A stretch of DNA of 64,000 nt from Marinobacter nanhaiticus D15-8W (GTDB taxonomy: Bacteria > Pseudomonadota > Gammaproteobacteria > Pseudomonadales > Oleiphilaceae): assembly GCF_036511935.1 (NCBI RefSeq), contig NZ_AP028878.1, forward strand, positions 3,844,001-3,908,000, written 5' to 3'. The notes under the pieces are model-generated. The model made no database searches. It was not told the DNA's origin and saw nothing but the letters and a program-made list of their open reading frames with translations. Within the stretch, counting starts at the first letter, position 1, and each line of letters starts with the position of its first letter. The position numbers and the translations under genes were made by a program. Shown here one piece after another: positions 1 to 64,000 of the stretch.

Positions 1-1001
1 GCCTCGTCTCCCTCCACGCCCACAACGGCGCCAGCGCGGCGCGATAGCGGCAACGTAAAGTTTCCCAGACCGCAGAACAGGTCCAACACCCGTTCGTTCT
101 GCTGCGGATCCAGCCACGCCAAAGCCTGTGAGACCATGGCCTGGTTGATGTCGGCATTGACCTGGGTGAAGTCCATAGGGTGGAATTTCAGCGTCACGTC
201 GAATTCATCCAGGTGATAACTCAGACGCTCGTCATCGGAGCCGCGGCTCTCGGGCCAGATCCGGTGCACGGTATCCGGTCCCTTGGGCTGCAGATAGATA
301 TGCAAATCATGCGCCTGACCGAACTGGATCAGTTTCTCCATATCCCCGCCGGACAGGCTTTCCATATTGCGGAACACCATCGCCGCAATGTCGTCGCCAC
401 AGGCCACTTCCACCTGGGCAATGGTGTTATAGGCTTCCATCCCATAGAGCAAGTCACGCAGCGCCGTAATGCGATCGCCAATCCGGGGATCCATCACCAC
501 GCAACGATCGATATCGGTCAGGAAGCTGTTGCGCTTCTCACGAAATCCGACCAGCACCGCATCGCGCTTGGGCACGAAGCGCACCCCCAGACGCGCCTTG
601 CGGCGATAACCCAGCTCCGGTGAACGCATGGGCGTGACCCACTGCTCGGGCTCGATGCCCCCAAAATGGGCAAAATGCTCACGCAGGGTATTCTCCTTGA
701 ACGCGATCTGGGCATCCGGCGTCATGTGCTGCAGGCTGCAGCCGCCGCAGAGATCGGCAAACTCGCAGGGTGGATCGATGCGCTCGTCCGACGCCTTGAG
801 TACGTCGAGGGCCCGTAGTTCGTCGAAGGTCTTGCGGCTGCCGACATACTTCGCCATGACGGTCTCGCCCGGCAGCGCACCGTCGACAAACTGGATCTTG
901 CCGTCGCGGTGAGCAATGCCGCGGCCATCGTGGCTCAATTTTTCAATGTCGCAGCTTACCGGTTCGACAGGCAGCGCTTTTCTTTTTCGTCTCTTACTCA
1001 T
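1..1001 (-). CDS. rlmD: 23S rRNA (uracil-5-)-methyltransferase RlmD, C-terminus missing
   Basis: RlmD (RumA) uses SAM to methylate U1939 of 23S rRNA. The visible part is about 333 residues. It starts at ATG 1001 with a basic MSKRRKRK tail, followed by a TRAM-like RNA-binding region (about 10-70). The iron-sulfur ligands C79, C85 and C88 ([10 protein letters not shown]) and C167 follow. The frame then reaches the SAM-binding motif [12 protein letters not shown] and runs off the window edge, so the catalytic Cys is not seen. cysM ends 42 bp upstream on the same strand, so the two are probably cotranscribed, as in Pseudomonas. Family assignment is firm. Confidence 0.93.
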
Positions 1002-1043
1002 CAGGTATTCCGGTCTGGAGATGTATTCCCGCGACGCGGTTGC

Positions 1044-1937
1044 TCAGGCGCCGGGGAAAACCCCCGTCGACAGGTAGCGGTCGCCGCGGTCACAGATAAT
1101 GGCGACGATTACAGCATTCTCAACCTGCCCGGATAACTTCAATGCAGCTGCAATGGCACCGCCGGACGATACGCCGCAGAAGATGCCCTCTTCCCGGGCC
1201 AGCGCCCGCATGGTGTCTTCCGACTCCTGCTGGTTGACGTCCAGCACCTGGTCGACGCGTGTTTCGTCATAGATTTTCGGCAGGTATTCCCTGGGCCAAC
1301 GACGGATACCGGGAATAGCTGAGCCTTCGGACGGTTGCAGGCCAATAATGCGGATATCCGGATTGCGCTCCTTCAGATAGCGCGATACACCCATGATCGT
1401 ACCGGTGGTACCCATGGAACTGACGAAATGGGTGATACGACCGCTGGTCTGCTCCCAAAGTTCCGGACCGGTGGTGCGGTAATGGGCCAGCGGATTGTCG
1501 CCATTGGCAAACTGGTCGAGTACCCGCCCCTTGCCTTCCTGCTCCATCTGGGCTGCCAGGTCGCGGGCGCCTTCCATACCCTGCTCCTTGCTCACGGTGA
1601 CGATCTCCGCACCATAGGCCCGCATTGATGCCCGACGCTCTTCGCTCATATTCGCCGGCATGATCAGGACCATCCGATAACCCTTAATCGCCGCTGCCAT
1701 CGCCAGGGCGATACCGGTGTTTCCGCTGGTGGCTTCGATTAGCGTGTCACCGGGCTTGATGTCGCCACGGCGCTCGGCTTCCTGGATCATGCTGATTGCC
1801 GGGCGATCCTTTACCGAGCCGGCCGGGTTATTGCCCTCGAGCTTCGCCAGGATCACGTTCGAAGTGTCGCCCGGCAAACGCTGCAGCCGAACCAACGGTG
1901 TATGGCCGACATAATCTTCAATGGTAGGAAAATGCAT
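1044..1937 (-). CDS. cysM: Cysteine synthase B (O-acetylserine sulfhydrylase)
   Basis: This PLP enzyme makes cysteine from O-acetylserine and sulfide or thiosulfate. The product is 297 residues, normal for CysM. The PLP lysine is K43 in GSVKDR, and the phosphate/substrate loop TSGNTG is at 70-75. A second glycine-rich loop (GTTGT) follows. The frame is open for 23 more codons upstream, but ATG 1937 matches the family start (MHFPTIEDYVGHTPLVRL) and has AGGAG about 11 bases upstream. It is divergent from the gacS/barA kinase and reads on into rlmD. Confidence 0.93.
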   Translation of the reverse strand: MHFPTIEDYVGHTPLVRLQRLPGDTSNVILAKLEGNNPAGSVKDRPAISMIQEAERRGDIKPGDTLIEATSGNTGIALAMAAAIKGYRMVLIMPANMSEERRASMRAYGAEIVTVSKEQGMEGARDLAAQMEQEGKGRVLDQFANGDNPLAHYRTTGPELWEQTSGRITHFVSSMGTTGTIMGVSRYLKERNPDIRIIGLQPSEGSAIPGIRRWPREYLPKIYDETRVDQVLDVNQQESEDTMRALAREEGIFCGVSSGGAIAAALKLSGQVENAVIVAIICDRGDRYLSTGVFPGA

Positions 1938-2301
1938 GGATGGACAGACTCCTGACAGCGGGCTTGGCAGAAAAACGCCCCGCCGATCTACCGGGCATTC
2001 TTCCAAGCTGTGTTACACTCTGAGGTCGCATCATACGCGCATAGTGAAAGGTATCCCAATAAAGCTTGTCGCTACCCAAATGCGATTGGGTTCTAAGGCA
2101 ACCGAAACGTTATAAGCGTTGGTTCAGAAGCCCTCACAGGTACCTCTTTCACTGCAAGCCTTCCCGATCCTGTCGGGGTTCACGATTGCGATGGTATGGC
2201 GGGTTGCAGTAGCCGCCAATGATAATCAGGGACGACGCCCCGTACGCTTTCCAGGGAAGATGATCCAGTACGGGGCCTGCGGCAGAATCAGGAAGCGCAC
2301 C
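1938..2301. other. Intergenic region between cysM and the hybrid kinase
   Basis: This 364-bp spacer separates two divergent genes. It holds a candidate cysM promoter and a short inverted repeat (ACCCAA / TTGGGT around 2075-2092). The kinase frame is open back to 2119, but that stretch looks like leader rather than protein. I see no further gene. Confidence 0.5.
2030..2059 (-). promoter_or_regulatory. Candidate sigma-70 promoter of cysM
   Basis: On the minus strand TTGGGA (2059-2054) is followed after 18 bp by TATGAT (2035-2030), about 90 bp upstream of the cysM start. The -10 matches 5 of 6 bases and the -35 matches 4 of 6. It was found by eye and not scored against background. Confidence 0.35.
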
Positions 2302-5178
2302 ATGCGACGCTGGGGCATTCGCAAGAAAGTCATTTTTGTCACACTGGTACCCACCATACTGACCACCCTGATCCTTGGGGTGTTCTTTACCCAAAGCTGG
2401 GTGGGCAACATCGAGCAGTTGCTCCATGATCGTGGTGAGTCCCTCTCCCGCCAACTCGCTGCGGCCTCTGAATACGGCATGTTTACCGGCAACCGCAGCC
2501 TGCTCAACAACCTGTCCAACGCACTGCTGGAAGAACAGGACGTCCGCTCAATCACCTTCTTCAATGCCCGCGGCGAGCGCCTGATCCATACCGGACCCAG
2601 CCTGTCGGATGAGATTGGCGAGGAAAACCTGACCTCCAACAAGACACTAACCCTGCCCAACGAGTCTAACTCCATCTTTATCGCACCGGTGTTCCTGCAG
2701 GACCTGATGGTCGACAGCATGCTGGAAATGGAATCGCGCCGGACGGCCCCCAGCGCCGTGGAGCCTATTGGCTGGGCGGTGGTCGAGATGTCCCACGTGC
2801 GTACGGACAAGGAGCGCTACAAGGCTTTGCTGATCAGCCTTTTGCTGATACTCGGCGGTATCGCCATGAATGTGCTGATCGCCCTGCGCATGAGCCGAAA
2901 TGTGACGGACCCGATCTTCGAGCTGAACAACGCAGTCGCCAAGCTGAAGGAAGGCCGCCTGGACACCCGCGTGCACACCAACGCCGGCCCCGAGTTCGAA
3001 CAACTGGAGTCAGGCCTTAACGCCATGGCCCAGGAGCTCAGCGAAGCCCAGGCGGAAATGCAGCAGAACATCGACCAGGCCACCGAGGACTTGCGGGAAA
3101 CGCTTGAAACCATCGAGATCCAGAACATCGAGCTGGATCTGGCGCGGAAGGAGGCCTTGGAAGCCAGCCGCATCAAGTCGGAATTCCTGGCCAACATGTC
3201 CCACGAAATCCGCACACCGCTCAACGGAATTATCGGATTCACCGAACTCTTATTGAAGACGCCTGTCCCCCAGCAGCAGAGAGACCATCTCAACACCATC
3301 CGCAAGTCGTCGGAAATTCTGCTAACCATCATTAACGACATCCTCGATTTCTCCAAGATCGAGGCCGGCAAGCTGATACTCGACCGCGTGCCTTTCGCCC
3401 TGCGCGACACCATCGAAGATGTCATGGTGATGCTGGCACCGGCAGCACACGGCAAGAACCTGGACCTGGTACCGCTGATCTACAGTGACGTGCCGGATAC
3501 GATATTGGGCGATCCGCTGCGCGTGAAGCAGGTCATCACCAACCTGGTCAACAATGCCATCAAGTTCACCCAGACCGGCGAAGTCGTTCTGCGCGCCAGC
3601 CTGGAAGAGGAGGACGCCGAGGGCTATCGCGTGGTCATACGCTTCAGCGTCAGCGACTCCGGCGTCGGCCTTTCCCGAGCCCAGCAGAAGTCCCTGTTCA
3701 ACGCCTTCAGTCAGGCAGATGCCTCGACCGCGCGTCAATATGGCGGTACCGGGCTTGGGCTGGTAATTTCCAAACGACTGGTTGAGGAGATGGGCGGTCA
3801 GATCGGGTTGGAGAGCGAACTGGGCAAAGGCTCCACGTTCTGGTTTACCCTCTCCACCGAGGTCGCCCGCAATGCCGAGCCGCCCGCACCCCGGGACGGC
3901 CTCCAGCAGGAACGTGTGGTTTACCTCGAACAGCAAAAGACCACAGCACTGTCCGTCATCCATATGCTGCGGGATTGGGGCATGGACGTGGACGAAGCCA
4001 AATCCCCGGGTGATTTGCTTGAGAAGGTGGAGCAGGCCCAATATGAAAACCGTGGCTATGCCGTGGCCATGGTCGGCGTTACCCGACACCTGCTGCATTC
4101 CAGCCAGTACCGGGACCTGTTCCATACCCTGGAAGTGGAACGCGACTGCCGTAGCCTGATCCTGACACCCACGCTGGAAGATCAGGAAGGCCACCTCACC
4201 CAGCTTTCCAGCGGCCACATTGCCAAACCGGTTTGTCGCGACCGGCTTTACGACGAGCTCTTCATGCTGATCCATGGTTCCCCGGCCGCCGATCCAACAC
4301 TGCCTGCAGTACAGGATACCGACGCAACGGCGCCGCGCTCCAGCGAAACACCCCGGGTGCTTGCGGTGGACGACAACGAGGCCAACCTGAAGCTGGTGCT
4401 GACGCTGCTGGCGGACTGCAAGGTACAGGCCGAAGGCGCCTCCAGTGGATTCGAGGCCCTGAGCAAGGCGCGCCAGACCCGTTTCGATCTGGTATTCATG
4501 GATCTGCAGATGCCGGGAATGGATGGCCTCGAGACCACCGAGCGCCTGCGCCACCTCGACGAACGCAGCCAGCCCATGCCGGTTATTGCACTGACAGCCC
4601 ATGCCCTGTCCGAGGAAAAGGATCGCCTCCTGCGCCAGGGCTTCGATGGCTATTTGGCGAAGCCGGTCAGCAGCCAGCAACTGCTGGATACCCTCTACCG
4701 ACACACCGGCTACCGCTACCAGGACGCAAGTCGACCCGAGCCGACCACCCGGCATGACGTGCGACAACGCAGCATCCGGCCTTCCAGCCGGGAAAAGCAG
4801 CTCCCCTGCGTCGACGTTGAAGAAGGCATCCGCCTCGCGGCCGGAAAGGCAGATCTGGCGGAGGAACTGTTCAGCATGCTGCTGGAACAGGTGGCGTTTG
4901 ACCGGGAGAGCATCCGGAAATTGCTGGAACGCGGCGATGGCCAGGAGCTCCTGGAGCGCGTCCACAAACTGCATGGCGCGACGCGCTATTGCGGCGTGCC
5001 GGAACTCCGAAATATCTCCGAGCGCCTGGAGACGGCCATCAAGCGTGAAACTGACGACCAGGACGACCTGACCCACTCCCTGGTCTCAGCCATGGAGCGA
5101 TTGCTGATCTGGGCTGAAGAAACCGAATGGCAGGCCATGTTCAGGCAACGGCAGGGCGAGACCCTCAGCGATTCCTGA
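2302..5178 (+). CDS. gacS: GacS/BarA-type hybrid sensor histidine kinase
   Basis: This is a tripartite membrane kinase of 958 residues that would phosphorylate a GacA/UvrY-type regulator and thereby drive the small Csr/Rsm RNAs. Order: TM helix (about 10-32), periplasmic domain, TM helix (about 174-195), HAMP, HisKA with H301 (NMSHEIRTPLNG), HATPase, a degenerate receiver-like segment (about 530-650), a true receiver with D734 (VFMDLQMPGMDG), and an Hpt domain with H891 (KLHGATRYCG). All three phosphorelay residues are present. ATG 2302 is chosen because AGGAAG lies just upstream and MRRWGIRKKVIF matches the family; an open frame reaches 61 codons further upstream. The same neighbours (rlmD, cysM) occur in Pseudomonas. 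Confidence 0.93.
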   Translation: MRRWGIRKKVIFVTLVPTILTTLILGVFFTQSWVGNIEQLLHDRGESLSRQLAAASEYGMFTGNRSLLNNLSNALLEEQDVRSITFFNARGERLIHTGPSLSDEIGEENLTSNKTLTLPNESNSIFIAPVFLQDLMVDSMLEMESRRTAPSAVEPIGWAVVEMSHVRTDKERYKALLISLLLILGGIAMNVLIALRMSRNVTDPIFELNNAVAKLKEGRLDTRVHTNAGPEFEQLESGLNAMAQELSEAQAEMQQNIDQATEDLRETLETIEIQNIELDLARKEALEASRIKSEFLANMSHEIRTPLNGIIGFTELLLKTPVPQQQRDHLNTIRKSSEILLTIINDILDFSKIEAGKLILDRVPFALRDTIEDVMVMLAPAAHGKNLDLVPLIYSDVPDTILGDPLRVKQVITNLVNNAIKFTQTGEVVLRASLEEEDAEGYRVVIRFSVSDSGVGLSRAQQKSLFNAFSQADASTARQYGGTGLGLVISKRLVEEMGGQIGLESELGKGSTFWFTLSTEVARNAEPPAPRDGLQQERVVYLEQQKTTALSVIHMLRDWGMDVDEAKSPGDLLEKVEQAQYENRGYAVAMVGVTRHLLHSSQYRDLFHTLEVERDCRSLILTPTLEDQEGHLTQLSSGHIAKPVCRDRLYDELFMLIHGSPAADPTLPAVQDTDATAPRSSETPRVLAVDDNEANLKLVLTLLADCKVQAEGASSGFEALSKARQTRFDLVFMDLQMPGMDGLETTERLRHLDERSQPMPVIALTAHALSEEKDRLLRQGFDGYLAKPVSSQQLLDTLYRHTGYRYQDASRPEPTTRHDVRQRSIRPSSREKQLPCVDVEEGIRLAAGKADLAEELFSMLLEQVAFDRESIRKLLERGDGQELLERVHKLHGATRYCGVPELRNISERLETAIKRETDDQDDLTHSLVSAMERLLIWAEETEWQAMFRQRQGETLSDS

Positions 5179-5208
5179 ACCGGCGGTCGAACTCCGGCTC
5201 ATACTGCC

Positions 5209-5946
5209 TTACTCCTGGTGCGCCCGATCCAGGATCGCCCGCATATCCCGTACCGCTTCCTTAATTCCGGTAAAGAGTGCCCGGGCAATAATGGCGTGAC
5301 CGATATTCAGCTCATTTATTCCAGGAATGGCCGCGACCCGCTCAGTATTATGGTAATGCAAACCGTGGCCAGCGTTGACGATCAAACCTTTCTTGCGAGC
5401 ATACTCCACGCCATCGGCCACCTTCAGGAACGCGAGATCCACCTCGGCGGGGTTGTCCGCCTCCGCGTAGTGGCCGGTGTGGATCTCGATCACCGGTGCA
5501 CCGCAACGCACTGCGGCATCGATCTGGTCCTTGTCCGCATCGATAAACAGTGACACTTCGGCGCCAATAGCCGCCAAGCGCTCACAAGCCTTGGCGACCT
5601 TTTCTTCCTGGCCGGCCACGTCGAGGCCACCTTCGGTGGTCAGCTCCTCACGCTTCTCCGGAACCAGACACACGCACTGGGGGCGCACTTGTTCGGCGAA
5701 GGCCAGCATGGCGTCGGTCACTGCCATTTCCAGGTTCATCTTGGTATTGAGCATCTCGCGCATCAACATCACGTCGCGATCCTGGATATGGCGACGGTCT
5801 TCCCGCGGGTGGATCGTGATTCCGTCCGCGCCGGCCTCCTCGGCAAGCAGGGCCGCCTGGACCGGATCGGGATAGCGGGTCCCCCGAGACTGGCGCAGGG
5901 TAGCCACGTGGTCAACGTTCACACCAAGCAGCACTCTAGGTTTCAT
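5209..5946 (-). CDS. pdxJ: Pyridoxine 5'-phosphate synthase
   Basis: PdxJ condenses 1-deoxyxylulose 5-phosphate with amino-acetone phosphate to give pyridoxine 5'-phosphate, the last ring-forming step of vitamin B6 synthesis. At 245 residues it has the normal length. The N-terminal [16 protein letters not shown] motif, H46/R48/E49 (HPRED), E73 and the C-terminal [10 protein letters not shown] phosphate-binding region are all there. Its start overlaps the end of recO by 11 bp, so translation is probably coupled. It is the last gene of the lepA-to-pdxJ block and converges on the hybrid kinase gene. Confidence 0.96.
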
Positions 5947-6664
5947 CTTTATCTCCTCGCCAACGGGTAAACAGGGCGCGACTGTGTAACTCGCGCCCCT
6001 GAAGTAAATGATCTATCAATACGCGCATAACGCGCTTGGCCGTGCGCCGGGCATCCGGAGTATCCAGACGCTGGTCCGACAGCCCCAGCAGGACGTCGCC
6101 ACGGAGCCCCTGCAAGAGACTATTGGGGCTCGACGTTTCAACCACGCCCTGCTCCGGATCATAGTAGTAGTGTTGGCCGGATAACACCGCGCGTCCGGAA
6201 TCCGTGGCCATTCCCCAGTCGAACCCGTAACCGAGGGCTTCGACCAGCCTGGCCTCGAAACGACGCAATGTCGGCTCAAACTCGTGCGCCGAAGCCAGCT
6301 CGTCGAGGGTCTCGATGTATTGGGCAAACAGGGTCTGATGCGGCTCCTGAGGTGGCAGGAGTCGTTGCAACAACTCGTTCAGGTAGAGTCCGCAGTACAA
6401 CCGTTCGGTGCGACTGAGATTGGGGCCAAGACGGCTCTCGGCGGAGGTCAGGGTTTTCAGGTCGGAACGCCCCTGCCAGGACAACAACATAGGCTGGAAC
6501 GGCTGGAGCTGGGCTTTGAGCGGACTCTTGGGGCTATTCGCACCACGGGATATCACCGTCAGGCGGCCGTGGTTCAGGGTGAACAGGTCCACCATCAGAC
6601 TGGTTTCGCGATAGTTGCGTCGATGGAGCACGTAGCCGGGCTCCTGTTCGACCCTGTCCGTCAT
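5936..6664 (-). CDS. recO: DNA repair protein RecO
   Basis: RecO helps load RecA onto SSB-coated single-stranded DNA together with RecR. The 242-residue product begins with the RecO OB-fold ([24 protein letters not shown], written here only as a landmark of the family start, residues 10-33) and continues into the helical C-terminal domain. No zinc-finger cysteines are visible, as in other gammaproteobacterial RecO proteins. It sits between era (54 bp upstream) and pdxJ (11-bp overlap), the standard order. Confidence 0.94.
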
Positions 6665-6718
6665 TCCCCTCGCCCCAGCCGTTTAGGGTCTGTGCATATG
6701 GTGGGCGCCATTGCGAGA

Positions 6719-7636
6719 TCAGAAATCGTTCATGCCCAGGCTTTTCAGCGCCCGGTCACTATCCGCCCACCCCTTTTTCACTTTGACCCAGAGACGCAGC
6801 ATCACCTTGCTGTCGAATAACTTTTCCATGTCGATCCGCGCGTCCTGGCCAATCTGGCGAATGCGCTCGCCCTTGTCACCGATAATGATCTTCTTCTGCC
6901 CCTCACGCTCAACCAGGATCAATGCAGCGATATGCAGCGTCTTACCTTCCTGTTTGAACTCCTCGATCTCCACAGCCACGGAGTAGGGTAGCTCGGCGCC
7001 CAGTTGGCGGGTGATTTTCTCGCGGACGATTTCTGCCCCAAGGAAGCGCTGGGAGCGATCGGTGATCTGGTCGTCCGGATAGAAATGGACGCTAACGGGC
7101 AGCAGGCGATCCACCGCTTCTTCGAGCGGTGCGAGATTCTGGCCACGTAAGGCCGACAGCGGAATGATTTCGGTAAACTCGCGTTTCTGGGCCAGCGATT
7201 CCAGGTGCGGCAGCAGTGCTTCCCGCTTGGCCAGCTTGTCGACCTTGTTGACTGCCAGTATGACCGGCGCCTTCACCTGCTCGAGCTTCTGCAAAACCAT
7301 ATCGTCAGCAGTGGTCCAATGGTTCTGGTCGACCACGAAAACCACCACGTCGACATCGACCAGGGCTGACGAGGCTGCCCGGTTCATGTAACGATTGAGC
7401 GCCCGCGGCTCGTCCTCGTGCATGCCGGGCGTATCCACGTAGATGGCCTGCACGTCGCCACGGGTCTTGATGCCCAGTACCTGGTGACGCGTGGTCTGGG
7501 GCTTGCGCGAGGTAATACTGAGTTTCTGGCCGAGGATATGGTTCAGCAACGTGGACTTGCCGACATTCGGCCGTCCAACGATGGCAACGAAACCGCAACG
7601 GCTGTCCGGATTGTCCGGCTGGGTAGGATCTATCAT
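6719..7636 (-). CDS. era: GTPase Era, 30S ribosome assembly factor
   Basis: Era is an essential GTPase that binds the 3' end of 16S rRNA during 30S maturation. The 305-residue product has G1 GRPNVGKS (21-28), G3 DTPGMH, G4 NKVDK and a C-terminal KH domain with the [14 protein letters not shown] loop. The start used is ATG 7636, which shares its A with the rnc stop (TGATG). A TTG one codon upstream is also open. The tight junction means rnc and era are translationally coupled. Confidence 0.96.
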
Positions 7637-8328
7637 CAATTAGTCTCCACGCCCAGTGACTTCAGGGCATTACGGGCGGCCTGCTGCTCGGCAACCCGGC
7701 GGCTGCCGCCGACGCCGGTTGTCTTGCGATCCAGGGAGGGCAACGCACATTCCACGTGAAAGGTCTGCGCATGGGCCTCACCCTCCACGGATATGACGTC
7801 ATAACGTGGCAACGGATACTGGCGGGACTGCAAATATTCCTGCAGGCGGGTTTTTGGATCTTTCTGGGTATCCTGCAGATCCAGGCGCTCAAGGCGTTCG
7901 GTGAACCAGTCCAGCACCCGCGCCCGGCAGGTATGAAAATCGCTGTCGAGATAAATGGCGCCAATAACGGATTCGACGGCATCGGCGAGGATTGAATCGC
8001 GCCGGAAGCCACCGCTCTTCAGCTCTCCCGAACCCATCCGCAGGTAGTCGCCCAAATGGAACTCACGGCCGATCTCGGCCAGGGTTACGCCCTTGACCAT
8101 ACGCGCACGCAGGCGGCTGAGTTGGCCTTCCCGGGCATTCTCGAAATTGCGGTACAGATGCTCGGCGATCACCATGTTCACAATCGAGTCGCCCAGGAAC
8201 TCCAGACGTTCGTTATTCTGGGTGCCATGGCTTCGGTGGGTCAGCGCAAGGGTCAACAGCTCCGGATTGCGGAACTGGTAGCCCAGGCGTTTCTGAAGCC
8301 GGCCAAGTTCGATCTCACTTACCCTCAC
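7636..8328 (-). CDS. rnc: Ribonuclease III
   Basis: RNase III cuts double-stranded RNA, including the 30S rRNA precursor. The 230-residue product has the signature ERLEFLGDS with catalytic E40 and D47, then the second metal-binding pair D116 and E119 (DAVES), and a C-terminal double-stranded RNA-binding domain (about 157-226). It overlaps the DUF4845 gene by 4 bp upstream and era by 1 bp downstream. All catalytic residues are intact. Confidence 0.96.
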
Positions 8329-8690
8329 TGGCCTCTCATCTCGTAGGCATGATTGAAGTGGACAACCGCGTCCACATTCTGGAACAGGTCGGTGCGCACC
8401 TCATACTCGAGGTTGATCAGCACCATTTCACCGTCTTTCTTGATCTCGATCTGCTTTTCGTCGAAGTTGTCGACGTTGTTCACGCTCAGGCGCTTACGGA
8501 TCAGCGAGCGCACGTCCGTGGGTCGCAATTGCCCGAGATCCTCGGTCTTGTCCAGGCTTTCGATAGCTTCCTGGATGGTGATGTCATCAAGGTAGATAGG
8601 ACCCAGCTTGATCGCCAGCGTAATCAGACTGCCGAAAAAGAGTACTGCGATGAGAATGCCCAGAGTGGAAGCGCCACGTTGGTTCTTCAT
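8325..8690 (-). CDS. DUF4845 family membrane-anchored protein
   Basis: This 121-residue protein has no known function. A basic, pilin-like N-terminus ([19 protein letters not shown]) leads into one membrane helix (about 9-30), followed by a periplasmic alpha/beta domain. The same family sits between lepB and rnc in Pseudomonas (the PA0769 position). It lies 51 bp after lepB and overlaps rnc by 4 bp, so it belongs to the operon. The resemblance to a type IV pilin leader is weak: there is no clear prepilin cleavage glycine followed by F-T-x-x-E. Confidence 0.85.
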
Positions 8691-8741
8691 GTTACTGCTC
8701 TCTTCTTTGCGTTATATCCCTGGACAGCCCGAAGACGGTCC

Positions 8742-9548
8742 TTACTCGATAAGCCCCACACGATCGAAGCTTGGAATCCAGTTGTCGCCCAGATGCATCC
8801 AGATGGCGAAGGCCTTGCCGACCACCAGCTCGTCCGGGACGGTGCCCCAGTAACGGCTGTCGTTGCTATTGTCGCGGTTGTCCCCCATGACGAAGTATTC
8901 GTGCTCGGGAATTCTCCACTGACCTTCACCGCCGGGATTGCCCGGTCCGAGATTATTCAGGATCTGGTGCTCGACGCCGCTGAGATTCTCCTGGAACAGC
9001 TGGACCGGCGGCAGTGTCGCGACAAAGTCCTTGGGCACTTCCTGTCCATTGATGTAGAGCGTGTGGTCACGATAGGTCACTGTGTCACCCGGCAACCCGA
9101 TAACCCGTTTAATATAGTTGGTCTCGCCGTCCTTGGGATACTTGAACACCATGACATCGCCACGTTCGGGATTGCCGATGTCGGCAATTTTGGTACCGGC
9201 TACCGGCAGGCGCAAGCCGTAGGCGAACTTATTGACCAGGATGAAATCACCCACCTGAAGGGTGGGCAGCATGGAACCGGATGGAATCTGGAAGGGTTCG
9301 ACCAGGAAGGAACGCAATACGAGAACAATCGCCAGTACCGGAAAAAAGGAGCGGCTCAGGTCGACCAGATAAGGTTCCTTCGGCTCCTCTTTTTCTTCGG
9401 CTGCGTCGCCCGCTACACCGGCTGTCGCCTGGGACGACTGCGAGAAGCGGGCTTCGCGACGCGCGCGCAGGAAGAGCCTGTCACCCAGCCAGATCAAACC
9501 AGTGGCAAACGTCAGGGTGACGAGGATCAGGGGAAAATCGATATCCAT
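8742..9548 (-). CDS. lepB: Signal peptidase I
   Basis: LepB removes signal peptides from exported proteins at the periplasmic face of the inner membrane. The product is 268 residues. Two N-terminal membrane helices (about 5-27 and 68-84) flank an acidic cytoplasmic loop. The catalytic dyad is S92 (PSGSMLPT) and K147 (NYIKRVIGLPGD). The conserved box MGDNRDNSNDSRYWG is present near the C-terminus. It follows lepA, with a 98-bp spacer holding a 17-bp tandem duplication. Confidence 0.96.
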   Translation of the reverse strand: MDIDFPLILVTLTFATGLIWLGDRLFLRARREARFSQSSQATAGVAGDAAEEKEEPKEPYLVDLSRSFFPVLAIVLVLRSFLVEPFQIPSGSMLPTLQVGDFILVNKFAYGLRLPVAGTKIADIGNPERGDVMVFKYPKDGETNYIKRVIGLPGDTVTYRDHTLYINGQEVPKDFVATLPPVQLFQENLSGVEHQILNNLGPGNPGGEGQWRIPEHEYFVMGDNRDNSNDSRYWGTVPDELVVGKAFAIWMHLGDNWIPSFDRVGLIE

Positions 9549-9559
9549 GCTTGGGTCCT

Positions 9560-9593
9560 AGTGCTCTATCGGTCTCAGTGCTCTGTCGGTCGT
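9560..9593. repeat. 17-bp tandem duplication in the lepA-lepB spacer
   Basis: Two adjacent copies of AGTGCTCTRTCGGTC plus two bases (9560-9576 and 9577-9593) differ by three bases: one at the R position and the last two. A decayed third copy may follow (AGCGCTACCG). This looks like local slippage in the leader of lepB. Confidence 0.6.
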
Positions 9594-9646
9594 AGCGCTA
9601 CCGCAATGTATATTGCCAACTTCGGTTGGTTTCCACGCGCAGAGCA

Positions 9647-11446
9647 CTAATTATCGACGCGGAGTACGGCAAGAAACGCTTCCTGGGGCACCTCGACATT
9701 ACCAAGCTGCTTCATGCGCTTTTTACCTTCTTTCTGTTTCTGCAACAGTTTCTTCTTCCGGCTTACGTCACCGCCATAGCATTTTGCCGTTACGTTCTTG
9801 CGCAGGGCCTTGACCGTCTGGCGGGCAATTACGTGGTTGCCGATAGCAGCCTGGATGGCGATATCGAACATTTGCCGCGGAATCAGCTCTTTCATCTTCT
9901 CGATGACGGCCCGCCCGCGATAATGGGCCTGTACGCGATGGACGATAAGCGCCAGGGCATCGACCCGTTCGGCGTTGATCAGTACATCGAGGCGCACCAG
10001 GTCCGCCGTCTGGAATCGCTTGAAATGATAGTCCAGCGAGGCGAAACCGCGACTGGCCGACTTGATCCTATCAAAGAAATCGAGAACCACTTCCGCCATC
10101 GGCAGCTCATAGGTCAACTGCACCTGGCTTGACAGGAACAGCATGTTCTTCTGCACGCCCCGCTTTTCTTCACACAGGGCGATGACGTTACCCAAGTGTT
10201 CCTGGGGCACCAGGATGTTGGCCTCGACGATCGGCTCGCGCATCTCCTCGATACTGCCCACGTCCGGCAGGCGTGAAGGGTTATCGACGTACACCGTCTC
10301 GTTCTGCTTGGTGACCACTTCGTATACGACGGTGGGCGCAGTGGTGATCAGGTCGATGTCGTATTCACGCTCCAGCCGCTCCTGGATAATCTCCATATGC
10401 AGCATGCCCAGGAAACCACACCGGAAACCGAAGCCCAGCGCGTCCGAGCTTTCAGGCTCGAAGAACAGGGAGGCGTCGTTGAGGGTGAGTTTCTCAAGCG
10501 CTTCGCGGAAGTCGTCGTAGTCGTCGGCGCTGACCGGGAACAGGCCGGCGTAGACCTGCGGCTTGACCTTCTTGAAGCCGGGAACCGGCGCCGTATCGGG
10601 GGTCTTCTGGTGGGTGATGGTATCGCCCACTGGCGCGCCATGGATGTCCTTGATGCCGGCGACCACGAAACCTACCTCGCCCGTACCGAGCACACCGGTC
10701 TCCGTCGGTTTCGGCGTAAAGATACCGACCTTGTCCGCAATCCAGGCCTTGCCCGTGGACTTGATCAGGATCTTGTCCCCTTTGCGTAGACTGCCCTGAC
10801 GCACGCGAACCAGCGACACCACGCCCAGATAGTTGTCGAACCAGGAGTCGATAATCAGCGCCTGAAGAGCGCCATCGATATTGCCTTGAGGCGGCGGCAC
10901 CAGCCGGATCAGTTCCTCCAGCACATCTTCCACGCCCATACCGTTCTTGGCACTGCAACGTACGGCGTTGGACGCTTCGATACCGATGATATCCTCGATT
11001 TCCTGCGCCACGCGCTCCGGCTCGGCCTGGGGCAGGTCCATCTTGTTGAGTACCGGAACAACCTCAAGCCCCTGCTCGATTGCGGTATAGCAGTTAGCCA
11101 CCGACTGGGCCTCGACACCCTGCCCGGCGTCCACCACCAGCAGCGCGCCTTCACAGGCAAACAGCGAGCGGGAGACCTCGTAGGAAAAGTCGACGTGGCC
11201 CGGGGTGTCGATCATGTTGAGTTCGTACTCGATCCCGTCCTTCGCCTTGTAGCGCAGGGTGACGCTCTGGGCCTTGATGGTAATACCGCGTTCACGCTCC
11301 AGATCCATGGAATCCAGGACCTGCTCGGCCATTTCTCGGTCGGTCAGGCCGCCGCATACCTGGATGAAACGGTCTGCGAGGGTGGATTTTCCGTGATCGA
11401 TGTGGGCGATGATGGAAAAGTTACGGATGTGGCTCAGGTCAGTCAC
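9647..11446 (-). CDS. lepA: Elongation factor 4 (LepA), ribosome back-translocase GTPase
   Basis: LepA is an EF-G-like GTPase that acts on stalled or mis-translocated ribosomes and affects initiation and 30S assembly. The 599-residue length is typical. It has G1 [10 protein letters not shown]3 DTPGHVDF, G4 NKMD, then domain 2, the EF-G III/V-like domains and the LepA-specific C-terminal domain (about 490-599, ending in [12 protein letters not shown]). It is the first gene of the lepA-lepB-rnc-era-recO-pdxJ block. Confidence 0.97.
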
Positions 11447-11632
11447 AGAATCGGGTGTCTCACGTCAGAAAAATGTCCGGCGCGACCGGCCTGGGCCGGT
11501 GGCAGATAAAGGAAGGCTGATTTTACCGGTTAAGCGGGACTATTGCCATGATCCCGAGAGTCCCGTCGAGGTGGCCGATACCCTTGCCAGAAGCTGGTTT
11601 CGACAAGGGTATACAAAATATAACAACAGGCT

Positions 11633-14350
11633 CTATAGCGTTAACCGCTCTTCCTGGCGCAACAGGAAACCAATCAGGGCATCTTCGTCGAGCGGATAGC
11701 TGAACAGGTTGCCCTGGGCCTGGGCGCAGCCGGCAGCGCGAAGGAAGTTCAGTTGCTGGGGTGTTTCAACCCCTTCGGCAATGACGGTCAGGTGCAGCTT
11801 GTGCGCAAGGGCGATGACAGCCGACGTCACATCGGTAGCGGTCGCATTGTAGGGGATGTCGCGGATAAACTCATGGTCGATCTTCACCGCATTCAGCGGC
11901 AGCCGTTGCATCGCCGCCAGCGAGCAATTGCTGGCGCCAAAGTTGTCGAGGATCAGGTACACACCAATGTCATGCAGCGATCCGAGCAGGCGCTGGACGG
12001 TCTCCGGATCTTCGTTCAGCAGTTCCGAGGGCAGCTCGAGCTCCAATCGTTCCGGTGCCACGCCGGTTTCGGTAATCACCTGGCGGAACATCTCCAGGAA
12101 TCGGGGATCGGTAATCTGCCGCGACGAGAGGTTGACGGACACGTGCAGGTTCTCGAACCCTGCCCGTTCCAGCGCCTGGATCTCGATACAGGCCTGGCGC
12201 AGGGCCATCTCCCCCAAACGCACGATCAGACCGGACTCTTCCGCCAGGCTGATGAACTGGTTGGCCGGAATCAAACCTCGCTCGGGATGCTGCCAGCGCA
12301 GGAACGCCTCCACTCCAAGAACCGTCTCCCGAGCCAGGTCGAACTTGGGCTGGTAATGCAACGTGAAGCTGTCCGACTCCAGCGCATTGGCGAGCTCCTC
12401 CTGCTGCAGCATGCGACGGGCGGCCTGAATGTTCATCGCCGGCGTAAAGAACTGCGCATTGTTGCGCCCCATCTCCTTCGCCCGGTACATGGCGAGATCG
12501 GCGTATTTCATCAGGGAGGTGGCGTCCTCACTGTCGTCGGGAATCATCGCCAGACCGATACTGACCGTCACACCGACTTCATGCTCACCCAGACGGATGC
12601 GCTGACACAGTCGGCGCAGGATATTTTCTGCCACGGTGGCCGCCGCGTCGGAGCCGGTAACTTCCGACAACAGCACAACGAATTCGTCGCCGCCCAGCCG
12701 GGCGACCGAATCCTCCTCCCGTACGCACCCCTGCAGCCAGCCTGCAACCGTACTCAGCAACTCGTCGCCGACGTCGTGGCCCAGGGTATCGTTGATCCGC
12801 TTGAAACCGTCCAGATCGAGGAACATCAGGGCTGCGGATTTGCCGCTACGCTTGCAGCGACGAATAACGTGTTCCAAACGGTCGCGAAACAACTGGCGGT
12901 TGGCCAGTCCGGTCAAAGGGTCGTAAAACGCCAGGCGATGCAGTTCAGACTGGGCCGCCTTTAGCTCGGTGAGGTCGCGCAGACTCAATACCACACCGTT
13001 AACCCCCGGCACGTCGATCATCGCAGTGTACGTGCCCTCCATATTGCGCCAGCCGCCTTCGGCATCTCGAATACGGGCGTGCACCACCGGCAGTGCCCTG
13101 CCCGGCTCGGTCAACGCCTGTTCGAAACACTGCTGCAACTGTGGCCAGTCATCCGGGTGGACCTGTTGTTCAAGCGTAAGTTCGGAGACCCGGGTTGGGT
13201 CGAATCCGAGTATTGTTTCCGATGAAGGACTGACGTAGTTGAGCCGTCCCCTACGGTCGAGGATTAGCGTGACGTTGCTCGCACCCTCGGTAATGGCCCG
13301 GTATCGACCGGCATTGATCTGGGCCAACAGGCGCGAGCGCACCATGACCAACGCGAAAGCGAACAGCAGGACGCTGATGATCAGACCGGCCACCGCCACA
13401 ATCAGCGGCCGCGGGTCGGACGCCAGGTAATCGAAGGCCGGTGTGGTGCGGGTCTGGAGCAGCCAGGTACGGCCGCCATGCCGGACCTTCTGGCTCATCT
13501 CGAAGGTGTACTCGTTCTCCAGGGAGCCCAGGTTGGAGCCGTACATGAGCGCGTCTTCCACGGGAACGTCACTGTCGTAGATACGCACGTCCAGAAATGG
13601 CGAAATCAGCCCAACGATGCCATCCATCAGATTGTTCATACGGAAGGCGCTGAAGACAAAGCCCCGTAGCCGCATACGGCGCTCTTCCAGGATCTGGGGA
13701 ACCTTGTCGCCCTCGTACACCGGGAAGTACATGAGGAAACCGGCCTGTTCATCGTCCACCTGCTCCTGCACCAGCACAACTTTGCCGGTCATCGTGGCCT
13801 CGCCGGTATCCCGGGCCCGCTCCATGGCAATGCGGTGTGCCGGATCACCAAAGGCGTCGTAGCCGTAGGCCCGTTTATTGCGCTGGGTACTGGGTTCGAG
13901 AAAAACGATGGGATGGTATTCGGCCCTTACCCCGGCCGGATTGACGAGGTAGTCCGGCAGGCCCTGTTCGCGAATGCGCTCGACGAACTCCACTACTTCG
14001 TCGCCGTCCACGCGGGCGGTAAAGCCGATGCCCTGGATACCGGGATAGTACCGATTGATGTCCAGCTTATTGACATAAAGGCGCCAGTCGTCCCGCCCCA
14101 CCAGGTCCGCGACGGCGAACAGGCCGGCGCTGCCGGCCAGCACCTGCTCGTAGTTCAGCAAACGCTCCTCGATGGCGGTCTTGAGCTGGAGGGATTGAGT
14201 TTCGAACCGCGCTTCGGTTCGGTCGTCAACGAGAATGATCGAAAAGCGCCAGGCCCCTACCGTCAACGCCAACGAGATGATGAGCACAAGCCACGCCACT
14301 CGCGAGGGGCGCTGGCGGGCCAGCTGCCCAATAGTCAGGTCCTTTGCCAT
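11633..14350 (-). CDS. CHASE-PAS-GGDEF-EAL membrane protein, EAL probably inactive
   Basis: A 905-residue cyclic-di-GMP protein. An N-terminal TM helix (about 18-40) precedes a periplasmic CHASE sensor (about 85-250), a second TM (about 310-335), a PAS domain (about 355-470), a GGDEF domain and an EAL domain. GGDEF (553-557) is intact, with an RxxD inhibitory site (REED) five residues before it, so diguanylate cyclase activity is likely. The EAL domain looks defective: the motif is EAF (E681), the usual T-E-S is P-S-E so the metal-binding Glu is Ser, and DDFG is DNFG (D802 N803). Start ATG 14350 is uncertain; the frame is open to 14392 (14 more codons). It may act as a cyclase with a c-di-GMP-binding tail. 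Confidence 0.9.
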   Translation of the reverse strand: MAKDLTIGQLARQRPSRVAWLVLIISLALTVGAWRFSIILVDDRTEARFETQSLQLKTAIEERLLNYEQVLAGSAGLFAVADLVGRDDWRLYVNKLDINRYYPGIQGIGFTARVDGDEVVEFVERIREQGLPDYLVNPAGVRAEYHPIVFLEPSTQRNKRAYGYDAFGDPAHRIAMERARDTGEATMTGKVVLVQEQVDDEQAGFLMYFPVYEGDKVPQILEERRMRLRGFVFSAFRMNNLMDGIVGLISPFLDVRIYDSDVPVEDALMYGSNLGSLENEYTFEMSQKVRHGGRTWLLQTRTTPAFDYLASDPRPLIVAVAGLIISVLLFAFALVMVRSRLLAQINAGRYRAITEGASNVTLILDRRGRLNYVSPSSETILGFDPTRVSELTLEQQVHPDDWPQLQQCFEQALTEPGRALPVVHARIRDAEGGWRNMEGTYTAMIDVPGVNGVVLSLRDLTELKAAQSELHRLAFYDPLTGLANRQLFRDRLEHVIRRCKRSGKSAALMFLDLDGFKRINDTLGHDVGDELLSTVAGWLQGCVREEDSVARLGGDEFVVLLSEVTGSDAAATVAENILRRLCQRIRLGEHEVGVTVSIGLAMIPDDSEDATSLMKYADLAMYRAKEMGRNNAQFFTPAMNIQAARRMLQQEELANALESDSFTLHYQPKFDLARETVLGVEAFLRWQHPERGLIPANQFISLAEESGLIVRLGEMALRQACIEIQALERAGFENLHVSVNLSSRQITDPRFLEMFRQVITETGVAPERLELELPSELLNEDPETVQRLLGSLHDIGVYLILDNFGASNCSLAAMQRLPLNAVKIDHEFIRDIPYNATATDVTSAVIALAHKLHLTVIAEGVETPQQLNFLRAAGCAQAQGNLFSYPLDEDALIGFLLRQEERLTL

Positions 14351-14463
14351 CGATACAATCCATAGAGCCGGTGGAACGGGCGGCAACCACATACCACCCC
14401 AAAACAGGCCAGCCGCAACGAAATTGCGGCGGTTCGTTCAATAATTAAGCGGCAAAGTATAGC

Positions 14464-14496
14464 AAAAACCCGTAGTAGAACTATCCACTACGGGTT
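14464..14496 (-). terminator. Intrinsic terminator of the muc operon
   Basis: On the minus strand a 10-bp stem (AACCCGTAGT / ACTACGGGTT) with a 10-base loop is followed by a run of T, about 60 bp after the mucD stop. It separates the muc operon from the next gene. Confidence 0.7.
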
Positions 14497-14514
14497 CGCA
14501 ATGAGACTAAATGC

Positions 14515-14543
14515 AAATACCGGGCAGGAGGTGCCCGGTATTT
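14515..14543. terminator. Second hairpin after mucD
   Basis: An 11-bp perfect stem (AAATACCGGGC / GCCCGGTATTT) with loop AGGAGGT lies directly after the mucD stop. It is followed by CTTTT on the plus strand but only by GCATTT on the minus strand. It may strengthen termination or protect the mRNA 3' end. Confidence 0.5.
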
Positions 14544-14556
14544 CTTTTCGCTCCAG

Positions 14557-15975
14557 CTACTCTTCGGTCTTGATCACCAGGAAGGTTGATTGACCGTCAC
14601 GCATCACCAGCACAGGAACGGCCTTACCTTTGGGCAGGTTTGAGGCGATACGCTGGAAGTCATCGATTGAATTCACGGTTTCGTTATTAAGCTTGCGAAT
14701 CACATCGTTGGGACGAATACCGGCATCCAGTGCCGGCCCCGGCCCCACATTACGCACCCGCACGCCATTCTCGATGCCCAACTGCTCGCGCTGCTCGTCA
14801 GTCAGGTTGACCACGGACAGACCCAATGGACCGGCAGTGGGCGACGGCTCGGCAGGCTGATCCTCACGAGCCATGCGATCTTCCGGCAGTTCGCCGATCT
14901 TTACGTCCAGTTCCACCTCGTCGCCGTTGCGAAGCACCAGCAGTTCAGCGGTTTCGTTGATCTTGGTGCGACCGACCATCGGCGGTAAATCGGAGGACAG
15001 ATTGATCGACTGCCCCTCATACTCGAGGATAATATCGCCCGGCTGCAGCCCAGCGGCCTCGGCCGGCGAGTCCGGCAGGACTTCGGCCACCAGGGCACCA
15101 CGAGGACGGTTCAGGCCAAACGATTCGGCCAGGTCACGATTGACCTCCTGGATAAGCACGCCCAACCAGCCGCGTGAAACGAAGCCCTGATCGCGAATCT
15201 GGTCGAATACGTTCATGGCGACGTCGATGGGGATGGCAAAGGAAACCCCCATGAAGCCCCCTGAACGGGTATAGATCTGGGAGTTAATACCGACCACTTC
15301 GCCCTCCAGGTTGAACAAAGGGCCTCCGGAATTACCCGGGTTGATCGCCACGTCCGTCTGGATAAAGGGAACATAGTTCTCCGATGGCAGCGAACGGCCA
15401 ATGGCGCTGACGATACCCGCCGTCACCGTGTAGTCGAAACCGAATGGCGAGCCGATGGCAAACACCCACTCACCCTGTTCGAGTTCGCTGGATTTACCCA
15501 TTTTTACTACGGGTAGATCCTGGGCATTGATCTTAAGTACGGCCAGGTCGGAGCGGGGATCGGTGCCCACCACGCGCGCCGCCAGCTCGCGACGGTCGCT
15601 CAGGCGGACGATGACTTCGTCAGCCCCTTCAACCACGTGATTATTGGTCAGGACATAACCGTCGTCGGACACGATGAAACCGGAGCCCATGGAGTGAAGC
15701 GGCTGCTGACGCCCGGGCTGTCCACCACCGAATGGCGAATTCGGCCCTTCGAAGAAGCGACGGAAGAAATCCGGCATCTGGTCGAGTTGGTCCTGGTCAA
15801 ACCGCGAGGACCCCTGCGCCGGGGGCGCCTGTGTCGTACTGATGTTAACCACCGCAGACGTATTTTCCTTGACGAGCCCCGTGAAGTCGGGAAGCTCCGC
15901 TTGGGCGCGTGCCGAGATCACCATCATTAAAGCCAGAATGGGTGCAAACCAGACACTCAGGTTCTTTGTGGGCAT
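14557..15975 (-). CDS. mucD: Periplasmic serine protease MucD (DegP/HtrA family)
   Basis: MucD degrades misfolded periplasmic proteins and dampens the sigma-E response. The 472-residue precursor has a signal peptide with likely cleavage after AQA (about 26). The trypsin-like domain has the full triad H113 (NNHVVEGAD), D143 (GTDPRSDLAV) and S216 (NPGNSGGPL). Two PDZ domains (about 265-355 and 380-470) follow. It is the last gene of algU-mucA-mucB-rseC-mucD, 169 bp after rseC, and is followed by two hairpins. Confidence 0.95.
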   Translation of the reverse strand: MPTKNLSVWFAPILALMMVISARAQAELPDFTGLVKENTSAVVNISTTQAPPAQGSSRFDQDQLDQMPDFFRRFFEGPNSPFGGGQPGRQQPLHSMGSGFIVSDDGYVLTNNHVVEGADEVIVRLSDRRELAARVVGTDPRSDLAVLKINAQDLPVVKMGKSSELEQGEWVFAIGSPFGFDYTVTAGIVSAIGRSLPSENYVPFIQTDVAINPGNSGGPLFNLEGEVVGINSQIYTRSGGFMGVSFAIPIDVAMNVFDQIRDQGFVSRGWLGVLIQEVNRDLAESFGLNRPRGALVAEVLPDSPAEAAGLQPGDIILEYEGQSINLSSDLPPMVGRTKINETAELLVLRNGDEVELDVKIGELPEDRMAREDQPAEPSPTAGPLGLSVVNLTDEQREQLGIENGVRVRNVGPGPALDAGIRPNDVIRKLNNETVNSIDDFQRIASNLPKGKAVPVLVMRDGQSTFLVIKTEE

Positions 15976-16144
15976 ACCTCACTCCGAAGTTGTTGGAATA
16001 CGCGGTTGGTTGTGCTGCTGAACATTCGGCTTGCTAATACAGGACTCGGCTGACAGCAACAAACACGTGTATTCTGTGTGCATATTAGAGCATTTCAAAT
16101 TAAGGAAATGTTAGGGCCCAGAATTCAGGCCGGATTCCCATCCA

Positions 16145-16642
16145 TCAAGGATTTAACGCGCCGGGATCCCGTATGAACAGAGGCTCCGGCGCCACATGAC
16201 GCAGATCAATCCGAAGCAACACAGGGCGTAGGTAATCCGCCTGTCCCCGACCACCGGAAACCACCTTGAGCGTGACGAAACCAGCCGTGAGACCTAGGCC
16301 TCCGCTGGCGATGGCCGCCAGGTCCAGCCCTGGCCAAAGACCAGCACCCACCAGGGCGCCAACCAGCAACCCGAGCAGTGGCAGGGCATATACCAGCAGC
16401 GATGCCCGCAACAGCTGGGACTCTTCGATACCCAGCACAACATGGTCACCGACGCCAGCACCGCAGGTATTGCGTACCCTGACCTGGTTGGCCCGCCCGT
16501 CGGTGATACTCGCCAAGGCGCCCTGACCACATCCCTTGCGCGCACTGCAACTGCCACAGGAACTCTGGCGTATAGTCTGGACCCAGACCTCATCGCCTTC
16601 GAGGGCAACCACTGTTCCGCTTTCCTCGATCATGTCGGACAC
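16145..16642 (-). CDS. rseC: RseC/MucC family sigma-E regulator
   Basis: A 165-residue inner-membrane protein. An N-terminal cytoplasmic part carries a cysteine cluster C29, C32 and C38 (SSCGSCSARKGC), typical of RseC and perhaps binding iron-sulfur. Two membrane helices (about 80-100 and 106-126) follow. RseC modulates sigma-E activity; its exact mechanism is not settled. It lies 20 bp after mucB. An alternative start is ATG three codons downstream. Confidence 0.88.
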   Translation of the reverse strand: MSDMIEESGTVVALEGDEVWVQTIRQSSCGSCSARKGCGQGALASITDGRANQVRVRNTCGAGVGDHVVLGIEESQLLRASLLVYALPLLGLLVGALVGAGLWPGLDLAAIASGGLGLTAGFVTLKVVSGGRGQADYLRPVLLRIDLRHVAPEPLFIRDPGALNP

Positions 16643-16662
16643 CTCATGGCCCCAGCCTGCAA

Positions 16663-17682
16663 CTAGAGCTCACTACCCGAAGCCGCGGAGGAGGCTTCGA
16701 TGGTGACTGACTCTGCCACCTTCATTGCCGTATGCGGCGGTATTTCGCCTACGACAGTAATCAGGTGGCGTTGGTCACCAGCCGTCAATTTGCGCAGGAA
16801 GATCGTCGTCGCGCCGATGCGGGAAACACCGGTTGGCATATCCATTTCACCTACCGGTGAGACGAACACCGAAAACGAAGCCAAACCATCGGAAAACGCT
16901 TTCACCTGGCCGTCCTTCCCTTTCGGAGACGGTGTGGCGCGGAAACCGTCAGGATGCCAGCCCAGTTGCCACCCCACCTGTGGATGAACCTCTGGACGCG
17001 GCTCCGGGCTATCAAGAGTAATCTTACGAGCCTTTTCTGAGTCGGGAATCCGGAACTCGCTGTCCGGGATGTCGCTGGTAAGCTCCAGCATGGTGAACTG
17101 GAAACGTTCGAGCACTTGCTCTTCGTTGGTCAGCACCTGACTCTTCACTAACAGACCCGACGTCTTTTCCAGCCAAAGACGATAGTGATAGCGATGAATG
17201 TCCTTTGGATTGAGGGCGATAACCACCGCCTCATGCCCTGCTACCCGATCATCATCCAGCATCCTTGCCGCGTACCAACGACGAAAGGGAGCCAGCTTGT
17301 CGGCGAAGGCTTCTGAGAAAGGGCCCGAGGGCAATACGGCATCCAGTTGAATGCGGCCGTGAGTGGGCAACACGCAAAATACGCGGCCACCCCGGCGGAT
17401 TATCTCGCCCTGATCGCCATCCTGGATCACCAGCCGTTCCTGCACTTCGCCATTATCGTAACGATGGACAATGCGCATGGAACTGACCTGCTCACCCCGA
17501 CTGTAGACAAACACACCCTTGTAGCTGGTGGAGTTCAGGGCGGGGCCCAAACGCTCAAGCCAGCTTTCAGCCGTCGTGGAGGCCTGCTCGGCCTGGGTGG
17601 CAGCGGTAAACAGAAAAAGCAGTAGTACCAGGCATGCACGCATCGCTGCGGAACGCGCCCGGGTATTGAAGCACATAGACAT
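16663..17682 (-). CDS. mucB: Periplasmic sigma-E regulator MucB (RseB)
   Basis: MucB binds the periplasmic part of MucA and shields it from the proteases that start the envelope-stress cascade. It is thought to sense mislocalised lipoprotein or LPS. The 339-residue precursor has a signal peptide (hydrophobic core about 14-30, cleavage after TQA). A LolA-like N-terminal lobe (to about 200) and a smaller C-terminal lobe (about 230-330) follow. It lies 15 bp after mucA. Confidence 0.93.
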   Translation of the reverse strand: MSMCFNTRARSAAMRACLVLLLFLFTAATQAEQASTTAESWLERLGPALNSTSYKGVFVYSRGEQVSSMRIVHRYDNGEVQERLVIQDGDQGEIIRRGGRVFCVLPTHGRIQLDAVLPSGPFSEAFADKLAPFRRWYAARMLDDDRVAGHEAVVIALNPKDIHRYHYRLWLEKTSGLLVKSQVLTNEEQVLERFQFTMLELTSDIPDSEFRIPDSEKARKITLDSPEPRPEVHPQVGWQLGWHPDGFRATPSPKGKDGQVKAFSDGLASFSVFVSPVGEMDMPTGVSRIGATTIFLRKLTAGDQRHLITVVGEIPPHTAMKVAESVTIEASSAASGSEL

Positions 17683-17697
17683 CAGTCTTCGACCCGA

Positions 17698-18273
17698 CTA
17701 ACGAACCCCGGTGGATGCACTGGCGACACGAGCGTACCCCATGGTTCCATAGCCCATACCTACACTATTGTTTTGTGCATGTTCCAGTAGATAACGACTC
17801 ATTTGTTCGCGCTGTTCCTCATCAAGGCCCTGCAAGGCAATCTCCGGCACGGCACCCATGGCCGGATCGACCTGCCCGGCCTGTCCAGTAACGCCTGCCG
17901 CCAATGCCGTTTCTCCATCACCCGTTGGAACACCCCACTGGGCACCGGCACCAAAGCCAACCAGTAGCGCCAACGATACGGCGGCAACCGCAGACCAACG
18001 CATGGATCGACGGGCCGTCGTATTGCGGACCGGTACGTCCGACAACTGTGCCCGGGCCGGAGCATCGTCCAGCTCTGCCCGCACGGCTGCACTGACGTCT
18101 ACCGTGGCGAGATCACGACGCTCGTCATGCATCAGGCTGCGTAACTGCTGCCACCGATGCCACTGCCCCCGCACTTCGGATTTACTGGCCTGGGATAACA
18201 CACGACGTACCGCGAGCTCATCAGCCTGGTCATCCATCATGGCAGACAGCGTCTCTTTCAGACGTTCATCCAT
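17698..18273 (-). CDS. mucA: Anti-sigma factor MucA (RseA)
   Basis: MucA holds AlgU at the inner membrane. The 191-residue protein has an N-terminal anti-sigma domain (about 1-75, LKETLSAMMDDQADEL), one membrane helix (about 92-112) and a periplasmic tail that would bind MucB. The frame is intact, so there is no sign of a mucoid-type truncation. It sits 58 bp after algU. Confidence 0.93.
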   Translation of the reverse strand: MDERLKETLSAMMDDQADELAVRRVLSQASKSEVRGQWHRWQQLRSLMHDERRDLATVDVSAAVRAELDDAPARAQLSDVPVRNTTARRSMRWSAVAAVSLALLVGFGAGAQWGVPTGDGETALAAGVTGQAGQVDPAMGAVPEIALQGLDEEQREQMSRYLLEHAQNNSVGMGYGTMGYARVASASTGVR

Positions 18274-18331
18274 CGCGCTTGCACCTCAAGAAAACGATCA
18301 ACATCTCAACTAAAACTCCGGACCGATCAAC

Positions 18332-18943
18332 TCAGTCCATATCCATCAACGGGGCGAGTTCGCGATCCACTGCGTCCCGCGCCCGGAAAATACGGGAGCG
18401 CACGGTTCCGATCGGGCACTCCAGGATACGGGCAATATCTTCGTAGCTCAGCCCTTCGTATTCCCTCAACAGAAGGGCTGATCGCAATTCCTCGGGCAAT
18501 CCGGCAATGGCACGCTGCATAACCTCATACATCTCTTCGCGCTGCAGCAATTTCTCCGGCGTGGCAACATCCCGCAGCCAGTCGCCGGAATCCAGACGCT
18601 CCGCTTCTTCCGCTTCCATACTGCCCTTCGGGCGGCGGCCGCGGGACTCCAGGAAATTCTTGGCGGTATTGACCGCAATACGGTATAGCCAGGTGTAGAA
18701 GGCGCTGTCACCGCGAAAACGTTCGATGGCACGGTAAGCCTTGACGAAGGTTTCCTGGGTCAGGTCGAGGATATCCTGGGAATCACTGGTATAACGGCTG
18801 ATGATGGAGGCCACCCGCGACTGATACTTGAGCACAAGGAAGTCGAAGGCGGATTTGTCTCCACGCTTGACGCGCTGAACGAGCTGCTTGTCCGTCTGGC
18901 TCTCACTGGGAGCCTGCGGCGCGTTGTCTGTCACCGATGTCAT
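18332..18943 (-). CDS. algU: Extracytoplasmic-function sigma factor AlgU/RpoE
   Basis: This sigma-E factor drives envelope-stress and exopolysaccharide genes. It has region 2 (DILDLTQETFVKAYRAIERF and RGDSAFYTWLYRIAVNTAKN) and region 4 (EGLSYEDIARILECPIGTVRSR; motifs quoted in parts). ATG 18943 gives 203 residues, close to the family length; 47 further codons are open to 19084, and that start cannot be ruled out. No strong Shine-Dalgarno marks either. It heads the operon with mucA, mucB, rseC and mucD. Confidence 0.94.
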   Translation of the reverse strand: MTSVTDNAPQAPSESQTDKQLVQRVKRGDKSAFDFLVLKYQSRVASIISRYTSDSQDILDLTQETFVKAYRAIERFRGDSAFYTWLYRIAVNTAKNFLESRGRRPKGSMEAEEAERLDSGDWLRDVATPEKLLQREEMYEVMQRAIAGLPEELRSALLLREYEGLSYEDIARILECPIGTVRSRIFRARDAVDRELAPLMDMD

Positions 18944-19203
18944 CGCCGTTTGGCTGCCTGCTTTTGGGCGCTCTGCCAGAGAAGCCACCTGAGGCCTGTT
19001 CTGGATATCGTCATCACCCTTCCGACTATGTGCGACGGCCCGGCTCTCTGCAATGGCCGAAGTTGGCATTCTGGAAAACGTCATGCTGCAGTCCCATTTG
19101 CGCGTATTCTTATCCGGGCAGATACCCGTCCCGCCTTGGTGCCCCGCCCCGGTACTGATGGGCCGAAACCTAGATGTTGAGGGGCCGGAACCCGTGTGGC
19201 CAA

Positions 19204-19231
19204 ATAGACAGCAGCCGTAAAGTTTAGTTCA
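19204..19231 (-). promoter_or_regulatory. Candidate AlgU/sigma-E autoregulatory promoter
   Basis: On the minus strand TGAACTA (19231-19225) is followed by 15 bp and GTCTAT (19209-19204). This fits the sigma-E layout, GAACTT with a 16-17 bp spacer to TCTRA, with one mismatch in each half. It lies upstream of algU (260 bp from ATG 18943) and 36 bp from the nadB start, so the same segment may also influence nadB. Confidence 0.55.
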
Positions 19232-19266
19232 ATAGCGCCCACATTATGGCCTGCGATAACGAACAG

Positions 19267-20871
19267 ATGCCACAGTCTCACCAATATGATGTCCTCATTA
19301 TCGGCAGCGGTGCCGCCGGCCTGGCCGTCGCCCTCAACCTGCCCTCGCACCTGAAAGTCGCCGTGATCAGCAAGGGCGAACTCTCCAGCGGCTCCACCCT
19401 GTGGGCCCAGGGTGGGATCGCCGCGGTGCTGGATTCCGAGGACAGCATCGAGGCCCACATCCAGGACACGCTCGATGCCGGTGCCGACTTGTGCCACGAA
19501 GATGCCGTGCGCTTTACCGTCGAACATAGCCGTGAAAGCATCGAATGGCTGATCGATAAAGGCGTCGCCTTCACCCGGGACGAGGAGCACAACTATCACC
19601 TGACCCGCGAGGGTGGCCATAGCCGCCGGCGCATCATCCACGCCGCCGACGCCACCGGCCAGGCGGTCTCCCACACGTTAAGCGACCAGGCCCGCGCCTG
19701 CCCCAACGTGGATATCATGGAGCATCGCGTGGCCGTGGACCTGATTACCCACCGCAAGCTGGCGCTTCCAGGCAACCGTTGCGTCGGCGCTTATGTGCTG
19801 AATCTTGACGACAGTCATGTGGAACTCTTCAGCGCCCGCTTTGTAGTGATCGCCACGGGCGGCGCGAGCAAGGCTTACCGCTATACCAGCAACCCCGATG
19901 GCGCTTCGGGCGATGGTATCGCCATGGCGTGGCGCGCCGGGTGCCGGGTGGCAAACATGGAATTCAACCAGTTCCATCCCACCTGCATGTACCACCCGCA
20001 CGCCAAGTCGTTCCTGATCACCGAGGCTGTTCGAGGTGAAGGTGGACAGCTACTGCTGCCGGACGGTTCGTCCTTTATGGAACGCTTTGATCCGAGAGGC
20101 GAACTGGCGCCACGGGACATTGTCGCGCGGGCGATCGACCACGAGATGAAACGCCTGGGGGCGGATCATCTCTATCTGGACATCAGCCACAAGCCGGCGG
20201 ACTTCATCAAGACCCACTTCCCCACGATCTACGAGAAGTGCCTCGACTTCGGTGTGGACATGACCCGCGACCCTATCCCGGTGGTGCCCGCGGCTCATTA
20301 CACCTGCGGTGGCGTAATGACCGACAATCGCGCCCGCACTGACGTCAACCAGCTGTATGTCGTGGGCGAGGCTGCATTTACCGGCCTGCATGGCGCCAAC
20401 CGCATGGCCAGCAACTCCCTGCTGGAATGCCTGGTGTACGGTCGCGCGGCGGCTGAAGACATTGCACGCTATGACGCCGACATTCCTCCCCCGCCGGAGG
20501 CACCTGCCTGGGACGAATCACAGGTGCGCGATTCCGATGAGGATGTGGTGATCTCCCACAATTGGGATGAGCTACGACACTTCATGTGGGACTACGTCGG
20601 CATCGTGAGGACCACCAAGCGCCTGCAGCGGGCCAAGCACCGTGTGGACTTGCTATCGCGGGAAATTGGCGAGTTCTACAATAATTACCGGGTCTCCAAC
20701 GACCTGCTGGAGCTGCGCAACCTGGTCACCGTCTCCGACCTGATCATCTGCTCGGCCCTGCAACGGCGGGAAAGCCGGGGGCTGCACTATACGCTGGATT
20801 ACCCAGGCCTGCTGCACGAAGCCAGGGATACAATCCTGACGCCGACGACATTTCGCTCGATCGCCCCCTAA
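19267..20871 (+). CDS. nadB: L-aspartate oxidase
   Basis: NadB oxidises L-aspartate to iminoaspartate with FAD, the first step of de novo NAD synthesis. The N-terminal dinucleotide motif is GSGAAG (13-18). FAD/substrate motifs follow: [32 protein letters not shown] and the Arg-containing [14 protein letters not shown]. The C-terminal helical domain is complete. ATG 19267 (534 residues) aligns with Pseudomonas NadB; ATG 19246 is the alternative. It is divergent from algU, as in Pseudomonas. Confidence 0.95.
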
Positions 20872-20963
20872 GTGATCGAGCCTCTATATCCAAACGCTCG
20901 GCACCCGGTAGTTCGGTGCCCAGAAGTCCTGTATTCAGAGGTTAACCTTCCAGAGGCTCAATA

Positions 20964-21218
20964 ATGCAACACGATGTCGAATACAAGCGCCTGTACTGGC
21001 ATAGCCGCCGCGGCATGCTGGAGCTGGACGTCCTGCTGATCCCCTTTCTCGAGGAAGTCTATCCGAGCCTGCCAGACGATGATAAGGCGCGCTACCGCAA
21101 ACTGATCGACTGCGAGGACACCGAGATCTACCAGTGGTTCATGCAGCGTGAACGACCGCAGGACGAAAACCTGCAGGTCATCGTCGACATGATCCTCAAG
21201 CGTGTCCAGCCGGATTGA
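20964..21218 (+). CDS. sdhE: Succinate dehydrogenase assembly factor SdhE
   Basis: SdhE (84 residues) helps attach FAD covalently to SdhA and FrdA. The RGxxE motif is R16-G17-M18-L19-E20, and the conserved acidic helix and the YQWFMQRE segment are present. It overlaps the following YgfX-like gene by 17 bp. Being next to nadB, another flavoprotein gene, is common in gammaproteobacteria. Confidence 0.93.
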
Positions 21219-21675
21219 CCTGAGACTCCAACCCTGCCGGCCGCTGGCCGTCCTCCTATCCAGTGGCTGGTTGATGTTGGCGTTGGGCCTGACTCTGGCA
21301 GCCGACCGGATATCGCCGTGGCTGTTGGCGGTGCTGCCTCTGCTGGCCTTCGCGGGTTGGCACACGGTCCGGCACCGGGCCACGCTGAATGGACGTCGTG
21401 CAGTCCGGGCTATCCACGTCGACCGGGATACTTTATGGGTCGAGACAACTGGCAACGATACCGAGCCCGTTCGTGTCGGTGGCAATAGTCGCCTCTTCAG
21501 TCATCTCGCGCTCTTGAAACTTTATCCAGCGGACACCACTAACAACGCATATACCGTTATCCTGATCGACACGTTCCTGATCCGGAACGTCGATAGCGAA
21601 GCTTTCAGACGACTGCGCGTCTGGCTCCGTTTCGCAAGGAGCCCACATCAGGATAAAACGACTTCCCCGCTGTGA
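21202..21675 (+). CDS. ygfX: YgfX/CptA-like membrane protein
   Basis: A 157-residue protein with a GTG start inside the end of sdhE. Two close membrane helices (about 15-33 and 38-55) precede a cytoplasmic beta-rich domain. Position after sdhE, size and topology fit the YgfX family. In E. coli YgfX was reported as a toxin acting on FtsZ and MreB with SdhE as a proposed antitoxin, a claim that has been disputed. The sequence match was judged by eye and is not strong, so treat the name as probable. Confidence 0.65.
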
Positions 21676-21687
21676 CAGGAGACAGGC

Positions 21688-22689
21688 ATGTCCGATACCG
21701 CCACGCCAACTGAAAGCACCTCCACCACAGGTACCGCGCATCTCGCCTCCGCCAATCGACCGAAAGCGGCCATCGCACGGGTCGAGAGTGCCCGGCTGTA
21801 TCGCGTCGGAGGCAAGGACCCGCACAAGTTCCTGCACGGGCAACTGAGCCAGAGCCTGGACGACGTCAAACCGGATAAGTCCCGTCGGGCCGCCGCCTGT
21901 AACCCCAAGGGGCGTGCCTACGCACTTCCGCTGCTGGCCGACTACGAGGGCGATATCGTCCTGCGCCTGCCACGGCGTATCGCCGACGAAGTTACCAGCC
22001 AGCTCAATAAGTTCCTGATGCTATTCCGGGGCACGGATATGAAGCCTCTGGAGCAGGCCCATCTTTACGGGTTCTGGGGTGAAGCAACGGCAGAGGCCCT
22101 GCTTCCCGAGGCAATGGAACTCAAGCTCCCGGGCGATTCGATAACCCTGGCGGGCGGCAAGCTGATTCGCGTGCAGGACACCGCCGAGGGCGTTGCCCGT
22201 TATGAATACTGGCAGATCGACGACAGTGCGCCCATTCCCGAAGGCGCCGAAGCCACAGAGGCCGATTGGGCTGCCTCGGAAATCAGCGCTGGCCTGGCAG
22301 AGCTTTCACCATCAACGATGTCCGAGTACGTTCCCCAGATGCTCAACCTGCAGCACGTGGATGGCATTCATTTCAAGAAAGGCTGCTATACCGGCCAGGA
22401 AGTCATTGCGCGCATGCATTACCTGGGTCAACTCAAGAAAAGCATCTTCCGGCTCTCGCTTCCGTCTGAGCGTCCGGTTGAAGTAGGGACCCAGATAATC
22501 GCCAACGATAAGGCTGTTGGCGAGGTGATCAATAGCGTCGGCTTCGATGACGGCCATCAGGAGATCCTGGCCGTCGTCAAACACGCCGCGTTATCGACTC
22601 CGGACTGGCATCTAGAGGGCTTCGACCCCTCTCTCGAACGTCTGCCACTACCTTACAAGGTGCCCGAACAAGAGGCAGCTGGTAACTGA
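21688..22689 (+). CDS. ygfZ: Folate-binding protein YgfZ (GcvT-like)
   Basis: YgfZ uses tetrahydrofolate to support certain iron-sulfur enzymes such as MiaB, and has a GcvT-like fold. The 333-residue product carries the family signature KGCYTGQE with C233. About 25 extra residues, rich in Thr and Ser, precede the conserved start. It lies 12 bp after the ygfX-like gene. Confidence 0.92.
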   Translation: MSDTATPTESTSTTGTAHLASANRPKAAIARVESARLYRVGGKDPHKFLHGQLSQSLDDVKPDKSRRAAACNPKGRAYALPLLADYEGDIVLRLPRRIADEVTSQLNKFLMLFRGTDMKPLEQAHLYGFWGEATAEALLPEAMELKLPGDSITLAGGKLIRVQDTAEGVARYEYWQIDDSAPIPEGAEATEADWAASEISAGLAELSPSTMSEYVPQMLNLQHVDGIHFKKGCYTGQEVIARMHYLGQLKKSIFRLSLPSERPVEVGTQIIANDKAVGEVINSVGFDDGHQEILAVVKHAALSTPDWHLEGFDPSLERLPLPYKVPEQEAAGN

Positions 22690-22878
22690 ACGCTCACTTC
22701 AGATACGTTTTGTGACGGGCGAATCCGCGTAAATTTGCTATAAATGGGGTGCAGCGGGCATATCCTGCTGGTTTTGCACCAGTTATTTGTATGCCAAATG
22801 CCCGTTTTTATACCGGTGACTGTTAGCCAGTCACTGCGTGTTTCGCCAGTTACTTTTGTCGGACGGAATATCCCAGTT

Positions 22879-23712
22879 ATGGCCACCATCTCGGATACCT
22901 TGAAACAAGACATTACCGCAGCCATCGAAAGCGACAAGCTAGTGCTGCCCACTCTGCCGGAGGCAGCGCTACAGGTTCGTGAGATCGCTGAATCCGAGGA
23001 CTCCTCCATCCAGGACCTGGTCAAGGTCATCAGTACCGACACCGCGCTGTCCGCGCGCCTGATCCGGGTGTGCAACAGCCCGCTGTTCCGCGGTGCCCGC
23101 CAGATCGAAAACCTCACCATGGCGGTCAGCCGCCTGGGCATGGCATACACCAGCAACCTGGCGATGGGTCTGGCTATGGAACAGATGTTCCAGGCGACCT
23201 CCGACATGATCGACAGACGCCTGCGTGCCACCTGGCAGACCAGCACCGAAGTGGCCGGCATCTGCCACGTGCTGGCCCAGCACTACACGAAGCTCAAGCC
23301 GGACCAGGCGACCTTGGCCGGCCTGGTACATCTGATCGGCGTGCTGCCGATCCTGCGCTACGTGGAAGACAACGATATCCAGATCAGCAGTATCATGCTG
23401 GACAAGGTGATCGACGAACTGCATGCCGATATCGGGATGAAGATCCTGAAGAGATGGGACTTCCCGGCTGAACTGCAACAAGTCCCGGCGGACTTCACCG
23501 ACTTCACGCGCGTGGTGCCCAAGGCGGACTATGCAGATTTGGTGATGGTCGCCAACCTGCAACTGGTAGCCGGTACCGAGCATCCGTTCACCGAGGTCGA
23601 CTGGAACACCATTCCGGCCTTCGATCGACTGGGGCTGGATCCGAATATCGACATGAGCCAGGAAGAAGACCTGAATGCGGAGATGGAAGCAGCGATGGCC
23701 CTTCTCCAATAA
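22879..23712 (+). CDS. HDOD domain protein
   Basis: A 277-residue protein made almost wholly of one HDOD domain (about 20-215), with LPTLPEAALQVREIAE, ISTDTALSARLIRVCNSPLFRG and the QI-ENLTMAVSRLG segment. HDOD domains are HD-related but lack the metal-binding residues and are found in signalling proteins. The C-terminus is acidic. ATG 22879 is chosen because the 45 open codons upstream do not look like conserved protein. Function is unknown; a signalling or cell-cycle role is only a guess. Confidence 0.85.
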   Translation: MATISDTLKQDITAAIESDKLVLPTLPEAALQVREIAESEDSSIQDLVKVISTDTALSARLIRVCNSPLFRGARQIENLTMAVSRLGMAYTSNLAMGLAMEQMFQATSDMIDRRLRATWQTSTEVAGICHVLAQHYTKLKPDQATLAGLVHLIGVLPILRYVEDNDIQISSIMLDKVIDELHADIGMKILKRWDFPAELQQVPADFTDFTRVVPKADYADLVMVANLQLVAGTEHPFTEVDWNTIPAFDRLGLDPNIDMSQEEDLNAEMEAAMALLQ

Positions 23713-23788
23713 CAGGCTGACGGAGCGGCGGACATCTAATGCAGGCTGCTCCGGAACACCTGTCCAGCACGGAACATTCCTGAAAGAG

Positions 23789-23810
23789 AAAGGCCGGTTT
23801 ACCGGCCTTT
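23789..23810. terminator. Shared terminator between the HDOD gene and ung
   Basis: A 9-bp stem AAAGGCCGG / CCGGCCTTT with loop TTTA overlaps the last codons of ung and lies about 75 bp after the HDOD gene. Both flanks are only moderately T-rich, so it may work weakly in either direction. Confidence 0.55.
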
Positions 23811-24539
23811 CTTGTATCTGGATATCAGCTCTTCCCGGGACGGCAACTGCCAGTCGATTGGCGGTCGGCCTTTCTGCGTCAGCCAGTCATTCGCCTGCAG
23901 GAAGTGCCCGCACCCAAAGAAGCCGCGATGGGCGCTGAGCGGTGATGGATGCGGCCCCTGCAAAACCAGGTGGCGGTTGCGATCGATAATGCGGCCTTTT
24001 TTCTGCGCGTAGCTACCCCACAGCAGGAAAACGACATTTTCGCGTTCTTCGTTGATGAGCTCGATCACTTGGTCGGTGAAATGCTCCCAACCTTTCCCCT
24101 GATGGGCTCCAGCCTGACCTTGCACTACCGTCAGCACAGCATTGAGTAGCAGTACCCCCTGGTCTGCCCAGGGCTGGAGGCAACCGTGATCGGGAGGCTG
24201 GATACCCAGCTCGGATTCGATTTCCTTGAAAATATTCACCAGCGACGGCGGCGTGCGGACATCGGGGCGTACGCTGAAGCAAAGACCGTGAGCCTGTCCC
24301 GGGCCATGGTATGGATCCTGACCCAGGATCACCACCCGGACCCTGTCGAATGGCGTCGAGTTCAAGGCATTGAAGCAATGGTGGCGGGCAGGATAAAGCA
24401 CCTTGCCCGCTTTTTCCTCCTCGGCAAGAAAAGCACCGAGGGTTTGCATGTATGGCTTCTCGAACTCGCCGTCGAGACGCTCCAGCCATCCACGACCGGG
24501 CTTGAGCTCCTGACGCAGCGCTTCCGTGGCCGGGTGCAT
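23799..24539 (-). CDS. ung: Uracil-DNA glycosylase
   Basis: Ung removes uracil from DNA in base-excision repair. The 246-residue product has the water-activating D75 in GQDPYHG, the uracil-binding FSV segment and the minor-groove loop [12 protein letters not shown] with H197. All key residues are intact. It lies 5 bp after lysS and its 3' end contains a hairpin. Confidence 0.96.
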
Positions 24540-24544
24540 GACAC

Positions 24545-26056
24545 TCAGCCCTTTTCCGGACGCATGGCTGGGAACAGGATCACGTCCCGGATGGACGGTG
24601 AGTCGGTCAGCAGCATCGCCAGACGATCAATGCCGATGCCCTCGCCCGCCGTAGGCGGCAGACCGTATTCCAGTGCGGTGACGTAATCTTCGTCATAGAA
24701 CATCGCCTCGTCATCGCCGGCTTCTTTCTCGGCAACCTGCTCACGGAAACGTTCGGCCTGGTCTTCGGCATCGTTAAGCTCGGAGAATCCATTGGCGATC
24801 TCGCGGCCACCGACAAAGAACTCGAAACGCTCGGTGACGAACGGATCGGCATCTTTGCGCCGGGCCAGCGGGGACACTTCCGTCGGGTACTCAGTGATGA
24901 AGGTCGGCTGCATCAGGCGATGTTCGACCGTCTTCTCGAAGATCTCGATCTGCACCTTACCCAACCCCCAACCTTCCTTCAGCGGAATGCCCATGCCTTC
25001 GGCGATTTTACGCGCAGCGTCGGCATCGGCCAGCTGTTCCGCCTTGATATCCGGATTGAATTTGAGGATGGAATCGAACACCGTCACGCGCTCGAAGGTC
25101 CGACCAAAGTCGTACTCCACGGCTTCCGTTTCACCGTTGGACAGTACGCGGGTGTTGGTCACTGTCGTCGTGCCCAATACCGTTTGCGCCGTCTCCCGCA
25201 GCATGGCCTCGGTCAGGTCCATCAGTTCGTGGTAGTCGGCGTAGGCCTGGTAGAACTCGAGCATGGTGAACTCAGGATTATGGCGAGTGGACAGACCCTC
25301 ATTGCGGAAATTGCGGTTGATCTCGAAAACCCGCTCAAAACCGCCCACCACCAAGCGCTTGAGATACAGCTCTGGCGCGATACGCAGGTACATATCGATG
25401 CCCAGCGCATTGTGGTGCGTGATGAAGGGGCGCGCCACTGCACCACCGGGAATCGCCTGCAGCATCGGTGTTTCCACTTCGATGAAGTCGCGCTGGGTGA
25501 AGAAGTTGCGGATGCAGTTGATGATTTTCGAACGCGCATGGAACACGCGACGCGTATCTTCGTTGACCATGAGGTCCACGTAGCGCTGGCGATAGCGGGA
25601 TTCGGTATCGGTCAGGCCCTTGTGCTTCTCGGGCAGCGGGCGAAGGGACTTGGTGAGCAACACGTACTCGTCCATCGTCACATACAGGTCACCCTTGCCT
25701 GACTTGCTTAGTTTGCCGCGCACGCCGACCACATCACCCAAGTCCCAGTGCCGGGTGTCCTTCTGCACGTCCTTGCTGGCATAAACCTGGATGCGACCGG
25801 ACATGTCCTGTACCACCTTGAACGCCTTGCGATCGAGCATCAATCGACCGGCAATCGCCACGTCCAGCCCCAAGTCCTCGAGTTCTTCCTTCGATTTATC
25901 GCCGTAGTTCATCTGCAACTCGGCCGCGGTCGCCGTGCGGCGGAAATCATTGGGGAAGGGATTGCCCTGGTCACGCAAGTCGGCCAGCTTGGCCCGGCGC
26001 TCGGCAATCAGCTTGTTCTCGTCCTGGGGTGTGGCGTTCGGGTTTTGGTCGGTCAT
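24545..26056 (-). CDS. lysS: Lysyl-tRNA synthetase, class II
   Basis: LysS charges tRNA-Lys. The 503-residue product has an N-terminal OB-fold tRNA-binding domain (about 60-170) and the class II catalytic core: motif 2 [18 protein letters not shown] and motif 3 [12 protein letters not shown]. It follows prfB by 75 bp, as in E. coli. A 9-bp inverted repeat (26078-26107) lies in that spacer. Confidence 0.97.
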
Positions 26057-26131
26057 GATCTCTCGCTAGCGTTGGCTGGTCCGGATGGACCCTGTGACAT
26101 CCGGACCGGTGATCGTTGGGGCTCCCGGGAA

Positions 26132-27227
26132 TCAGAGAGCCATCTTCAGGCTGGCCTCAATGAACTTGTCGATATCGCCATCGAGCACGGCCTGGGTGTT
26201 ACTGGTTTCCACCTTCGTGCGCAGGTCCTTCACGCGACTGTCGTCCAGGACATAGGAGCGGATCTGGCTGCCCCAGCCGATGTCGGACTTGGCGTCTTCC
26301 TGTTTCTGTTTCTCGGCGTTGCGCTTCTGCATTTCCAGCTCGAACAGTTTGGCCTTGAGCTGTTTCATGGCCTGGTCCTTGTTCTGGTGCTGGCTACGGC
26401 CAGCCTGACAGGCCACCACCGTGTTCGTCGGCAAATGGGTCAGTCGCACGGCGGATTCGGTCCGGTTGACGTGCTGACCGCCAGCGCCGGAGGCACGATA
26501 TACGTCGACACGCAGATCGGCGGGATTGATCTCGATCTCGAAGCTGTCGTCCACCTCCGGCGATACGAAAACCGACGAGAAAGACGTATGACGACGGTTA
26601 CCGGAATCGAACGGCGATTTACGCACCAGTCGGTGAACGCCGGTTTCGGTGCGCAGCCACCCGTAGGCATACTCCCCTTCGAAGTGAATGGTGGCACTCT
26701 TGATACCGGCCACTTCACCTTCCTGCAGTTCGACGATTTCCGTCTTGAAACCGCGGCGCTCGCCCCAGCGCAGGAACATGCGCAGCAACATATTGGCCCA
26801 ATCCTGCGCTTCGGTGCCGCCGGAGCCCGCCTGAATGTCCAGGTAGGCGTTATTCTCATCCATTTCGCCCGAGAACATGCGGCGGAATTCGAGCTTTTCC
26901 AGATCCTTTTCCAGATCTTCCAGATCGCCGCGAACGTCTTCTGCCGCCTGCTCGTCCTCTTCCTCATCCGCCATCTGGATCAGGTCCTCGGCGTCCGAAA
27001 GACCCGTAGACAATTTGTCGATCGTCTTCACGATCAGCTCGAGATTGGCCCGTTCCTTACCGAGGGCCTGGGCACGCTCAGGATCTTCCCATACCTTGGG
27101 ATCTTCCAGTTCACGCTCTACTTCGATCAGTCGTTCGCTGCGCTGGTCGTAGTCAAAGATACCCCCTAAGCGCTTCGCTGCGCTCCCGGAGATCTTTAAT
27201 GGTGTTCAGAATCGGGTTGATTTCCAT
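26132..27227 (-). CDS. prfB: Peptide chain release factor 2, made by programmed +1 frameshift
   Basis: RF2 reads UGA and UAA stop codons. Translation starts at ATG 27227 and reads 24 codons (MEINPIL...LRGYL) to an in-frame TGA at 27155-27153. A +1 shift on CTT then continues as [13 protein letters not shown] to 26132, giving about 364 residues, the E. coli length. The SPF codon-recognition motif and the GGQ catalytic motif (GAGGQHVN) are present. Annotated without the shift, the gene would appear as a shorter protein starting at 27031. It is followed by lysS. Confidence 0.96.
27152..27170 (-). promoter_or_regulatory. prfB autoregulatory frameshift site
   Basis: On the minus strand CTTAGGGGGTATCTTTGAC carries the internal Shine-Dalgarno AGGGGG (27167-27162), the slippery CTT and the TGA stop followed by C. 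It matches the classic E. coli site as I recall it. Low RF2 slows termination at this TGA and favours the shift, so RF2 controls its own synthesis. Confidence 0.95.
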
Positions 27228-27412
27228 GTAGCTTCCATCTAAGGGTAGAAATGATTTCAGTGTCCCGGTTGGTCAATGCGTTGACCTACTGCGTGCCGCT
27301 GTTCAAACGGGACCCTGGCCACGGACGGTGGCCGGCAGAGGCGAGGCATTTTACCGGAGATCTGTATGGAAATCAGCCGGCTTCGCCCCGTCGCGCCTTA
27401 TAGGTCTGCCCA

Positions 27413-29149
27413 TCAGCCCTGCACCGGCTCGATGTAATCCACCAGCAACTGGAGCTGGGTCCGACCGCGGAAGGTGTTGGCGTCCGGCTTGTAGACTACC
27501 CGGGCGCCGGTAACAGTGAAATCAGGAACTTCGGCTCCGGTATTGAAGGCGATCCCATCGAGGATATCGCCACCATTCCTGGGCCGGAGCACCAGCTTGA
27601 GGTGACGCTCACCGACAATACGCTGATTGATCACTTCGAATTCGCCATCGAAGACCGGCTCCGGAAAGTGCTGCCCCCAAGGGCCCGAGCGCTTCAGCGT
27701 ATAGGCTGTGTCCAGCGTCAACTCATCGAGACCTAGCGGCCCGTCGGTGGTAATCGTCGCCTCCAGGGCATCTTCGGTAATCGTGCTGCGTACCGTGGCG
27801 TCGAAGGCCTCGGCAAATTGCTGGAAAGCATCTGCGGCGATCGTCATTCCCGCCGCCATGGCGTGACCACCGAATTTTTGCAGCAGGCCAGGATTGCGGG
27901 CGTCCAGCGACGCTAGCACATCGCGGATATGCAGCCCCGGAATAGAGCGTGCCGATCCCTTGATAAGTTTGCCGCCGTCGTCCGGGGCAAAGGCAATCAC
28001 CGGCCGATGGGTCTGTTCGCGGATCCGCGCCGCAAGGATGCCGATCACCCCTTGGTGCCAGTCCGGGTCGAACAGCGCCAGCCCCCAGGGTAACCCTTCC
28101 CTATCAAGTGACAGGGATGCAAGCAGGTCCTGGGCTTGCTCCTTCATCCCCGTTTCAATCGTGCGTCGCTCGCGGTTCATCTGATCCAGTTCAGTCGCCA
28201 GACGGCGCGCCTCGACGGGCGTATCCGCCAACAGACAGGCAATACCCAAACTCATGTCATCAAGGCGTCCCGCAGCGTTCAGACGCGGGCCCACGACAAA
28301 ACCCAGGTCTGTTGCACTGATCTGGCTGTACTCGCGGCCGGCGACCTCCAGCAATGCCAGGATACCCGGCCGGGCTTCGCCCTGTCGGATCCGGCGCAGT
28401 CCCTGCTCGACGAAAATGCGGTTGTTCTGGTCCAACGGCACCACATCGGCCACGGTCCCCAATGCCACCAGGTCGAGTAGGCAGCCCAGGTTCGGCGGCG
28501 GACCCTGCAATAACCCCCGATCGCTCATAAAGCGGCGCAGGGCGGTCAGTACATAGAACATGACCCCCACACCAGCGGCATTCTTGCTCAGGAAAGGACA
28601 TCCATGCTGGTTGGGATTCACGATGGCATCCGCCGGGGGCAGGGTCTCGCCTGGCAGGTGATGATCAGTAACCACCACACGCATCCCATGATGTCGGGCG
28701 GCTTCGACACCCTCGATGGCAGAGATACCGTTGTCGACGGTAATCAACAGATCAGGTAACGCGCCTTCCTCTCGCAGTCGGTCGATGATCCCCGGCGTCA
28801 AACCGTACCCGTCGGAGAAGCGGCTGGGCACCCGGAAATCCAGGTGACGCGCGCCCATCATCTGCAATCCCAGAATGGCCACCGCAGTACTGGTTGCACC
28901 ATCGGCATCGAAGTCACCAAGGATCAGGATCCGTTGTCCCTGCTGGATCGCCTCGGCTATCAGCTCAACCGCACGATCGATGCCGCGCAGGTCAAACGGC
29001 GATGCCAATTGCTTCAGGGTGTAATCGAGCTCGACCTCGGACTGCACGCCACGGGCCTGGTAGAGGCGCCTGAGCAACGGCGGCAGGGAATGGCCCCAAT
29101 CGGCGGGGTGCTCCGGCAGGGGACGCCGGATAATCTTGCGTGGCGTCAT
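27413..29149 (-). CDS. recJ: Single-stranded-DNA 5'-3' exonuclease RecJ
   Basis: RecJ degrades single-stranded DNA in RecF-pathway recombination, base-excision and mismatch repair. The 578-residue product is a DHH phosphoesterase: motif I GDFDADG (D79, D81, D83), motif II D139, motif III TDHH (161-164), then a DHHA1 domain and a C-terminal OB-fold. It lies between thrC and prfB. A 183-bp spacer separates it from prfB. Confidence 0.95.
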   Translation of the reverse strand: MTPRKIIRRPLPEHPADWGHSLPPLLRRLYQARGVQSEVELDYTLKQLASPFDLRGIDRAVELIAEAIQQGQRILILGDFDADGATSTAVAILGLQMMGARHLDFRVPSRFSDGYGLTPGIIDRLREEGALPDLLITVDNGISAIEGVEAARHHGMRVVVTDHHLPGETLPPADAIVNPNQHGCPFLSKNAAGVGVMFYVLTALRRFMSDRGLLQGPPPNLGCLLDLVALGTVADVVPLDQNNRIFVEQGLRRIRQGEARPGILALLEVAGREYSQISATDLGFVVGPRLNAAGRLDDMSLGIACLLADTPVEARRLATELDQMNRERRTIETGMKEQAQDLLASLSLDREGLPWGLALFDPDWHQGVIGILAARIREQTHRPVIAFAPDDGGKLIKGSARSIPGLHIRDVLASLDARNPGLLQKFGGHAMAAGMTIAADAFQQFAEAFDATVRSTITEDALEATITTDGPLGLDELTLDTAYTLKRSGPWGQHFPEPVFDGEFEVINQRIVGERHLKLVLRPRNGGDILDGIAFNTGAEVPDFTVTGARVVYKPDANTFRGRTQLQLLVDYIEPVQG

Positions 29150-29195
29150 AGACAGTCTGGCTATTCCGATGGTTGTTATCGCGGTGTTGCAGAAC

Positions 29196-29230
29196 TCCCG
29201 ACCCCCGCATTCTGTGTGCCGGGGTCGGGA
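29196..29230. other. Hairpin between thrC and recJ
   Basis: A perfect 10-bp GC-rich stem (TCCCGACCCC / GGGGTCGGGA) surrounds a 15-base loop, directly after the thrC stop. No T-run follows on either strand, so it is more likely an mRNA-stabilising or Rho-related structure than a simple terminator. Confidence 0.5.
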
Positions 29231-29236
29231 TAATTA

Positions 29237-30637
29237 TCAGGCGCTCTTCCAGTGGGAGGCGATGAAATCCTGAACGGACTTCAGGTCGTCATCCAGCACG
29301 GTGTAGCGCTCTTCCCGCTCGAACAGGTCGGCCAGGTGGTGCGGAAGCTCGGGCTTAACACCCATACCGGATTGCTTGACCGCGTCGGGGAATTTGGCCG
29401 GATGGGCGGTCCCCAGAGTGATCATGGGCACGCTGTCGTCGCGTCGGCAGTTACGAGCGGCGCGTACACCAATGGCCGTATGGGGGTCCAGCAGGTATTC
29501 GTTCTGATCGAACACCTCGCGGATGATTTCGCAGGTGGTGGCATCATCTACCGCATCGCTGTCGAACAGCTTGCGGGCCGATTTCCAGCGATAGTCCTCG
29601 ATGCTCACCGCTTCGGTCTGGGCACGCTCGAGCAGGTCGCGCACCGCAGCGCCATCCCGACCATGCAGGTCGAACAAGAGCCGCTCGAAGTTGCTGGAGA
29701 CCATGATATCCATGCTGGGTGACAGGGTGTGCTCCAGTTGCTGTTTCTCGTAGCGGTTACCGCTCATGAAACGGTGCAGGATATCGTTGCGGTTGGTGGC
29801 GATGACCAGCTGGCTGATGGGCAGCCCCATCTCACGCGCCAGGTAGCCGGCGAAGATATCGCCGAAGTTACCTGTCGGGACCGAAAACGCCATGCTGCGA
29901 TCGGGCCCACCCAGCGCCAGGGATGCCTGGAAGTAATAGACGATCTGGGCCATGATCCGCGCCCAGTTGATGGAGTTGACCGCCACCAGCTGGGTTTCAC
30001 CTTTTAGGAACGACTGGTCGCCGAAGCTCGCCTTCACCATGCGCTGACAGTCGTCAAAATTACCCTTCACGGCGATGTTGTGGACATTGTCACCGATCAC
30101 GGTGGTCATTTGACGACGCTGCACTTCGGACACGCGCTCGTGGGGATGCAGAATGAAAATGTCCACGTGCTCGCAATGGCGACAGCCTTCGATCGCGGCG
30201 GAACCGGTGTCCCCGGAAGTGGCCCCCATGATTACCACGTGCTGCTTGCGCTTCTCCAGCACATAGTCGAGCAAACGACCGAGCAACTGCAGCGCGAAAT
30301 CCTTGAACGCCAGGGTTGGACCGCGGAACAGCTCCATGACCCATTCGTTGCTGTCCAGCTGGACCAGCGGGGCCACCGCCTTGTGCGCGAACTGGTTGTA
30401 GGTTTCGTCCAGCATCGCACGGAAATCGTCGGCGGGGATCGCATCGTCAACGAACGGATGCATCACCTTGAAGGCCAGCTCGGCATATGACAGACCGCGC
30501 CAACTGCGGATTTCCTCGAGGCTAAACTTGGGCAGGGATTCAGGCACGTAGAGGCCACCATCGGTAGCCAGGCCGGTCAGCAGGACGTCTTCAAAACCCA
30601 GGGAAGGCGCATCGCCCCGTGTACTGATGTATCTCAC
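29237..30637 (-). CDS. thrC: Threonine synthase
   Basis: ThrC converts O-phosphohomoserine to threonine with PLP. The 466-residue product has the PLP lysine K112 (GPTLAFKDFALQ) and the ATSGDTGSAA loop. The start codon is GTG 30637, with GGGA about 8 bases upstream. It follows hom by 75 bp; together they are the threonine branch, while aspartokinase lies elsewhere. Confidence 0.96.
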   Translation of the reverse strand: MRYISTRGDAPSLGFEDVLLTGLATDGGLYVPESLPKFSLEEIRSWRGLSYAELAFKVMHPFVDDAIPADDFRAMLDETYNQFAHKAVAPLVQLDSNEWVMELFRGPTLAFKDFALQLLGRLLDYVLEKRKQHVVIMGATSGDTGSAAIEGCRHCEHVDIFILHPHERVSEVQRRQMTTVIGDNVHNIAVKGNFDDCQRMVKASFGDQSFLKGETQLVAVNSINWARIMAQIVYYFQASLALGGPDRSMAFSVPTGNFGDIFAGYLAREMGLPISQLVIATNRNDILHRFMSGNRYEKQQLEHTLSPSMDIMVSSNFERLLFDLHGRDGAAVRDLLERAQTEAVSIEDYRWKSARKLFDSDAVDDATTCEIIREVFDQNEYLLDPHTAIGVRAARNCRRDDSVPMITLGTAHPAKFPDAVKQSGMGVKPELPHHLADLFEREERYTVLDDDLKSVQDFIASHWKSA

Positions 30638-30712
30638 AATCTTTTCCCGTCAGGGGCCCCAGGGCGACACACGCCACGGGCCCGAATACCTAGAGAGACT
30701 GCCAACGCCGCC

Positions 30713-32020
30713 TCAGTTGAAATTCTCGGCCCGGATGCGAACGACTTTGTCCTCGATCTCGGCCAGCGCTTCCAGATCTTCGATTGCGCGGTTGATCTGG
30801 CGCTCCTGCACAGTGTGGGTGAGGATAATCACCGGAATCCGACCATCTTCCAGCTCGGACTCCTTCTGCATGATGGACTCGATGTTGATGCCGTGCTCGC
30901 TCATGACGGATGCAATCTTGGCCAGAACACCCGGACGGTCCAGCGCCTCGATGCGTAAGTAATAAGCCGACTGCACATCTTCCATCGGCAACACTTCCAG
31001 GTTGTCGAGGGAAGATGGCTCGAAGCCTAAGTAAGGCACACGCTGCAGACTTTCGTGGGCAACGGTACGCGCCACATCGACGATATCGGCAATGACCGCC
31101 GAAGCGGTGGCTTCATCACCCGCACCAGGACCGTAGTACATGGTCTGGCCAACCGCGTCACCATCAACCAGGACAGCGTTGAGCACGCCGTCCACTTGCG
31201 CGATCAGGTGACTCTGGGGCACCAGGGTGGGATGCACACGCAGTTCGATACCGGACTCGCGGCGACGGGCAATACCCAGGTGTTTGATACGATAGCCCAG
31301 CAGTTCGGCATGAGCGATGTCGTAGGGCGTGATTTCGGAGATGCCTTCGGTGTAGGCGCGCTCGAATTGCAGGGGAACACCAAAACCGGTGGAGGCCAGG
31401 ATAGTCAGCTTGTGCGCGGCATCGATGCCTTCCACGTCAAACGTTGGATCCGCCTCGGCATAGCCCAGCGCCTGCGCTTCCTTGAGCACTTCGCCAAATT
31501 CCCGGCCCGCACGCATCTCGGTGAGAATATAGTTACCGGTCCCGTTTATGATGCCGGCGATCCAGTCGATACGGTTGGCGGACATGCCTTCACGGATCGC
31601 CTTGATCACCGGGATACCGCCGGCAACACCAGCCTCAAAGGCGACGATCACACCACGTTCGGCGGCGGCTTCGAAGATTTCGTTACCATGAACGGCGATC
31701 AACGCCTTGTTGGCAGTGACCACATGCTTGCCATTCTTGATGGCGGCGAGCACCAGTTCCCGTGCCACATCGTAGCCGCCGATGAGCTCGACCACGATGT
31801 CTACGTCAGCGTCGTTAACCACATCGAAGACGTCGGTGGAAAAGGGGATCTGGCCCAGATCGAGGTCGTCGCGGCGACGGCGAGAGGCAATCCGACTAAT
31901 TCGAATCGGACATCCGGCACGCCCGGCAATCATTTCCGCGTTACGCGTCAATACGTTATACGTACCGCCGCCCACGGTACCCAGTCCGCAGATTCCGACT
32001 CTGACCTCTTTCAAGCTCAT
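30713..32020 (-). CDS. hom: Homoserine dehydrogenase
   Basis: This enzyme reduces aspartate semialdehyde to homoserine with NAD(P)H. The 435-residue product has the Rossmann motif GICGLGTVGGGT, the catalytic GIINGTGNYIL and ADPTFDVEGIDAAHK segments, and a C-terminal ACT domain (about 350-425, RIEALDRPGVLAKIASVM) for threonine feedback. It is monofunctional: no aspartokinase is fused. ATG 32020 has AGGGGA only 1-2 bases away, so TTG 32014, six bases downstream with better spacing, may be the true start. Confidence 0.95.
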   Translation of the reverse strand: MSLKEVRVGICGLGTVGGGTYNVLTRNAEMIAGRAGCPIRISRIASRRRRDDLDLGQIPFSTDVFDVVNDADVDIVVELIGGYDVARELVLAAIKNGKHVVTANKALIAVHGNEIFEAAAERGVIVAFEAGVAGGIPVIKAIREGMSANRIDWIAGIINGTGNYILTEMRAGREFGEVLKEAQALGYAEADPTFDVEGIDAAHKLTILASTGFGVPLQFERAYTEGISEITPYDIAHAELLGYRIKHLGIARRRESGIELRVHPTLVPQSHLIAQVDGVLNAVLVDGDAVGQTMYYGPGAGDEATASAVIADIVDVARTVAHESLQRVPYLGFEPSSLDNLEVLPMEDVQSAYYLRIEALDRPGVLAKIASVMSEHGINIESIMQKESELEDGRIPVIILTHTVQERQINRAIEDLEALAEIEDKVVRIRAENFN

Positions 32021-32112
32021 TCCCCTGATCCAGATGAATTGCATAGAACCGGGTTGAAGACATCTTTGAGTTTCGCCACCAAAACCCGGTCCCAGCGCGG
32101 CAGTTTATAACG

Positions 32113-32145
32113 ATTGGCGTCCGAAAAAAACGGCCGGACGCCAAT
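32113..32145. other. Long hairpin between dsbC and hom
   Basis: An 11-bp perfect stem (ATTGGCGTCCG / CGGACGCCAAT) encloses an 11-base loop that on the minus strand contains seven T in a row. It lies about 30 bp after dsbC and 93 bp before hom. A T-run inside the loop is unusual for a terminator; it could be an attenuator-like element of hom. Confidence 0.5.
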
Positions 32146-32174
32146 CCTGCGAACAGGGGAGAAATGAGCGTTGA

Positions 32175-32924
32175 CTAGAGGAGCCCGAGGCCTTGGGCAA
32201 GGCGGTCGGCAGGAACATAACCGCGGATCATGTTGCCGTCTTCCAAGACGATGGCCGGCGTACCGGTGACACCCACCTCGCCGCCCAGCCGGAACTGTTC
32301 TTCCACGGGATTGTCACAGCTGGTCGGCGGCACGGAGCCACCATTCTTGGCTTTGTCCATCGCCGCTCGGGAATCCTCCGAACACCAGACGGACACATAC
32401 TTCTTGAACGACGGCGTGCCGGGGCCGGACCGGGGATAGCCCAGGTAGTTCACCTGGATACCCAGCTCGTTGAGCCGGGGCACATCCTGATGCAGCTTAC
32501 GGCAATACGGGCAATCGATGTCGGTGAACACGAAGATTTCGGCCTTCACTTCACCCTCGGGCGAGAAGCTGATCATATCGTCATGATCCACCTTGGCCAT
32601 CTGCTTGGCCCGAGCCTCGGCCCGCCCCTGCTCGGTTACGTTGCTCAAGCCCTGTTCGCTAACCTGGTACAGATCCCCTACCAGGAAATATTCACCATTC
32701 TCTGTCGCATAAATCATCTCGGGGTTGTTGGTGGTGACTTCGTAGAGCCCATCGACCCGAGAGACCGACACATCCTGAACCTCCAGACCGGGAATGGACT
32801 GCTCCAGGCGATCCCGGATGGCATCCTCCGCCTCGTCACCCGCCGCGTGCGCGGCGCCACTGGAGAAAATGCCGACAAGCGCAAGGGCCATGCCCAGAGA
32901 ACGGAGCTTGAATGTGTTTATCAT
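32175..32924 (-). CDS. dsbC: Periplasmic disulfide isomerase DsbC
   Basis: DsbC reshuffles wrong disulfide bonds in periplasmic proteins and is kept reduced by DsbD. The 249-residue precursor has a signal peptide (cleavage after AHA, about 27), an N-terminal dimerisation domain (about 28-90) and a thioredoxin domain with the active site C138-P-Y-C141. A second cysteine pair (WCSED, TSCDN) matches the structural disulfide of the family, and the cis-Pro GTPA is present. It lies 108 bp after xerD. Confidence 0.95.
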   Translation of the reverse strand: MINTFKLRSLGMALALVGIFSSGAAHAAGDEAEDAIRDRLEQSIPGLEVQDVSVSRVDGLYEVTTNNPEMIYATENGEYFLVGDLYQVSEQGLSNVTEQGRAEARAKQMAKVDHDDMISFSPEGEVKAEIFVFTDIDCPYCRKLHQDVPRLNELGIQVNYLGYPRSGPGTPSFKKYVSVWCSEDSRAAMDKAKNGGSVPPTSCDNPVEEQFRLGGEVGVTGTPAIVLEDGNMIRGYVPADRLAQGLGLL

Positions 32925-33032
32925 GAAGCCTCTTTTTTTAGCGAGTGAATCGTCTAAGGAAATTCGCGATGAGCCAGTGGGACAACCATACCGACTGGAA
33001 GTTCGTCGAGCCAGCCGGCACAGACGCCAAAC

Positions 33033-33944
33033 TCAACCACGCGGGTGGTGACTCTCGTGCAGCTCCTGCAAACGCTGCCGCGCGACATGGGTGTATATCT
33101 GGGTCGTCGAGAGATCGGAATGCCCGAGGAGCATCTGCACGACGCGCAGATCGGCTCCATGATTGAGCAGATGGGTGGCGAATGCGTGGCGCACCGTGTG
33201 AGGCGAAAGCTTCTTGCCAATACCAGCCCGACGGGCATAGAGCTTGATACGATACCAGAAGGTCTGACGCGTCATCGGCTGGGCACGGTTGCCGGGGAAC
33301 AGCGCATCAGCTGCCCGCTGCTTCAGCAGCTCACCACGGGCCTCGCGCATATACCGCACCAGCCAGTCCAGCGCCTCCTCACCCATCGGCACCAGGCGCT
33401 CCTTATCGCCTTTCCCCGTAATACGGACGACGCCCTGACGCAGGTTTACCTGATCCACTGTCAGATTCACCAGCTCAGATACCCGCAAACCACAACCATA
33501 CAGAATCTCGAGCATCGCGCGATCACGCAATTCAATGGCAACGCCTGGGTCCGGCTCACGAAGGAGACTATCTACATCCTGCTCCGACAAAGTGTCCGGT
33601 AGGCGCTTGGGCTGGTTCGGACTGTCAATTCGCAGGGTGGGATCTTCGCTGATCAGGCCTTCCCGCAGGAGGAAGCGAAAGAAACGGCGCAGACCGGACA
33701 ACCGACGGGCAGCGGTCGACGCCCGGGCACCTGCAGCCATACCTTCCGAAATCCAGCCCAACAGATGCGTACGGGAAGCCTCCTTCAATAGCGGCTGACC
33801 AGGCTGCTTTTCCAACCAGCACGCCAAGCGGGCCAGATCGCCTTGATAGGCATCGCGGGTGCGTTCGCCAAGCCCAAACTCAAGCCATAGTGCATCATTG
33901 AAGCGCCTGAGCAACGCTCGATCTTCAGCGCGACAGTCATCCAT
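33033..33944 (-). CDS. xerD: Site-specific tyrosine recombinase XerD
   Basis: XerD works with XerC at dif to resolve chromosome dimers. The 303-residue product has the N-terminal SAM-like core-binding domain (about 10-98) and the catalytic set R154, K178, H249, R252, H275 and Y284 (LGHSDLSTTQIYTHV). Length and synteny with dsbC and recJ point to the housekeeping enzyme rather than an integrase of a mobile element. No attachment site or element genes are nearby. Confidence 0.95.
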   Translation of the reverse strand: MDDCRAEDRALLRRFNDALWLEFGLGERTRDAYQGDLARLACWLEKQPGQPLLKEASRTHLLGWISEGMAAGARASTAARRLSGLRRFFRFLLREGLISEDPTLRIDSPNQPKRLPDTLSEQDVDSLLREPDPGVAIELRDRAMLEILYGCGLRVSELVNLTVDQVNLRQGVVRITGKGDKERLVPMGEEALDWLVRYMREARGELLKQRAADALFPGNRAQPMTRQTFWYRIKLYARRAGIGKKLSPHTVRHAFATHLLNHGADLRVVQMLLGHSDLSTTQIYTHVARQRLQELHESHHPRG

Positions 33945-34000
33945 CCGCTACCCCGTTACCAGCGGCCTGCCAAGACACCGGCCATTGAGCGTCCAAACGC

Positions 34001-34029
34001 AAAAAGGCAGCCCCATAAGGCTGCCTTTT
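34001..34029. terminator. Bidirectional terminator after rplS
   Basis: An 11-bp stem AAAAGGCAGCC / GGCTGCCTTTT with loop CCATAA is flanked by A and T runs on both strands. It ends the rpsP-rimM-trmD-rplS operon before xerD. Confidence 0.85.
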
Positions 34030-34064
34030 GATGTAGCTGTCGGTTACGCCGAAGCGCAATCGAC

Positions 34065-34421
34065 TTAGCCCAGCTTTTCCTTGATACGAGCTGCCTTGCC
34101 AGACAGGTCGCGCAGGTAGTAAAGCTTGGCCTGACGAACGTCACCACGACGCTTCACGGTGATGCTGTCAATCAGCTTACTGTGGGTCTGGAAAGTACGC
34201 TCGACGCCAACACCATAGGAAACCTTGCGCACGGTGAAGGAAGAGTTCAAGCCGCGGTTGCGCTTACCGATAACAACGCCTTCGAAAGCCTGAAGACGCT
34301 CGCGGTTACCTTCAGTAACCCGTACCTGGATAACAACAGTGTCGCCGGGACCAAACTCCGGGACTTCCCGGGTAATCTGCTCCGCTTCGATCTGACTGAT
34401 GATGTTGTTCTTGCCGCTCAT
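34065..34421 (-). CDS. rplS: 50S ribosomal protein L19
   Basis: L19 sits at the subunit interface of the 50S subunit. The 118-residue protein matches the family throughout ([20 protein letters not shown] near the start, [16 protein letters not shown] near the end). It is the last gene of the rpsP-rimM-trmD-rplS operon, 24 bp after trmD, and is followed by a clear terminator. Confidence 0.98.
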
Positions 34422-34445
34422 CGTTAACTCCTGAATACCAATCTT

Positions 34446-35204
34446 TCAATGCCCTGTTGACCCAGAGGCACCCGGTTCGTTCAAAACTTGGTCCAACAGC
34501 TCGCGCTCTTCGCCCGTAAGCTGCCGCTTCTCCAGCAAATCGGGGCGCCGCTCCCAGGTCCGCTTCAGCGATTGCTTCAACCGCCACCGCCGGATCTGCT
34601 CGTGATGCCCGCCCAAAAGGACCTCCGGCACCCATTGCCCCTCATAGACTTCAGGGCGAGTGTAATGCGGACAGTCCAGCAATCCGTCGGCAAACGAGTC
34701 CTGCTCCGCCGACTGCGCATGGCCCAGTGCACCCGGAATGAGGCGGGTTACCGCATCAATCACGGCCATTGCAGCCAGCTCGCCCCCGGACAAGACAAAA
34801 TCCCCCAGGGACACTTCCCGGTCGACCTCTGATGCGATCAACCGCTCGTCTACCCCTTCATAACGGCCAGCGACCAATATCAGGCGCTCAGCGTTGGCCA
34901 GCTCTTCAACCACCGCTTGGTTGAGCGGCTCCCCCTGGGGCGACATATACACAACCTTCGCCTCGCCATCGGCTGCTGCTCGCGCGGCATGGATGGCGTC
35001 ACGCAAAGGCTGGATCTTCATCAGCATACCCGGACCGCCACCATAGGGACGATCATCGACCGTGCGATGTCGATCATGCGTAAAATCACGCGGATTCCAG
35101 CAATCTACTGACAAAAGCCCGTCACGTACTGCGCGACCGGTTATACCGTAGTCAACCACCGCATCGAACATATCCGGGAAAAGCGTAACTGCACCAATCC
35201 ACAC
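34446..35204 (-). CDS. trmD: tRNA (guanine-37-N1)-methyltransferase
   Basis: TrmD methylates G37 next to the anticodon to prevent frameshifting. The 252-residue SPOUT enzyme has the SAM-binding trefoil knot segments ([33 protein letters not shown]) in the usual order. The start is GTG 35204, three bases after the rimM stop, with GGAG upstream. The operon order rpsP-rimM-trmD-rplS is universal in this class. Confidence 0.97.
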
Positions 35205-35207
35205 GGA

Positions 35208-35735
35208 TCAGAACTCCGGGTCCCAGTCCGCGACGATCGTACCCGCTGCAAGGTCGACGCTCTGAATAACCTGATCCGGCAAGTACGGAATCAGGCGCTC
35301 CCGGTTATCGATGGACTTCGGCGTCGGCCGAACGACGATAACGTCATTGGAGCCGGTTTCCATCAGGTGTTTGACCACACCCAGAATGTCACCCTCCGGC
35401 GTTGTCACCGCCAGACCTTCAAGCTGATGCCAATAATACTCACCTTCCGGCAGCTCCGGCAGGCTTTCGATGGGCACCATCACATCCAGACCACAGTAGG
35501 ACCGTGCCTGATCCCGGTCATTAACACCCTTGAGACGGACCACAATACCGGGCCCGTGGCGCTTGCCTTCCACGACCTCAAGGTCAACCTTCTTACCGCC
35601 CTGACTAATATGCCAGTGCGGGTAGTCCAGAATACCTTCCATGGGGTCGGTGTAGGAGTAAACCTTCACCCAACCTTTAACCCCAAAAACCGAGGTAATG
35701 CGGCCGACGACAGTTTCCTGTGCGTTATCTGCCAT
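35208..35735 (-). CDS. rimM: 16S rRNA processing protein RimM
   Basis: RimM assists 30S head assembly and binds S19. The 175-residue product has the N-terminal RimM beta-barrel (VGRITSVFGVKGWVKVYSYT) and the C-terminal PRC-barrel domain with the EYYWHQLEGL motif. It lies 41 bp after rpsP and its stop is next to the trmD GTG. Confidence 0.97.
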   Translation of the reverse strand: MADNAQETVVGRITSVFGVKGWVKVYSYTDPMEGILDYPHWHISQGGKKVDLEVVEGKRHGPGIVVRLKGVNDRDQARSYCGLDVMVPIESLPELPEGEYYWHQLEGLAVTTPEGDILGVVKHLMETGSNDVIVVRPTPKSIDNRERLIPYLPDQVIQSVDLAAGTIVADWDPEF

Positions 35736-35776
35736 ACATTCGCCCCGGTTCGTACAAACAGCTAATCTAACAGCGC

Positions 35777-36022
35777 TTACTTCGCAGCCGCTTCCTTGAG
35801 AAGCTTGGCAACGCGATCGCTGGTCTGCGCGCCCTGGTTGACCCAGTATTCAACACGCTCCTGATCTACACGCAGGCGCTCTTCCTGGCCGCGGGCGACC
35901 GGATTGAAGAAACCAACGCGCTCGATGAAGCGGCCATCACGGGCTCTGCGGCTGTCAGTAACTGCCAGATGGTAGAACGGACGCTTCTTGGCGCCACCAC
36001 GAGCCAAACGGATTGTTACCAT
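35777..36022 (-). CDS. rpsP: 30S ribosomal protein S16
   Basis: S16 is an early-binding 30S protein. The 81-residue product [19 protein letters not shown]... is highly conserved. ATG 36022 matches the family start, with AGGAT about 10 bases upstream. A TTG three codons upstream is also open. It starts the ribosomal/tRNA-modification operon; the 163-bp spacer to ffh probably holds the promoter (a TAGAAT element near 36120 is a candidate -10). Confidence 0.98.
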
Positions 36023-36185
36023 TTCGACCAATATCCTGTTCTGTTGTATAAACGTTGCGCTTTCGCGCGGCGCTGAGGCGCCATTGCGCGAAGACCCATA
36101 CTCGAAAGGGGCGCTATTCTATGCTAAATCCCGGCCAATGAAAACAGCCAAGTCGGGCTTTTATACAAGTTCCCGATCGTGGCTT

Positions 36186-37574
36186 TTACATACGACCGAA
36201 GGGTGGCTTGCCCCCGCCTCCACCGCCCGGCGGCATCATACCCTGCATACCCCGCATCATGTTGGCCATTCCGCCCTTCTTGCCCAGCTTTTTCATCATC
36301 TTGGACATCTGCTTGTGCTGCTTGAGCAGTCGGTTGACGTCCTGGATCTGCGTGCCCGAACCGGCCGCGATACGGCGTTTGCGGGAGTTATTGATCACAT
36401 CCGGATAGCGACGCTCTTTCGGCGTCATCGAACAGATGATCGCTTCTAACTGACCAACGCTCTTGTCGTTGACCTGCTGTTGCGCCATCTGGGCCATCTG
36501 CCCCATGCCCGGCAACTTATCCAATAGACCACCGATACCGCCCATGCTTTTCATCTGCTGCAGCTGGTCGCGGAAGTCCTCGAGATCGAAGCTCTTGCCC
36601 TTCTTGATCTTCTTGGTGAGCTTGTCGGCCTTCTTCTTGTCGAGCTTGCGCTCCGCCTCTTCGATCAGGGAGAGCACATCACCCATGCCGAGGATGCGCG
36701 ACGCCACACGATCCGGATGGAAGGATTCAAGGGCCTCGGTCTTCTCGCCGACACCCAGGAATTTGATAGGTTTACCGGTAATATGACGCACTGAGAGCGC
36801 GGCACCGCCGCGGGCGTCGCCGTCGGTCTTGGTTAGCACCACACCGGTCAACTGCAACGCATCGTTGAACGCCTTGGCAGTATTGGCCGCATCCTGGCCG
36901 GTCATGGAATCGACCACGAACAGCGTCTCGATCGGCTTGACGGCTTGCTGCAAACGGCCGATCTCACCCATCATCTGCTCATCGACGTGCAGCCGGCCGG
37001 CGGTATCCAGAATTACGACATCGATATGCTTCTTGCGAGCAGCGTCCATGGCGCCTTCAGCAATCGCAACCGGATCCTGATCGGTGGAGCTGGGAAAGAA
37101 AGTCGCCCCCACGTCACTCGCCAGCGTTTCCAACTGACGAATCGCCGCCGGACGATATATATCGGCACTCACCACCATGACCGACTTCTTCTTGCGCTCC
37201 TGGAGGTGGCGCGCGAGCTTGGCGACAGTGGTGGTTTTACCCGCACCCTGCAGGCCGGCCATCATGATGACCGCGGGTGGCTGGACGGAAAGATTCAGGT
37301 CCTCGTTGGCCGAGCCCATGACCCGGACCAGTTCATCCTGGACCACCTTGACGAAAACCTGCCCCGGGGTCAGGCTGCGCTTGACTTCCGTACCCACGGC
37401 ACGGCGACGCACGCCCTCGATAAAGTCCTTGACCACCGGCAGCGCAACATCGGCCTCAAGCAGCGCTTTGCGAACTTCCCGAAGGGTGTCCTTGATATTG
37501 TCGTCAGTCAGCTTTGCCTGGCCGGAAATTTTGCGCAGGCTGCCAGAAAGACGGTCGGTGAGATTTTCAAACAT
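36186..37574 (-). CDS. ffh: Signal recognition particle protein Ffh
   Basis: Ffh with 4.5S RNA targets nascent membrane proteins to FtsY. The 462-residue product has the N domain, the G domain (GLQGAGKTTTVAKL, DTAGRLHVDEQ, TKTDGDARGG) and the methionine-rich M domain (from about 325) with a Gly/Met-rich tail. It is divergent from ypjD, as in E. coli and Pseudomonas. Confidence 0.97.
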   Translation of the reverse strand: MFENLTDRLSGSLRKISGQAKLTDDNIKDTLREVRKALLEADVALPVVKDFIEGVRRRAVGTEVKRSLTPGQVFVKVVQDELVRVMGSANEDLNLSVQPPAVIMMAGLQGAGKTTTVAKLARHLQERKKKSVMVVSADIYRPAAIRQLETLASDVGATFFPSSTDQDPVAIAEGAMDAARKKHIDVVILDTAGRLHVDEQMMGEIGRLQQAVKPIETLFVVDSMTGQDAANTAKAFNDALQLTGVVLTKTDGDARGGAALSVRHITGKPIKFLGVGEKTEALESFHPDRVASRILGMGDVLSLIEEAERKLDKKKADKLTKKIKKGKSFDLEDFRDQLQQMKSMGGIGGLLDKLPGMGQMAQMAQQQVNDKSVGQLEAIICSMTPKERRYPDVINNSRKRRIAAGSGTQIQDVNRLLKQHKQMSKMMKKLGKKGGMANMMRGMQGMMPPGGGGGGKPPFGRM

Positions 37575-37762
37575 GGCGACTCAGCATTCTCATCTGTGGT
37601 GCATAAATAGGAAAAAGGACCCACAATGCAACGGCGTCCGGTCCTCTGGTAGCGTCAGAACAACGCCCGATAGATTGATTCCAGTTGCACAATCGGCACA
37701 TTATAACCAGACTGTCGCTCTGACACGAACAGCCGATTCAGTAACGGACCAACCATAACTTC

Positions 37763-38566
37763 ATGGGCACCCTGATCCTCGCCGTAACCACGCTCTTCCT
37801 TTATAGCCTGGGCACTGCATTGCAGACCCTCGTCTTTCGCGGCAGGATCAAACCGAACCGCAACCTCACATCGCTGCTCGGCGTCCTGGCTCTGATCAGT
37901 CACGGCGCCTTGATTTGGGACACGGTTGCAGCCCAAACCGCACTTAATATGGGCTTTTTCCCGGCCTCACTGCTGATTTCCTGGTTCATCGTCCTGTTAC
38001 TGCTGATCCTGAATAGCCGCAAACCAATGCAGGCACTATTCCTGGCGATCTATCCCCTGGCAGCTTTGACGGTCGTCTTCGTTCTGGCGTTCCATTCGCC
38101 GCCGCACTACGTATCGCAGAACAACTGGGGCATGCTGGCCCACATCGCCCTGTCGGTAACCGCCTACAGCCTGTTTACCCTGGCTGCGGTGCAGGCACTG
38201 CTGGTCCACATGCAAAACCGTCAGCTCAAGCGCAACTACAACAGCCTGCTGATTCGTAATCTGCCACCACTGCAGACCATGGAATCACTCCTTTTTGAAC
38301 TGTTGTGGGCTGGCGTGATCGTACTCACGCTCGCGATCATCACCGGCGCGGTTTTCGTGAACGACCTGTTCGCCCAGGATCTGGCCCACAAGAGTCTGTT
38401 TTCCATCGTATCCTGGCTGGTGTTCTCCGCCCTGCTGGTCGGCCACTACACCCAGGGCTGGCGAGGCATCACAGCCAGCCGCTGGACGCTGGCCGGCTGC
38501 GTGTTGCTAATGCTCGGTTACTACGGCAGTAAGTTCGTTCTCGAACTCATCTTCCAGCGCACCTGA
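37763..38566 (+). CDS. ypjD: YpjD-like inner-membrane protein (CcsA/HemX-like)
   Basis: A 267-residue protein with about eight membrane helices. It matches E. coli YpjD in layout and in the segments MLAHIALSVTAYSLFTLAAV and SIVSWLVFSALLVGHYTQGW. The family is related to cytochrome c assembly proteins, but E. coli YpjD (also called CorE) has been linked to cobalt or magnesium resistance with YfjD; its biochemistry is not known. The next gene is the YfjD homologue, the same neighbour as in E. coli. Confidence 0.88.
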   Translation: MGTLILAVTTLFLYSLGTALQTLVFRGRIKPNRNLTSLLGVLALISHGALIWDTVAAQTALNMGFFPASLLISWFIVLLLLILNSRKPMQALFLAIYPLAALTVVFVLAFHSPPHYVSQNNWGMLAHIALSVTAYSLFTLAAVQALLVHMQNRQLKRNYNSLLIRNLPPLQTMESLLFELLWAGVIVLTLAIITGAVFVNDLFAQDLAHKSLFSIVSWLVFSALLVGHYTQGWRGITASRWTLAGCVLLMLGYYGSKFVLELIFQRT

Positions 38567-38698
38567 CCAAGGGGTGCGTCACCAACGATCTCGCCCGCCG
38601 CAAACCGGACGCAATACGCCGCTACAGCGCTTGACATTCGTGGGCGCGACCTCCTACTTTCTCTCTTCTTATCGATAGCCATAAAAGGATCTTCCTGC

Positions 38699-39982
38699 TT
38701 GAACGAAGCACCGCTTTCGGCGCTGTTCATCCTCCTCGCCGCCCTGATCGTCATGTCCGCGTTTTTCTCCAGTTCGGAAACGGGCATGATGACCCTGAAC
38801 CGATACCGACTGAAACACCTTGCCAAGACCGGCCATCGTGGCGCCAAACGTGCCAGCAAGATGCTGCAACGTACCGATCAACTGATCGGCGTCATCCTGA
38901 TCGGCAACAACTTCGTCAATATCTTTGCCTCATCCATTGCCACGGTTATCGCCATTCGCCTGTGGGGCGATGCAGGTATCGCCATTGCCACCATCCTGCT
39001 CACCGTGGTCATACTGATTTTTGCCGAGGTCACACCCAAAACCCTGGCAGCGCTGTTTCCGGAACGCATCGCCTTTCCTGCCAGTTACGTGCTGCAACCG
39101 CTGCTGAAGATCCTCTATCCGATCGTATGGCTGGTAAACCTGTTTACCGGAGCCATTCTCAAATTACTGCGCGTATCGGCCAAAGACGCATCCAGCGAGC
39201 ATCTCAGTCGCGAAGAGTTGCGCACCCTGGTGAACGAGGCTGGCGCACTGATCCCTCGCAAGCACAAGGACATGCTGGTCAGCATTCTCGATCTTGAAAA
39301 GGTGACCGTGAACGACATCATGGTGCCGCGTAACGAAGTGGTGGGTATCGATCTGGACGACGATCTCGAAACCATCCTGCGCCAGGCCCGCAATAGCCAG
39401 CACACGCGACTGCCGGTCTTCAAGGGCGACATCAACAACATCCAGGGCATGCTGCACCTGCGCAACCTTTCCAAGCTTTTGATGCAGGAAGACATCAACA
39501 AGGCGATGATCATGCAGCTGTGCCGGGAACCCTACTTCATTCCCGAAAGCACCCCGCTCCACCTGCAGTTGATCAACTTCCAGAAAGCGAAACGACGCAT
39601 CGGCATCGTGGTCGACGAATATGGTGACGTTCTGGGCATCGCCACCCTGGAGGATATCCTGGAAGAAATCGTCGGCGACTTCACGACGGATTATGCCGCA
39701 ACCAGCCCGGACATCATTCCCCAGGACGACGGCACTTATATCATCGACGGCTCAGCCCACATCCGCACCATCAACAAGATGCTCGGCTGGAAGCTGCCAA
39801 CCGACGGACCGAAGACCCTTAACGGCCTGATCACCGAGACGCTGGAAACGATCCCGGAGAACAATGTCTGCCTGAAGGTGAACGGCGTGCGCATCGAGGT
39901 CCTGCAGATCAAGGATAACGTGGTGAAAGCGGCTACGGTGCACCCGCCCCTGCGCCGGCAGAAGTTGCGCACCGGGACCTGA
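38699..39982 (+). CDS. yfjD: YfjD-like CNNM/CBS/CorC transporter-associated protein
   Basis: A 427-residue membrane protein. A CNNM (DUF21) transmembrane domain (about 1-180) with SAFFSSSETGMM is followed by two CBS domains (about 200-330, starting VNDIMVPRNEVVGID) and a C-terminal CorC_HlyC domain (about 345-420). CNNM proteins are linked to Mg2+/Co2+ efflux. The start is TTG 38699, supported by AAGGAT 8 bases upstream and by the family start. It pairs with ypjD. Confidence 0.9.
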   Translation: MNEAPLSALFILLAALIVMSAFFSSSETGMMTLNRYRLKHLAKTGHRGAKRASKMLQRTDQLIGVILIGNNFVNIFASSIATVIAIRLWGDAGIAIATILLTVVILIFAEVTPKTLAALFPERIAFPASYVLQPLLKILYPIVWLVNLFTGAILKLLRVSAKDASSEHLSREELRTLVNEAGALIPRKHKDMLVSILDLEKVTVNDIMVPRNEVVGIDLDDDLETILRQARNSQHTRLPVFKGDINNIQGMLHLRNLSKLLMQEDINKAMIMQLCREPYFIPESTPLHLQLINFQKAKRRIGIVVDEYGDVLGIATLEDILEEIVGDFTTDYAATSPDIIPQDDGTYIIDGSAHIRTINKMLGWKLPTDGPKTLNGLITETLETIPENNVCLKVNGVRIEVLQIKDNVVKAATVHPPLRRQKLRTGT

Positions 39983-40166
39983 AGGTCGTGATCCGACACT
40001 CAAGCGCTCCTGGCGCCTAGCCGCTATGAACTATGGTTATAAAGCGGCGCCGGCTAGGAAGATCAAAATTTAACCGCTTTCTTGACCCGTACATGGAAGT
40101 GACTCAACACTGAACGCGTAGTCTCAGACAAGCAGCCTGACAATAATAAACGCGGGAGTCATATCC

Positions 40167-40769
40167 ATGAGCCTAGGCCACACGATGGGATTGCTGAGGC
40201 ATCCCGATGAGGAGTGGGAGTCCATCCGTCAGGACTCTGAATCCGTAAGCGGTCTCTATTTCCGACATATCCTGATCTTCGCCCTGATACCGGCGGCGGC
40301 CGGTTTTTACGGCACCACACAGGTGGGCTGGCAAATCGGAGACGGCCAGGTGATCAAACTTACCTTTGCCAGTGCACTCCAACTCTGCGCCCTCTTCTAC
40401 GCTGCGATGCTGGCAGGCATCTATATCATCGGTCGATTTATCGACTTCTTTGCGGCCACCTACGGTGTTCGTGAAGACAACCCAAAAGGTGTTACTCTTG
40501 CCGCTTATACGGCGACGCCCGTCTTTCTTTTAGGTATCATCGCTGCTTATCCCAATGTTTGGGTCAACATGCTGGTGGGATTGCTCGCAGTAGCCTACTC
40601 GGTCTATCTGCTCTATGAAGGCCTCCCCATACTCATGAAAATCCCCGCGGAACGCGGCTTTATGTTCGCCTCTTCGGTACTGACCGTTGGCCTGGTAATG
40701 CTGGTAGCATTGCTCGCGATCAGTGTCGTTATATGGAGCGTGGGGATCGGGCCGGTGTACGTAAGTTGA
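40167..40769 (+). CDS. Yip1 family membrane protein
   Basis: A 200-residue protein with about five membrane helices and the Yip1-type start (LLRHPDEEWESIRQD) before the first helix. The second half has TLAAYTATPVFLLGIIAAYP and VAYSVYLLYEGLPILMKIP, common in bacterial Yip1 proteins. The function in bacteria is unknown. It appears to be a single gene with its own terminator downstream. Confidence 0.82.
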   Translation: MSLGHTMGLLRHPDEEWESIRQDSESVSGLYFRHILIFALIPAAAGFYGTTQVGWQIGDGQVIKLTFASALQLCALFYAAMLAGIYIIGRFIDFFAATYGVREDNPKGVTLAAYTATPVFLLGIIAAYPNVWVNMLVGLLAVAYSVYLLYEGLPILMKIPAERGFMFASSVLTVGLVMLVALLAISVVIWSVGIGPVYVS

Positions 40770-40818
40770 CGCTTGCAAGACGCTGACAAAACAGGCCACT
40801 GCTCGATCATTGGCGATG

Positions 40819-40847
40819 AGGCCGCCCAGCATCAACGGCGGCCTTTT
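40819..40847 (+). terminator. Intrinsic terminator after the Yip1 gene
   Basis: An 8-bp GC stem (AGGCCGCC / GGCGGCCT) with a 10-base loop is followed by TTTTCGTC on the plus strand, about 50 bp after the Yip1 stop. Confidence 0.75.
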
Positions 40848-40962
40848 CGTCGTGCAGATGTTATATTTTGTTAATGTCAAAGCTGGCAAGTACACTTTGA
40901 GCCCAACTCTGTTTATGCTCAAATAATGAACGGAAGTTAATACCCTTTCGCGCTTTAGCCCG

Positions 40963-40968
40963 TATAAT
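40963..40968 (+). promoter_or_regulatory. Candidate -10 box of the DUF1631 gene
   Basis: A perfect TATAAT lies about 90 bp before the DUF1631 start within an AT-rich stretch (about 40855-41035). The -35 position (ATACCC at 17 bp) is poor, so an activator may be needed. Low confidence. Confidence 0.35.
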
Positions 40969-41055
40969 CCGCGATGCGTAAAATCTTGATTTATATAACC
41001 ATAAGGAAAGTTTCGCTCGGTCATGTATCCGGTTGAGGCGTAGAAGGAGTTGGCC

Positions 41056-43287
41056 ATGAACAAGCAGTCCGGCATACATTATCTCCACGAGCACAAAGGC
41101 CCGGGGAGCAGTGCTGGCTTGCCTAAAGAAATCAGCAAGATCCGGGAGACCGTTGTTGCCGGTCTAGGGGATCTGCTGCAGGGCGCCTTCGACGCCGTAG
41201 ACGATTCCCTGTTCGAACTGGCCAATAACGCGCGCAGTAATAACGAGCAGAACCGCTACTTCGAGGCGATGCGGGAAATCCGCATCAAGCGAAAGGGCGT
41301 CGAGAAACACTTCCAGACCGCTGTCAGCCAACTGTTCCTACATCCTCCGCGCACCACTGCACCGGAAGTCGTAGACCACAGCGGCACCACTGCGGACACC
41401 CTGTCACTGATCCAGAATGACGAACTGGAAGAGCAGGTCGCCCTCAACGCGATGATTTCCAAATCCCGGGCCTACTTCCAGGGCCCGTTGATTCAACTGC
41501 AGGCCCGATTCAGCTCCGTCTACCCCAATGCCAGCGATGACGACCCAGTCAATCCACTCGCCCCGGAACATTTGTGCGGCGCTTTCGTCGAGGCTGCCCA
41601 GGCCCTGGAAATCCAGATCCGGGAACGACTGATCGTACTCAAACAGTTTGACCGCTACGTCGTTTCCAATCTGGGTATGTTGCTCGATGAAGCCAACCGA
41701 ATATTGATCCAGGCTGGCGTCATCCCCAATTTCCGCTTCCACGGAAAAACCGGTCAGACGGCACAAAAGCCGCAGTCAGAGGCACCGAAACAACCGGCGA
41801 CGGATACGACAAGCGAAGCCCCTGGCGCAGGTGCAGACCGTAGCGACGCCATTTTCGAGCAGATCCGTCAGTTGCTGGCCCAGCAGCGCGATAGCGGCGG
41901 GATGCCCCGCGCGACCAACCCGAACCTGCACGTCGTCGGCGGCGCAGAGCTATTTCAACTGGTCGCCCATATCCCGCACGACCCTAACGCCCAGGCTACG
42001 GACAACCTGAGCAAGGGCGAGCCCATCGTCGTCGACCTGCATGAGGTCGTTCAGCACCTCCTGCAGCAACAGAAAACCAGCGACGGCAAGCCCGCCGCTC
42101 TTAGCGAATCCGATGAAGACCTTATCAACCTGGTGTCGATGCTGTTCGAGTTCATACTCGACGACTACAACCTGTCGCCCCCGATCCAGGTTCTGATCAG
42201 CCGGTTACAGATCCCCATTCTCAAGGTGGTGATCAAGGACAAGACTTTCTTCAGCCGCGCCACCCATCCGGCACGCAAACTACTGAACGCCCTCGCCCGG
42301 GCTGGTATCGGCTGGAGCGAGAGCGACGAGAAAACCCGCGACAAGCTGTATGAGCAGATCCACAACATCGTGCTGCGGATCCTCAATGAGTTCGATGGGG
42401 ACATCACCTTGTTTGAACAACTCAATGAAGAATTCGACCAGTTCCTGGCCCGGGAAAACCGCAAGGCCACCCTGGTGGAACAACGCACCCGGGAGTCCGA
42501 GCGCGGCCGCATCAAATCCCAGAAAGCCCAGGAAACCGTCGACCAGCTACTCCAGGAGAAGCTCCGACGCCACCAGATTCCGGACACCATCCGCAACATT
42601 CTCATCAATGGCTGGAGCCGGGTCATGTTCCTGGCCTACCTGCGAAACGACGTGGAACACCGCTGGAACCAATCCGTGCGCGTCGTGGACGATCTGATAT
42701 GGTGCCTGCACCCTCACCTGGAAGACGATGAGCGCGACCAATGGGTTCGGGTGGTCCCCGGCCTCCTTAAAAACCTGCGCGCTGGCCTGGAGGAGGTTTC
42801 CTACAACTCCACCGGCCTCGACGCCATGATGAGCGACCTCAAGCATGAGCTTACGGAAGCATTCCGGGCTCATGCCCTGGCCGAAGCGCGGACCGATTCA
42901 CCCTACGACCCGCACCCGGCGCCCATCAATGGTGAAAGCGCGGAGTCGTTATCCGAGCAAGAACCCAGCGCAATCGAGCGTCAGCAGGAAATCGAGGATG
43001 CCGCGACCGCCGAGTACATCAACAAAATCGACGAAATCGCCGTCGGGCATTGGGTGGAATTCAATCTGGTCAACGGCGCACGTTTCCGTTGCAAACTATC
43101 CGCCATCATTGAGGAGGCTGACTGCTTCGTCTTCGTCAACCGCATGGGCCTGAAGGTCATCGAGAAGACCCGTACCGAGCTAGCCCACGAGATGCGCCGC
43201 GGCCGAATGACCATCCTTGAGCAAGGCGCGTTAATTGACAGGGCTCTCGATGCGGTAGTGGGCAGCTTGCGGCGCAGTAACGGATAG
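41056..43287 (+). CDS. DUF1631 family protein
   Basis: A large soluble protein of 743 residues that matches the DUF1631 family along its length. It is acidic and helical, with a low-complexity Q/A/P-rich linker around 235-270. A C-terminal segment (about 650-740, IAVGHWVEFNLVNGARFRCKL) resembles a small beta-barrel, perhaps PilZ-like, without the RxxxR motif in a form I can confirm. Function is unknown. The start has AAGGAG upstream (41043-41048). The next gene, TonB-like, follows after 43 bp. Confidence 0.82.
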   Translation: MNKQSGIHYLHEHKGPGSSAGLPKEISKIRETVVAGLGDLLQGAFDAVDDSLFELANNARSNNEQNRYFEAMREIRIKRKGVEKHFQTAVSQLFLHPPRTTAPEVVDHSGTTADTLSLIQNDELEEQVALNAMISKSRAYFQGPLIQLQARFSSVYPNASDDDPVNPLAPEHLCGAFVEAAQALEIQIRERLIVLKQFDRYVVSNLGMLLDEANRILIQAGVIPNFRFHGKTGQTAQKPQSEAPKQPATDTTSEAPGAGADRSDAIFEQIRQLLAQQRDSGGMPRATNPNLHVVGGAELFQLVAHIPHDPNAQATDNLSKGEPIVVDLHEVVQHLLQQQKTSDGKPAALSESDEDLINLVSMLFEFILDDYNLSPPIQVLISRLQIPILKVVIKDKTFFSRATHPARKLLNALARAGIGWSESDEKTRDKLYEQIHNIVLRILNEFDGDITLFEQLNEEFDQFLARENRKATLVEQRTRESERGRIKSQKAQETVDQLLQEKLRRHQIPDTIRNILINGWSRVMFLAYLRNDVEHRWNQSVRVVDDLIWCLHPHLEDDERDQWVRVVPGLLKNLRAGLEEVSYNSTGLDAMMSDLKHELTEAFRAHALAEARTDSPYDPHPAPINGESAESLSEQEPSAIERQQEIEDAATAEYINKIDEIAVGHWVEFNLVNGARFRCKLSAIIEEADCFVFVNRMGLKVIEKTRTELAHEMRRGRMTILEQGALIDRALDAVVGSLRRSNG

Positions 43288-43330
43288 GCTAGCCTCGGTG
43301 CCTGCTGTCGCGAGCTGATGCAGGAGCCAC

Positions 43331-44155
43331 ATGCCGTTGCCCGGTCACCAGAATGGCCAATCGACCTATCGCCTGATTCTGACGCTGTCGATTGCCTTCC
43401 TGCTGCACATACTAATCCTCGCGGCCGTCCTTCACAATTGGGTCCTTCAGCCCGAACCCGAGGCTTCCACCGTTCGCTTCTCACTGCTTGCCAACAGCGA
43501 AGACGATAGCGCGGCAAGCCGCCAGAGCCGTAACAGCAGCGCATCCAAACAGGTATCGGCCGAAGCTTCCAGCGCATCCGCGGCTGCATTGTCGAAAACT
43601 CCCCGGGTCATCCGAACAGCCGAACCTGCGCCAAGCGAAAGCCCCTCTCGCGTCCAGCCGGCGAAGTCGCAGGACCAAACGTCAGACCTCGCAAAAAACG
43701 CGGCCACGACAAGCCCGTCGCCGGAACCCGCCCCCCAAAGCGCACCCAGCCCGATGGCTGCGGCAAGCACGCAACGCGTTAGTGGCTCACCGGTCGATAC
43801 TCCTGCCCCCAAATCCGAAGAGCCACGCGCCCAGATTGCCGAAAGAATCGTCGAACAGGATCCATACATTACACTGCTCTGGCAGTACATCAGTGACGAG
43901 CTGGACAGCCGCCCGGTTCGGTCAATTCACGACCTAAACCAGATGCGGACGGTACGACTTGAATTACATTTAATGGAAAACGGGGCGTTGCGGCGGGTGG
44001 ATACGATTGAAAGTTCGGGAAAGCCGACCCTGGATCAGGCCGCCAGACAGAGCGCCCTGGCGGCCAGCCCCTACCCCCGTCCGCCGGAATCGGCACGGGA
44101 GCAGGGATTTCGTTTCCAGGTGGAGCTCAGGTTCACTCCACGCTCGGGAGACTGA
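43331..44155 (+). CDS. TonB-like C-terminal domain protein
   Basis: A 274-residue envelope protein. One membrane helix near the N-terminus (about 16-36) is followed by a long Ser/Ala/Pro/Gln-rich linker (about 55-170) and a C-terminal domain (about 180-270). That domain's MRTVRLELHLMENGALRRVDTIESSG and LDQAARQSALAASPYPRPP segments are typical of TonB/TolA C-domains. No exbB or exbD lies nearby, so its energy source is unclear. ATG 43331 has AGGAGCC upstream. The stop abuts the convergent grxD stop with no bases between. Confidence 0.72.
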   Translation: MPLPGHQNGQSTYRLILTLSIAFLLHILILAAVLHNWVLQPEPEASTVRFSLLANSEDDSAASRQSRNSSASKQVSAEASSASAAALSKTPRVIRTAEPAPSESPSRVQPAKSQDQTSDLAKNAATTSPSPEPAPQSAPSPMAAASTQRVSGSPVDTPAPKSEEPRAQIAERIVEQDPYITLLWQYISDELDSRPVRSIHDLNQMRTVRLELHLMENGALRRVDTIESSGKPTLDQAARQSALAASPYPRPPESAREQGFRFQVELRFTPRSGD

Positions 44156-44491
44156 TCAGCTCTCAGTGTCCTCACTCTTGGCAGCAGCGGCTTTGACCAT
44201 TTCGGCCAGCTCACCGTTTTCCGACATTTCCAGAACAATATCGCAGCCTCCGACCAACTCGCCATTGATGTAGAGCTGCGGATAAGTCGGCCAGTTGGAG
44301 TACACCTTGAGGGCCTCGCGCAGCTCCTGATTGTCCAGGATGTTGACGTAGGCAAATCGCTCGCCGCACGCCATCAGCGCCTGCACGGTGCGGGCGGAGA
44401 AACCACACTGGGGCTGTTGGGGGGAACCCTTCATGTACAGGATAATCGGATTGTCCTGAAGCTGGCTTTTGATGGTCTCATTAATATCCAT
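44156..44491 (-). CDS. grxD: Monothiol glutaredoxin Grx4
   Basis: GrxD carries a [2Fe-2S] cluster with glutathione and supplies it to client proteins. The 111-residue product has the monothiol active site C29-G-F-S in KGSPQQPQCGFS, the WPTYPQLYINGEL cis-Pro region and the GG-CD glutathione-binding turn. It converges with the TonB-like gene. The same family precedes argD/argF in Pseudomonas. Confidence 0.96.
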   Translation of the reverse strand: MDINETIKSQLQDNPIILYMKGSPQQPQCGFSARTVQALMACGERFAYVNILDNQELREALKVYSNWPTYPQLYINGELVGGCDIVLEMSENGELAEMVKAAAAKSEDTES

Positions 44492-44979
44492 AGAGAAATC
44501 TACCTCATCTTTGCGCCGGCACGACGGCCGGACTGTCGCATGTTGCGGAAGTTGTTGCGGCCGAAACTGTAGCGGCTGGAGTTATGGAAACTAAAGTTAT
44601 GAATTCCATTGTACACAGACGCCCGAATACTGGCCATTCGGCCACGGGGTCATACGCCACGATGACCTCGCTACCTCCCTTGCTATCACTGCCGTTGTGC
44701 TAACTTGGCCACCCACCGCACTGACCGACTCCGAAGCATTTAAGCGCGCCACCTACGGCTCCAGGCACTGCACTTCATGGCGCCATTGGTCGCATTGTCA
44801 ATATCAGCATTTACCGATACTATGTCAGGCCTGCTTTTGCAGCAGGCTCACTGACCAGTTTCCAACGCTCATCTTACCGGTGCGGACTTATATCCGCTTG
44901 CCGGTGTTTCCTATTTCCCTGAGCCTATCATCACCTGTGTCAGCGGGGCTTTTACCGGAGACCCTGACGGGGAGAAATC
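44492..44979. other. Intergenic region between grxD and argD
   Basis: This 488-bp spacer lies between divergent genes. I see only short direct repeats (GTTGCGG twice near 44541-44560; AGTTATG twice near 44579-44601). No convincing gene, hairpin or recognised operator is visible. It should contain both promoters. Confidence 0.4.
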
Positions 44980-46209
44980 ATGGCGGACCTGCCGCTGCTG
45001 AACACATACGGGCGACTGCCGATCGTCTTTGATCACGGTCGGGGACCCTGGCTCTACGATACTGATGGCAACCGCTATTTCGATACGTTCTGCGGCATCG
45101 CGGTAAGTGGTCTGGGGCACGCACACCCCGCCATAACCCAGGCCATCGCGGATCAGGCTGCACGCCTGATGCATTGCTCCAACCTGTTCCACACCGGCAT
45201 CCAGCAGTCCCTGGCCCGTAAGCTCTGCGATATTTCCGGCATGGACGGCGTATTCTTCGCCAATTCCGGCGCCGAGGCCAACGAAGCCGCACTCAAGCTC
45301 GCCCGCCTTTACGGCCACAATCGCGGCATCCACTCGCCGGCGGTGCTGGTGATGGACCGGTCGTTCCACGGCCGGACCCTGGCAACACTCACCGCGACCG
45401 GCAACCGCAAGGTACAGGCCGGCTTCGAGCCTCTGGTCAGCGGCTTTGTCCGCGCCCCGTATAACGATCTGGACGCCGTCAGCGCCATTGCCCGGTCAAA
45501 CCCCAACATCGTCGCGGTTCTGCTGGAACCGATCCAGGGTGAAGGCGGCCTGCAGGTCGCCGACCCTTCATGGCTGCAGGGTGTCCGAGAGATCTGCGAT
45601 CATCAGGGCTGGCTGATGATGCTGGATGAGGTACAGACCGGCAACGGCCGCACCGGCAATTATTTCGCTTACCAGACCTTCGGCGTCACACCCGACGTGG
45701 TGACTACTGCCAAAGGACTGGGCAACGGTTTTCCCATCGGCGCCTGCCTGGCGCGTGGAGAAGCGGCGCGCACTTTCCAACCGGGCCATCACGGCTCCAC
45801 CTTCGGCGGTAATGCCCTTGCCTGCGCTGCTGCCAGCGCCGTGATCGACACCCTGGAGAAAGACCAGTTGATGGCTCGCGCCCGTGAAGTGGGCGACCGC
45901 ATCCGCAGCCGGCTGGAGCAGGCTTTTGCAGGCGCGGATTATGTCCGCTCGATTCGCGGTATAGGCCTGATGATTGGCGTTGAATTGACCTCCCCCTGCG
46001 CTGAGCTGGTACCGCTGGCCAAGACGCAGGGATTGCTACTCAACGTGACTGCCGAGCGGGTCATCCGCCTTTTGCCGCCCCTGACCCTCACCGACGAGGA
46101 AGCGGATACCATGGTGGACCAGTTGATTCGCATCCTTCGACTTTACGCCGCCGATGATCGCCAAAGCCCCCGCTCTAATGAGGGGCCGAAAGGCTCACAG
46201 ACTCCCTGA
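44980..46209 (+). CDS. argD: Acetylornithine aminotransferase
   Basis: ArgD makes N-acetylornithine in arginine synthesis and may also act on succinyl-diaminopimelate. The 409-residue class III aminotransferase has the N-terminal [18 protein letters not shown], the [13 protein letters not shown] cofactor loop and the PLP lysine K245 ([14 protein letters not shown]). GGAGA lies upstream of the ATG. The next gene is argF, 37 bp downstream, so the two likely share a transcript. Confidence 0.93.
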
Positions 46210-46246
46210 ACCCTCCTTTTTCGATAAACAGATACGGAACGACCGC

Positions 46247-47155
46247 ATGGCTGCCAGACATTTCCTTACGTTGTTGGATTTTTCCCCGGCTGAACTGGAC
46301 CAGGTAATCGACAATGCAATCGCCCTGAAGAAAAGCTGGCGCTCTGGCGAAACCAGGGACTCCCTGAAGAACCGGGTGCTGGCCATGATCTTCGAGAAAG
46401 CATCGACCCGCACCCGCGTTTCCTTCGAGGCCGGCATGACCCAACTGGGAGGCGCCGCACTTTTCCTGTCACCCAACGATACCCAACTGGGGCGCGGCGA
46501 GCCCATCGAAGATTCTTCCCGCGTTATCTCGAGCATGGTCGATGCGGTGATGATCCGCACTTTCGAGCACGAAAAGATCGAGCGCTTTGCGAGCACCTCC
46601 CGCGTGCCGGTCATCAATGCCCTGACGGATCAGTTCCATCCCTGCCAGCTGTTGGCGGACATGCAGGCCTATCGCGAGCGTCGGGGCAGCATTCGTGGCG
46701 CGACAGTGACCTGGGTCGGCGACGGCAACAACATGTGCGCCTCGTACATTAATGCGGCCGAACAATTCGGCTTCGATCTACGCATTGCATGCCCGGAAGG
46801 TTATGAACCCGATGCGAAGCTGTTAGCCGAAAATGCCGAACGCGTCACCGTAATTCGCGAACCTGAAGAGGCCGTTCGAGGCGCCCACCTGGTGGCAACC
46901 GACGTCTGGGCCTCAATGGGCCAGGAAGACGAGCAGGCAATCAGGGCGCGGAACTTCGCACCCTACCAGGTCAACCCCAGACTCATGGCAATGGCGGATC
47001 CGGATGCGATCTTCATGCACTGTCTGCCGGCCCACCGGGGCGAGGAAATCTCTGAGGACATGCTCGACCATAAGAGCGCCGTCGTCTGGGATGAGGCGGA
47101 AAATCGCCTGCATGCTCAGAAAGCACTGCTGGAATTCCTGATCCTGGGTGCCTGA
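46247..47155 (+). CDS. argF: Ornithine carbamoyltransferase
   Basis: ArgF joins ornithine and carbamoyl phosphate to give citrulline. The 302-residue product has the carbamoyl phosphate motif STRTR (53-57), HPCQ ([12 protein letters not shown]) and the ornithine-binding [13 protein letters not shown] 46247 matches the family start ([13 protein letters not shown]); 31 more codons are open upstream. It is followed by an ABC ATPase whose start overlaps or abuts its stop, so translation is coupled. Confidence 0.96.
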
Positions 47156-47156
47156 C

Positions 47157-48233
47157 ATGGTCGAGGATAAGGAGACCTCCGCACCCGCAAACTGGCTGCT
47201 TGAAGTGAAAGACCTCGCTTGTGGCTACGGCGACACCACGGTAGTCAGCGATATCAACTTCGCCCTCGGAGAAGGCGATATCGGCTGCCTGCTCGGGCCG
47301 AGCGGGTGCGGCAAGAGTACGATTCTCAGGGCCGTCGCCGGCTTCCTGCCGTTGCAGCACGGACAGATCCACCTGGCGGGGCACCCGATCAGCGTGCCCG
47401 GAAAAGCGGTCCCCCCGGAGAAACGCCGTATTGGCATGGTCTTTCAGGACTATGCCCTGTTCCCTCACCTGACCGTTGCGGAGAATGTGGCTTTCGGCCT
47501 CCGGCACATGGACCGGGAGGAGCGCCAACTCAAGGTGACCCAACTTCTGGAACTGGTCCACCTGCAGGACCTTGCCGATCAACATCCACACGCCCTGTCA
47601 GGCGGGCAGCAACAACGGGTGGCGCTGGCACGCGCACTTGCTCCCGAACCTACGCTGATCCTGTTGGACGAACCCTTCTCCAACCTGGACGCAGATCTCC
47701 GCCGCCGTCTCAGCCTGGATGTGCGCGATATACTGAAAACCCTGGGGATGAGCGCCATCCTGGTCACCCACGACCAGCAGGAAGCTTTCGCCATGTGTGA
47801 CCAGGTGGCCGTATTACAAGACGGGCATATCCAACAATGGGACGTGCCCTACAACCTCTACCACGAGCCCGCCAATCGCTTCGTCGCCGGCTTCGTCGGC
47901 CAGGGAGGCTTCGTCAAGGGCAGGACGATGGGTCCCGATAGTATCGAATGCGAGCTTGGCGTGATCCGCGGCAACCGCGCCTACCCCTGGCCGGCAGGCA
48001 CGCTGGTCGATGTCCTGATCCGTCCTGACGACATCGTGTTCGACGCGCAGTCCGAACTCCGACCAAAAGTCATTGAGAAGACCTTCGCTGGCACATCGAC
48101 GCTCTATCGCTTTCGCCTCTCTGCGGAAACGGAATTCGAGGCGCTGTTCCGCAGTCACCTGGATTTCAGGCTGGGTGAGCAGGTGCCGGTGAGAGTCGAG
48201 GCTGATCACCTGATCGCCTTCGAGAGGACGTAG
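47157..48233 (+). CDS. ABC transporter ATP-binding protein, FbpC/PotA-like, orphan
   Basis: A 358-residue importer-type ATPase: Walker A GPSGCGKST (about 47-55), Q-loop VFQDYALFPH, signature LSGGQQQR, Walker B ILLDEP, H-loop VTHDQQEA, and a C-terminal TOBE-like domain (about 280-355). It resembles iron(III) or spermidine/putrescine importers. No permease or binding protein is next to it. ATG 47157 follows the argF stop by one base; GTG 47148 is also possible. The same argF-ATPase pairing occurs in Pseudomonas. The substrate is unknown. Confidence 0.88.
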   Translation: MVEDKETSAPANWLLEVKDLACGYGDTTVVSDINFALGEGDIGCLLGPSGCGKSTILRAVAGFLPLQHGQIHLAGHPISVPGKAVPPEKRRIGMVFQDYALFPHLTVAENVAFGLRHMDREERQLKVTQLLELVHLQDLADQHPHALSGGQQQRVALARALAPEPTLILLDEPFSNLDADLRRRLSLDVRDILKTLGMSAILVTHDQQEAFAMCDQVAVLQDGHIQQWDVPYNLYHEPANRFVAGFVGQGGFVKGRTMGPDSIECELGVIRGNRAYPWPAGTLVDVLIRPDDIVFDAQSELRPKVIEKTFAGTSTLYRFRLSAETEFEALFRSHLDFRLGEQVPVRVEADHLIAFERT

Positions 48234-48255
48234 GAAAAGTGGGGTATAAAACGAT

Positions 48256-48286
48256 AAAAAAAGGGGCCACAAACTGCGGGCCCCTC
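48256..48286 (-). terminator. Intrinsic terminator of the two-component operon
   Basis: On the minus strand a 7-bp GC stem (AGGGGCC / GGCCCCT) with a 10-base loop is followed by seven T. It lies about 240 bp after the histidine kinase stop. On the plus strand no T-run follows, so it serves the minus strand. Confidence 0.8.
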
Positions 48287-48526
48287 AAAAATGACGAATG
48301 AAACAAGGAAAGTTCGTAAGAACTACAACCTCAAGTAGTCATCCCTTACGCTTTTAATTATCAGCGGGACAAGCCTGGTTTTCAGTGGAGCTTCTGTAGT
48401 TGTTTGTTACAACACGTGAGATGACGAGAACCCGTTCACACCCTCAAAACTCAAGCGCGCCATAAGTACCCGTCAGGAAAACCGCCCTCCTGCCCGGACT
48501 CCATTTGCAGTACGAGAGATCGTGAT

Positions 48527-50092
48527 TTAGCTTTCAGGCTGACGTCGAGGCCAGACCAGACTGAACGCCGCACCGCCCAGATCCGGGCTGCGCGTTACGA
48601 AAGCCTGACCACCGTGCCAGTAAAGGATGCGACGTACGATCGAAAGCCCCAGGCCATAGCCGCCGGAGGTGCGTGTCCGGCTGTCATCCAGTCGAGCGAA
48701 GGCGGTAAAGACCTTTTCCCAGTCGCCCTCCGGGATGCCCGGGCCGTCGTCTTCCACATCAATGCGGCAAGTCTGCTCGTCGAACTGGCAGCGTACACGG
48801 ATCTGGCCGGAGGCGTAGCGCCCAGCATTACCGACAAGGTTTTGCAGGGCCCGGTGGATGTAGCGCGGCTCGATATCCGATAATCCCCAGCTCTCGCTGT
48901 CGCCGACGAACTCCGCCTTGAAGCCCATATTGGGACGTAGACGCTGCTGCTCCTCGACCACCTGCCGCACGATGTCCGGCACGCTGGCTTCCTGGAAACT
49001 CATGATCGGTCCGCCCTGCTCCAGCCGCGCGTAAGTGAGGATCTCGTCGATGAGCTCGTCCAATTCCTGGATATCGCTGTCGATACCTGCCAGCTGCTTG
49101 TTCATGGAGGCCTCGTCCGGGCTGTCCTCGATCATCTGGACACCGAAGCGAATGCGGGCCACCGGCGTGCGCAGCTCATGGGAGACTGCATGGATCATCT
49201 CCCGCTGCACCTCCACCAGCCGCTGTATCTGGTCGGCCATGCCGTTGAACGATCTCCCCAAACGCCGGACCAGCGCACCCCGACGGGTATCCACGCGCGC
49301 TTCGAGCTCGCCCCGTGCGATGCGCACGGCAACCGACTCCACCGCACGCAGGTTGCGATCAACGCCGCTTAGCAGGAGAAAGAGGAACACGCCAGCGATA
49401 CCCGCAGCCACGCAAAACACCAGCAATACCACCGGCCATGCCATGGGCCGGAATGGATCCGGCAACTGGATCTGCGCCACGGTGCCATCGTTAAGTCGGA
49501 TGTAGATCCTGGCAGCGTCAGAGGACTCGCTTTGGACGAAGGCGAGCCCGCGCTCCACCAGACGCTCAAGCGTCATGGCCTCCGGCGCCGAGATATCCTC
49601 CGTAACAGGTTGGACCTCCAGCCCGAGCTCGACGCCAAGACTTTCCATGGCCGCCAGGCGATCCTGTGGCAACAACTGGTTCAGGTGGGTCAGCACGATC
49701 AGGGCGGACGCCTCGCCCACGTCGCGGTAGAGGTCACGAAAGGTGGCGTCGAGGACATCGCCAGACTCCGCCAGCCGCCGGACGCGTACGCCCAAGCCGC
49801 TGTTGCTCGCCACGACCTGGCCATAGGCGAGGCGCTCTTCCTCGACCGGGGTCAGGTCAGTCTGGGGTCCGGCAAGCAGATTGAGATTATAGAGCGCATC
49901 CAGCCACGGATAGCTGGCTAACGGGTGGGGGGCGACAGCAAGCCAGTCCATCAGCGGGCCAGCATAATGCTCTTTCCAATCCTTCTCGCGTACGGCGTTG
50001 AGCCCCGTAAAGAGACCCGCGCACAAGGCGAGGATGATCACGGCCACCAATAGGAGACGGCCAAACATGTTCAGGAAGGGGGCTAGGGGCAT
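48527..50092 (-). CDS. rstB: RstB-like sensor histidine kinase
   Basis: A 521-residue membrane kinase. TM1 (about 10-30), a periplasmic sensor (about 35-215), TM2 (about 219-241), HAMP, HisKA with H305 (HAVSHELRTPVARIRF) and HATPase with the N box (NLVGNAGRYASG) and G boxes (DDGPGIPEG, GGYGLGLSIVRR). It partners the response regulator just upstream (84-bp spacer). The signal is unknown; E. coli RstBA responds to PhoQ, acid and magnesium, but that cannot be assumed here. Confidence 0.9.
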   Translation of the reverse strand: MPLAPFLNMFGRLLLVAVIILALCAGLFTGLNAVREKDWKEHYAGPLMDWLAVAPHPLASYPWLDALYNLNLLAGPQTDLTPVEEERLAYGQVVASNSGLGVRVRRLAESGDVLDATFRDLYRDVGEASALIVLTHLNQLLPQDRLAAMESLGVELGLEVQPVTEDISAPEAMTLERLVERGLAFVQSESSDAARIYIRLNDGTVAQIQLPDPFRPMAWPVVLLVFCVAAGIAGVFLFLLLSGVDRNLRAVESVAVRIARGELEARVDTRRGALVRRLGRSFNGMADQIQRLVEVQREMIHAVSHELRTPVARIRFGVQMIEDSPDEASMNKQLAGIDSDIQELDELIDEILTYARLEQGGPIMSFQEASVPDIVRQVVEEQQRLRPNMGFKAEFVGDSESWGLSDIEPRYIHRALQNLVGNAGRYASGQIRVRCQFDEQTCRIDVEDDGPGIPEGDWEKVFTAFARLDDSRTRTSGGYGLGLSIVRRILYWHGGQAFVTRSPDLGGAAFSLVWPRRQPES

Positions 50093-50176
50093 AAGGCCTT
50101 TCCGGAAGACGCAACTCAGGGCCGGCGTCCACCGGACGGACTCGACCCGCTACGGTATCTCAGACGACTACCCTGA

Positions 50177-50914
50177 TCAGGCTTCCTTGACGAACAGATA
50201 GCCCTTGCTGCGCACGGTTTTGATACGTCTGGGATGAACCGGATCGTCACCAATCTTGGGTCGGATCCGGGAAACCCGGACGTCAATGGAACGATCCTGT
50301 CCATCGTATTCGATGCCGCGCAGCGCCGTGAAGATCTCCTCACGACTCAGGACCCGACCGGCGCTTGAGGCCAATAGCCAAAGCAGGTCGAATTCTGCAC
50401 TGGTCAGGTCGATGCTCTCGTTGTTCAGCCATGCTTCACGCATGGAACGATCAACCACCAGGTCGTTGAATTCAAGACGCACCGGTTCTTCCGTGGACTT
50501 CGGCTCGGACTCGCTTTTGCCGCTGTCAGTCACGCGACGCAGCAGCGCGCGGATACGGGCCAGAAGCACTCGGGGTCGTACCGGTTTGGAGATGTAATCG
50601 TCTGCACCCATCTCCAGGCCGAGAACCTGATCCAGATCATCGGTACGTGCAGTCAGCATAAGTATCGGACCGGAATAGAACGGCCGTGCCCGACGGCAGA
50701 TTGACAGTCCATCTTCGCCGGGAAGCATCAAATCAAGGACCACGATGTCCGGCTGTTCGCTACGAATGCGCTCAACCGCCTGTGCTCCGTTCTCCTCGAC
50801 GGAGACAGTGAGTCCGTTGCTTTCAAGATATTCCCGAGTCAAATCAGCCAGGCGCTCATCATCTTCGACAATGAGAACCCTACAACTCTCGTTTGATTGT
50901 TCCACGCCGTCCAT
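50177..50914 (-). CDS. rstA: RstA-like OmpR-family response regulator
   Basis: A 245-residue regulator. The receiver domain has the acidic pair D18/D19 (VEDDE), phosphoacceptor D61 (VLDLMLPGEDG) and the conserved SKP lysine. After a Ser/Glu/Lys-rich linker comes the winged-helix output domain with LTSAEFDLLWLLASSAGRVLSREE and EYDGQDRSIDVRVSRIRPKIGDD, closest to RstA. ATG 50914 is chosen; the frame is open to 51049, but that stretch would run into the tandem repeats. It is divergent from olsB and heads the operon with the kinase. Confidence 0.9.
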   Translation of the reverse strand: MDGVEQSNESCRVLIVEDDERLADLTREYLESNGLTVSVEENGAQAVERIRSEQPDIVVLDLMLPGEDGLSICRRARPFYSGPILMLTARTDDLDQVLGLEMGADDYISKPVRPRVLLARIRALLRRVTDSGKSESEPKSTEEPVRLEFNDLVVDRSMREAWLNNESIDLTSAEFDLLWLLASSAGRVLSREEIFTALRGIEYDGQDRSIDVRVSRIRPKIGDDPVHPRRIKTVRSKGYLFVKEA

Positions 50915-50999
50915 CTCTGATTTTGTTTTTCCGTTTACAGCCAACCGCTTAGTGGCTCGCCTCAGTGAAAGAATGCTTTCAGCGCCGCCGGACTCTTTA

Positions 51000-51091
51000 A
51001 TCAGTGAGGTCAATGACACTTTATCAGTGAGACCAATGACACTTTCCAAGCAAGATCAATGACACCTTATCGGTGATGTCAGCGACATCAG
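51000..51091. repeat. Four 23-bp tandem repeats upstream of the response regulator
   Basis: Units at 51000-51022, 51023-51045, 51046-51068 and 51069-51091. Units 1 and 2 differ by only two bases, unit 3 keeps TCAATGACAC, and unit 4 is decayed. On the minus strand the core GTGTCATTG recurs three times exactly 23 bp apart. Each unit also contains a second TCAGTGA-like element. They lie 86-177 bp before the regulator start, a fit for a regulator-binding array. Confidence 0.8.
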
Positions 51092-51249
51092 TGACCTGGT
51101 TGTCAATGCTCCCCTGGTCTCGACCACTGCCGGTCCGGTCAGCAAGGCGTTCCACTCAGTCGGCACCCCGATCACTTAGTCAGACTTTAATTGCGGTCTA
51201 ACTAGATAACCCTCTGATCAAGATAGCACTTCATCTGCAGGCTACGCCA

Positions 51250-51314
51250 TGTAACAGCAATTATACATGCTGTTCTGAAAAATACATGGAAAGGCGGCAC
51301 TGTAACAAGACGTG
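51250..51314 (-). promoter_or_regulatory. Two RstA-box-like sites and a dyad
   Basis: The minus strand has TAATTGCTGTTACA (51263-51250) and CACGTCTTGTTACA (51314-51301). Against the E. coli RstA box TACATNTNGTTACA these match 9 and 10 of the 12 fixed positions by my count. A dyad AACAGCA / TGCTGTT (51253-51259, 51268-51274) overlaps the first. Since the neighbouring regulator is RstA-like, they may be its targets. Confidence 0.4.
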
Positions 51315-51336
51315 ACACGGCCCGAACAGATAAGCG

Positions 51337-51376
51337 CTGTCACATGGACGTCACTCTTCGTTCATTCAACTGACAT
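51337..51376 (+). promoter_or_regulatory. Tandem PHO box upstream of olsB
   Basis: Four half-sites start exactly 11 bp apart: CTGTCAC (51337), ACGTCAC (51348), CGTTCAT (51359) and CTGACAT (51370), each compared with the PhoB consensus CTGTCAT. A CATAGG element 8 bp later (51385-51390) could be the -10. The olsB start is 47 bp after the last half-site. PhoB control of ornithine-lipid genes is known in Pseudomonas. Confidence 0.7.
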
Positions 51377-51423
51377 CCGCGGTTCATAGGCTCGACGGGA
51401 AACAGTCACAAAGAGAACCTGTC

Positions 51424-52197
51424 ATGTCTGCAGAACACGCCCGTTCAGTCAGCACCGCTCGTCGACTCAAGGCGTCCATCACTCGCGATCCGGCTATGCT
51501 GGAAGCTGCCCAGCGTTTGCGCTATCGCATCTTCTCCGAAGAGTACGATTCAGATCTGGGCGCCCTCACCCCGGGCATCGACCAGGACACGTACGATGCC
51601 CACTGCGATCACCTGATCGTCACGGACGTACAGACAGGCCAACTCGTCGCCACCTCTCGCGTCCTCCACCAACGCGATGCCGAGAAAACCGGGGGCTTCT
51701 ACTCCGAAGGCGAATTCGAACTGGAGAACCTCTACCAGTTGCCTGGCCAACTCGCCGAACTCGGTCGCACCTGCGTGCACCCCGACTACCGTAACGGCGC
51801 GACAATAAGCCTGTTATGGTCCTCCGTAGCCGAATACCTGGTCCGAGAGAATGTGGACTACATGATCGGCTGCGCGAGTATCAGCATGGCCGATGGCGGC
51901 CATAAGGCCTGGCGTATCACCCAGCAGCTGCAGCAGCGCTACATGACGGACCGGACACAACGGGTCAGCCCTCGTCGCGCCCTGCCCCACATTACCAACG
52001 CGTCGGGCTATCATGCGGTGGATATCCCCCCGCTGATTCGTGCCTATATGCGACTCGGCGCCCGAGTCTGCGGTGAACCCTGTTGGGACCCCGAATTCCG
52101 CTGCGCCGACCTGTTGGTCCTACTGGAAGTCAAAAAGCTGGCTAGCCGCTACAGTCGCCATTTCATGCGCCCCGCCGAAGAGCCAGGGTCATGCTGA
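51424..52197 (+). CDS. olsB: Ornithine N-acyltransferase OlsB (GNAT fold)
   Basis: OlsB transfers a 3-hydroxyacyl chain from acyl-ACP to the alpha-amino group of ornithine, giving lyso-ornithine lipid. The 257-residue product has the family segments LRYRIFSEEYDSDLG, LAELGRTCVHPDYRNGATISLLW and GCASISMADGG. It overlaps the downstream acyltransferase by 7 bp, the usual olsB-olsA pair. AGAGAA precedes the ATG, and a tandem PHO box lies upstream. Confidence 0.88.
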   Translation: MSAEHARSVSTARRLKASITRDPAMLEAAQRLRYRIFSEEYDSDLGALTPGIDQDTYDAHCDHLIVTDVQTGQLVATSRVLHQRDAEKTGGFYSEGEFELENLYQLPGQLAELGRTCVHPDYRNGATISLLWSSVAEYLVRENVDYMIGCASISMADGGHKAWRITQQLQQRYMTDRTQRVSPRRALPHITNASGYHAVDIPPLIRAYMRLGARVCGEPCWDPEFRCADLLVLLEVKKLASRYSRHFMRPAEEPGSC

Positions 52198-53006
52198 TGA
52201 AATCCTTCCGGCTGGTCAGCCGGCTCGCCCTGTTCAGCCTGGCCCTACTGGTCTGCACGGTACTCGCGCTGGGGATCTCATCGATCGAGCTGGTTACCCG
52301 GCGCAAAGTGAATCGCACACCTTTCGCCTGCTTCTGCTTTGGTTTGGCGAATCGCTGCCTGGGCTTCCGTGTGAACATCCGGGGCGTGAGACCGGATCGA
52401 ACTGTGCTGCTGGTCAGCAACCACATCTCGTGGTCCGATATTCCCATCCTCGGCGGCGTACTTCCGCTACGCTTCCTGTCGAAGGTCGAGGTGCGCACCT
52501 GGCCGGTCATCGGCTGGCTTGCCGAGCAGGCAGGGACCCTCTTTATCCGCCGCGGCGGCGGCCAGGCCCGGGCCACCCGAGACCAGATCGCCGACACGCT
52601 TCGCAGCGGTCAGTCGGTACTGGTGTTCCCGGAGGGCACTACGACATTGGGTATTACGGTTTTGCCTTTCCACGGCCGTTTGCTGTCGTCAGCCATCGAC
52701 GCCGAAATTCCGATCCAGCCGATCACTATCGGCTACCGGAGGAACAATCATCCCGATCACCTTGCGCCTTTCATCGGAGACGACCAATTCGAGCACCACC
52801 TGATTCGAATGCTGCGCGAGCCGGCAGTCTCGGTCGACATCATTTTGCACGAACCCGTGCTGGTAAGGGCCGGCGATGACCTTCAGGCGGTTACCCAGGC
52901 GCTGCACGATCAGATCCAGGCTGGGCTAAACGACATCCATCAGGGCTCGAACCAGAGCGGGAAAGCGTCCGGGTTTCCAACAGCGCCTCTCGGCCTTGGT
53001 TCTTAA
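52191..53006 (+). CDS. olsA: Lyso-ornithine lipid O-acyltransferase OlsA (PlsC family)
   Basis: OlsA adds the second acyl chain to lyso-ornithine lipid. The 271-residue PlsC-family protein has an N-terminal membrane helix (about 10-33), the catalytic HX4D motif H78-ISWS-D83 (VSNHISWSDIP), and the substrate-binding VFPEGTT. It starts inside olsB; ATG 52197 is an alternative that overlaps the olsB stop. Its stop overlaps the convergent SlyD-like stop within TTAA. Confidence 0.88.
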   Translation: MLMKSFRLVSRLALFSLALLVCTVLALGISSIELVTRRKVNRTPFACFCFGLANRCLGFRVNIRGVRPDRTVLLVSNHISWSDIPILGGVLPLRFLSKVEVRTWPVIGWLAEQAGTLFIRRGGGQARATRDQIADTLRSGQSVLVFPEGTTTLGITVLPFHGRLLSSAIDAEIPIQPITIGYRRNNHPDHLAPFIGDDQFEHHLIRMLREPAVSVDIILHEPVLVRAGDDLQAVTQALHDQIQAGLNDIHQGSNQSGKASGFPTAPLGLGS

Positions 53007-53464
53007 ACCTCCATCGGGTGTCCGGCAGCCATTTCGTCGTCGGTGGCTGGGCGCTTGTCGATGATTTCCAGATCGAAGTAGAGGGTGAAGCCTGCCAGTG
53101 GGTGGTTCGCATCCACCTTCACCACATTGCCGTCGATGGCGACGATCTGCACGATCTGCGCCTCTTCGCCGCTGTTGGTCTGGAACTTCATTCCCGGTTT
53201 GAGACCCTCCACGTCGGCAAACGCCGAGCGTGGCACCTTGCGAACCAGGTCGGGATTGGTCTCGCCATAGGCCATTTCCGGAGGAATGGTTACTTCCAGG
53301 CAATCGCCGATGCCACGGTCCTTGACCGCCTCCTCGATGCCACGGATGACGTTGCCTGAACCCCACAGGAACTGCAGGGGTTCGGCACCTTCTGAAGTAT
53401 CGACGATTTCGCCGATCTTGTTCTTGAGACGGTAGTGAACGGTATATACCGACGGGCGTTGCAT
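53003..53464 (-). CDS. SlyD-like FKBP-type peptidyl-prolyl isomerase
   Basis: A 153-residue cytoplasmic FKBP with an inserted flap (IF) domain, typical of SlyD/SlpA: VHYRLKNKIGEIVDTSEG, WGSGNVIRGIEEAV, IPPEMAYGE, and VDANHPLAGFTLYFDLEI at the end. The C-terminus lacks the His/Cys-rich nickel tail of E. coli SlyD, so metal delivery is unlikely. It converges with olsA, with stops sharing bases. Confidence 0.9.
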   Translation of the reverse strand: MQRPSVYTVHYRLKNKIGEIVDTSEGAEPLQFLWGSGNVIRGIEEAVKDRGIGDCLEVTIPPEMAYGETNPDLVRKVPRSAFADVEGLKPGMKFQTNSGEEAQIVQIVAIDGNVVKVDANHPLAGFTLYFDLEIIDKRPATDDEMAAGHPMEV

Positions 53465-53567
53465 GTGACTCCAACCTGATGATTCATGGCGACGGGATCT
53501 TCGTTGCTTCCGGGTGGATGCGCGTCCCGCCTTGCTCCTGAACCGCTATTCTACAGGCTATGCTTCC

Positions 53568-55739
53568 CTACGGGCCATGCTTGCGCAGCGCATGGACGAG
53601 CAGACGCTGATCAAGCTTATCCCGCCATTTGTCCGGGGCCTCAAGACCCATGCGCTTGAGGTAGGGCGCGACAGCGTCGTCTGCCGGGTCTTCCCTCAGG
53701 GCCTTCCAGACCGTCACCAGCTTGCCCTTGCGGGATTGGGTCGCCGCCTTGAGCGCGTTCAGAGCCTTGAGCAACGTCAGCTCTTCCCCGGTGAACTCGC
53801 AGCCAAATGGGAACTTCGGAAATGCCGTGGACTCTCCCGCCGAATCCAGCGCTGCAGTCACGGATTCTGGCGTATTGTCACGCCAGGAGGCCGGGAGCTT
53901 GAACGCGGCCGGCACCTTGCCAGCTTTCTGGGCCTGCTTCAGTAACTCAGGCTGGAAACGTGAATCGGCGATGCGGATCAGCTCCAGGTAGACGTCCTTG
54001 TCGGAACGCCCGCGTAGATCGGCGATCCCATACTCGGTAATCACGATGTCCCGCAGGTGCCGCGGGATGGTGCAATGGCCGTAACTGAAGACGATGTTGG
54101 ACTTGGTTTCGCCACCGGAGTTACGGGTGGCACGCAAGGTCAGGATGGAACGCGCGCGAGGCAACTCGTGGGCCATAGCCACAAAATTGTATTGACCGCC
54201 GACGCCACTGACCACCCGGCCGTCTTCCAGGCCGTCGGAAACCACGGCGCCTTCGAGCGTGCACATCATCGCCGAGTTGATGAAGCGGCTCTCCGCGCGC
54301 TGGGCGACTTTCAGCTTCTGGTCGCCGAAACGATGGTCATAGAGATGGTTGATGAAGTTCACACTGGTCATGCAGATACGGGACGCATCCTCCGGCGACA
54401 ACTGGCGTAAGGCTTCATAGAATTCCGCCGGCCCCAGATAGAACCCACCGTGGAGCACGGTGCCACCTTGCAGACGGTCGCCCAAGACCGTAGAGGCCAG
54501 TTGCTCCCGTGCTGTCTCGTTATCCAGGTCCGGCTCCAGGCTCGTCTCGTTGACCACCAGCCGGCCGCCCTTGAAGGCGACCCCGTCGCGAATGATACCG
54601 AACTGCTGCAGCCATTGGACGTCCCTGGCCCGGAGTGGCGAATCGATAAGCTCTGCCTGACGCAGGACATCAAGCGTCTCGATGCTCACCTCGGTGCCGA
54701 TCCGCCCTTCGTTCACAAGGTTCTGTAGCTCCGTGTGTGGAAAGACCTCGCGGGTCAGGATCCCCGCCTTCATCAGCTGCATGAAGCCGTCGACCATCAT
54801 CTCGCTGCATCCGTAGAGCCCTTCGGAAAACGGCTCGTAACCGCCCCAGGCCTGCACGACCGGGAAGCGCTGATCGATCTTCAGATGCTTGTATACCCGC
54901 TGGTACTGGTCGTTGTATTTGTGCCGCATCACCGCTGAATACACGACAGCCGCGCCCAGGGAGCCAATACCGACCTGTAGGGTGCCGCCGTCACGGATCA
55001 ATGCACTGGCATAGAAGCCGATCAGGTGATCCGCCGGGCTCACTGCTTGCTGGGGTACGGGAAAGAGCGGGTAATCGTCCGCCTTGACGTCGTAGATGAG
55101 ATCGAACACATGGGCCGGCACTTCGGCATCGTTGGCCAGATAAGGCAATTGACGGTTGGCCTCCCCTACGATGGCGACCGAGCGACCCGCGGCCTCACGC
55201 TCGCGCAACAACGGTATCAGGTCCAGGGACAGATCCGGATTGCAGCTCAGGCTGTAGGCTTCGCCGCTATCTTCTGGCGACACCAACTGGGCGATAACGT
55301 TGATGTCCAACGCCATCAGATCCCGCACGGCATGGGTGTAGTTGGTGCAAATGTAATTTTGCTGCTGTTGGCGATTGTTGAGAAAGCTCCCCGCCTGGAA
55401 GAAGAACTCCGAAACTTCCACATTGGGCGGCAGCTTGCCCTCCTTTACATCCCGCGCATAAGCCAACTCAGGAATATTGCCGTACATCCGCTGCACGAAC
55501 TCTCCCAGGAAACGGCTCTCCAACGATGAAGACCCTTTAGGCGCCAACGGCGAGATTGCTGTAACGATATGCAGCTTCAGGTCCCGATCGCGCTGCGCAC
55601 GTCGATAGAGTGCATTGACGATATGGATCGGCTTGCCCAGCCCCAGGGGCAAGCCGAGCGTTATCTCGCGACCGACACGGTCGATAATGGCATCAATACA
55701 GGCTTCGATCTGGGCATGGACGATTGGGCCATCCACCAT
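53568..55739 (-). CDS. Large acetyl-CoA hydrolase/transferase family protein
   Basis: A 723-residue protein of the class I CoA-transferase family. The N-terminal part (about 1-250) and the C-terminal part (about 430-610, with GVGGQYNFVAMAHELPRARSILTLRATR and VITEYGIADLRGRSD) match acetyl-CoA hydrolase/transferase domains. It is much longer than the usual 430-500 residues; the extra segment in the middle (about 280-400) and the C-terminal tail (about 615-723) are specific to this subfamily. The substrate is not known; acyl-CoA/acetate exchange is the family activity. AAGGAG precedes the ATG. Confidence 0.85.
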   Translation of the reverse strand: MVDGPIVHAQIEACIDAIIDRVGREITLGLPLGLGKPIHIVNALYRRAQRDRDLKLHIVTAISPLAPKGSSSLESRFLGEFVQRMYGNIPELAYARDVKEGKLPPNVEVSEFFFQAGSFLNNRQQQQNYICTNYTHAVRDLMALDINVIAQLVSPEDSGEAYSLSCNPDLSLDLIPLLREREAAGRSVAIVGEANRQLPYLANDAEVPAHVFDLIYDVKADDYPLFPVPQQAVSPADHLIGFYASALIRDGGTLQVGIGSLGAAVVYSAVMRHKYNDQYQRVYKHLKIDQRFPVVQAWGGYEPFSEGLYGCSEMMVDGFMQLMKAGILTREVFPHTELQNLVNEGRIGTEVSIETLDVLRQAELIDSPLRARDVQWLQQFGIIRDGVAFKGGRLVVNETSLEPDLDNETAREQLASTVLGDRLQGGTVLHGGFYLGPAEFYEALRQLSPEDASRICMTSVNFINHLYDHRFGDQKLKVAQRAESRFINSAMMCTLEGAVVSDGLEDGRVVSGVGGQYNFVAMAHELPRARSILTLRATRNSGGETKSNIVFSYGHCTIPRHLRDIVITEYGIADLRGRSDKDVYLELIRIADSRFQPELLKQAQKAGKVPAAFKLPASWRDNTPESVTAALDSAGESTAFPKFPFGCEFTGEELTLLKALNALKAATQSRKGKLVTVWKALREDPADDAVAPYLKRMGLEAPDKWRDKLDQRLLVHALRKHGP

Positions 55740-55925
55740 GGTGTGACACTCCTTGTAATCGAACGTTTTTCCGGAGGTTGTCGAGTACGTTCTGGCAGGA
55801 AATAATCACATGAGAGGATGCGGGGAACAACGGCAGAGGCTAATAAAGCGGGATTCTTTGATATGCGGCAAGGCCAATATGAACGGTTTGCAGCAGCGTT
55901 CCGGAGAGGGCTGCTTGGCGGGAAA

Positions 55926-56240
55926 TCAGAAATTCCACTTAAGGTTCAGGCAGGCCCCGTTCTGGATAAGCGCGATACCATGATCCGGCTGGGCGCCTTC
56001 GGACGCGTAACGCTGGCCGCCATCGTCGGAGTCGGAAATGCTCCAACGCAGGATACGCGAGCCCAGTTCGGCGATCGCATCGGTATCATCCTGCTCGAAA
56101 TCGCCGGACATGGCGTCCTGGAGGGCGTAGATATCGGAGAATTCTTCATCACTGATGTCCACGCGCTCGGCAGCATCGGCCTTAACGACGAATGCGAGCG
56201 AATTCAGCGCTAGAAGAATAATGAAGATGCGTAAAATCAT
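55926..56240 (-). CDS. Small exported protein of unknown function
   Basis: A 104-residue protein with a convincing signal peptide (MILRIFIILLALNSLAFVVKADA, hydrophobic core about 2-20, cleavage near ADA-A). The mature part is acidic (DEEFSD, DFEQDDTDAIAE) and has a single cysteine near the end (GACLNLKWNF). I do not recognise the family. An overlapping opposite frame is open but has no signal or conserved features. No strong Shine-Dalgarno is seen. Confidence 0.55.
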   Translation of the reverse strand: MILRIFIILLALNSLAFVVKADAAERVDISDEEFSDIYALQDAMSGDFEQDDTDAIAELGSRILRWSISDSDDGGQRYASEGAQPDHGIALIQNGACLNLKWNF

Positions 56241-56397
56241 CCGAGAGAACCCAACGGCGTAACCAATGTCTTTGAATCAACCAAACTGCTTAGACATTAG
56301 TCTACGGATCGGCAGCTTGCAAAACGTGATTTAACACTCATTTCGACGGATTTTCGCCGGGCATTGATCATTATTTTGTCAATAAACAGTCAATGTA

Positions 56398-56436
56398 TGT
56401 AACACAGTTTTGCAAGCTGACTGATTGGGTGTTACA
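56398..56436. repeat. Inverted repeat TGTAACAC / GTGTTACA
   Basis: Perfect 8-bp arms (56398-56405 and 56429-56436) are separated by 23 bp in the AT-rich spacer between the small exported gene and the broken PHA-synthase gene. It is too widely spaced for a classic operator dyad; it could form a hairpin in the 3' end of the latter's transcript. Confidence 0.45.
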
Positions 56437-56495
56437 GGCATTTGGAGAACGTTCCGGGCACCTTACCTTGTCGCGGCTTTCACACTCAAGAGGCC

Positions 56496-57629
56496 CTAAT
56501 TCGACCGGGTCGATAGCCAGTCCGCGCTGATCCGCCAGGCATTCTCCGGGGCGGCGGCACCGGCAAAGACGCCCGCATGGCCGCCCGGCACCACGCAAAA
56601 TTCCCGATCCTGCGACGCGACGATATCGAGCACCTTGTGTGCCGACGGGATACTGACAATACGGTCCGACTCGCCGGCGAACGCCAGGATGGCACAGTCG
56701 ATCCGATCGAAGGTCGCCTTTTCGCCCCCCAGGCGAAGGCGCCCGCGAGCCATGTCGTTGTTCAGTGCCATATGCACGACCATGCCCTTGATGGTCTCAC
56801 CCGGGTAGTCGACCATTTCGTCGAACCACTTCTGCATGGTGGTATGGACCTTCACATACTCCCGGTCCTACAGATTGACGAGCAACTCCAGGGAACTGAC
56901 CAGACTGCCGACCGGATTAGTCAGCTTAAAGGCGAGGGAATTCATCCAGCCCGGGATATGGAAATAGCGCGCCGGCATGTCCAGCAAAGAAATATTGAGC
57001 GCCTGGGACACCACTTGCGCCGGGCGGTAGATTGCAGACAACACGCCGCCGGCAATGCCCATCTGGTGCATATCCACCGGACTGGCGACGGTTACCATAT
57101 TGCGGATATGGCGATCCTGGGTGGCTGCTGCGTACATCAGTGACAGCAGCCCACCCATGCAGTAGGCGAAGATCGAAACATCCTGCTCGCCGCTGTCCCG
57201 GCGAACTGCATCCAGGGCCGCGGGCATCCAGTCCAGCACGTAGTTTTCGAGGGAGAGATTACTGTGATCGGCGGTGACCTCCCCCCAGTCGATCAGGTAG
57301 ACGTCAAAGCCACGGGCCAAGAGGTAGCGTACGACCGAACGTTGCGGCAGGAGATCGAAAATCATCGACGTCGCGGCCAACGGCGGCACCAGGACGACCG
57401 GTATCCGGTGACGCTCTGGCGCCACCGACATCGGCTCCGTGCCCACGACGATTTCATCCACCGCCAGGGGGTGATAGTGGCGCACGCTCATGATGCCGTC
57501 TTCATGGACCGTATCGAAGGGCGTGCGGTTGGAGACGTTGAAGTTCTCTGAGAACAGCCGTCGCTCCACCGCGTGCACCGCGGCGGAGAGGACTTTTCCT
57601 GTGAGGCTGTCCTTTCGACGTATCTTCAT
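56496..57629 (-). pseudogene. PHA-synthase-like alpha/beta hydrolase interrupted by an in-frame TAG
   Basis: One reading frame of 378 codons (377 sense positions if TAG is read through) is broken by TAG at 56870-56868 (codon 254). Before it lies the lipase-like box with nucleophile C157 (AYCMGG), as in PhaC. After it, in the same frame, come DREYVKVHTTMQKWFDEM, D322 (GESDRIV) and H351 (GGHAGVFAG). The truncated 253-residue product would lack Asp and His and so be inactive. The length suits class III PhaC or a PhaC-like hydrolase. It starts 2 bp after the Tas-like gene. A recent null mutation, readthrough or a base-call error are all possible. Confidence 0.85.
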
Positions 57630-57631
57630 GA

Positions 57632-58669
57632 TCAGGGCGCGGGGTAGGTGAAGTCCTTGTGAATGGCCTCGATGCCTTTCAGCACGTCCTCGGACAAGGT
57701 GACTTGCGCCGAATCGATGTTCTCTCGGAGTTGCTCCATTGTCGTGGCGCCGATGATGTTGCTGGTCAGGAAATCCCGGCTGTTTACATAGGCCAGGGCC
57801 AGGTGCGTGAGCGACAGTCCATGCTGGGCTGCCAGCTCCGCGTACGCCTGGGTTGCCGCCTCAACCTGGTCGCTGCTGTAACGCTGGAAGCGCTCGAACA
57901 GCGTGAGCCGGGCACCTTGCGGGCGTTTGCCACCCAGATACTTGCCGCTGAGCACGCCAAATGCCAGGGGAGAATAGGCCAACAGGCCGACCTGCTCCCG
58001 GTGGGCAATCTCTGCCAGCCCTACCTCGAAAGAACGGTTTAGTAAGTTATACGGGTTCTGAATACTCACCATTCGCGGCCAGCCGCGCTCTTTCGCCACT
58101 TGCAGGTAACGCATGGTGCCCCAGGGCGTTTCGTTGGAGAGCCCTACGTGGCGCACCTTGCCGGCTTCAACCAGTTCGGCGAGGGCCTCCAGCGTTTCCT
58201 CGATCGGCGTCGCGGTTTCATCCGTATCGTGTCGATAACCCAACTGACCGAAAAAATTGGTGCTGCGGTCCGGCCAGTGAACCTGGTACAGATCGATATA
58301 GTCGGTCTGCAGGCGATCCAGGCTAGCGTCAACGGCCTGGTGGATGTGCTTGCGGGTCAGACGCGGGCCATCACGCAGGTAGCCCAGGCCATTGCCTGGT
58401 CCGGCCACCTTGGAGGCGATCACAAGATCATCCCTGCGGCCTCGGCGCTTGAGCCAGTTGCCCAGGCAGGTTTCCGTGGCGCCCTGTGTCTCTGCGCGCG
58501 GCGGCACGGGGTACATTTCAGCGGCATCGATGAAATTGATGCCTGCATCGACAGCGTAGTCCAGCTGTTCGAACGCTTCGGCTTCGGAGTTCTGTTCACC
58601 CCAGGTCATGGTCCCCAGGCAGATCAGACTTACCTCAAGATCGGTCTGCCCCAATTTGCGCTTCTGCAT
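57632..58669 (-). CDS. tas: Tas-like NADP(H)-dependent aldo-keto reductase
   Basis: A 345-residue aldo-keto reductase closely following E. coli Tas: LICLGTMTWGEQNSEAEAFEQLDYA, DAAEMYPVPPRAETQG (catalytic D and Y), the LYQVHWP His and GLSNETPWG. The physiological substrate of Tas is not settled. ATG 58669 matches the family start and has AAGGTGGA upstream; ATG 58675 is two codons earlier. It is followed at 2 bp by the PHA-synthase-like gene and is divergent from the glycosyltransferase. Confidence 0.92.
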   Translation of the reverse strand: MQKRKLGQTDLEVSLICLGTMTWGEQNSEAEAFEQLDYAVDAGINFIDAAEMYPVPPRAETQGATETCLGNWLKRRGRRDDLVIASKVAGPGNGLGYLRDGPRLTRKHIHQAVDASLDRLQTDYIDLYQVHWPDRSTNFFGQLGYRHDTDETATPIEETLEALAELVEAGKVRHVGLSNETPWGTMRYLQVAKERGWPRMVSIQNPYNLLNRSFEVGLAEIAHREQVGLLAYSPLAFGVLSGKYLGGKRPQGARLTLFERFQRYSSDQVEAATQAYAELAAQHGLSLTHLALAYVNSRDFLTSNIIGATTMEQLRENIDSAQVTLSEDVLKGIEAIHKDFTYPAP

Positions 58670-58716
58670 CGTCATTCCACCTTAATCCGGTCAAAACCGG
58701 TGCATTGTTCAACGGA

Positions 58717-58761
58717 TTGTCACGGCGTTGTCGCCTAACTGTCATCTGGCATTTCCATAGT
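58717..58761 (+). promoter_or_regulatory. Tandem PHO box upstream of the glycosyltransferase-PAP2 operon
   Basis: Three half-sites start exactly 11 bp apart: TTGTCAC (58717), TTGTCGC (58728) and CTGTCAT (58739, perfect). A CATAGT element lies 10 bp after (58756-58761), where the -10 of a PhoB-dependent promoter would be. It faces the glycosyltransferase start at 58909, leaving a 5' leader of about 140 bases. It is also 48 bp from the divergent reductase start. Confidence 0.65.
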
Positions 58762-58908
58762 GCGGGTGTAGGAGCCGAAAGCCCGTGAACCCCAGAGTTG
58801 ATAGGCTTTCGCGCCGAATATGCGCAACCAGACTCGCAGGCAGCAAAGATTAACCGCTATTGGCGGTACCATCCAGTCTGCCCGGGTCGACGTCATGACG
58901 GAGAACAC

Positions 58909-60108
58909 TTGATCCAGCGTCAACGGCATATCGCCATCGTCACCGAGACCTTTCCTCCGGAAATCAACGGAGTGGCGAACACCCTCGGCAAACTGTGCGA
59001 GGGGTTGCGTCAGCGTGGTCATCGTTTGTCGGTGGTCCGACCAGGCCAGCGCAAGCCGGCTTCCGAGGCGGGCACTGCGGCCGTCCAGGGTCTGGCCGAT
59101 CGCATGGTCGCAGTACCCGGGTTTCCGATTCCCGGCTACGCCGACCTGCAGTTCGGTCTGTCGACCAGCCGTCGACTGGCCAGGGACTGGAAGGCAAATC
59201 GTCCGGATGTGATCTATGTGGCAACCGAAGGGCCACTGGGGCTCATGGCGCTCAATGCGGCGCGCAAGCTACAGATCCCGGTCTGTTCCGGCTTTCACAC
59301 CAATTTCCACAGCTACAGCCGCCATTACGGCTACGGCTTCCTGGAGCGGATGATCGTCGGCTATCTGCGCTGGTTCCATAACCGCACCCAACTCACGCTT
59401 GTACCGACGCGAAAAATGCAGAGCCGGCTTAACGGGCTCGGCATCCAGCCGGTCTCCGTGTGGAGTCGCGGCGTCGACTGCGACCGCTTCTCCCCGGGCA
59501 AACGTGATCGCGCCTTACGCGAAGGGTGGGGTGTCGGCGAAAGGGACCTGGCCGTGATCTACGTCGGCCGCTTGGCGGCGGAAAAAAACCTGCAGTTGGC
59601 GGTGACCGCTTTCGAGCGGCTGCGCAATATCCACCCACGGGCAAAGTTCATCCTGGTCGGCGATGGCCCCATGGGCAAGAAGCTGCGGGATCGCCACAAG
59701 GACTACATCTTCTGCGGCATGCAGCGTGGCAACGATTTAGCCCGCCACTACGCTTCTGCCGACCTGTTCCTGTTCCCCAGCAAGACCGAGACTTTCGGCA
59801 ATGTGGTGACCGAAGCGATGGCCAGCGGCCTGGCGTTGGTAGCCTTCGATGACGGCGCCGCCAGCGAGCACATCCGTAGCGAAGCCAACGGGATCAAGGT
59901 ACCGCTGGATGATCACGGCGGCTTTGTCGATGCCACCCTGCGCCTGGCCGATCAACCATCCCTGGTCAGCCACCTGCGCAGCCAGGCCAGACTGGACGCC
60001 CTGGATATCCATTGGCCCAGCCTGATCGAGCAGTTCGAGAACATCGTGTTCAATCTCCAATACAGGGAGACCCGTCATGCCGGCAAGCAAAGCGTCTCGA
60101 TTCTTTGA
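58909..60108 (+). CDS. GT4 family glycosyltransferase
   Basis: A 399-residue GT-B enzyme. The N-terminal acceptor domain begins IAIVTETFPPEINGVANTL, close in style to lipid glycosyltransferases such as MgtA, PimB and SqdX. The C-terminal sugar-nucleotide domain has YVGRLAAEKNLQLAV and the EX7E motif E294-E302 (TETFGNVVTEAMASG). TTG 58909 is chosen because GGAG lies just upstream and the family start follows at once; the frame is open back to ATG 58798. It overlaps the PAP2 gene by 32 bp. Acceptor is unknown; diacylglycerol is plausible from context. Confidence 0.85.
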   Translation: MIQRQRHIAIVTETFPPEINGVANTLGKLCEGLRQRGHRLSVVRPGQRKPASEAGTAAVQGLADRMVAVPGFPIPGYADLQFGLSTSRRLARDWKANRPDVIYVATEGPLGLMALNAARKLQIPVCSGFHTNFHSYSRHYGYGFLERMIVGYLRWFHNRTQLTLVPTRKMQSRLNGLGIQPVSVWSRGVDCDRFSPGKRDRALREGWGVGERDLAVIYVGRLAAEKNLQLAVTAFERLRNIHPRAKFILVGDGPMGKKLRDRHKDYIFCGMQRGNDLARHYASADLFLFPSKTETFGNVVTEAMASGLALVAFDDGAASEHIRSEANGIKVPLDDHGGFVDATLRLADQPSLVSHLRSQARLDALDIHWPSLIEQFENIVFNLQYRETRHAGKQSVSIL

Positions 60109-60637
60109 ACGGGTGGACCAGCGGGAATTCCTGCTGTGCCAGGTCATCAACGGCTACCTGCGGTATCGCTTCGTACTGCCCTACTTCCGGGTGGTCAGCC
60201 GGTTAGGTGATGGCTGGTTCTGGTATGCGCTGATCCTCGCCCTGCCCATCCTGCAGCCGGAGAACGGCCTCGCCCTGGCACTGCTGATGGCGGCCACCGG
60301 ACTGGTATGCACCCTGACCTATAAAGGCCTGAAGAAAACCCTGATCCGCGAGCGACCGTTCATCTCCTTCCCGGATATCCACTGTGGGACACCCCCACTG
60401 GACCAGTACAGCTTCCCGTCCGGTCATACCCTGCACGCAGTCTGCTTCAACACGTTGCTGGCTTTCACTGCACCTGAACTTGCGTTGATCATCCTGCCTT
60501 TTACGGTAAGCGTGGCCCTTTCCCGTGTCGTACTGGGACTGCACTACCCCAGCGATGTGGCCGCCGGCGCGATAATCGGTGGAAGCATGGGCACGCTCGC
60601 AACCTACACCCTGCCCGGCTTTATGATCTTCGCGTGA
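60077..60637 (+). CDS. PAP2 family membrane lipid phosphatase
   Basis: A 186-residue membrane protein with the three phosphatidic acid phosphatase motifs: KX6RP (K86-R93-P94), PSGH (114-117) and SRX5HX3D (S149-R150, H156, D160). About four to five membrane helices surround them. It starts within the glycosyltransferase gene, so the two products are made together. PAP2 enzymes dephosphorylate phosphatidate, undecaprenyl diphosphate or lipid A; phosphatidate would suit a glycolipid pathway. It converges with dinB. Confidence 0.9.
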   Translation: MPASKASRFFERVDQREFLLCQVINGYLRYRFVLPYFRVVSRLGDGWFWYALILALPILQPENGLALALLMAATGLVCTLTYKGLKKTLIRERPFISFPDIHCGTPPLDQYSFPSGHTLHAVCFNTLLAFTAPELALIILPFTVSVALSRVVLGLHYPSDVAAGAIIGGSMGTLATYTLPGFMIFA

Positions 60638-60679
60638 AGCCAGCGCGATGAAAGACGGGTTTTAAGGGTCCCTGGCCCT

Positions 60680-61744
60680 CTACTCGAAAAGACGCAGCTG
60701 CTGCGTCGGCGCTTCCTCTTCGCGGAAACGCACCCCCAGCCCCAGCAGGCGAACCGGCCGACTGGCGTCGGTATACAGGGCCTCCACCAGAGGTTGAAAA
60801 TCCTCCACTCCCGGGACCTCGATATTCTCCCTGACCCGCTCCAGGGTATGGGTGGAGAAGTCGCTGTAGCGGATTTTCACGAACAGCTTGTGGATTGGTT
60901 TGCGTTCGGCCTTGCGCTCCAGGCGCCGCTCGAGATCCTCCACCAGCTTTTCCATGACACGATAGCAAGCCTCACGGTTGGGCAGATCCTCGGAGAACGT
61001 TCGCTCCACCGAGACCGACTTGGCGATCCGGGTGATGACCACTGGTCGATTGTCTTCGCCGCGGGCCATATGGAACAGGCGCGCGCCGTGGCGGCCGAAC
61101 CGGTCGACCAACTGATCCTGGGTAAACCCCTGGAGCTCGCCGCAGGTCGTGGCGCCCATAGCGTGGAGTTTGCCCGCCGTCACCTTGCCGACACCGAACA
61201 GCTTTTCCACCGGGAGTGTCATGACAAAATCGGCCACGTCTTCCGGGCGAATCACGAACAGGCCGTCGGGCTTCTGCCAGTCGCTGGCAATCTTGGCGAG
61301 GAACTTGTTGGGCGCGACACCGGCAGACACGGTGATACCGACCTCGTCATGTACCCTCTGGCGCAGGTAGCGCGCCATCAGCGTGGCGCTGCCATGGTGT
61401 TCGCTCACGTCGGTCACGTCGAGAAAGGCTTCGTCCAGGGACAGCGGCTCAAGGCGATCCGTCAGTTCGCGAAAGATATCCATGACCTGGCGCGATACAC
61501 GGCGGTAGCGCTGCATATCCACCGGCACCGTGACCAGATCCGGGCAGCGCCGCCTTGCTTCGGCGCCCGGCATCGCCGAGCGTATGCCATATTCCCGGGC
61601 CAGGTAGTTGCAGGTGGTCACGACACCGCGTGGACCTGCACCACCCACGGCCAGGGGAACATTACGCAGGGTAGGATCGTCACGCATTTCCACCGCGGCG
61701 TAGAAGCAGTCACAATCCAGATGAATGATTTTCCGATCGGCCAT
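60680..61744 (-). CDS. dinB: DNA polymerase IV
   Basis: DinB is the Y-family translesion polymerase of the SOS response. The 354-residue product has catalytic D10 ([12 protein letters not shown]), D104 and E105 ([11 protein letters not shown]), the helix-hairpin-helix region and the little finger domain. The C-terminus QQLRLFE is a beta-clamp-binding motif. A near-perfect LexA box lies 53 bp upstream of the start. Confidence 0.96.
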
Positions 61745-61796
61745 TGTCCGACTACCTGCCTGCCCTTACTGTCTGAATAGCTGCGCTGCATGGTAA

Positions 61797-61812
61797 CTGT
61801 ATATTTATACAG
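61797..61812. promoter_or_regulatory. LexA (SOS) box between dinB and the DUF1244 gene
   Basis: CTGTATATTTATACAG is a CTG-N10-CAG palindrome that differs from the E. coli consensus core (CTGTATATATATACAG) at one position. It lies 53 bp before dinB and 63 bp before the DUF1244 start, so LexA could repress both directions. Confidence 0.85.
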
Positions 61813-61874
61813 ACTTGTATCTTACCGTCACATGCCGAGAATGTCAGGATTCAGGAACAGGAGGCCTTCGCACC

Positions 61875-62162
61875 ATGGCTGAACCCAACGCCGACACCAC
61901 CGAGATCGAAGCCGCTGCCTTTCGCAGGCTCGTCAAGCACTTGCGTGAACACACCGAGGTCCAGAACATCGACCTGATGAATCTCGCCGGTTTCTGCCGT
62001 AACTGCCTCTCGAAGTGGTACCGGGCGGAAGCAGAAGAAAGGGGCCATGATATTTCCGATGCCGACGCCAGGGAAATCATCTACGGCATGCCCTACGAGG
62101 AATGGAAAGAGAAGTACCAGACTGGGGAAAAGCAACCCCATAACAAGCCGACCCCATCATGA
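61875..62162 (+). CDS. DUF1244 family protein
   Basis: A 95-residue protein matching DUF1244 (IDLMNLAGFCRNCLSKWYRAEAEERG, DAREIIYGMPYEEWKEKYQ). The paired cysteines in FCRNCL suggest metal binding or redox function, but none has been shown to my knowledge. AGGAGG lies upstream of ATG 61875. It overlaps the next gene by 4 bp. Confidence 0.88.
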   Translation: MAEPNADTTEIEAAAFRRLVKHLREHTEVQNIDLMNLAGFCRNCLSKWYRAEAEERGHDISDADAREIIYGMPYEEWKEKYQTGEKQPHNKPTPS

Positions 62163-62581
62163 TGGGCTTCCAGGAGGCACTACGCATTCACCTGGCTGCG
62201 CTGGACGCCGGCCGGTCCGACTTCGAGGATACACTGGCACTGATAGACCGCTTTTTTGATGCCACGCCTACCGCTTTCCGGAATGGCCCTGTCGCTAACG
62301 AACCGGACGAGAATACCGCCTCCTGTCGCATCCTGGCCCTGGGCCAACTCGCCGGGCTGAGCGAGCAGCAAACCCTCGCCTGTTTCGGCCGCCATTACCA
62401 TACCGTAATTGATGACCCAGCCGGCACTGGACATGCCAATATTCGGCAATTCATGAGTACCGGCTGGTCCGGCGTCCGCTTCGAGGGACGGCCCCTGGTT
62501 TTCCGCGCGGCAACCGGCAATGAAGCCGTCGACGAATCGACAACAATCGACAGACCTACTGATTATGGAGAAACACGCTGA
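62159..62581 (+). CDS. HopJ-type protein
   Basis: A 140-residue protein of the family named after the Pseudomonas syringae type III effector HopJ: FEDTLALIDRFFDATPTAFRNG, LALGQLAGLSEQQTLACFGRHY and NIRQFMSTGWSGV. Many free-living bacteria have it without any type III secretion, so a housekeeping role is more likely here. ATG 62159 and ATG 62162 are both possible. Its stop shares a base with the minC start (TGATG). Confidence 0.87.
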   Translation: MMGFQEALRIHLAALDAGRSDFEDTLALIDRFFDATPTAFRNGPVANEPDENTASCRILALGQLAGLSEQQTLACFGRHYHTVIDDPAGTGHANIRQFMSTGWSGVRFEGRPLVFRAATGNEAVDESTTIDRPTDYGETR

Positions 62582-63357
62582 TGCCGGAAGCTGACGCGAT
62601 GCAGACCAGTCAATGCTTCCAGCTCAAGGGAGCCACGGTCTCCCTGACCGCCCTGGAACTGCACTTCTTTGAGCCTGCCGCCTTCGAGGAAACCCTGCGC
62701 GACAAGATCCGCCAGGCACCGGGCTTTTTCCGCGATATTCCGCTGGTTGTGAGCCTGGAAAAGTACGAAGGCCCGACCACCGAGTTGGACTTCTTTCAGC
62801 TGATCGGCATCTGCCGCCGCCATAACATCCACGTGGTTGCCGTCCGTGGTGGCGATGATGATCAGCGCCGCCTGGCCCGTAATGCCGCACTCGCCCTGCT
62901 CCCGGCGACAGCCCAGCGTGAGGCGCCGGCTCCCAAGACCGAGGCCGAGCCAGAACCCGAAACGCACCCGGAACCGGTACAGACACCCGATGTCGCACTC
63001 TCGTCATCGAACCCGGCCCCAGCGGCGGCTCGGATTGTCACCCAGCCCGTGCGCTCGGGCCAGCAGGTCTACGCGCCAGAAGGCGACCTGATTATCCTGG
63101 CGCCGGTCCAGGCAGGTGCCGAAGTACTCGCGGCCGGCAACATCCACGTATATGGCCCCCTGCGCGGCCGGGCGCTGGCTGGGGTCCACGGCATGGCGGA
63201 TGCGCGCGTTTTCTGCCAGTCCCTCGAAGCAGAGCTTGTGTCGATTGCGGGACACTATAAAATTTCGGAAGATTTGCAGGAGCAAGGCTGGAAGAAAGCG
63301 GTACAGCTCCGGCTCAAGGACGATTTGCTGGTGGCAACACCACTCGACAAGACCTAA
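62581..63357 (+). CDS. minC: Septum site-determining protein MinC
   Basis: MinC blocks FtsZ ring formation away from mid-cell. The 258-residue product has the N-terminal FtsZ-inhibiting domain (about 1-110), a Pro/Glu/Ala-rich linker (about 115-145) and the C-terminal beta-helix (about 150-258) with DLIILAPVQAGAEVLAAGNIHVYGPLRGRALAG, which binds MinD and FtsZ. It is coupled to hopJ by a 1-base overlap. minD follows after 152 bp. Confidence 0.95.
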   Translation: MPEADAMQTSQCFQLKGATVSLTALELHFFEPAAFEETLRDKIRQAPGFFRDIPLVVSLEKYEGPTTELDFFQLIGICRRHNIHVVAVRGGDDDQRRLARNAALALLPATAQREAPAPKTEAEPEPETHPEPVQTPDVALSSSNPAPAAARIVTQPVRSGQQVYAPEGDLIILAPVQAGAEVLAAGNIHVYGPLRGRALAGVHGMADARVFCQSLEAELVSIAGHYKISEDLQEQGWKKAVQLRLKDDLLVATPLDKT

Positions 63358-63509
63358 AAAAAATTTCAGGGCATTCGCTTGCTTAAGATGCCTGAGCAAT
63401 CAGAGGCACATAGAAGCGATGCCTGTAGCGTAAAAGGCCTTGCCTGGCGACAGGGCCAAAATTGCACGTGTAATCATCTCTTTCACTTTCAGCAAACAGG
63501 ACTGCAACC

Positions 63510-64000
63510 TTGGCTAGAATCATTGTCGTTACCTCAGGTAAAGGTGGTGTGGGCAAGACCACAACCAGCGCCTCGATCAGCACCGGCCTGGCCCGTCGCG
63601 GCAACAAGACCGTGGTTATCGACTTCGACGTGGGTCTGCGCAATCTGGACCTGATCATGAATTGCGAGCGTCGGGTGGTCTATGACTTCGTCAACGTGAT
63701 CCAGGGCGAAGCCACGCTGAACCAGGCACTCATCAAGGACAAGCGCGTCGAAACCCTCTACATCCTGCCCGCCTCCCAAACCCGGGAAAAGGAAGCCCTG
63801 ACCCGGGAAGGCGTGGAGAAGGTGCTGAACGAGTTGTCCGAAACCTTCGACTACATCGTCTGCGATTCCCCCGCGGGTATCGAGCACGGGGCGCTGATGG
63901 CGCTCTACTATGCCGACGAGGCGATCGTGGTCACCAACCCGGAAGTCTCTTCGGTGCGGGATTCCGACCGAATCCTCGGCATCCTGCAGAGCAAGTCCCG
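63510..64000 (+). CDS. minD: Septum site-determining ATPase MinD, 3' end missing
   Basis: MinD is the membrane-binding ATPase that carries MinC and oscillates with MinE. The visible 163 residues start at TTG 63510 (MARIIVVTSGKGGVGKTTT), with CAGGA about 9 bases upstream. The deviant Walker A has K11 and K16. Switch I DFDVGLRNLD and switch II CDSPAGIE follow. The gene runs off the window; minE probably follows outside. An ATG-only search would miss this gene. Confidence 0.97.
   Translation, partial: MARIIVVTSGKGGVGKTTTSASISTGLARRGNKTVVIDFDVGLRNLDLIMNCERRVVYDFVNVIQGEATLNQALIKDKRVETLYILPASQTREKEALTREGVEKVLNELSETFDYIVCDSPAGIEHGALMALYYADEAIVVTNPEVSSVRDSDRILGILQSKS

Follow-up and report, generated by a model that had tools for sequence, protein, structure and literature searches.

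The GT4-PAP2 operon and its surroundings

Near the end of the window (the whole stretch of DNA analyzed, 64,000 nucleotides) two overlapping genes encode a glycosyltransferase (GT) of the GT4 family and a membrane phosphatase of the PAP2 superfamily. They are preceded by a PHO box, and olsB- and olsA-like genes are located about 6 kb upstream. The features are:

51337..51354, + strand: putative olsBA PHO box, CTGTCAC-N4-ACGTCAC, 87 bp ahead of olsB
51424..52197, + strand: olsB-like ornithine N-acyltransferase (NF052555, 159 bits, below the cut-off of 320)
52191..53006, + strand: olsA-like lyso-ornithine-lipid O-acyltransferase (NF052553, 142 bits, below the cut-off of 300)
58717..58745, + strand: PHO box, three TGTC half-sites at 58717, 58728 and 58739 (position check, triple scoring, genome pattern count, shuffles)
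58756..58761, + strand: CATAGT, putative -10 element, 10 bp past the PHO box
58909..60108, + strand: GT4 glycosyltransferase of Agt2 type, predicted UDP-glucuronate:diacylglycerol transferase (Pfam, identity to PA7 Agt2, tree)
60077..60637, + strand: PAP2-superfamily membrane lipid phosphatase, predicted phosphatidate phosphatase (PF01569, motifs, predicted fold)

The GT4 frame opens at a TTG codon (58909) preceded by cGGAGaacac, stops at 60108, and overlaps the PAP2 frame by 32 nt. The overlap is exactly 32 nt also in 6/6 Marinobacteraceae relatives, which suggests that the two genes are translationally coupled. In Acinetobacter, 20 to 31 nt lie between the GT and PAP2 genes at the four loci, out of seven, that were measured. 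Downstream of PAP2 lies a dinB-like gene on the opposite strand (60680-61744). An operon of overlapping GT4 and PAP2 frames, the latter with its motifs intact, had been described in the earlier note, and is found as described.

The PHO promoter

The half-sites read TTGTCAC (58717-58723), TTGTCGC (58728-58734) and CTGTCAT (58739-58745), and are spaced by 11 bp; both the triple repeat and the CATAGT element are thus where the earlier note had placed them. In Pho promoters PHO repeats precede the -10 element by about 10 bp. The locus has this layout, 11-bp direct repeats of the CTGTCAT kind being located about 10 bp ahead of the -10, and the 10-bp gap from the last half-site to the -10 matches that of E. 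coli phoA.

The 58717 site is the top-scoring PHO triple on both strands of the 64 kb (15.2; runner-up 12.9). The pattern TGTC-N7-TGTC-N7-TGTC has two matches in the whole genome (5,406,315 bp, 2 contigs), and its backward control none. One match is the GT4-PAP2 promoter, the other falls in the stretch upstream of a plcP homologue, opening 99 bp ahead of the start of that gene. Best boxes within upstream stretches were compared to 100 to 1000 shuffles per locus, which preserve single-base make-up only; each p value refers to a single locus and is uncorrected. The score of the box upstream of the GT was equalled by 1/1000 shuffles, p values for ten control genes of the window ranging from 0.08 to 0.92.

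The PHO box and a 'ttccatagtg' -10 region are conserved in loci L011-L014, and 'ccatagta' is present at L069 and L070. Boxes upstream of the GT scored above all 200 shuffles at 6/6 Marinobacteraceae and 6/7 Acinetobacter loci; one of the seven Acinetobacter loci failed p<0.05. Pseudomonas-type GT loci split into 10/21 with p<0.05 and 11/21 failing it, and the PHO box of PA7 Agt2 reached p 0.12 by shuffling, despite the Pho box reported by Jones et al. (PMC8528852). In a further batch of 20 chosen, non-random loci, boxes had p<=0.03 at 9/11 loci from PlcP-less genomes (2/11 failed p<0.05), and p<0.05 at one of the three PAP2-linked loci from genomes with PlcP, the other two failing. The operon is in all probability under PHO control, and PhoB is the protein expected to bind the box.

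The glycosyltransferase is of a known type

The GT4 protein has the Pfam domains Glyco_transf_4 and Glyco_trans_1_4. It is 52% identical to Agt2 of P. aeruginosa PA7 over 382 columns (376 bits), and 29% identical to PA7 Agt1 (127 bits). In a midpoint-rooted tree of 72 GT rows, from which L056 (no match) and L058 (a fragment below the score limit) were left out, it groups with Marinobacter sequences on a 63-row side including PA7 Agt2 (support 100/100). Agt1 is on the opposite, 9-row side. Planctomycetes rows and several long branches also fall on the Agt2 side, and their placement is unsure. The E-x7-E region, which we take to be the GT4 catalytic motif, reads ETFGNVVTE in the window GT. It is conserved in Agt2 and the Acinetobacter rows, the first E being replaced by D in L013, L016 and Agt1.

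The PA7 gene for Agt2 adjoins plcR-, plcH- and ceramidase-like genes, and a matching order is given for PA0842-PA0845 in a figure legend of PMC5150637. The PAO1 enzyme (PA0842, Agt2) is reported to make glucuronosyl-diacylglycerol from UDP-glucuronate and diacylglycerol (DAG), both in vitro and in cells, and to be induced by phosphate stress (Jones et al. 2021, PMC8528852). From these assays, the sugar transferred by the window GT is probably glucuronate taken from UDP-glucuronate. Supply of the latter is probable, since the genome encodes a nucleotide-sugar dehydrogenase whose closest resemblance is to UDP-glucose 6-dehydrogenase (above the TIGR03026 cut-off, below that of TuaD). The window GT is very likely of Agt2 type, Agt2 being the closest characterised relative found. 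A GT4 of new kind, outside the PlcP-Agt route, had been supposed earlier; both its identity to PA7 Agt2 and its position in the tree speak against it, and the idea was dropped.

Two other acceptors were weighed. The GT4 family is broad; the protein has weak matches to several polysaccharide GT models, and among the matches listed every NCBIfam GT4 model is far below cut-off (best 147.6 of 480). Undecaprenyl-PP is a frequent substrate of small PAP2 proteins. Hence the GT might work on a polyprenyl-phosphate or sugar acceptor in the making of a polysaccharide or glycoconjugate, PAP2 recycling the carrier. This is quite improbable, given the closeness to an enzyme whose PAO1 counterpart uses DAG in vitro (PMC8528852); moreover, no polysaccharide gene was recognised beside GT4-PAP2, and the strict triple PHO site is common only to this operon and plcP. 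Or both GT and PAP2 might act and the product be a glycosylated ceramide, or another non-DAG lipid, as with Sgt1 and Sgt2 of Caulobacter, PhoB-regulated GTs reported to make glycosphingolipid (PMC6445935). The DAG acceptor of Agt2, the closest characterised relative found among the GTs compared, makes this less probable still.

The PAP2 protein

PAP2 matches PF01569 at 78.2 bits. The three catalytic motifs are intact (K86-x6-RP, P114-SGH, S149-R-x5-H-x3-D), and their key residues are invariant in 14 aligned sequences. The predicted structure is a compact membrane fold of six long helices. Family models do not single out one substrate: the best NCBIfam match, undecaprenyl-diphosphatase, is far below cut-off (56.7 bits, cut-off 250), and the equivalog cut-offs of both SepP (56.7 of 250) and PgpB (40 of 261) are missed. 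By sequence and fold PAP2 is about equally near to lipid A 1-phosphatase, PGP phosphatase and undecaprenyl-PP phosphatase, and the predicted fold leaves the substrate undecided. The nearest solved chain is LpxE, both by sequence (E 2.7e-9) and by fold.

These matches fit a different account of the operon, in which the GT4 is an ordinary member of the PlcP-Agt system using DAG made by PlcP, and PAP2 is an envelope phosphatase of another sort (for undecaprenyl-PP, PGP or lipid A 1-phosphate) that happens to reside in a Pho operon. Nearness to LpxE and the weak undecaprenyl-diphosphatase match are in its favor, as are two observations reported below, a PHO-boxed plcP in the source genome and PAP2 genes with no lipid gene beside them. 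We consider it unlikely because of the distribution of PAP2 among genomes. Gene partners and complementarity with PlcP make phosphatidate the rather likely substrate.

PlcP and ornithine lipid genes in the source genome

The genome has ten metallophosphoesterase matches, among them one PlcP homologue (L067:5527-6375), which is 45% identical to PA7 PlcP over 254 columns; the PA7 protein was identified as PlcP because its gene is directly ahead of Agt1, as described for PA3219-PA3218 (PMC8528852). The notion of a PlcP-less source genome was abandoned. PAP2 does not take the place of PlcP in this genome, as the earlier note would have it, the plcP homologue having its own PHO box (CTGTCAT-N4-GTGTCAT at -89). 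With plcP present, PAP2 would supplement PlcP here rather than replace it. No GT or PAP2 gene adjoins plcP in the source genome. It is found at C1:2,124,526, the GT at C1:3,902,909, and PA7 Agt2 is likewise apart from plcP; adjacency of plcP and agt is common, not obligatory. No Agt1 match at E<=1e-60 was found in the genome.

The PHO-like box ahead of olsB is weak alone (p 0.015), and occupies the same -87 position in three Marinobacter relatives, L013-L015 (p 0.000, 0.005 and 0.009). Ornithine lipid synthesis is probably Pho-controlled as well, and the region reads as a phosphate-free-lipid neighborhood.

Partners of PAP2, Agt GTs and PlcP in other loci

The slot beside Agt GTs is filled in different ways. 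In P. aeruginosa PA7 it is taken by PlcP (PlcP-Agt1), and in a Verrucomicrobia locus (L049:5977-8060) an Agt2-type GT is directly followed by plcP. In Marinobacter, Acinetobacter and further families the slot is occupied by PAP2. No PAP2 of the window type was found beside Pseudomonas GTs, either in the loci read or in the counts from 322 genomes. In one family of genomes of about 2 Mb, PAP2 adjoins Agt1-type GTs (L087, L088; 8/8 PAP2 matches). A locus of the same family (L108:1909-6532) carries PAP2-Agt1, olsB-olsA, dgkA (PF01219, 123.6 bits) and plcP within 4.6 kb. In family f28 (L083-L086) plcP is directly followed by a window-type PAP2, and no Agt1- or Agt2-type GT match was detected in these stretches. 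Guilt by association with such partners suggests that PAP2 makes DAG or handles phosphatidate.

In family f38 (G039, G105, G133, G179, G217, G237, G257, G277, G315, G332) Agt2-type GTs come in pairs, about 5-12 kb apart and in opposite orientation, one of the two having PAP2. None of these ten genomes has a PlcP match.

More distant PAP2s (E above 1e-28) gave 87 matches in a separate, even draw of 194 genomes at the order level. Genomes with PlcP account for 53 of these; 12 of the 53 have plcP at a distance of 10 kb or less, never strictly adjacent. In L100-L104 (families f18, f23 and f41) a GT is found between or near plcP and the distant PAP2. The L102 GT is above the cut-off of the MJ1255/VC2487 family, and the GTs of the other four loci have similar starts; OlsF is also encoded at L101, and a gene resembling UDP-glucose dehydrogenase is present at L102. 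These loci possibly constitute another phosphate-starvation glycolipid cluster, with a different, little-studied GT.

Co-occurrence across the order

A common set of 322 genomes of the order, drawn evenly from a larger group, was searched for PAP2, the window GT, Agt1 and PlcP (thresholds: GTs E<=1e-60, PAP2 1e-28, PlcP 1e-20); genes on one strand and no more than 400 bp apart were scored as adjacent. PAP2 was found in 59 genomes (61 matches), the window GT in 54, Agt1 in 21 and PlcP in 120; the co-occurrence tables take in the 43 of these 120 PlcP genomes in which an Agt GT or PAP2 was matched as well, and not the remaining 77. PlcP-less denotes genomes with no PlcP match, in which other phospholipases C may still be present.

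Of the matches to this PAP2 subfamily, 55/61 adjoin an Agt2-type GT (39), an Agt1-type GT (8) or PlcP (8); the remaining six have none of these beside them, as may be expected if PAP2 had another substrate. Of the 69 genomes with an Agt GT, 34 are PlcP-less, and without exception these carry PAP2 beside the GT. PlcP occurs together with a linked PAP2 in 13 and without one in 22; no genome lacks both. The 13 genomes, out of 47 with PAP2 beside an Agt GT, that retain PlcP include the source genome. Linkage of PAP2 is associated with absence of PlcP (naive Fisher p 3e-9 on genome counts, kinship ignored). By family, PlcP-less members were found in 5/6 PAP2-linked families versus 0/8 unlinked ones (p 0.003). 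A PlcP-less genome of the window's own family (G324) is a single contig, 100% complete.

A phosphatase acting on another envelope substrate would leave unexplained why PAP2 is beside the GT in 34/34 Agt genomes devoid of PlcP, and why 0/22 genomes without linked PAP2 lack PlcP. It would also leave unexplained the pairing of the same PAP2 with two GT clades and with PlcP.

The search of relatives proposed in the earlier note speaks for its idea in other genomes: 28/39 genomes having an Agt2-type GT next to PAP2 lack PlcP, as do 7/7 genomes of Acinetobacter. PlcP was checked in the named genomes for 17 of 49 GT loci. It is present in Marinobacteraceae (6/6) and Pseudomonas/Azotobacter (3/3), and was found in neither the seven Acinetobacter genomes searched, which include A. 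baylyi DSM 14961 and none from A. baumannii, nor in the one Halorhodospira MAG (2.0 Mb). All these eight genomes carry GT-PAP2.

A model for the operon

Operon, PHO box, Agt2-type GT, intact PAP2, plcP elsewhere in the genome and phyletic complementarity are all read from sequence, and together suggest the following scheme. Upon phosphate starvation PhoB would bind the triple PHO box and activate the two-gene operon. PAP2 would take phosphate off phosphatidate, diverting lipid synthesis to DAG, to which the Agt2-type GT4, probably translationally coupled, would add a sugar to yield glucuronosyl-DAG, an acidic lipid in place of acidic phospholipid. In the source genome the separate, PHO-boxed plcP would add DAG by phospholipid breakdown; in PlcP-less relatives PAP2 would be the dedicated DAG source of the pathway.

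We hold it moderately likely that the operon is activated by PhoB and serves a phosphate-free membrane lipid, PAP2 making DAG for a glucuronosyl-DAG synthase. Of the route proposed in the earlier note, supply of DAG to the GT by PAP2 is plausible and stands; its independence from the PlcP-Agt system does not, the GT being of Agt2 type. The new part is PAP2, which makes the operon a variant of PlcP-Agt lipid renovation with a GT of known type.

Presence of plcP has served to map lipid renovation under phosphate limitation, for instance in PMC4796936. If PAP2 can replace PlcP, a full route would exist in organisms omitted from plcP maps, Acinetobacter included, and new synthesis would be diverted at phosphatidate instead of existing phospholipid being broken down. 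At low phosphate A. baumannii is reported to have ornithine lipids, lysine lipids and U3, a lipid without assignment that is not listed with the ninhydrin-stained ones; neither glycosyltransferase nor PAP2 nor agt appears as a word in the main text of that report (PMC11828411). GT-PAP2 offers a concrete candidate, the prediction being that U3 is a glycosyl-DAG made by the pair. For the broader view, chances seem evenly poised: PAP2 may be a widespread, PlcP-independent DAG module in Pseudomonadales, linked to Agt2, Agt1 or PlcP and substituting for PlcP in Acinetobacter and, wholly or partly, in four or more of the other families sampled, U3 being its glycosyl-DAG.

Comparison with known systems

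No Agt-PAP2 pair was noticed in titles and abstract starts among the literature matches listed, in a coverage that has most subscription journals outside it. Co-mentions of 'PAP2' and 'PlcP' are in two of the papers covered, both of them, by title, on plants. The terms 'PAP2 family', 'Pho regulon' and 'glycosyltransferase' co-occur in PMC6258164. According to Sebastian et al. (PMC4796936), DAG must come from phosphatidate or phospholipase C, and PlcP is favored for marine heterotrophs.

The closest system is PlcP-Agt1/Agt2 of P. aeruginosa (PA3219, PA3218, PA0842; PMC8528852), which has likewise an Agt2-type GT4, a PlcP homologue and PHO boxes. In contrast, the window GT shares its operon with PAP2 and has no plcR/plcH at its side, and plcP of the source genome stands alone. 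The word PAP2 is absent from the main text of PMC8528852. The P. aeruginosa plcP mutant is reported to retain a little GADG, from which the authors infer another DAG supply (PMC8528852). Since Pseudomonas GTs have no linked PAP2, this shows only that Agt2 can use DAG not made by PlcP; the operon described here would be an example of such a PlcP-independent supply. Agt of Agrobacterium tumefaciens, a bifunctional glucosyl/glucuronosyl-DAG synthase (Semeniuk et al. 2014), is alike as a phosphate-starvation GT acting on DAG, a likeness by description, not by sequence. LpxE and B. subtilis PgpB (6ebu, 5jki) are 24 and 23% identical to PAP2 in structural alignment; we know of no Agt partner for either. 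The phosphatidate phosphatase of cyanobacteria (Nakamura 2007, in PMC4796936) is similar, again by description, in that DAG comes from phosphatidate and not from phospholipase C. The relevant passages of PMC4796936 mention no Agt-type GT sharing a Pho operon with it, in which it differs from the window PAP2.
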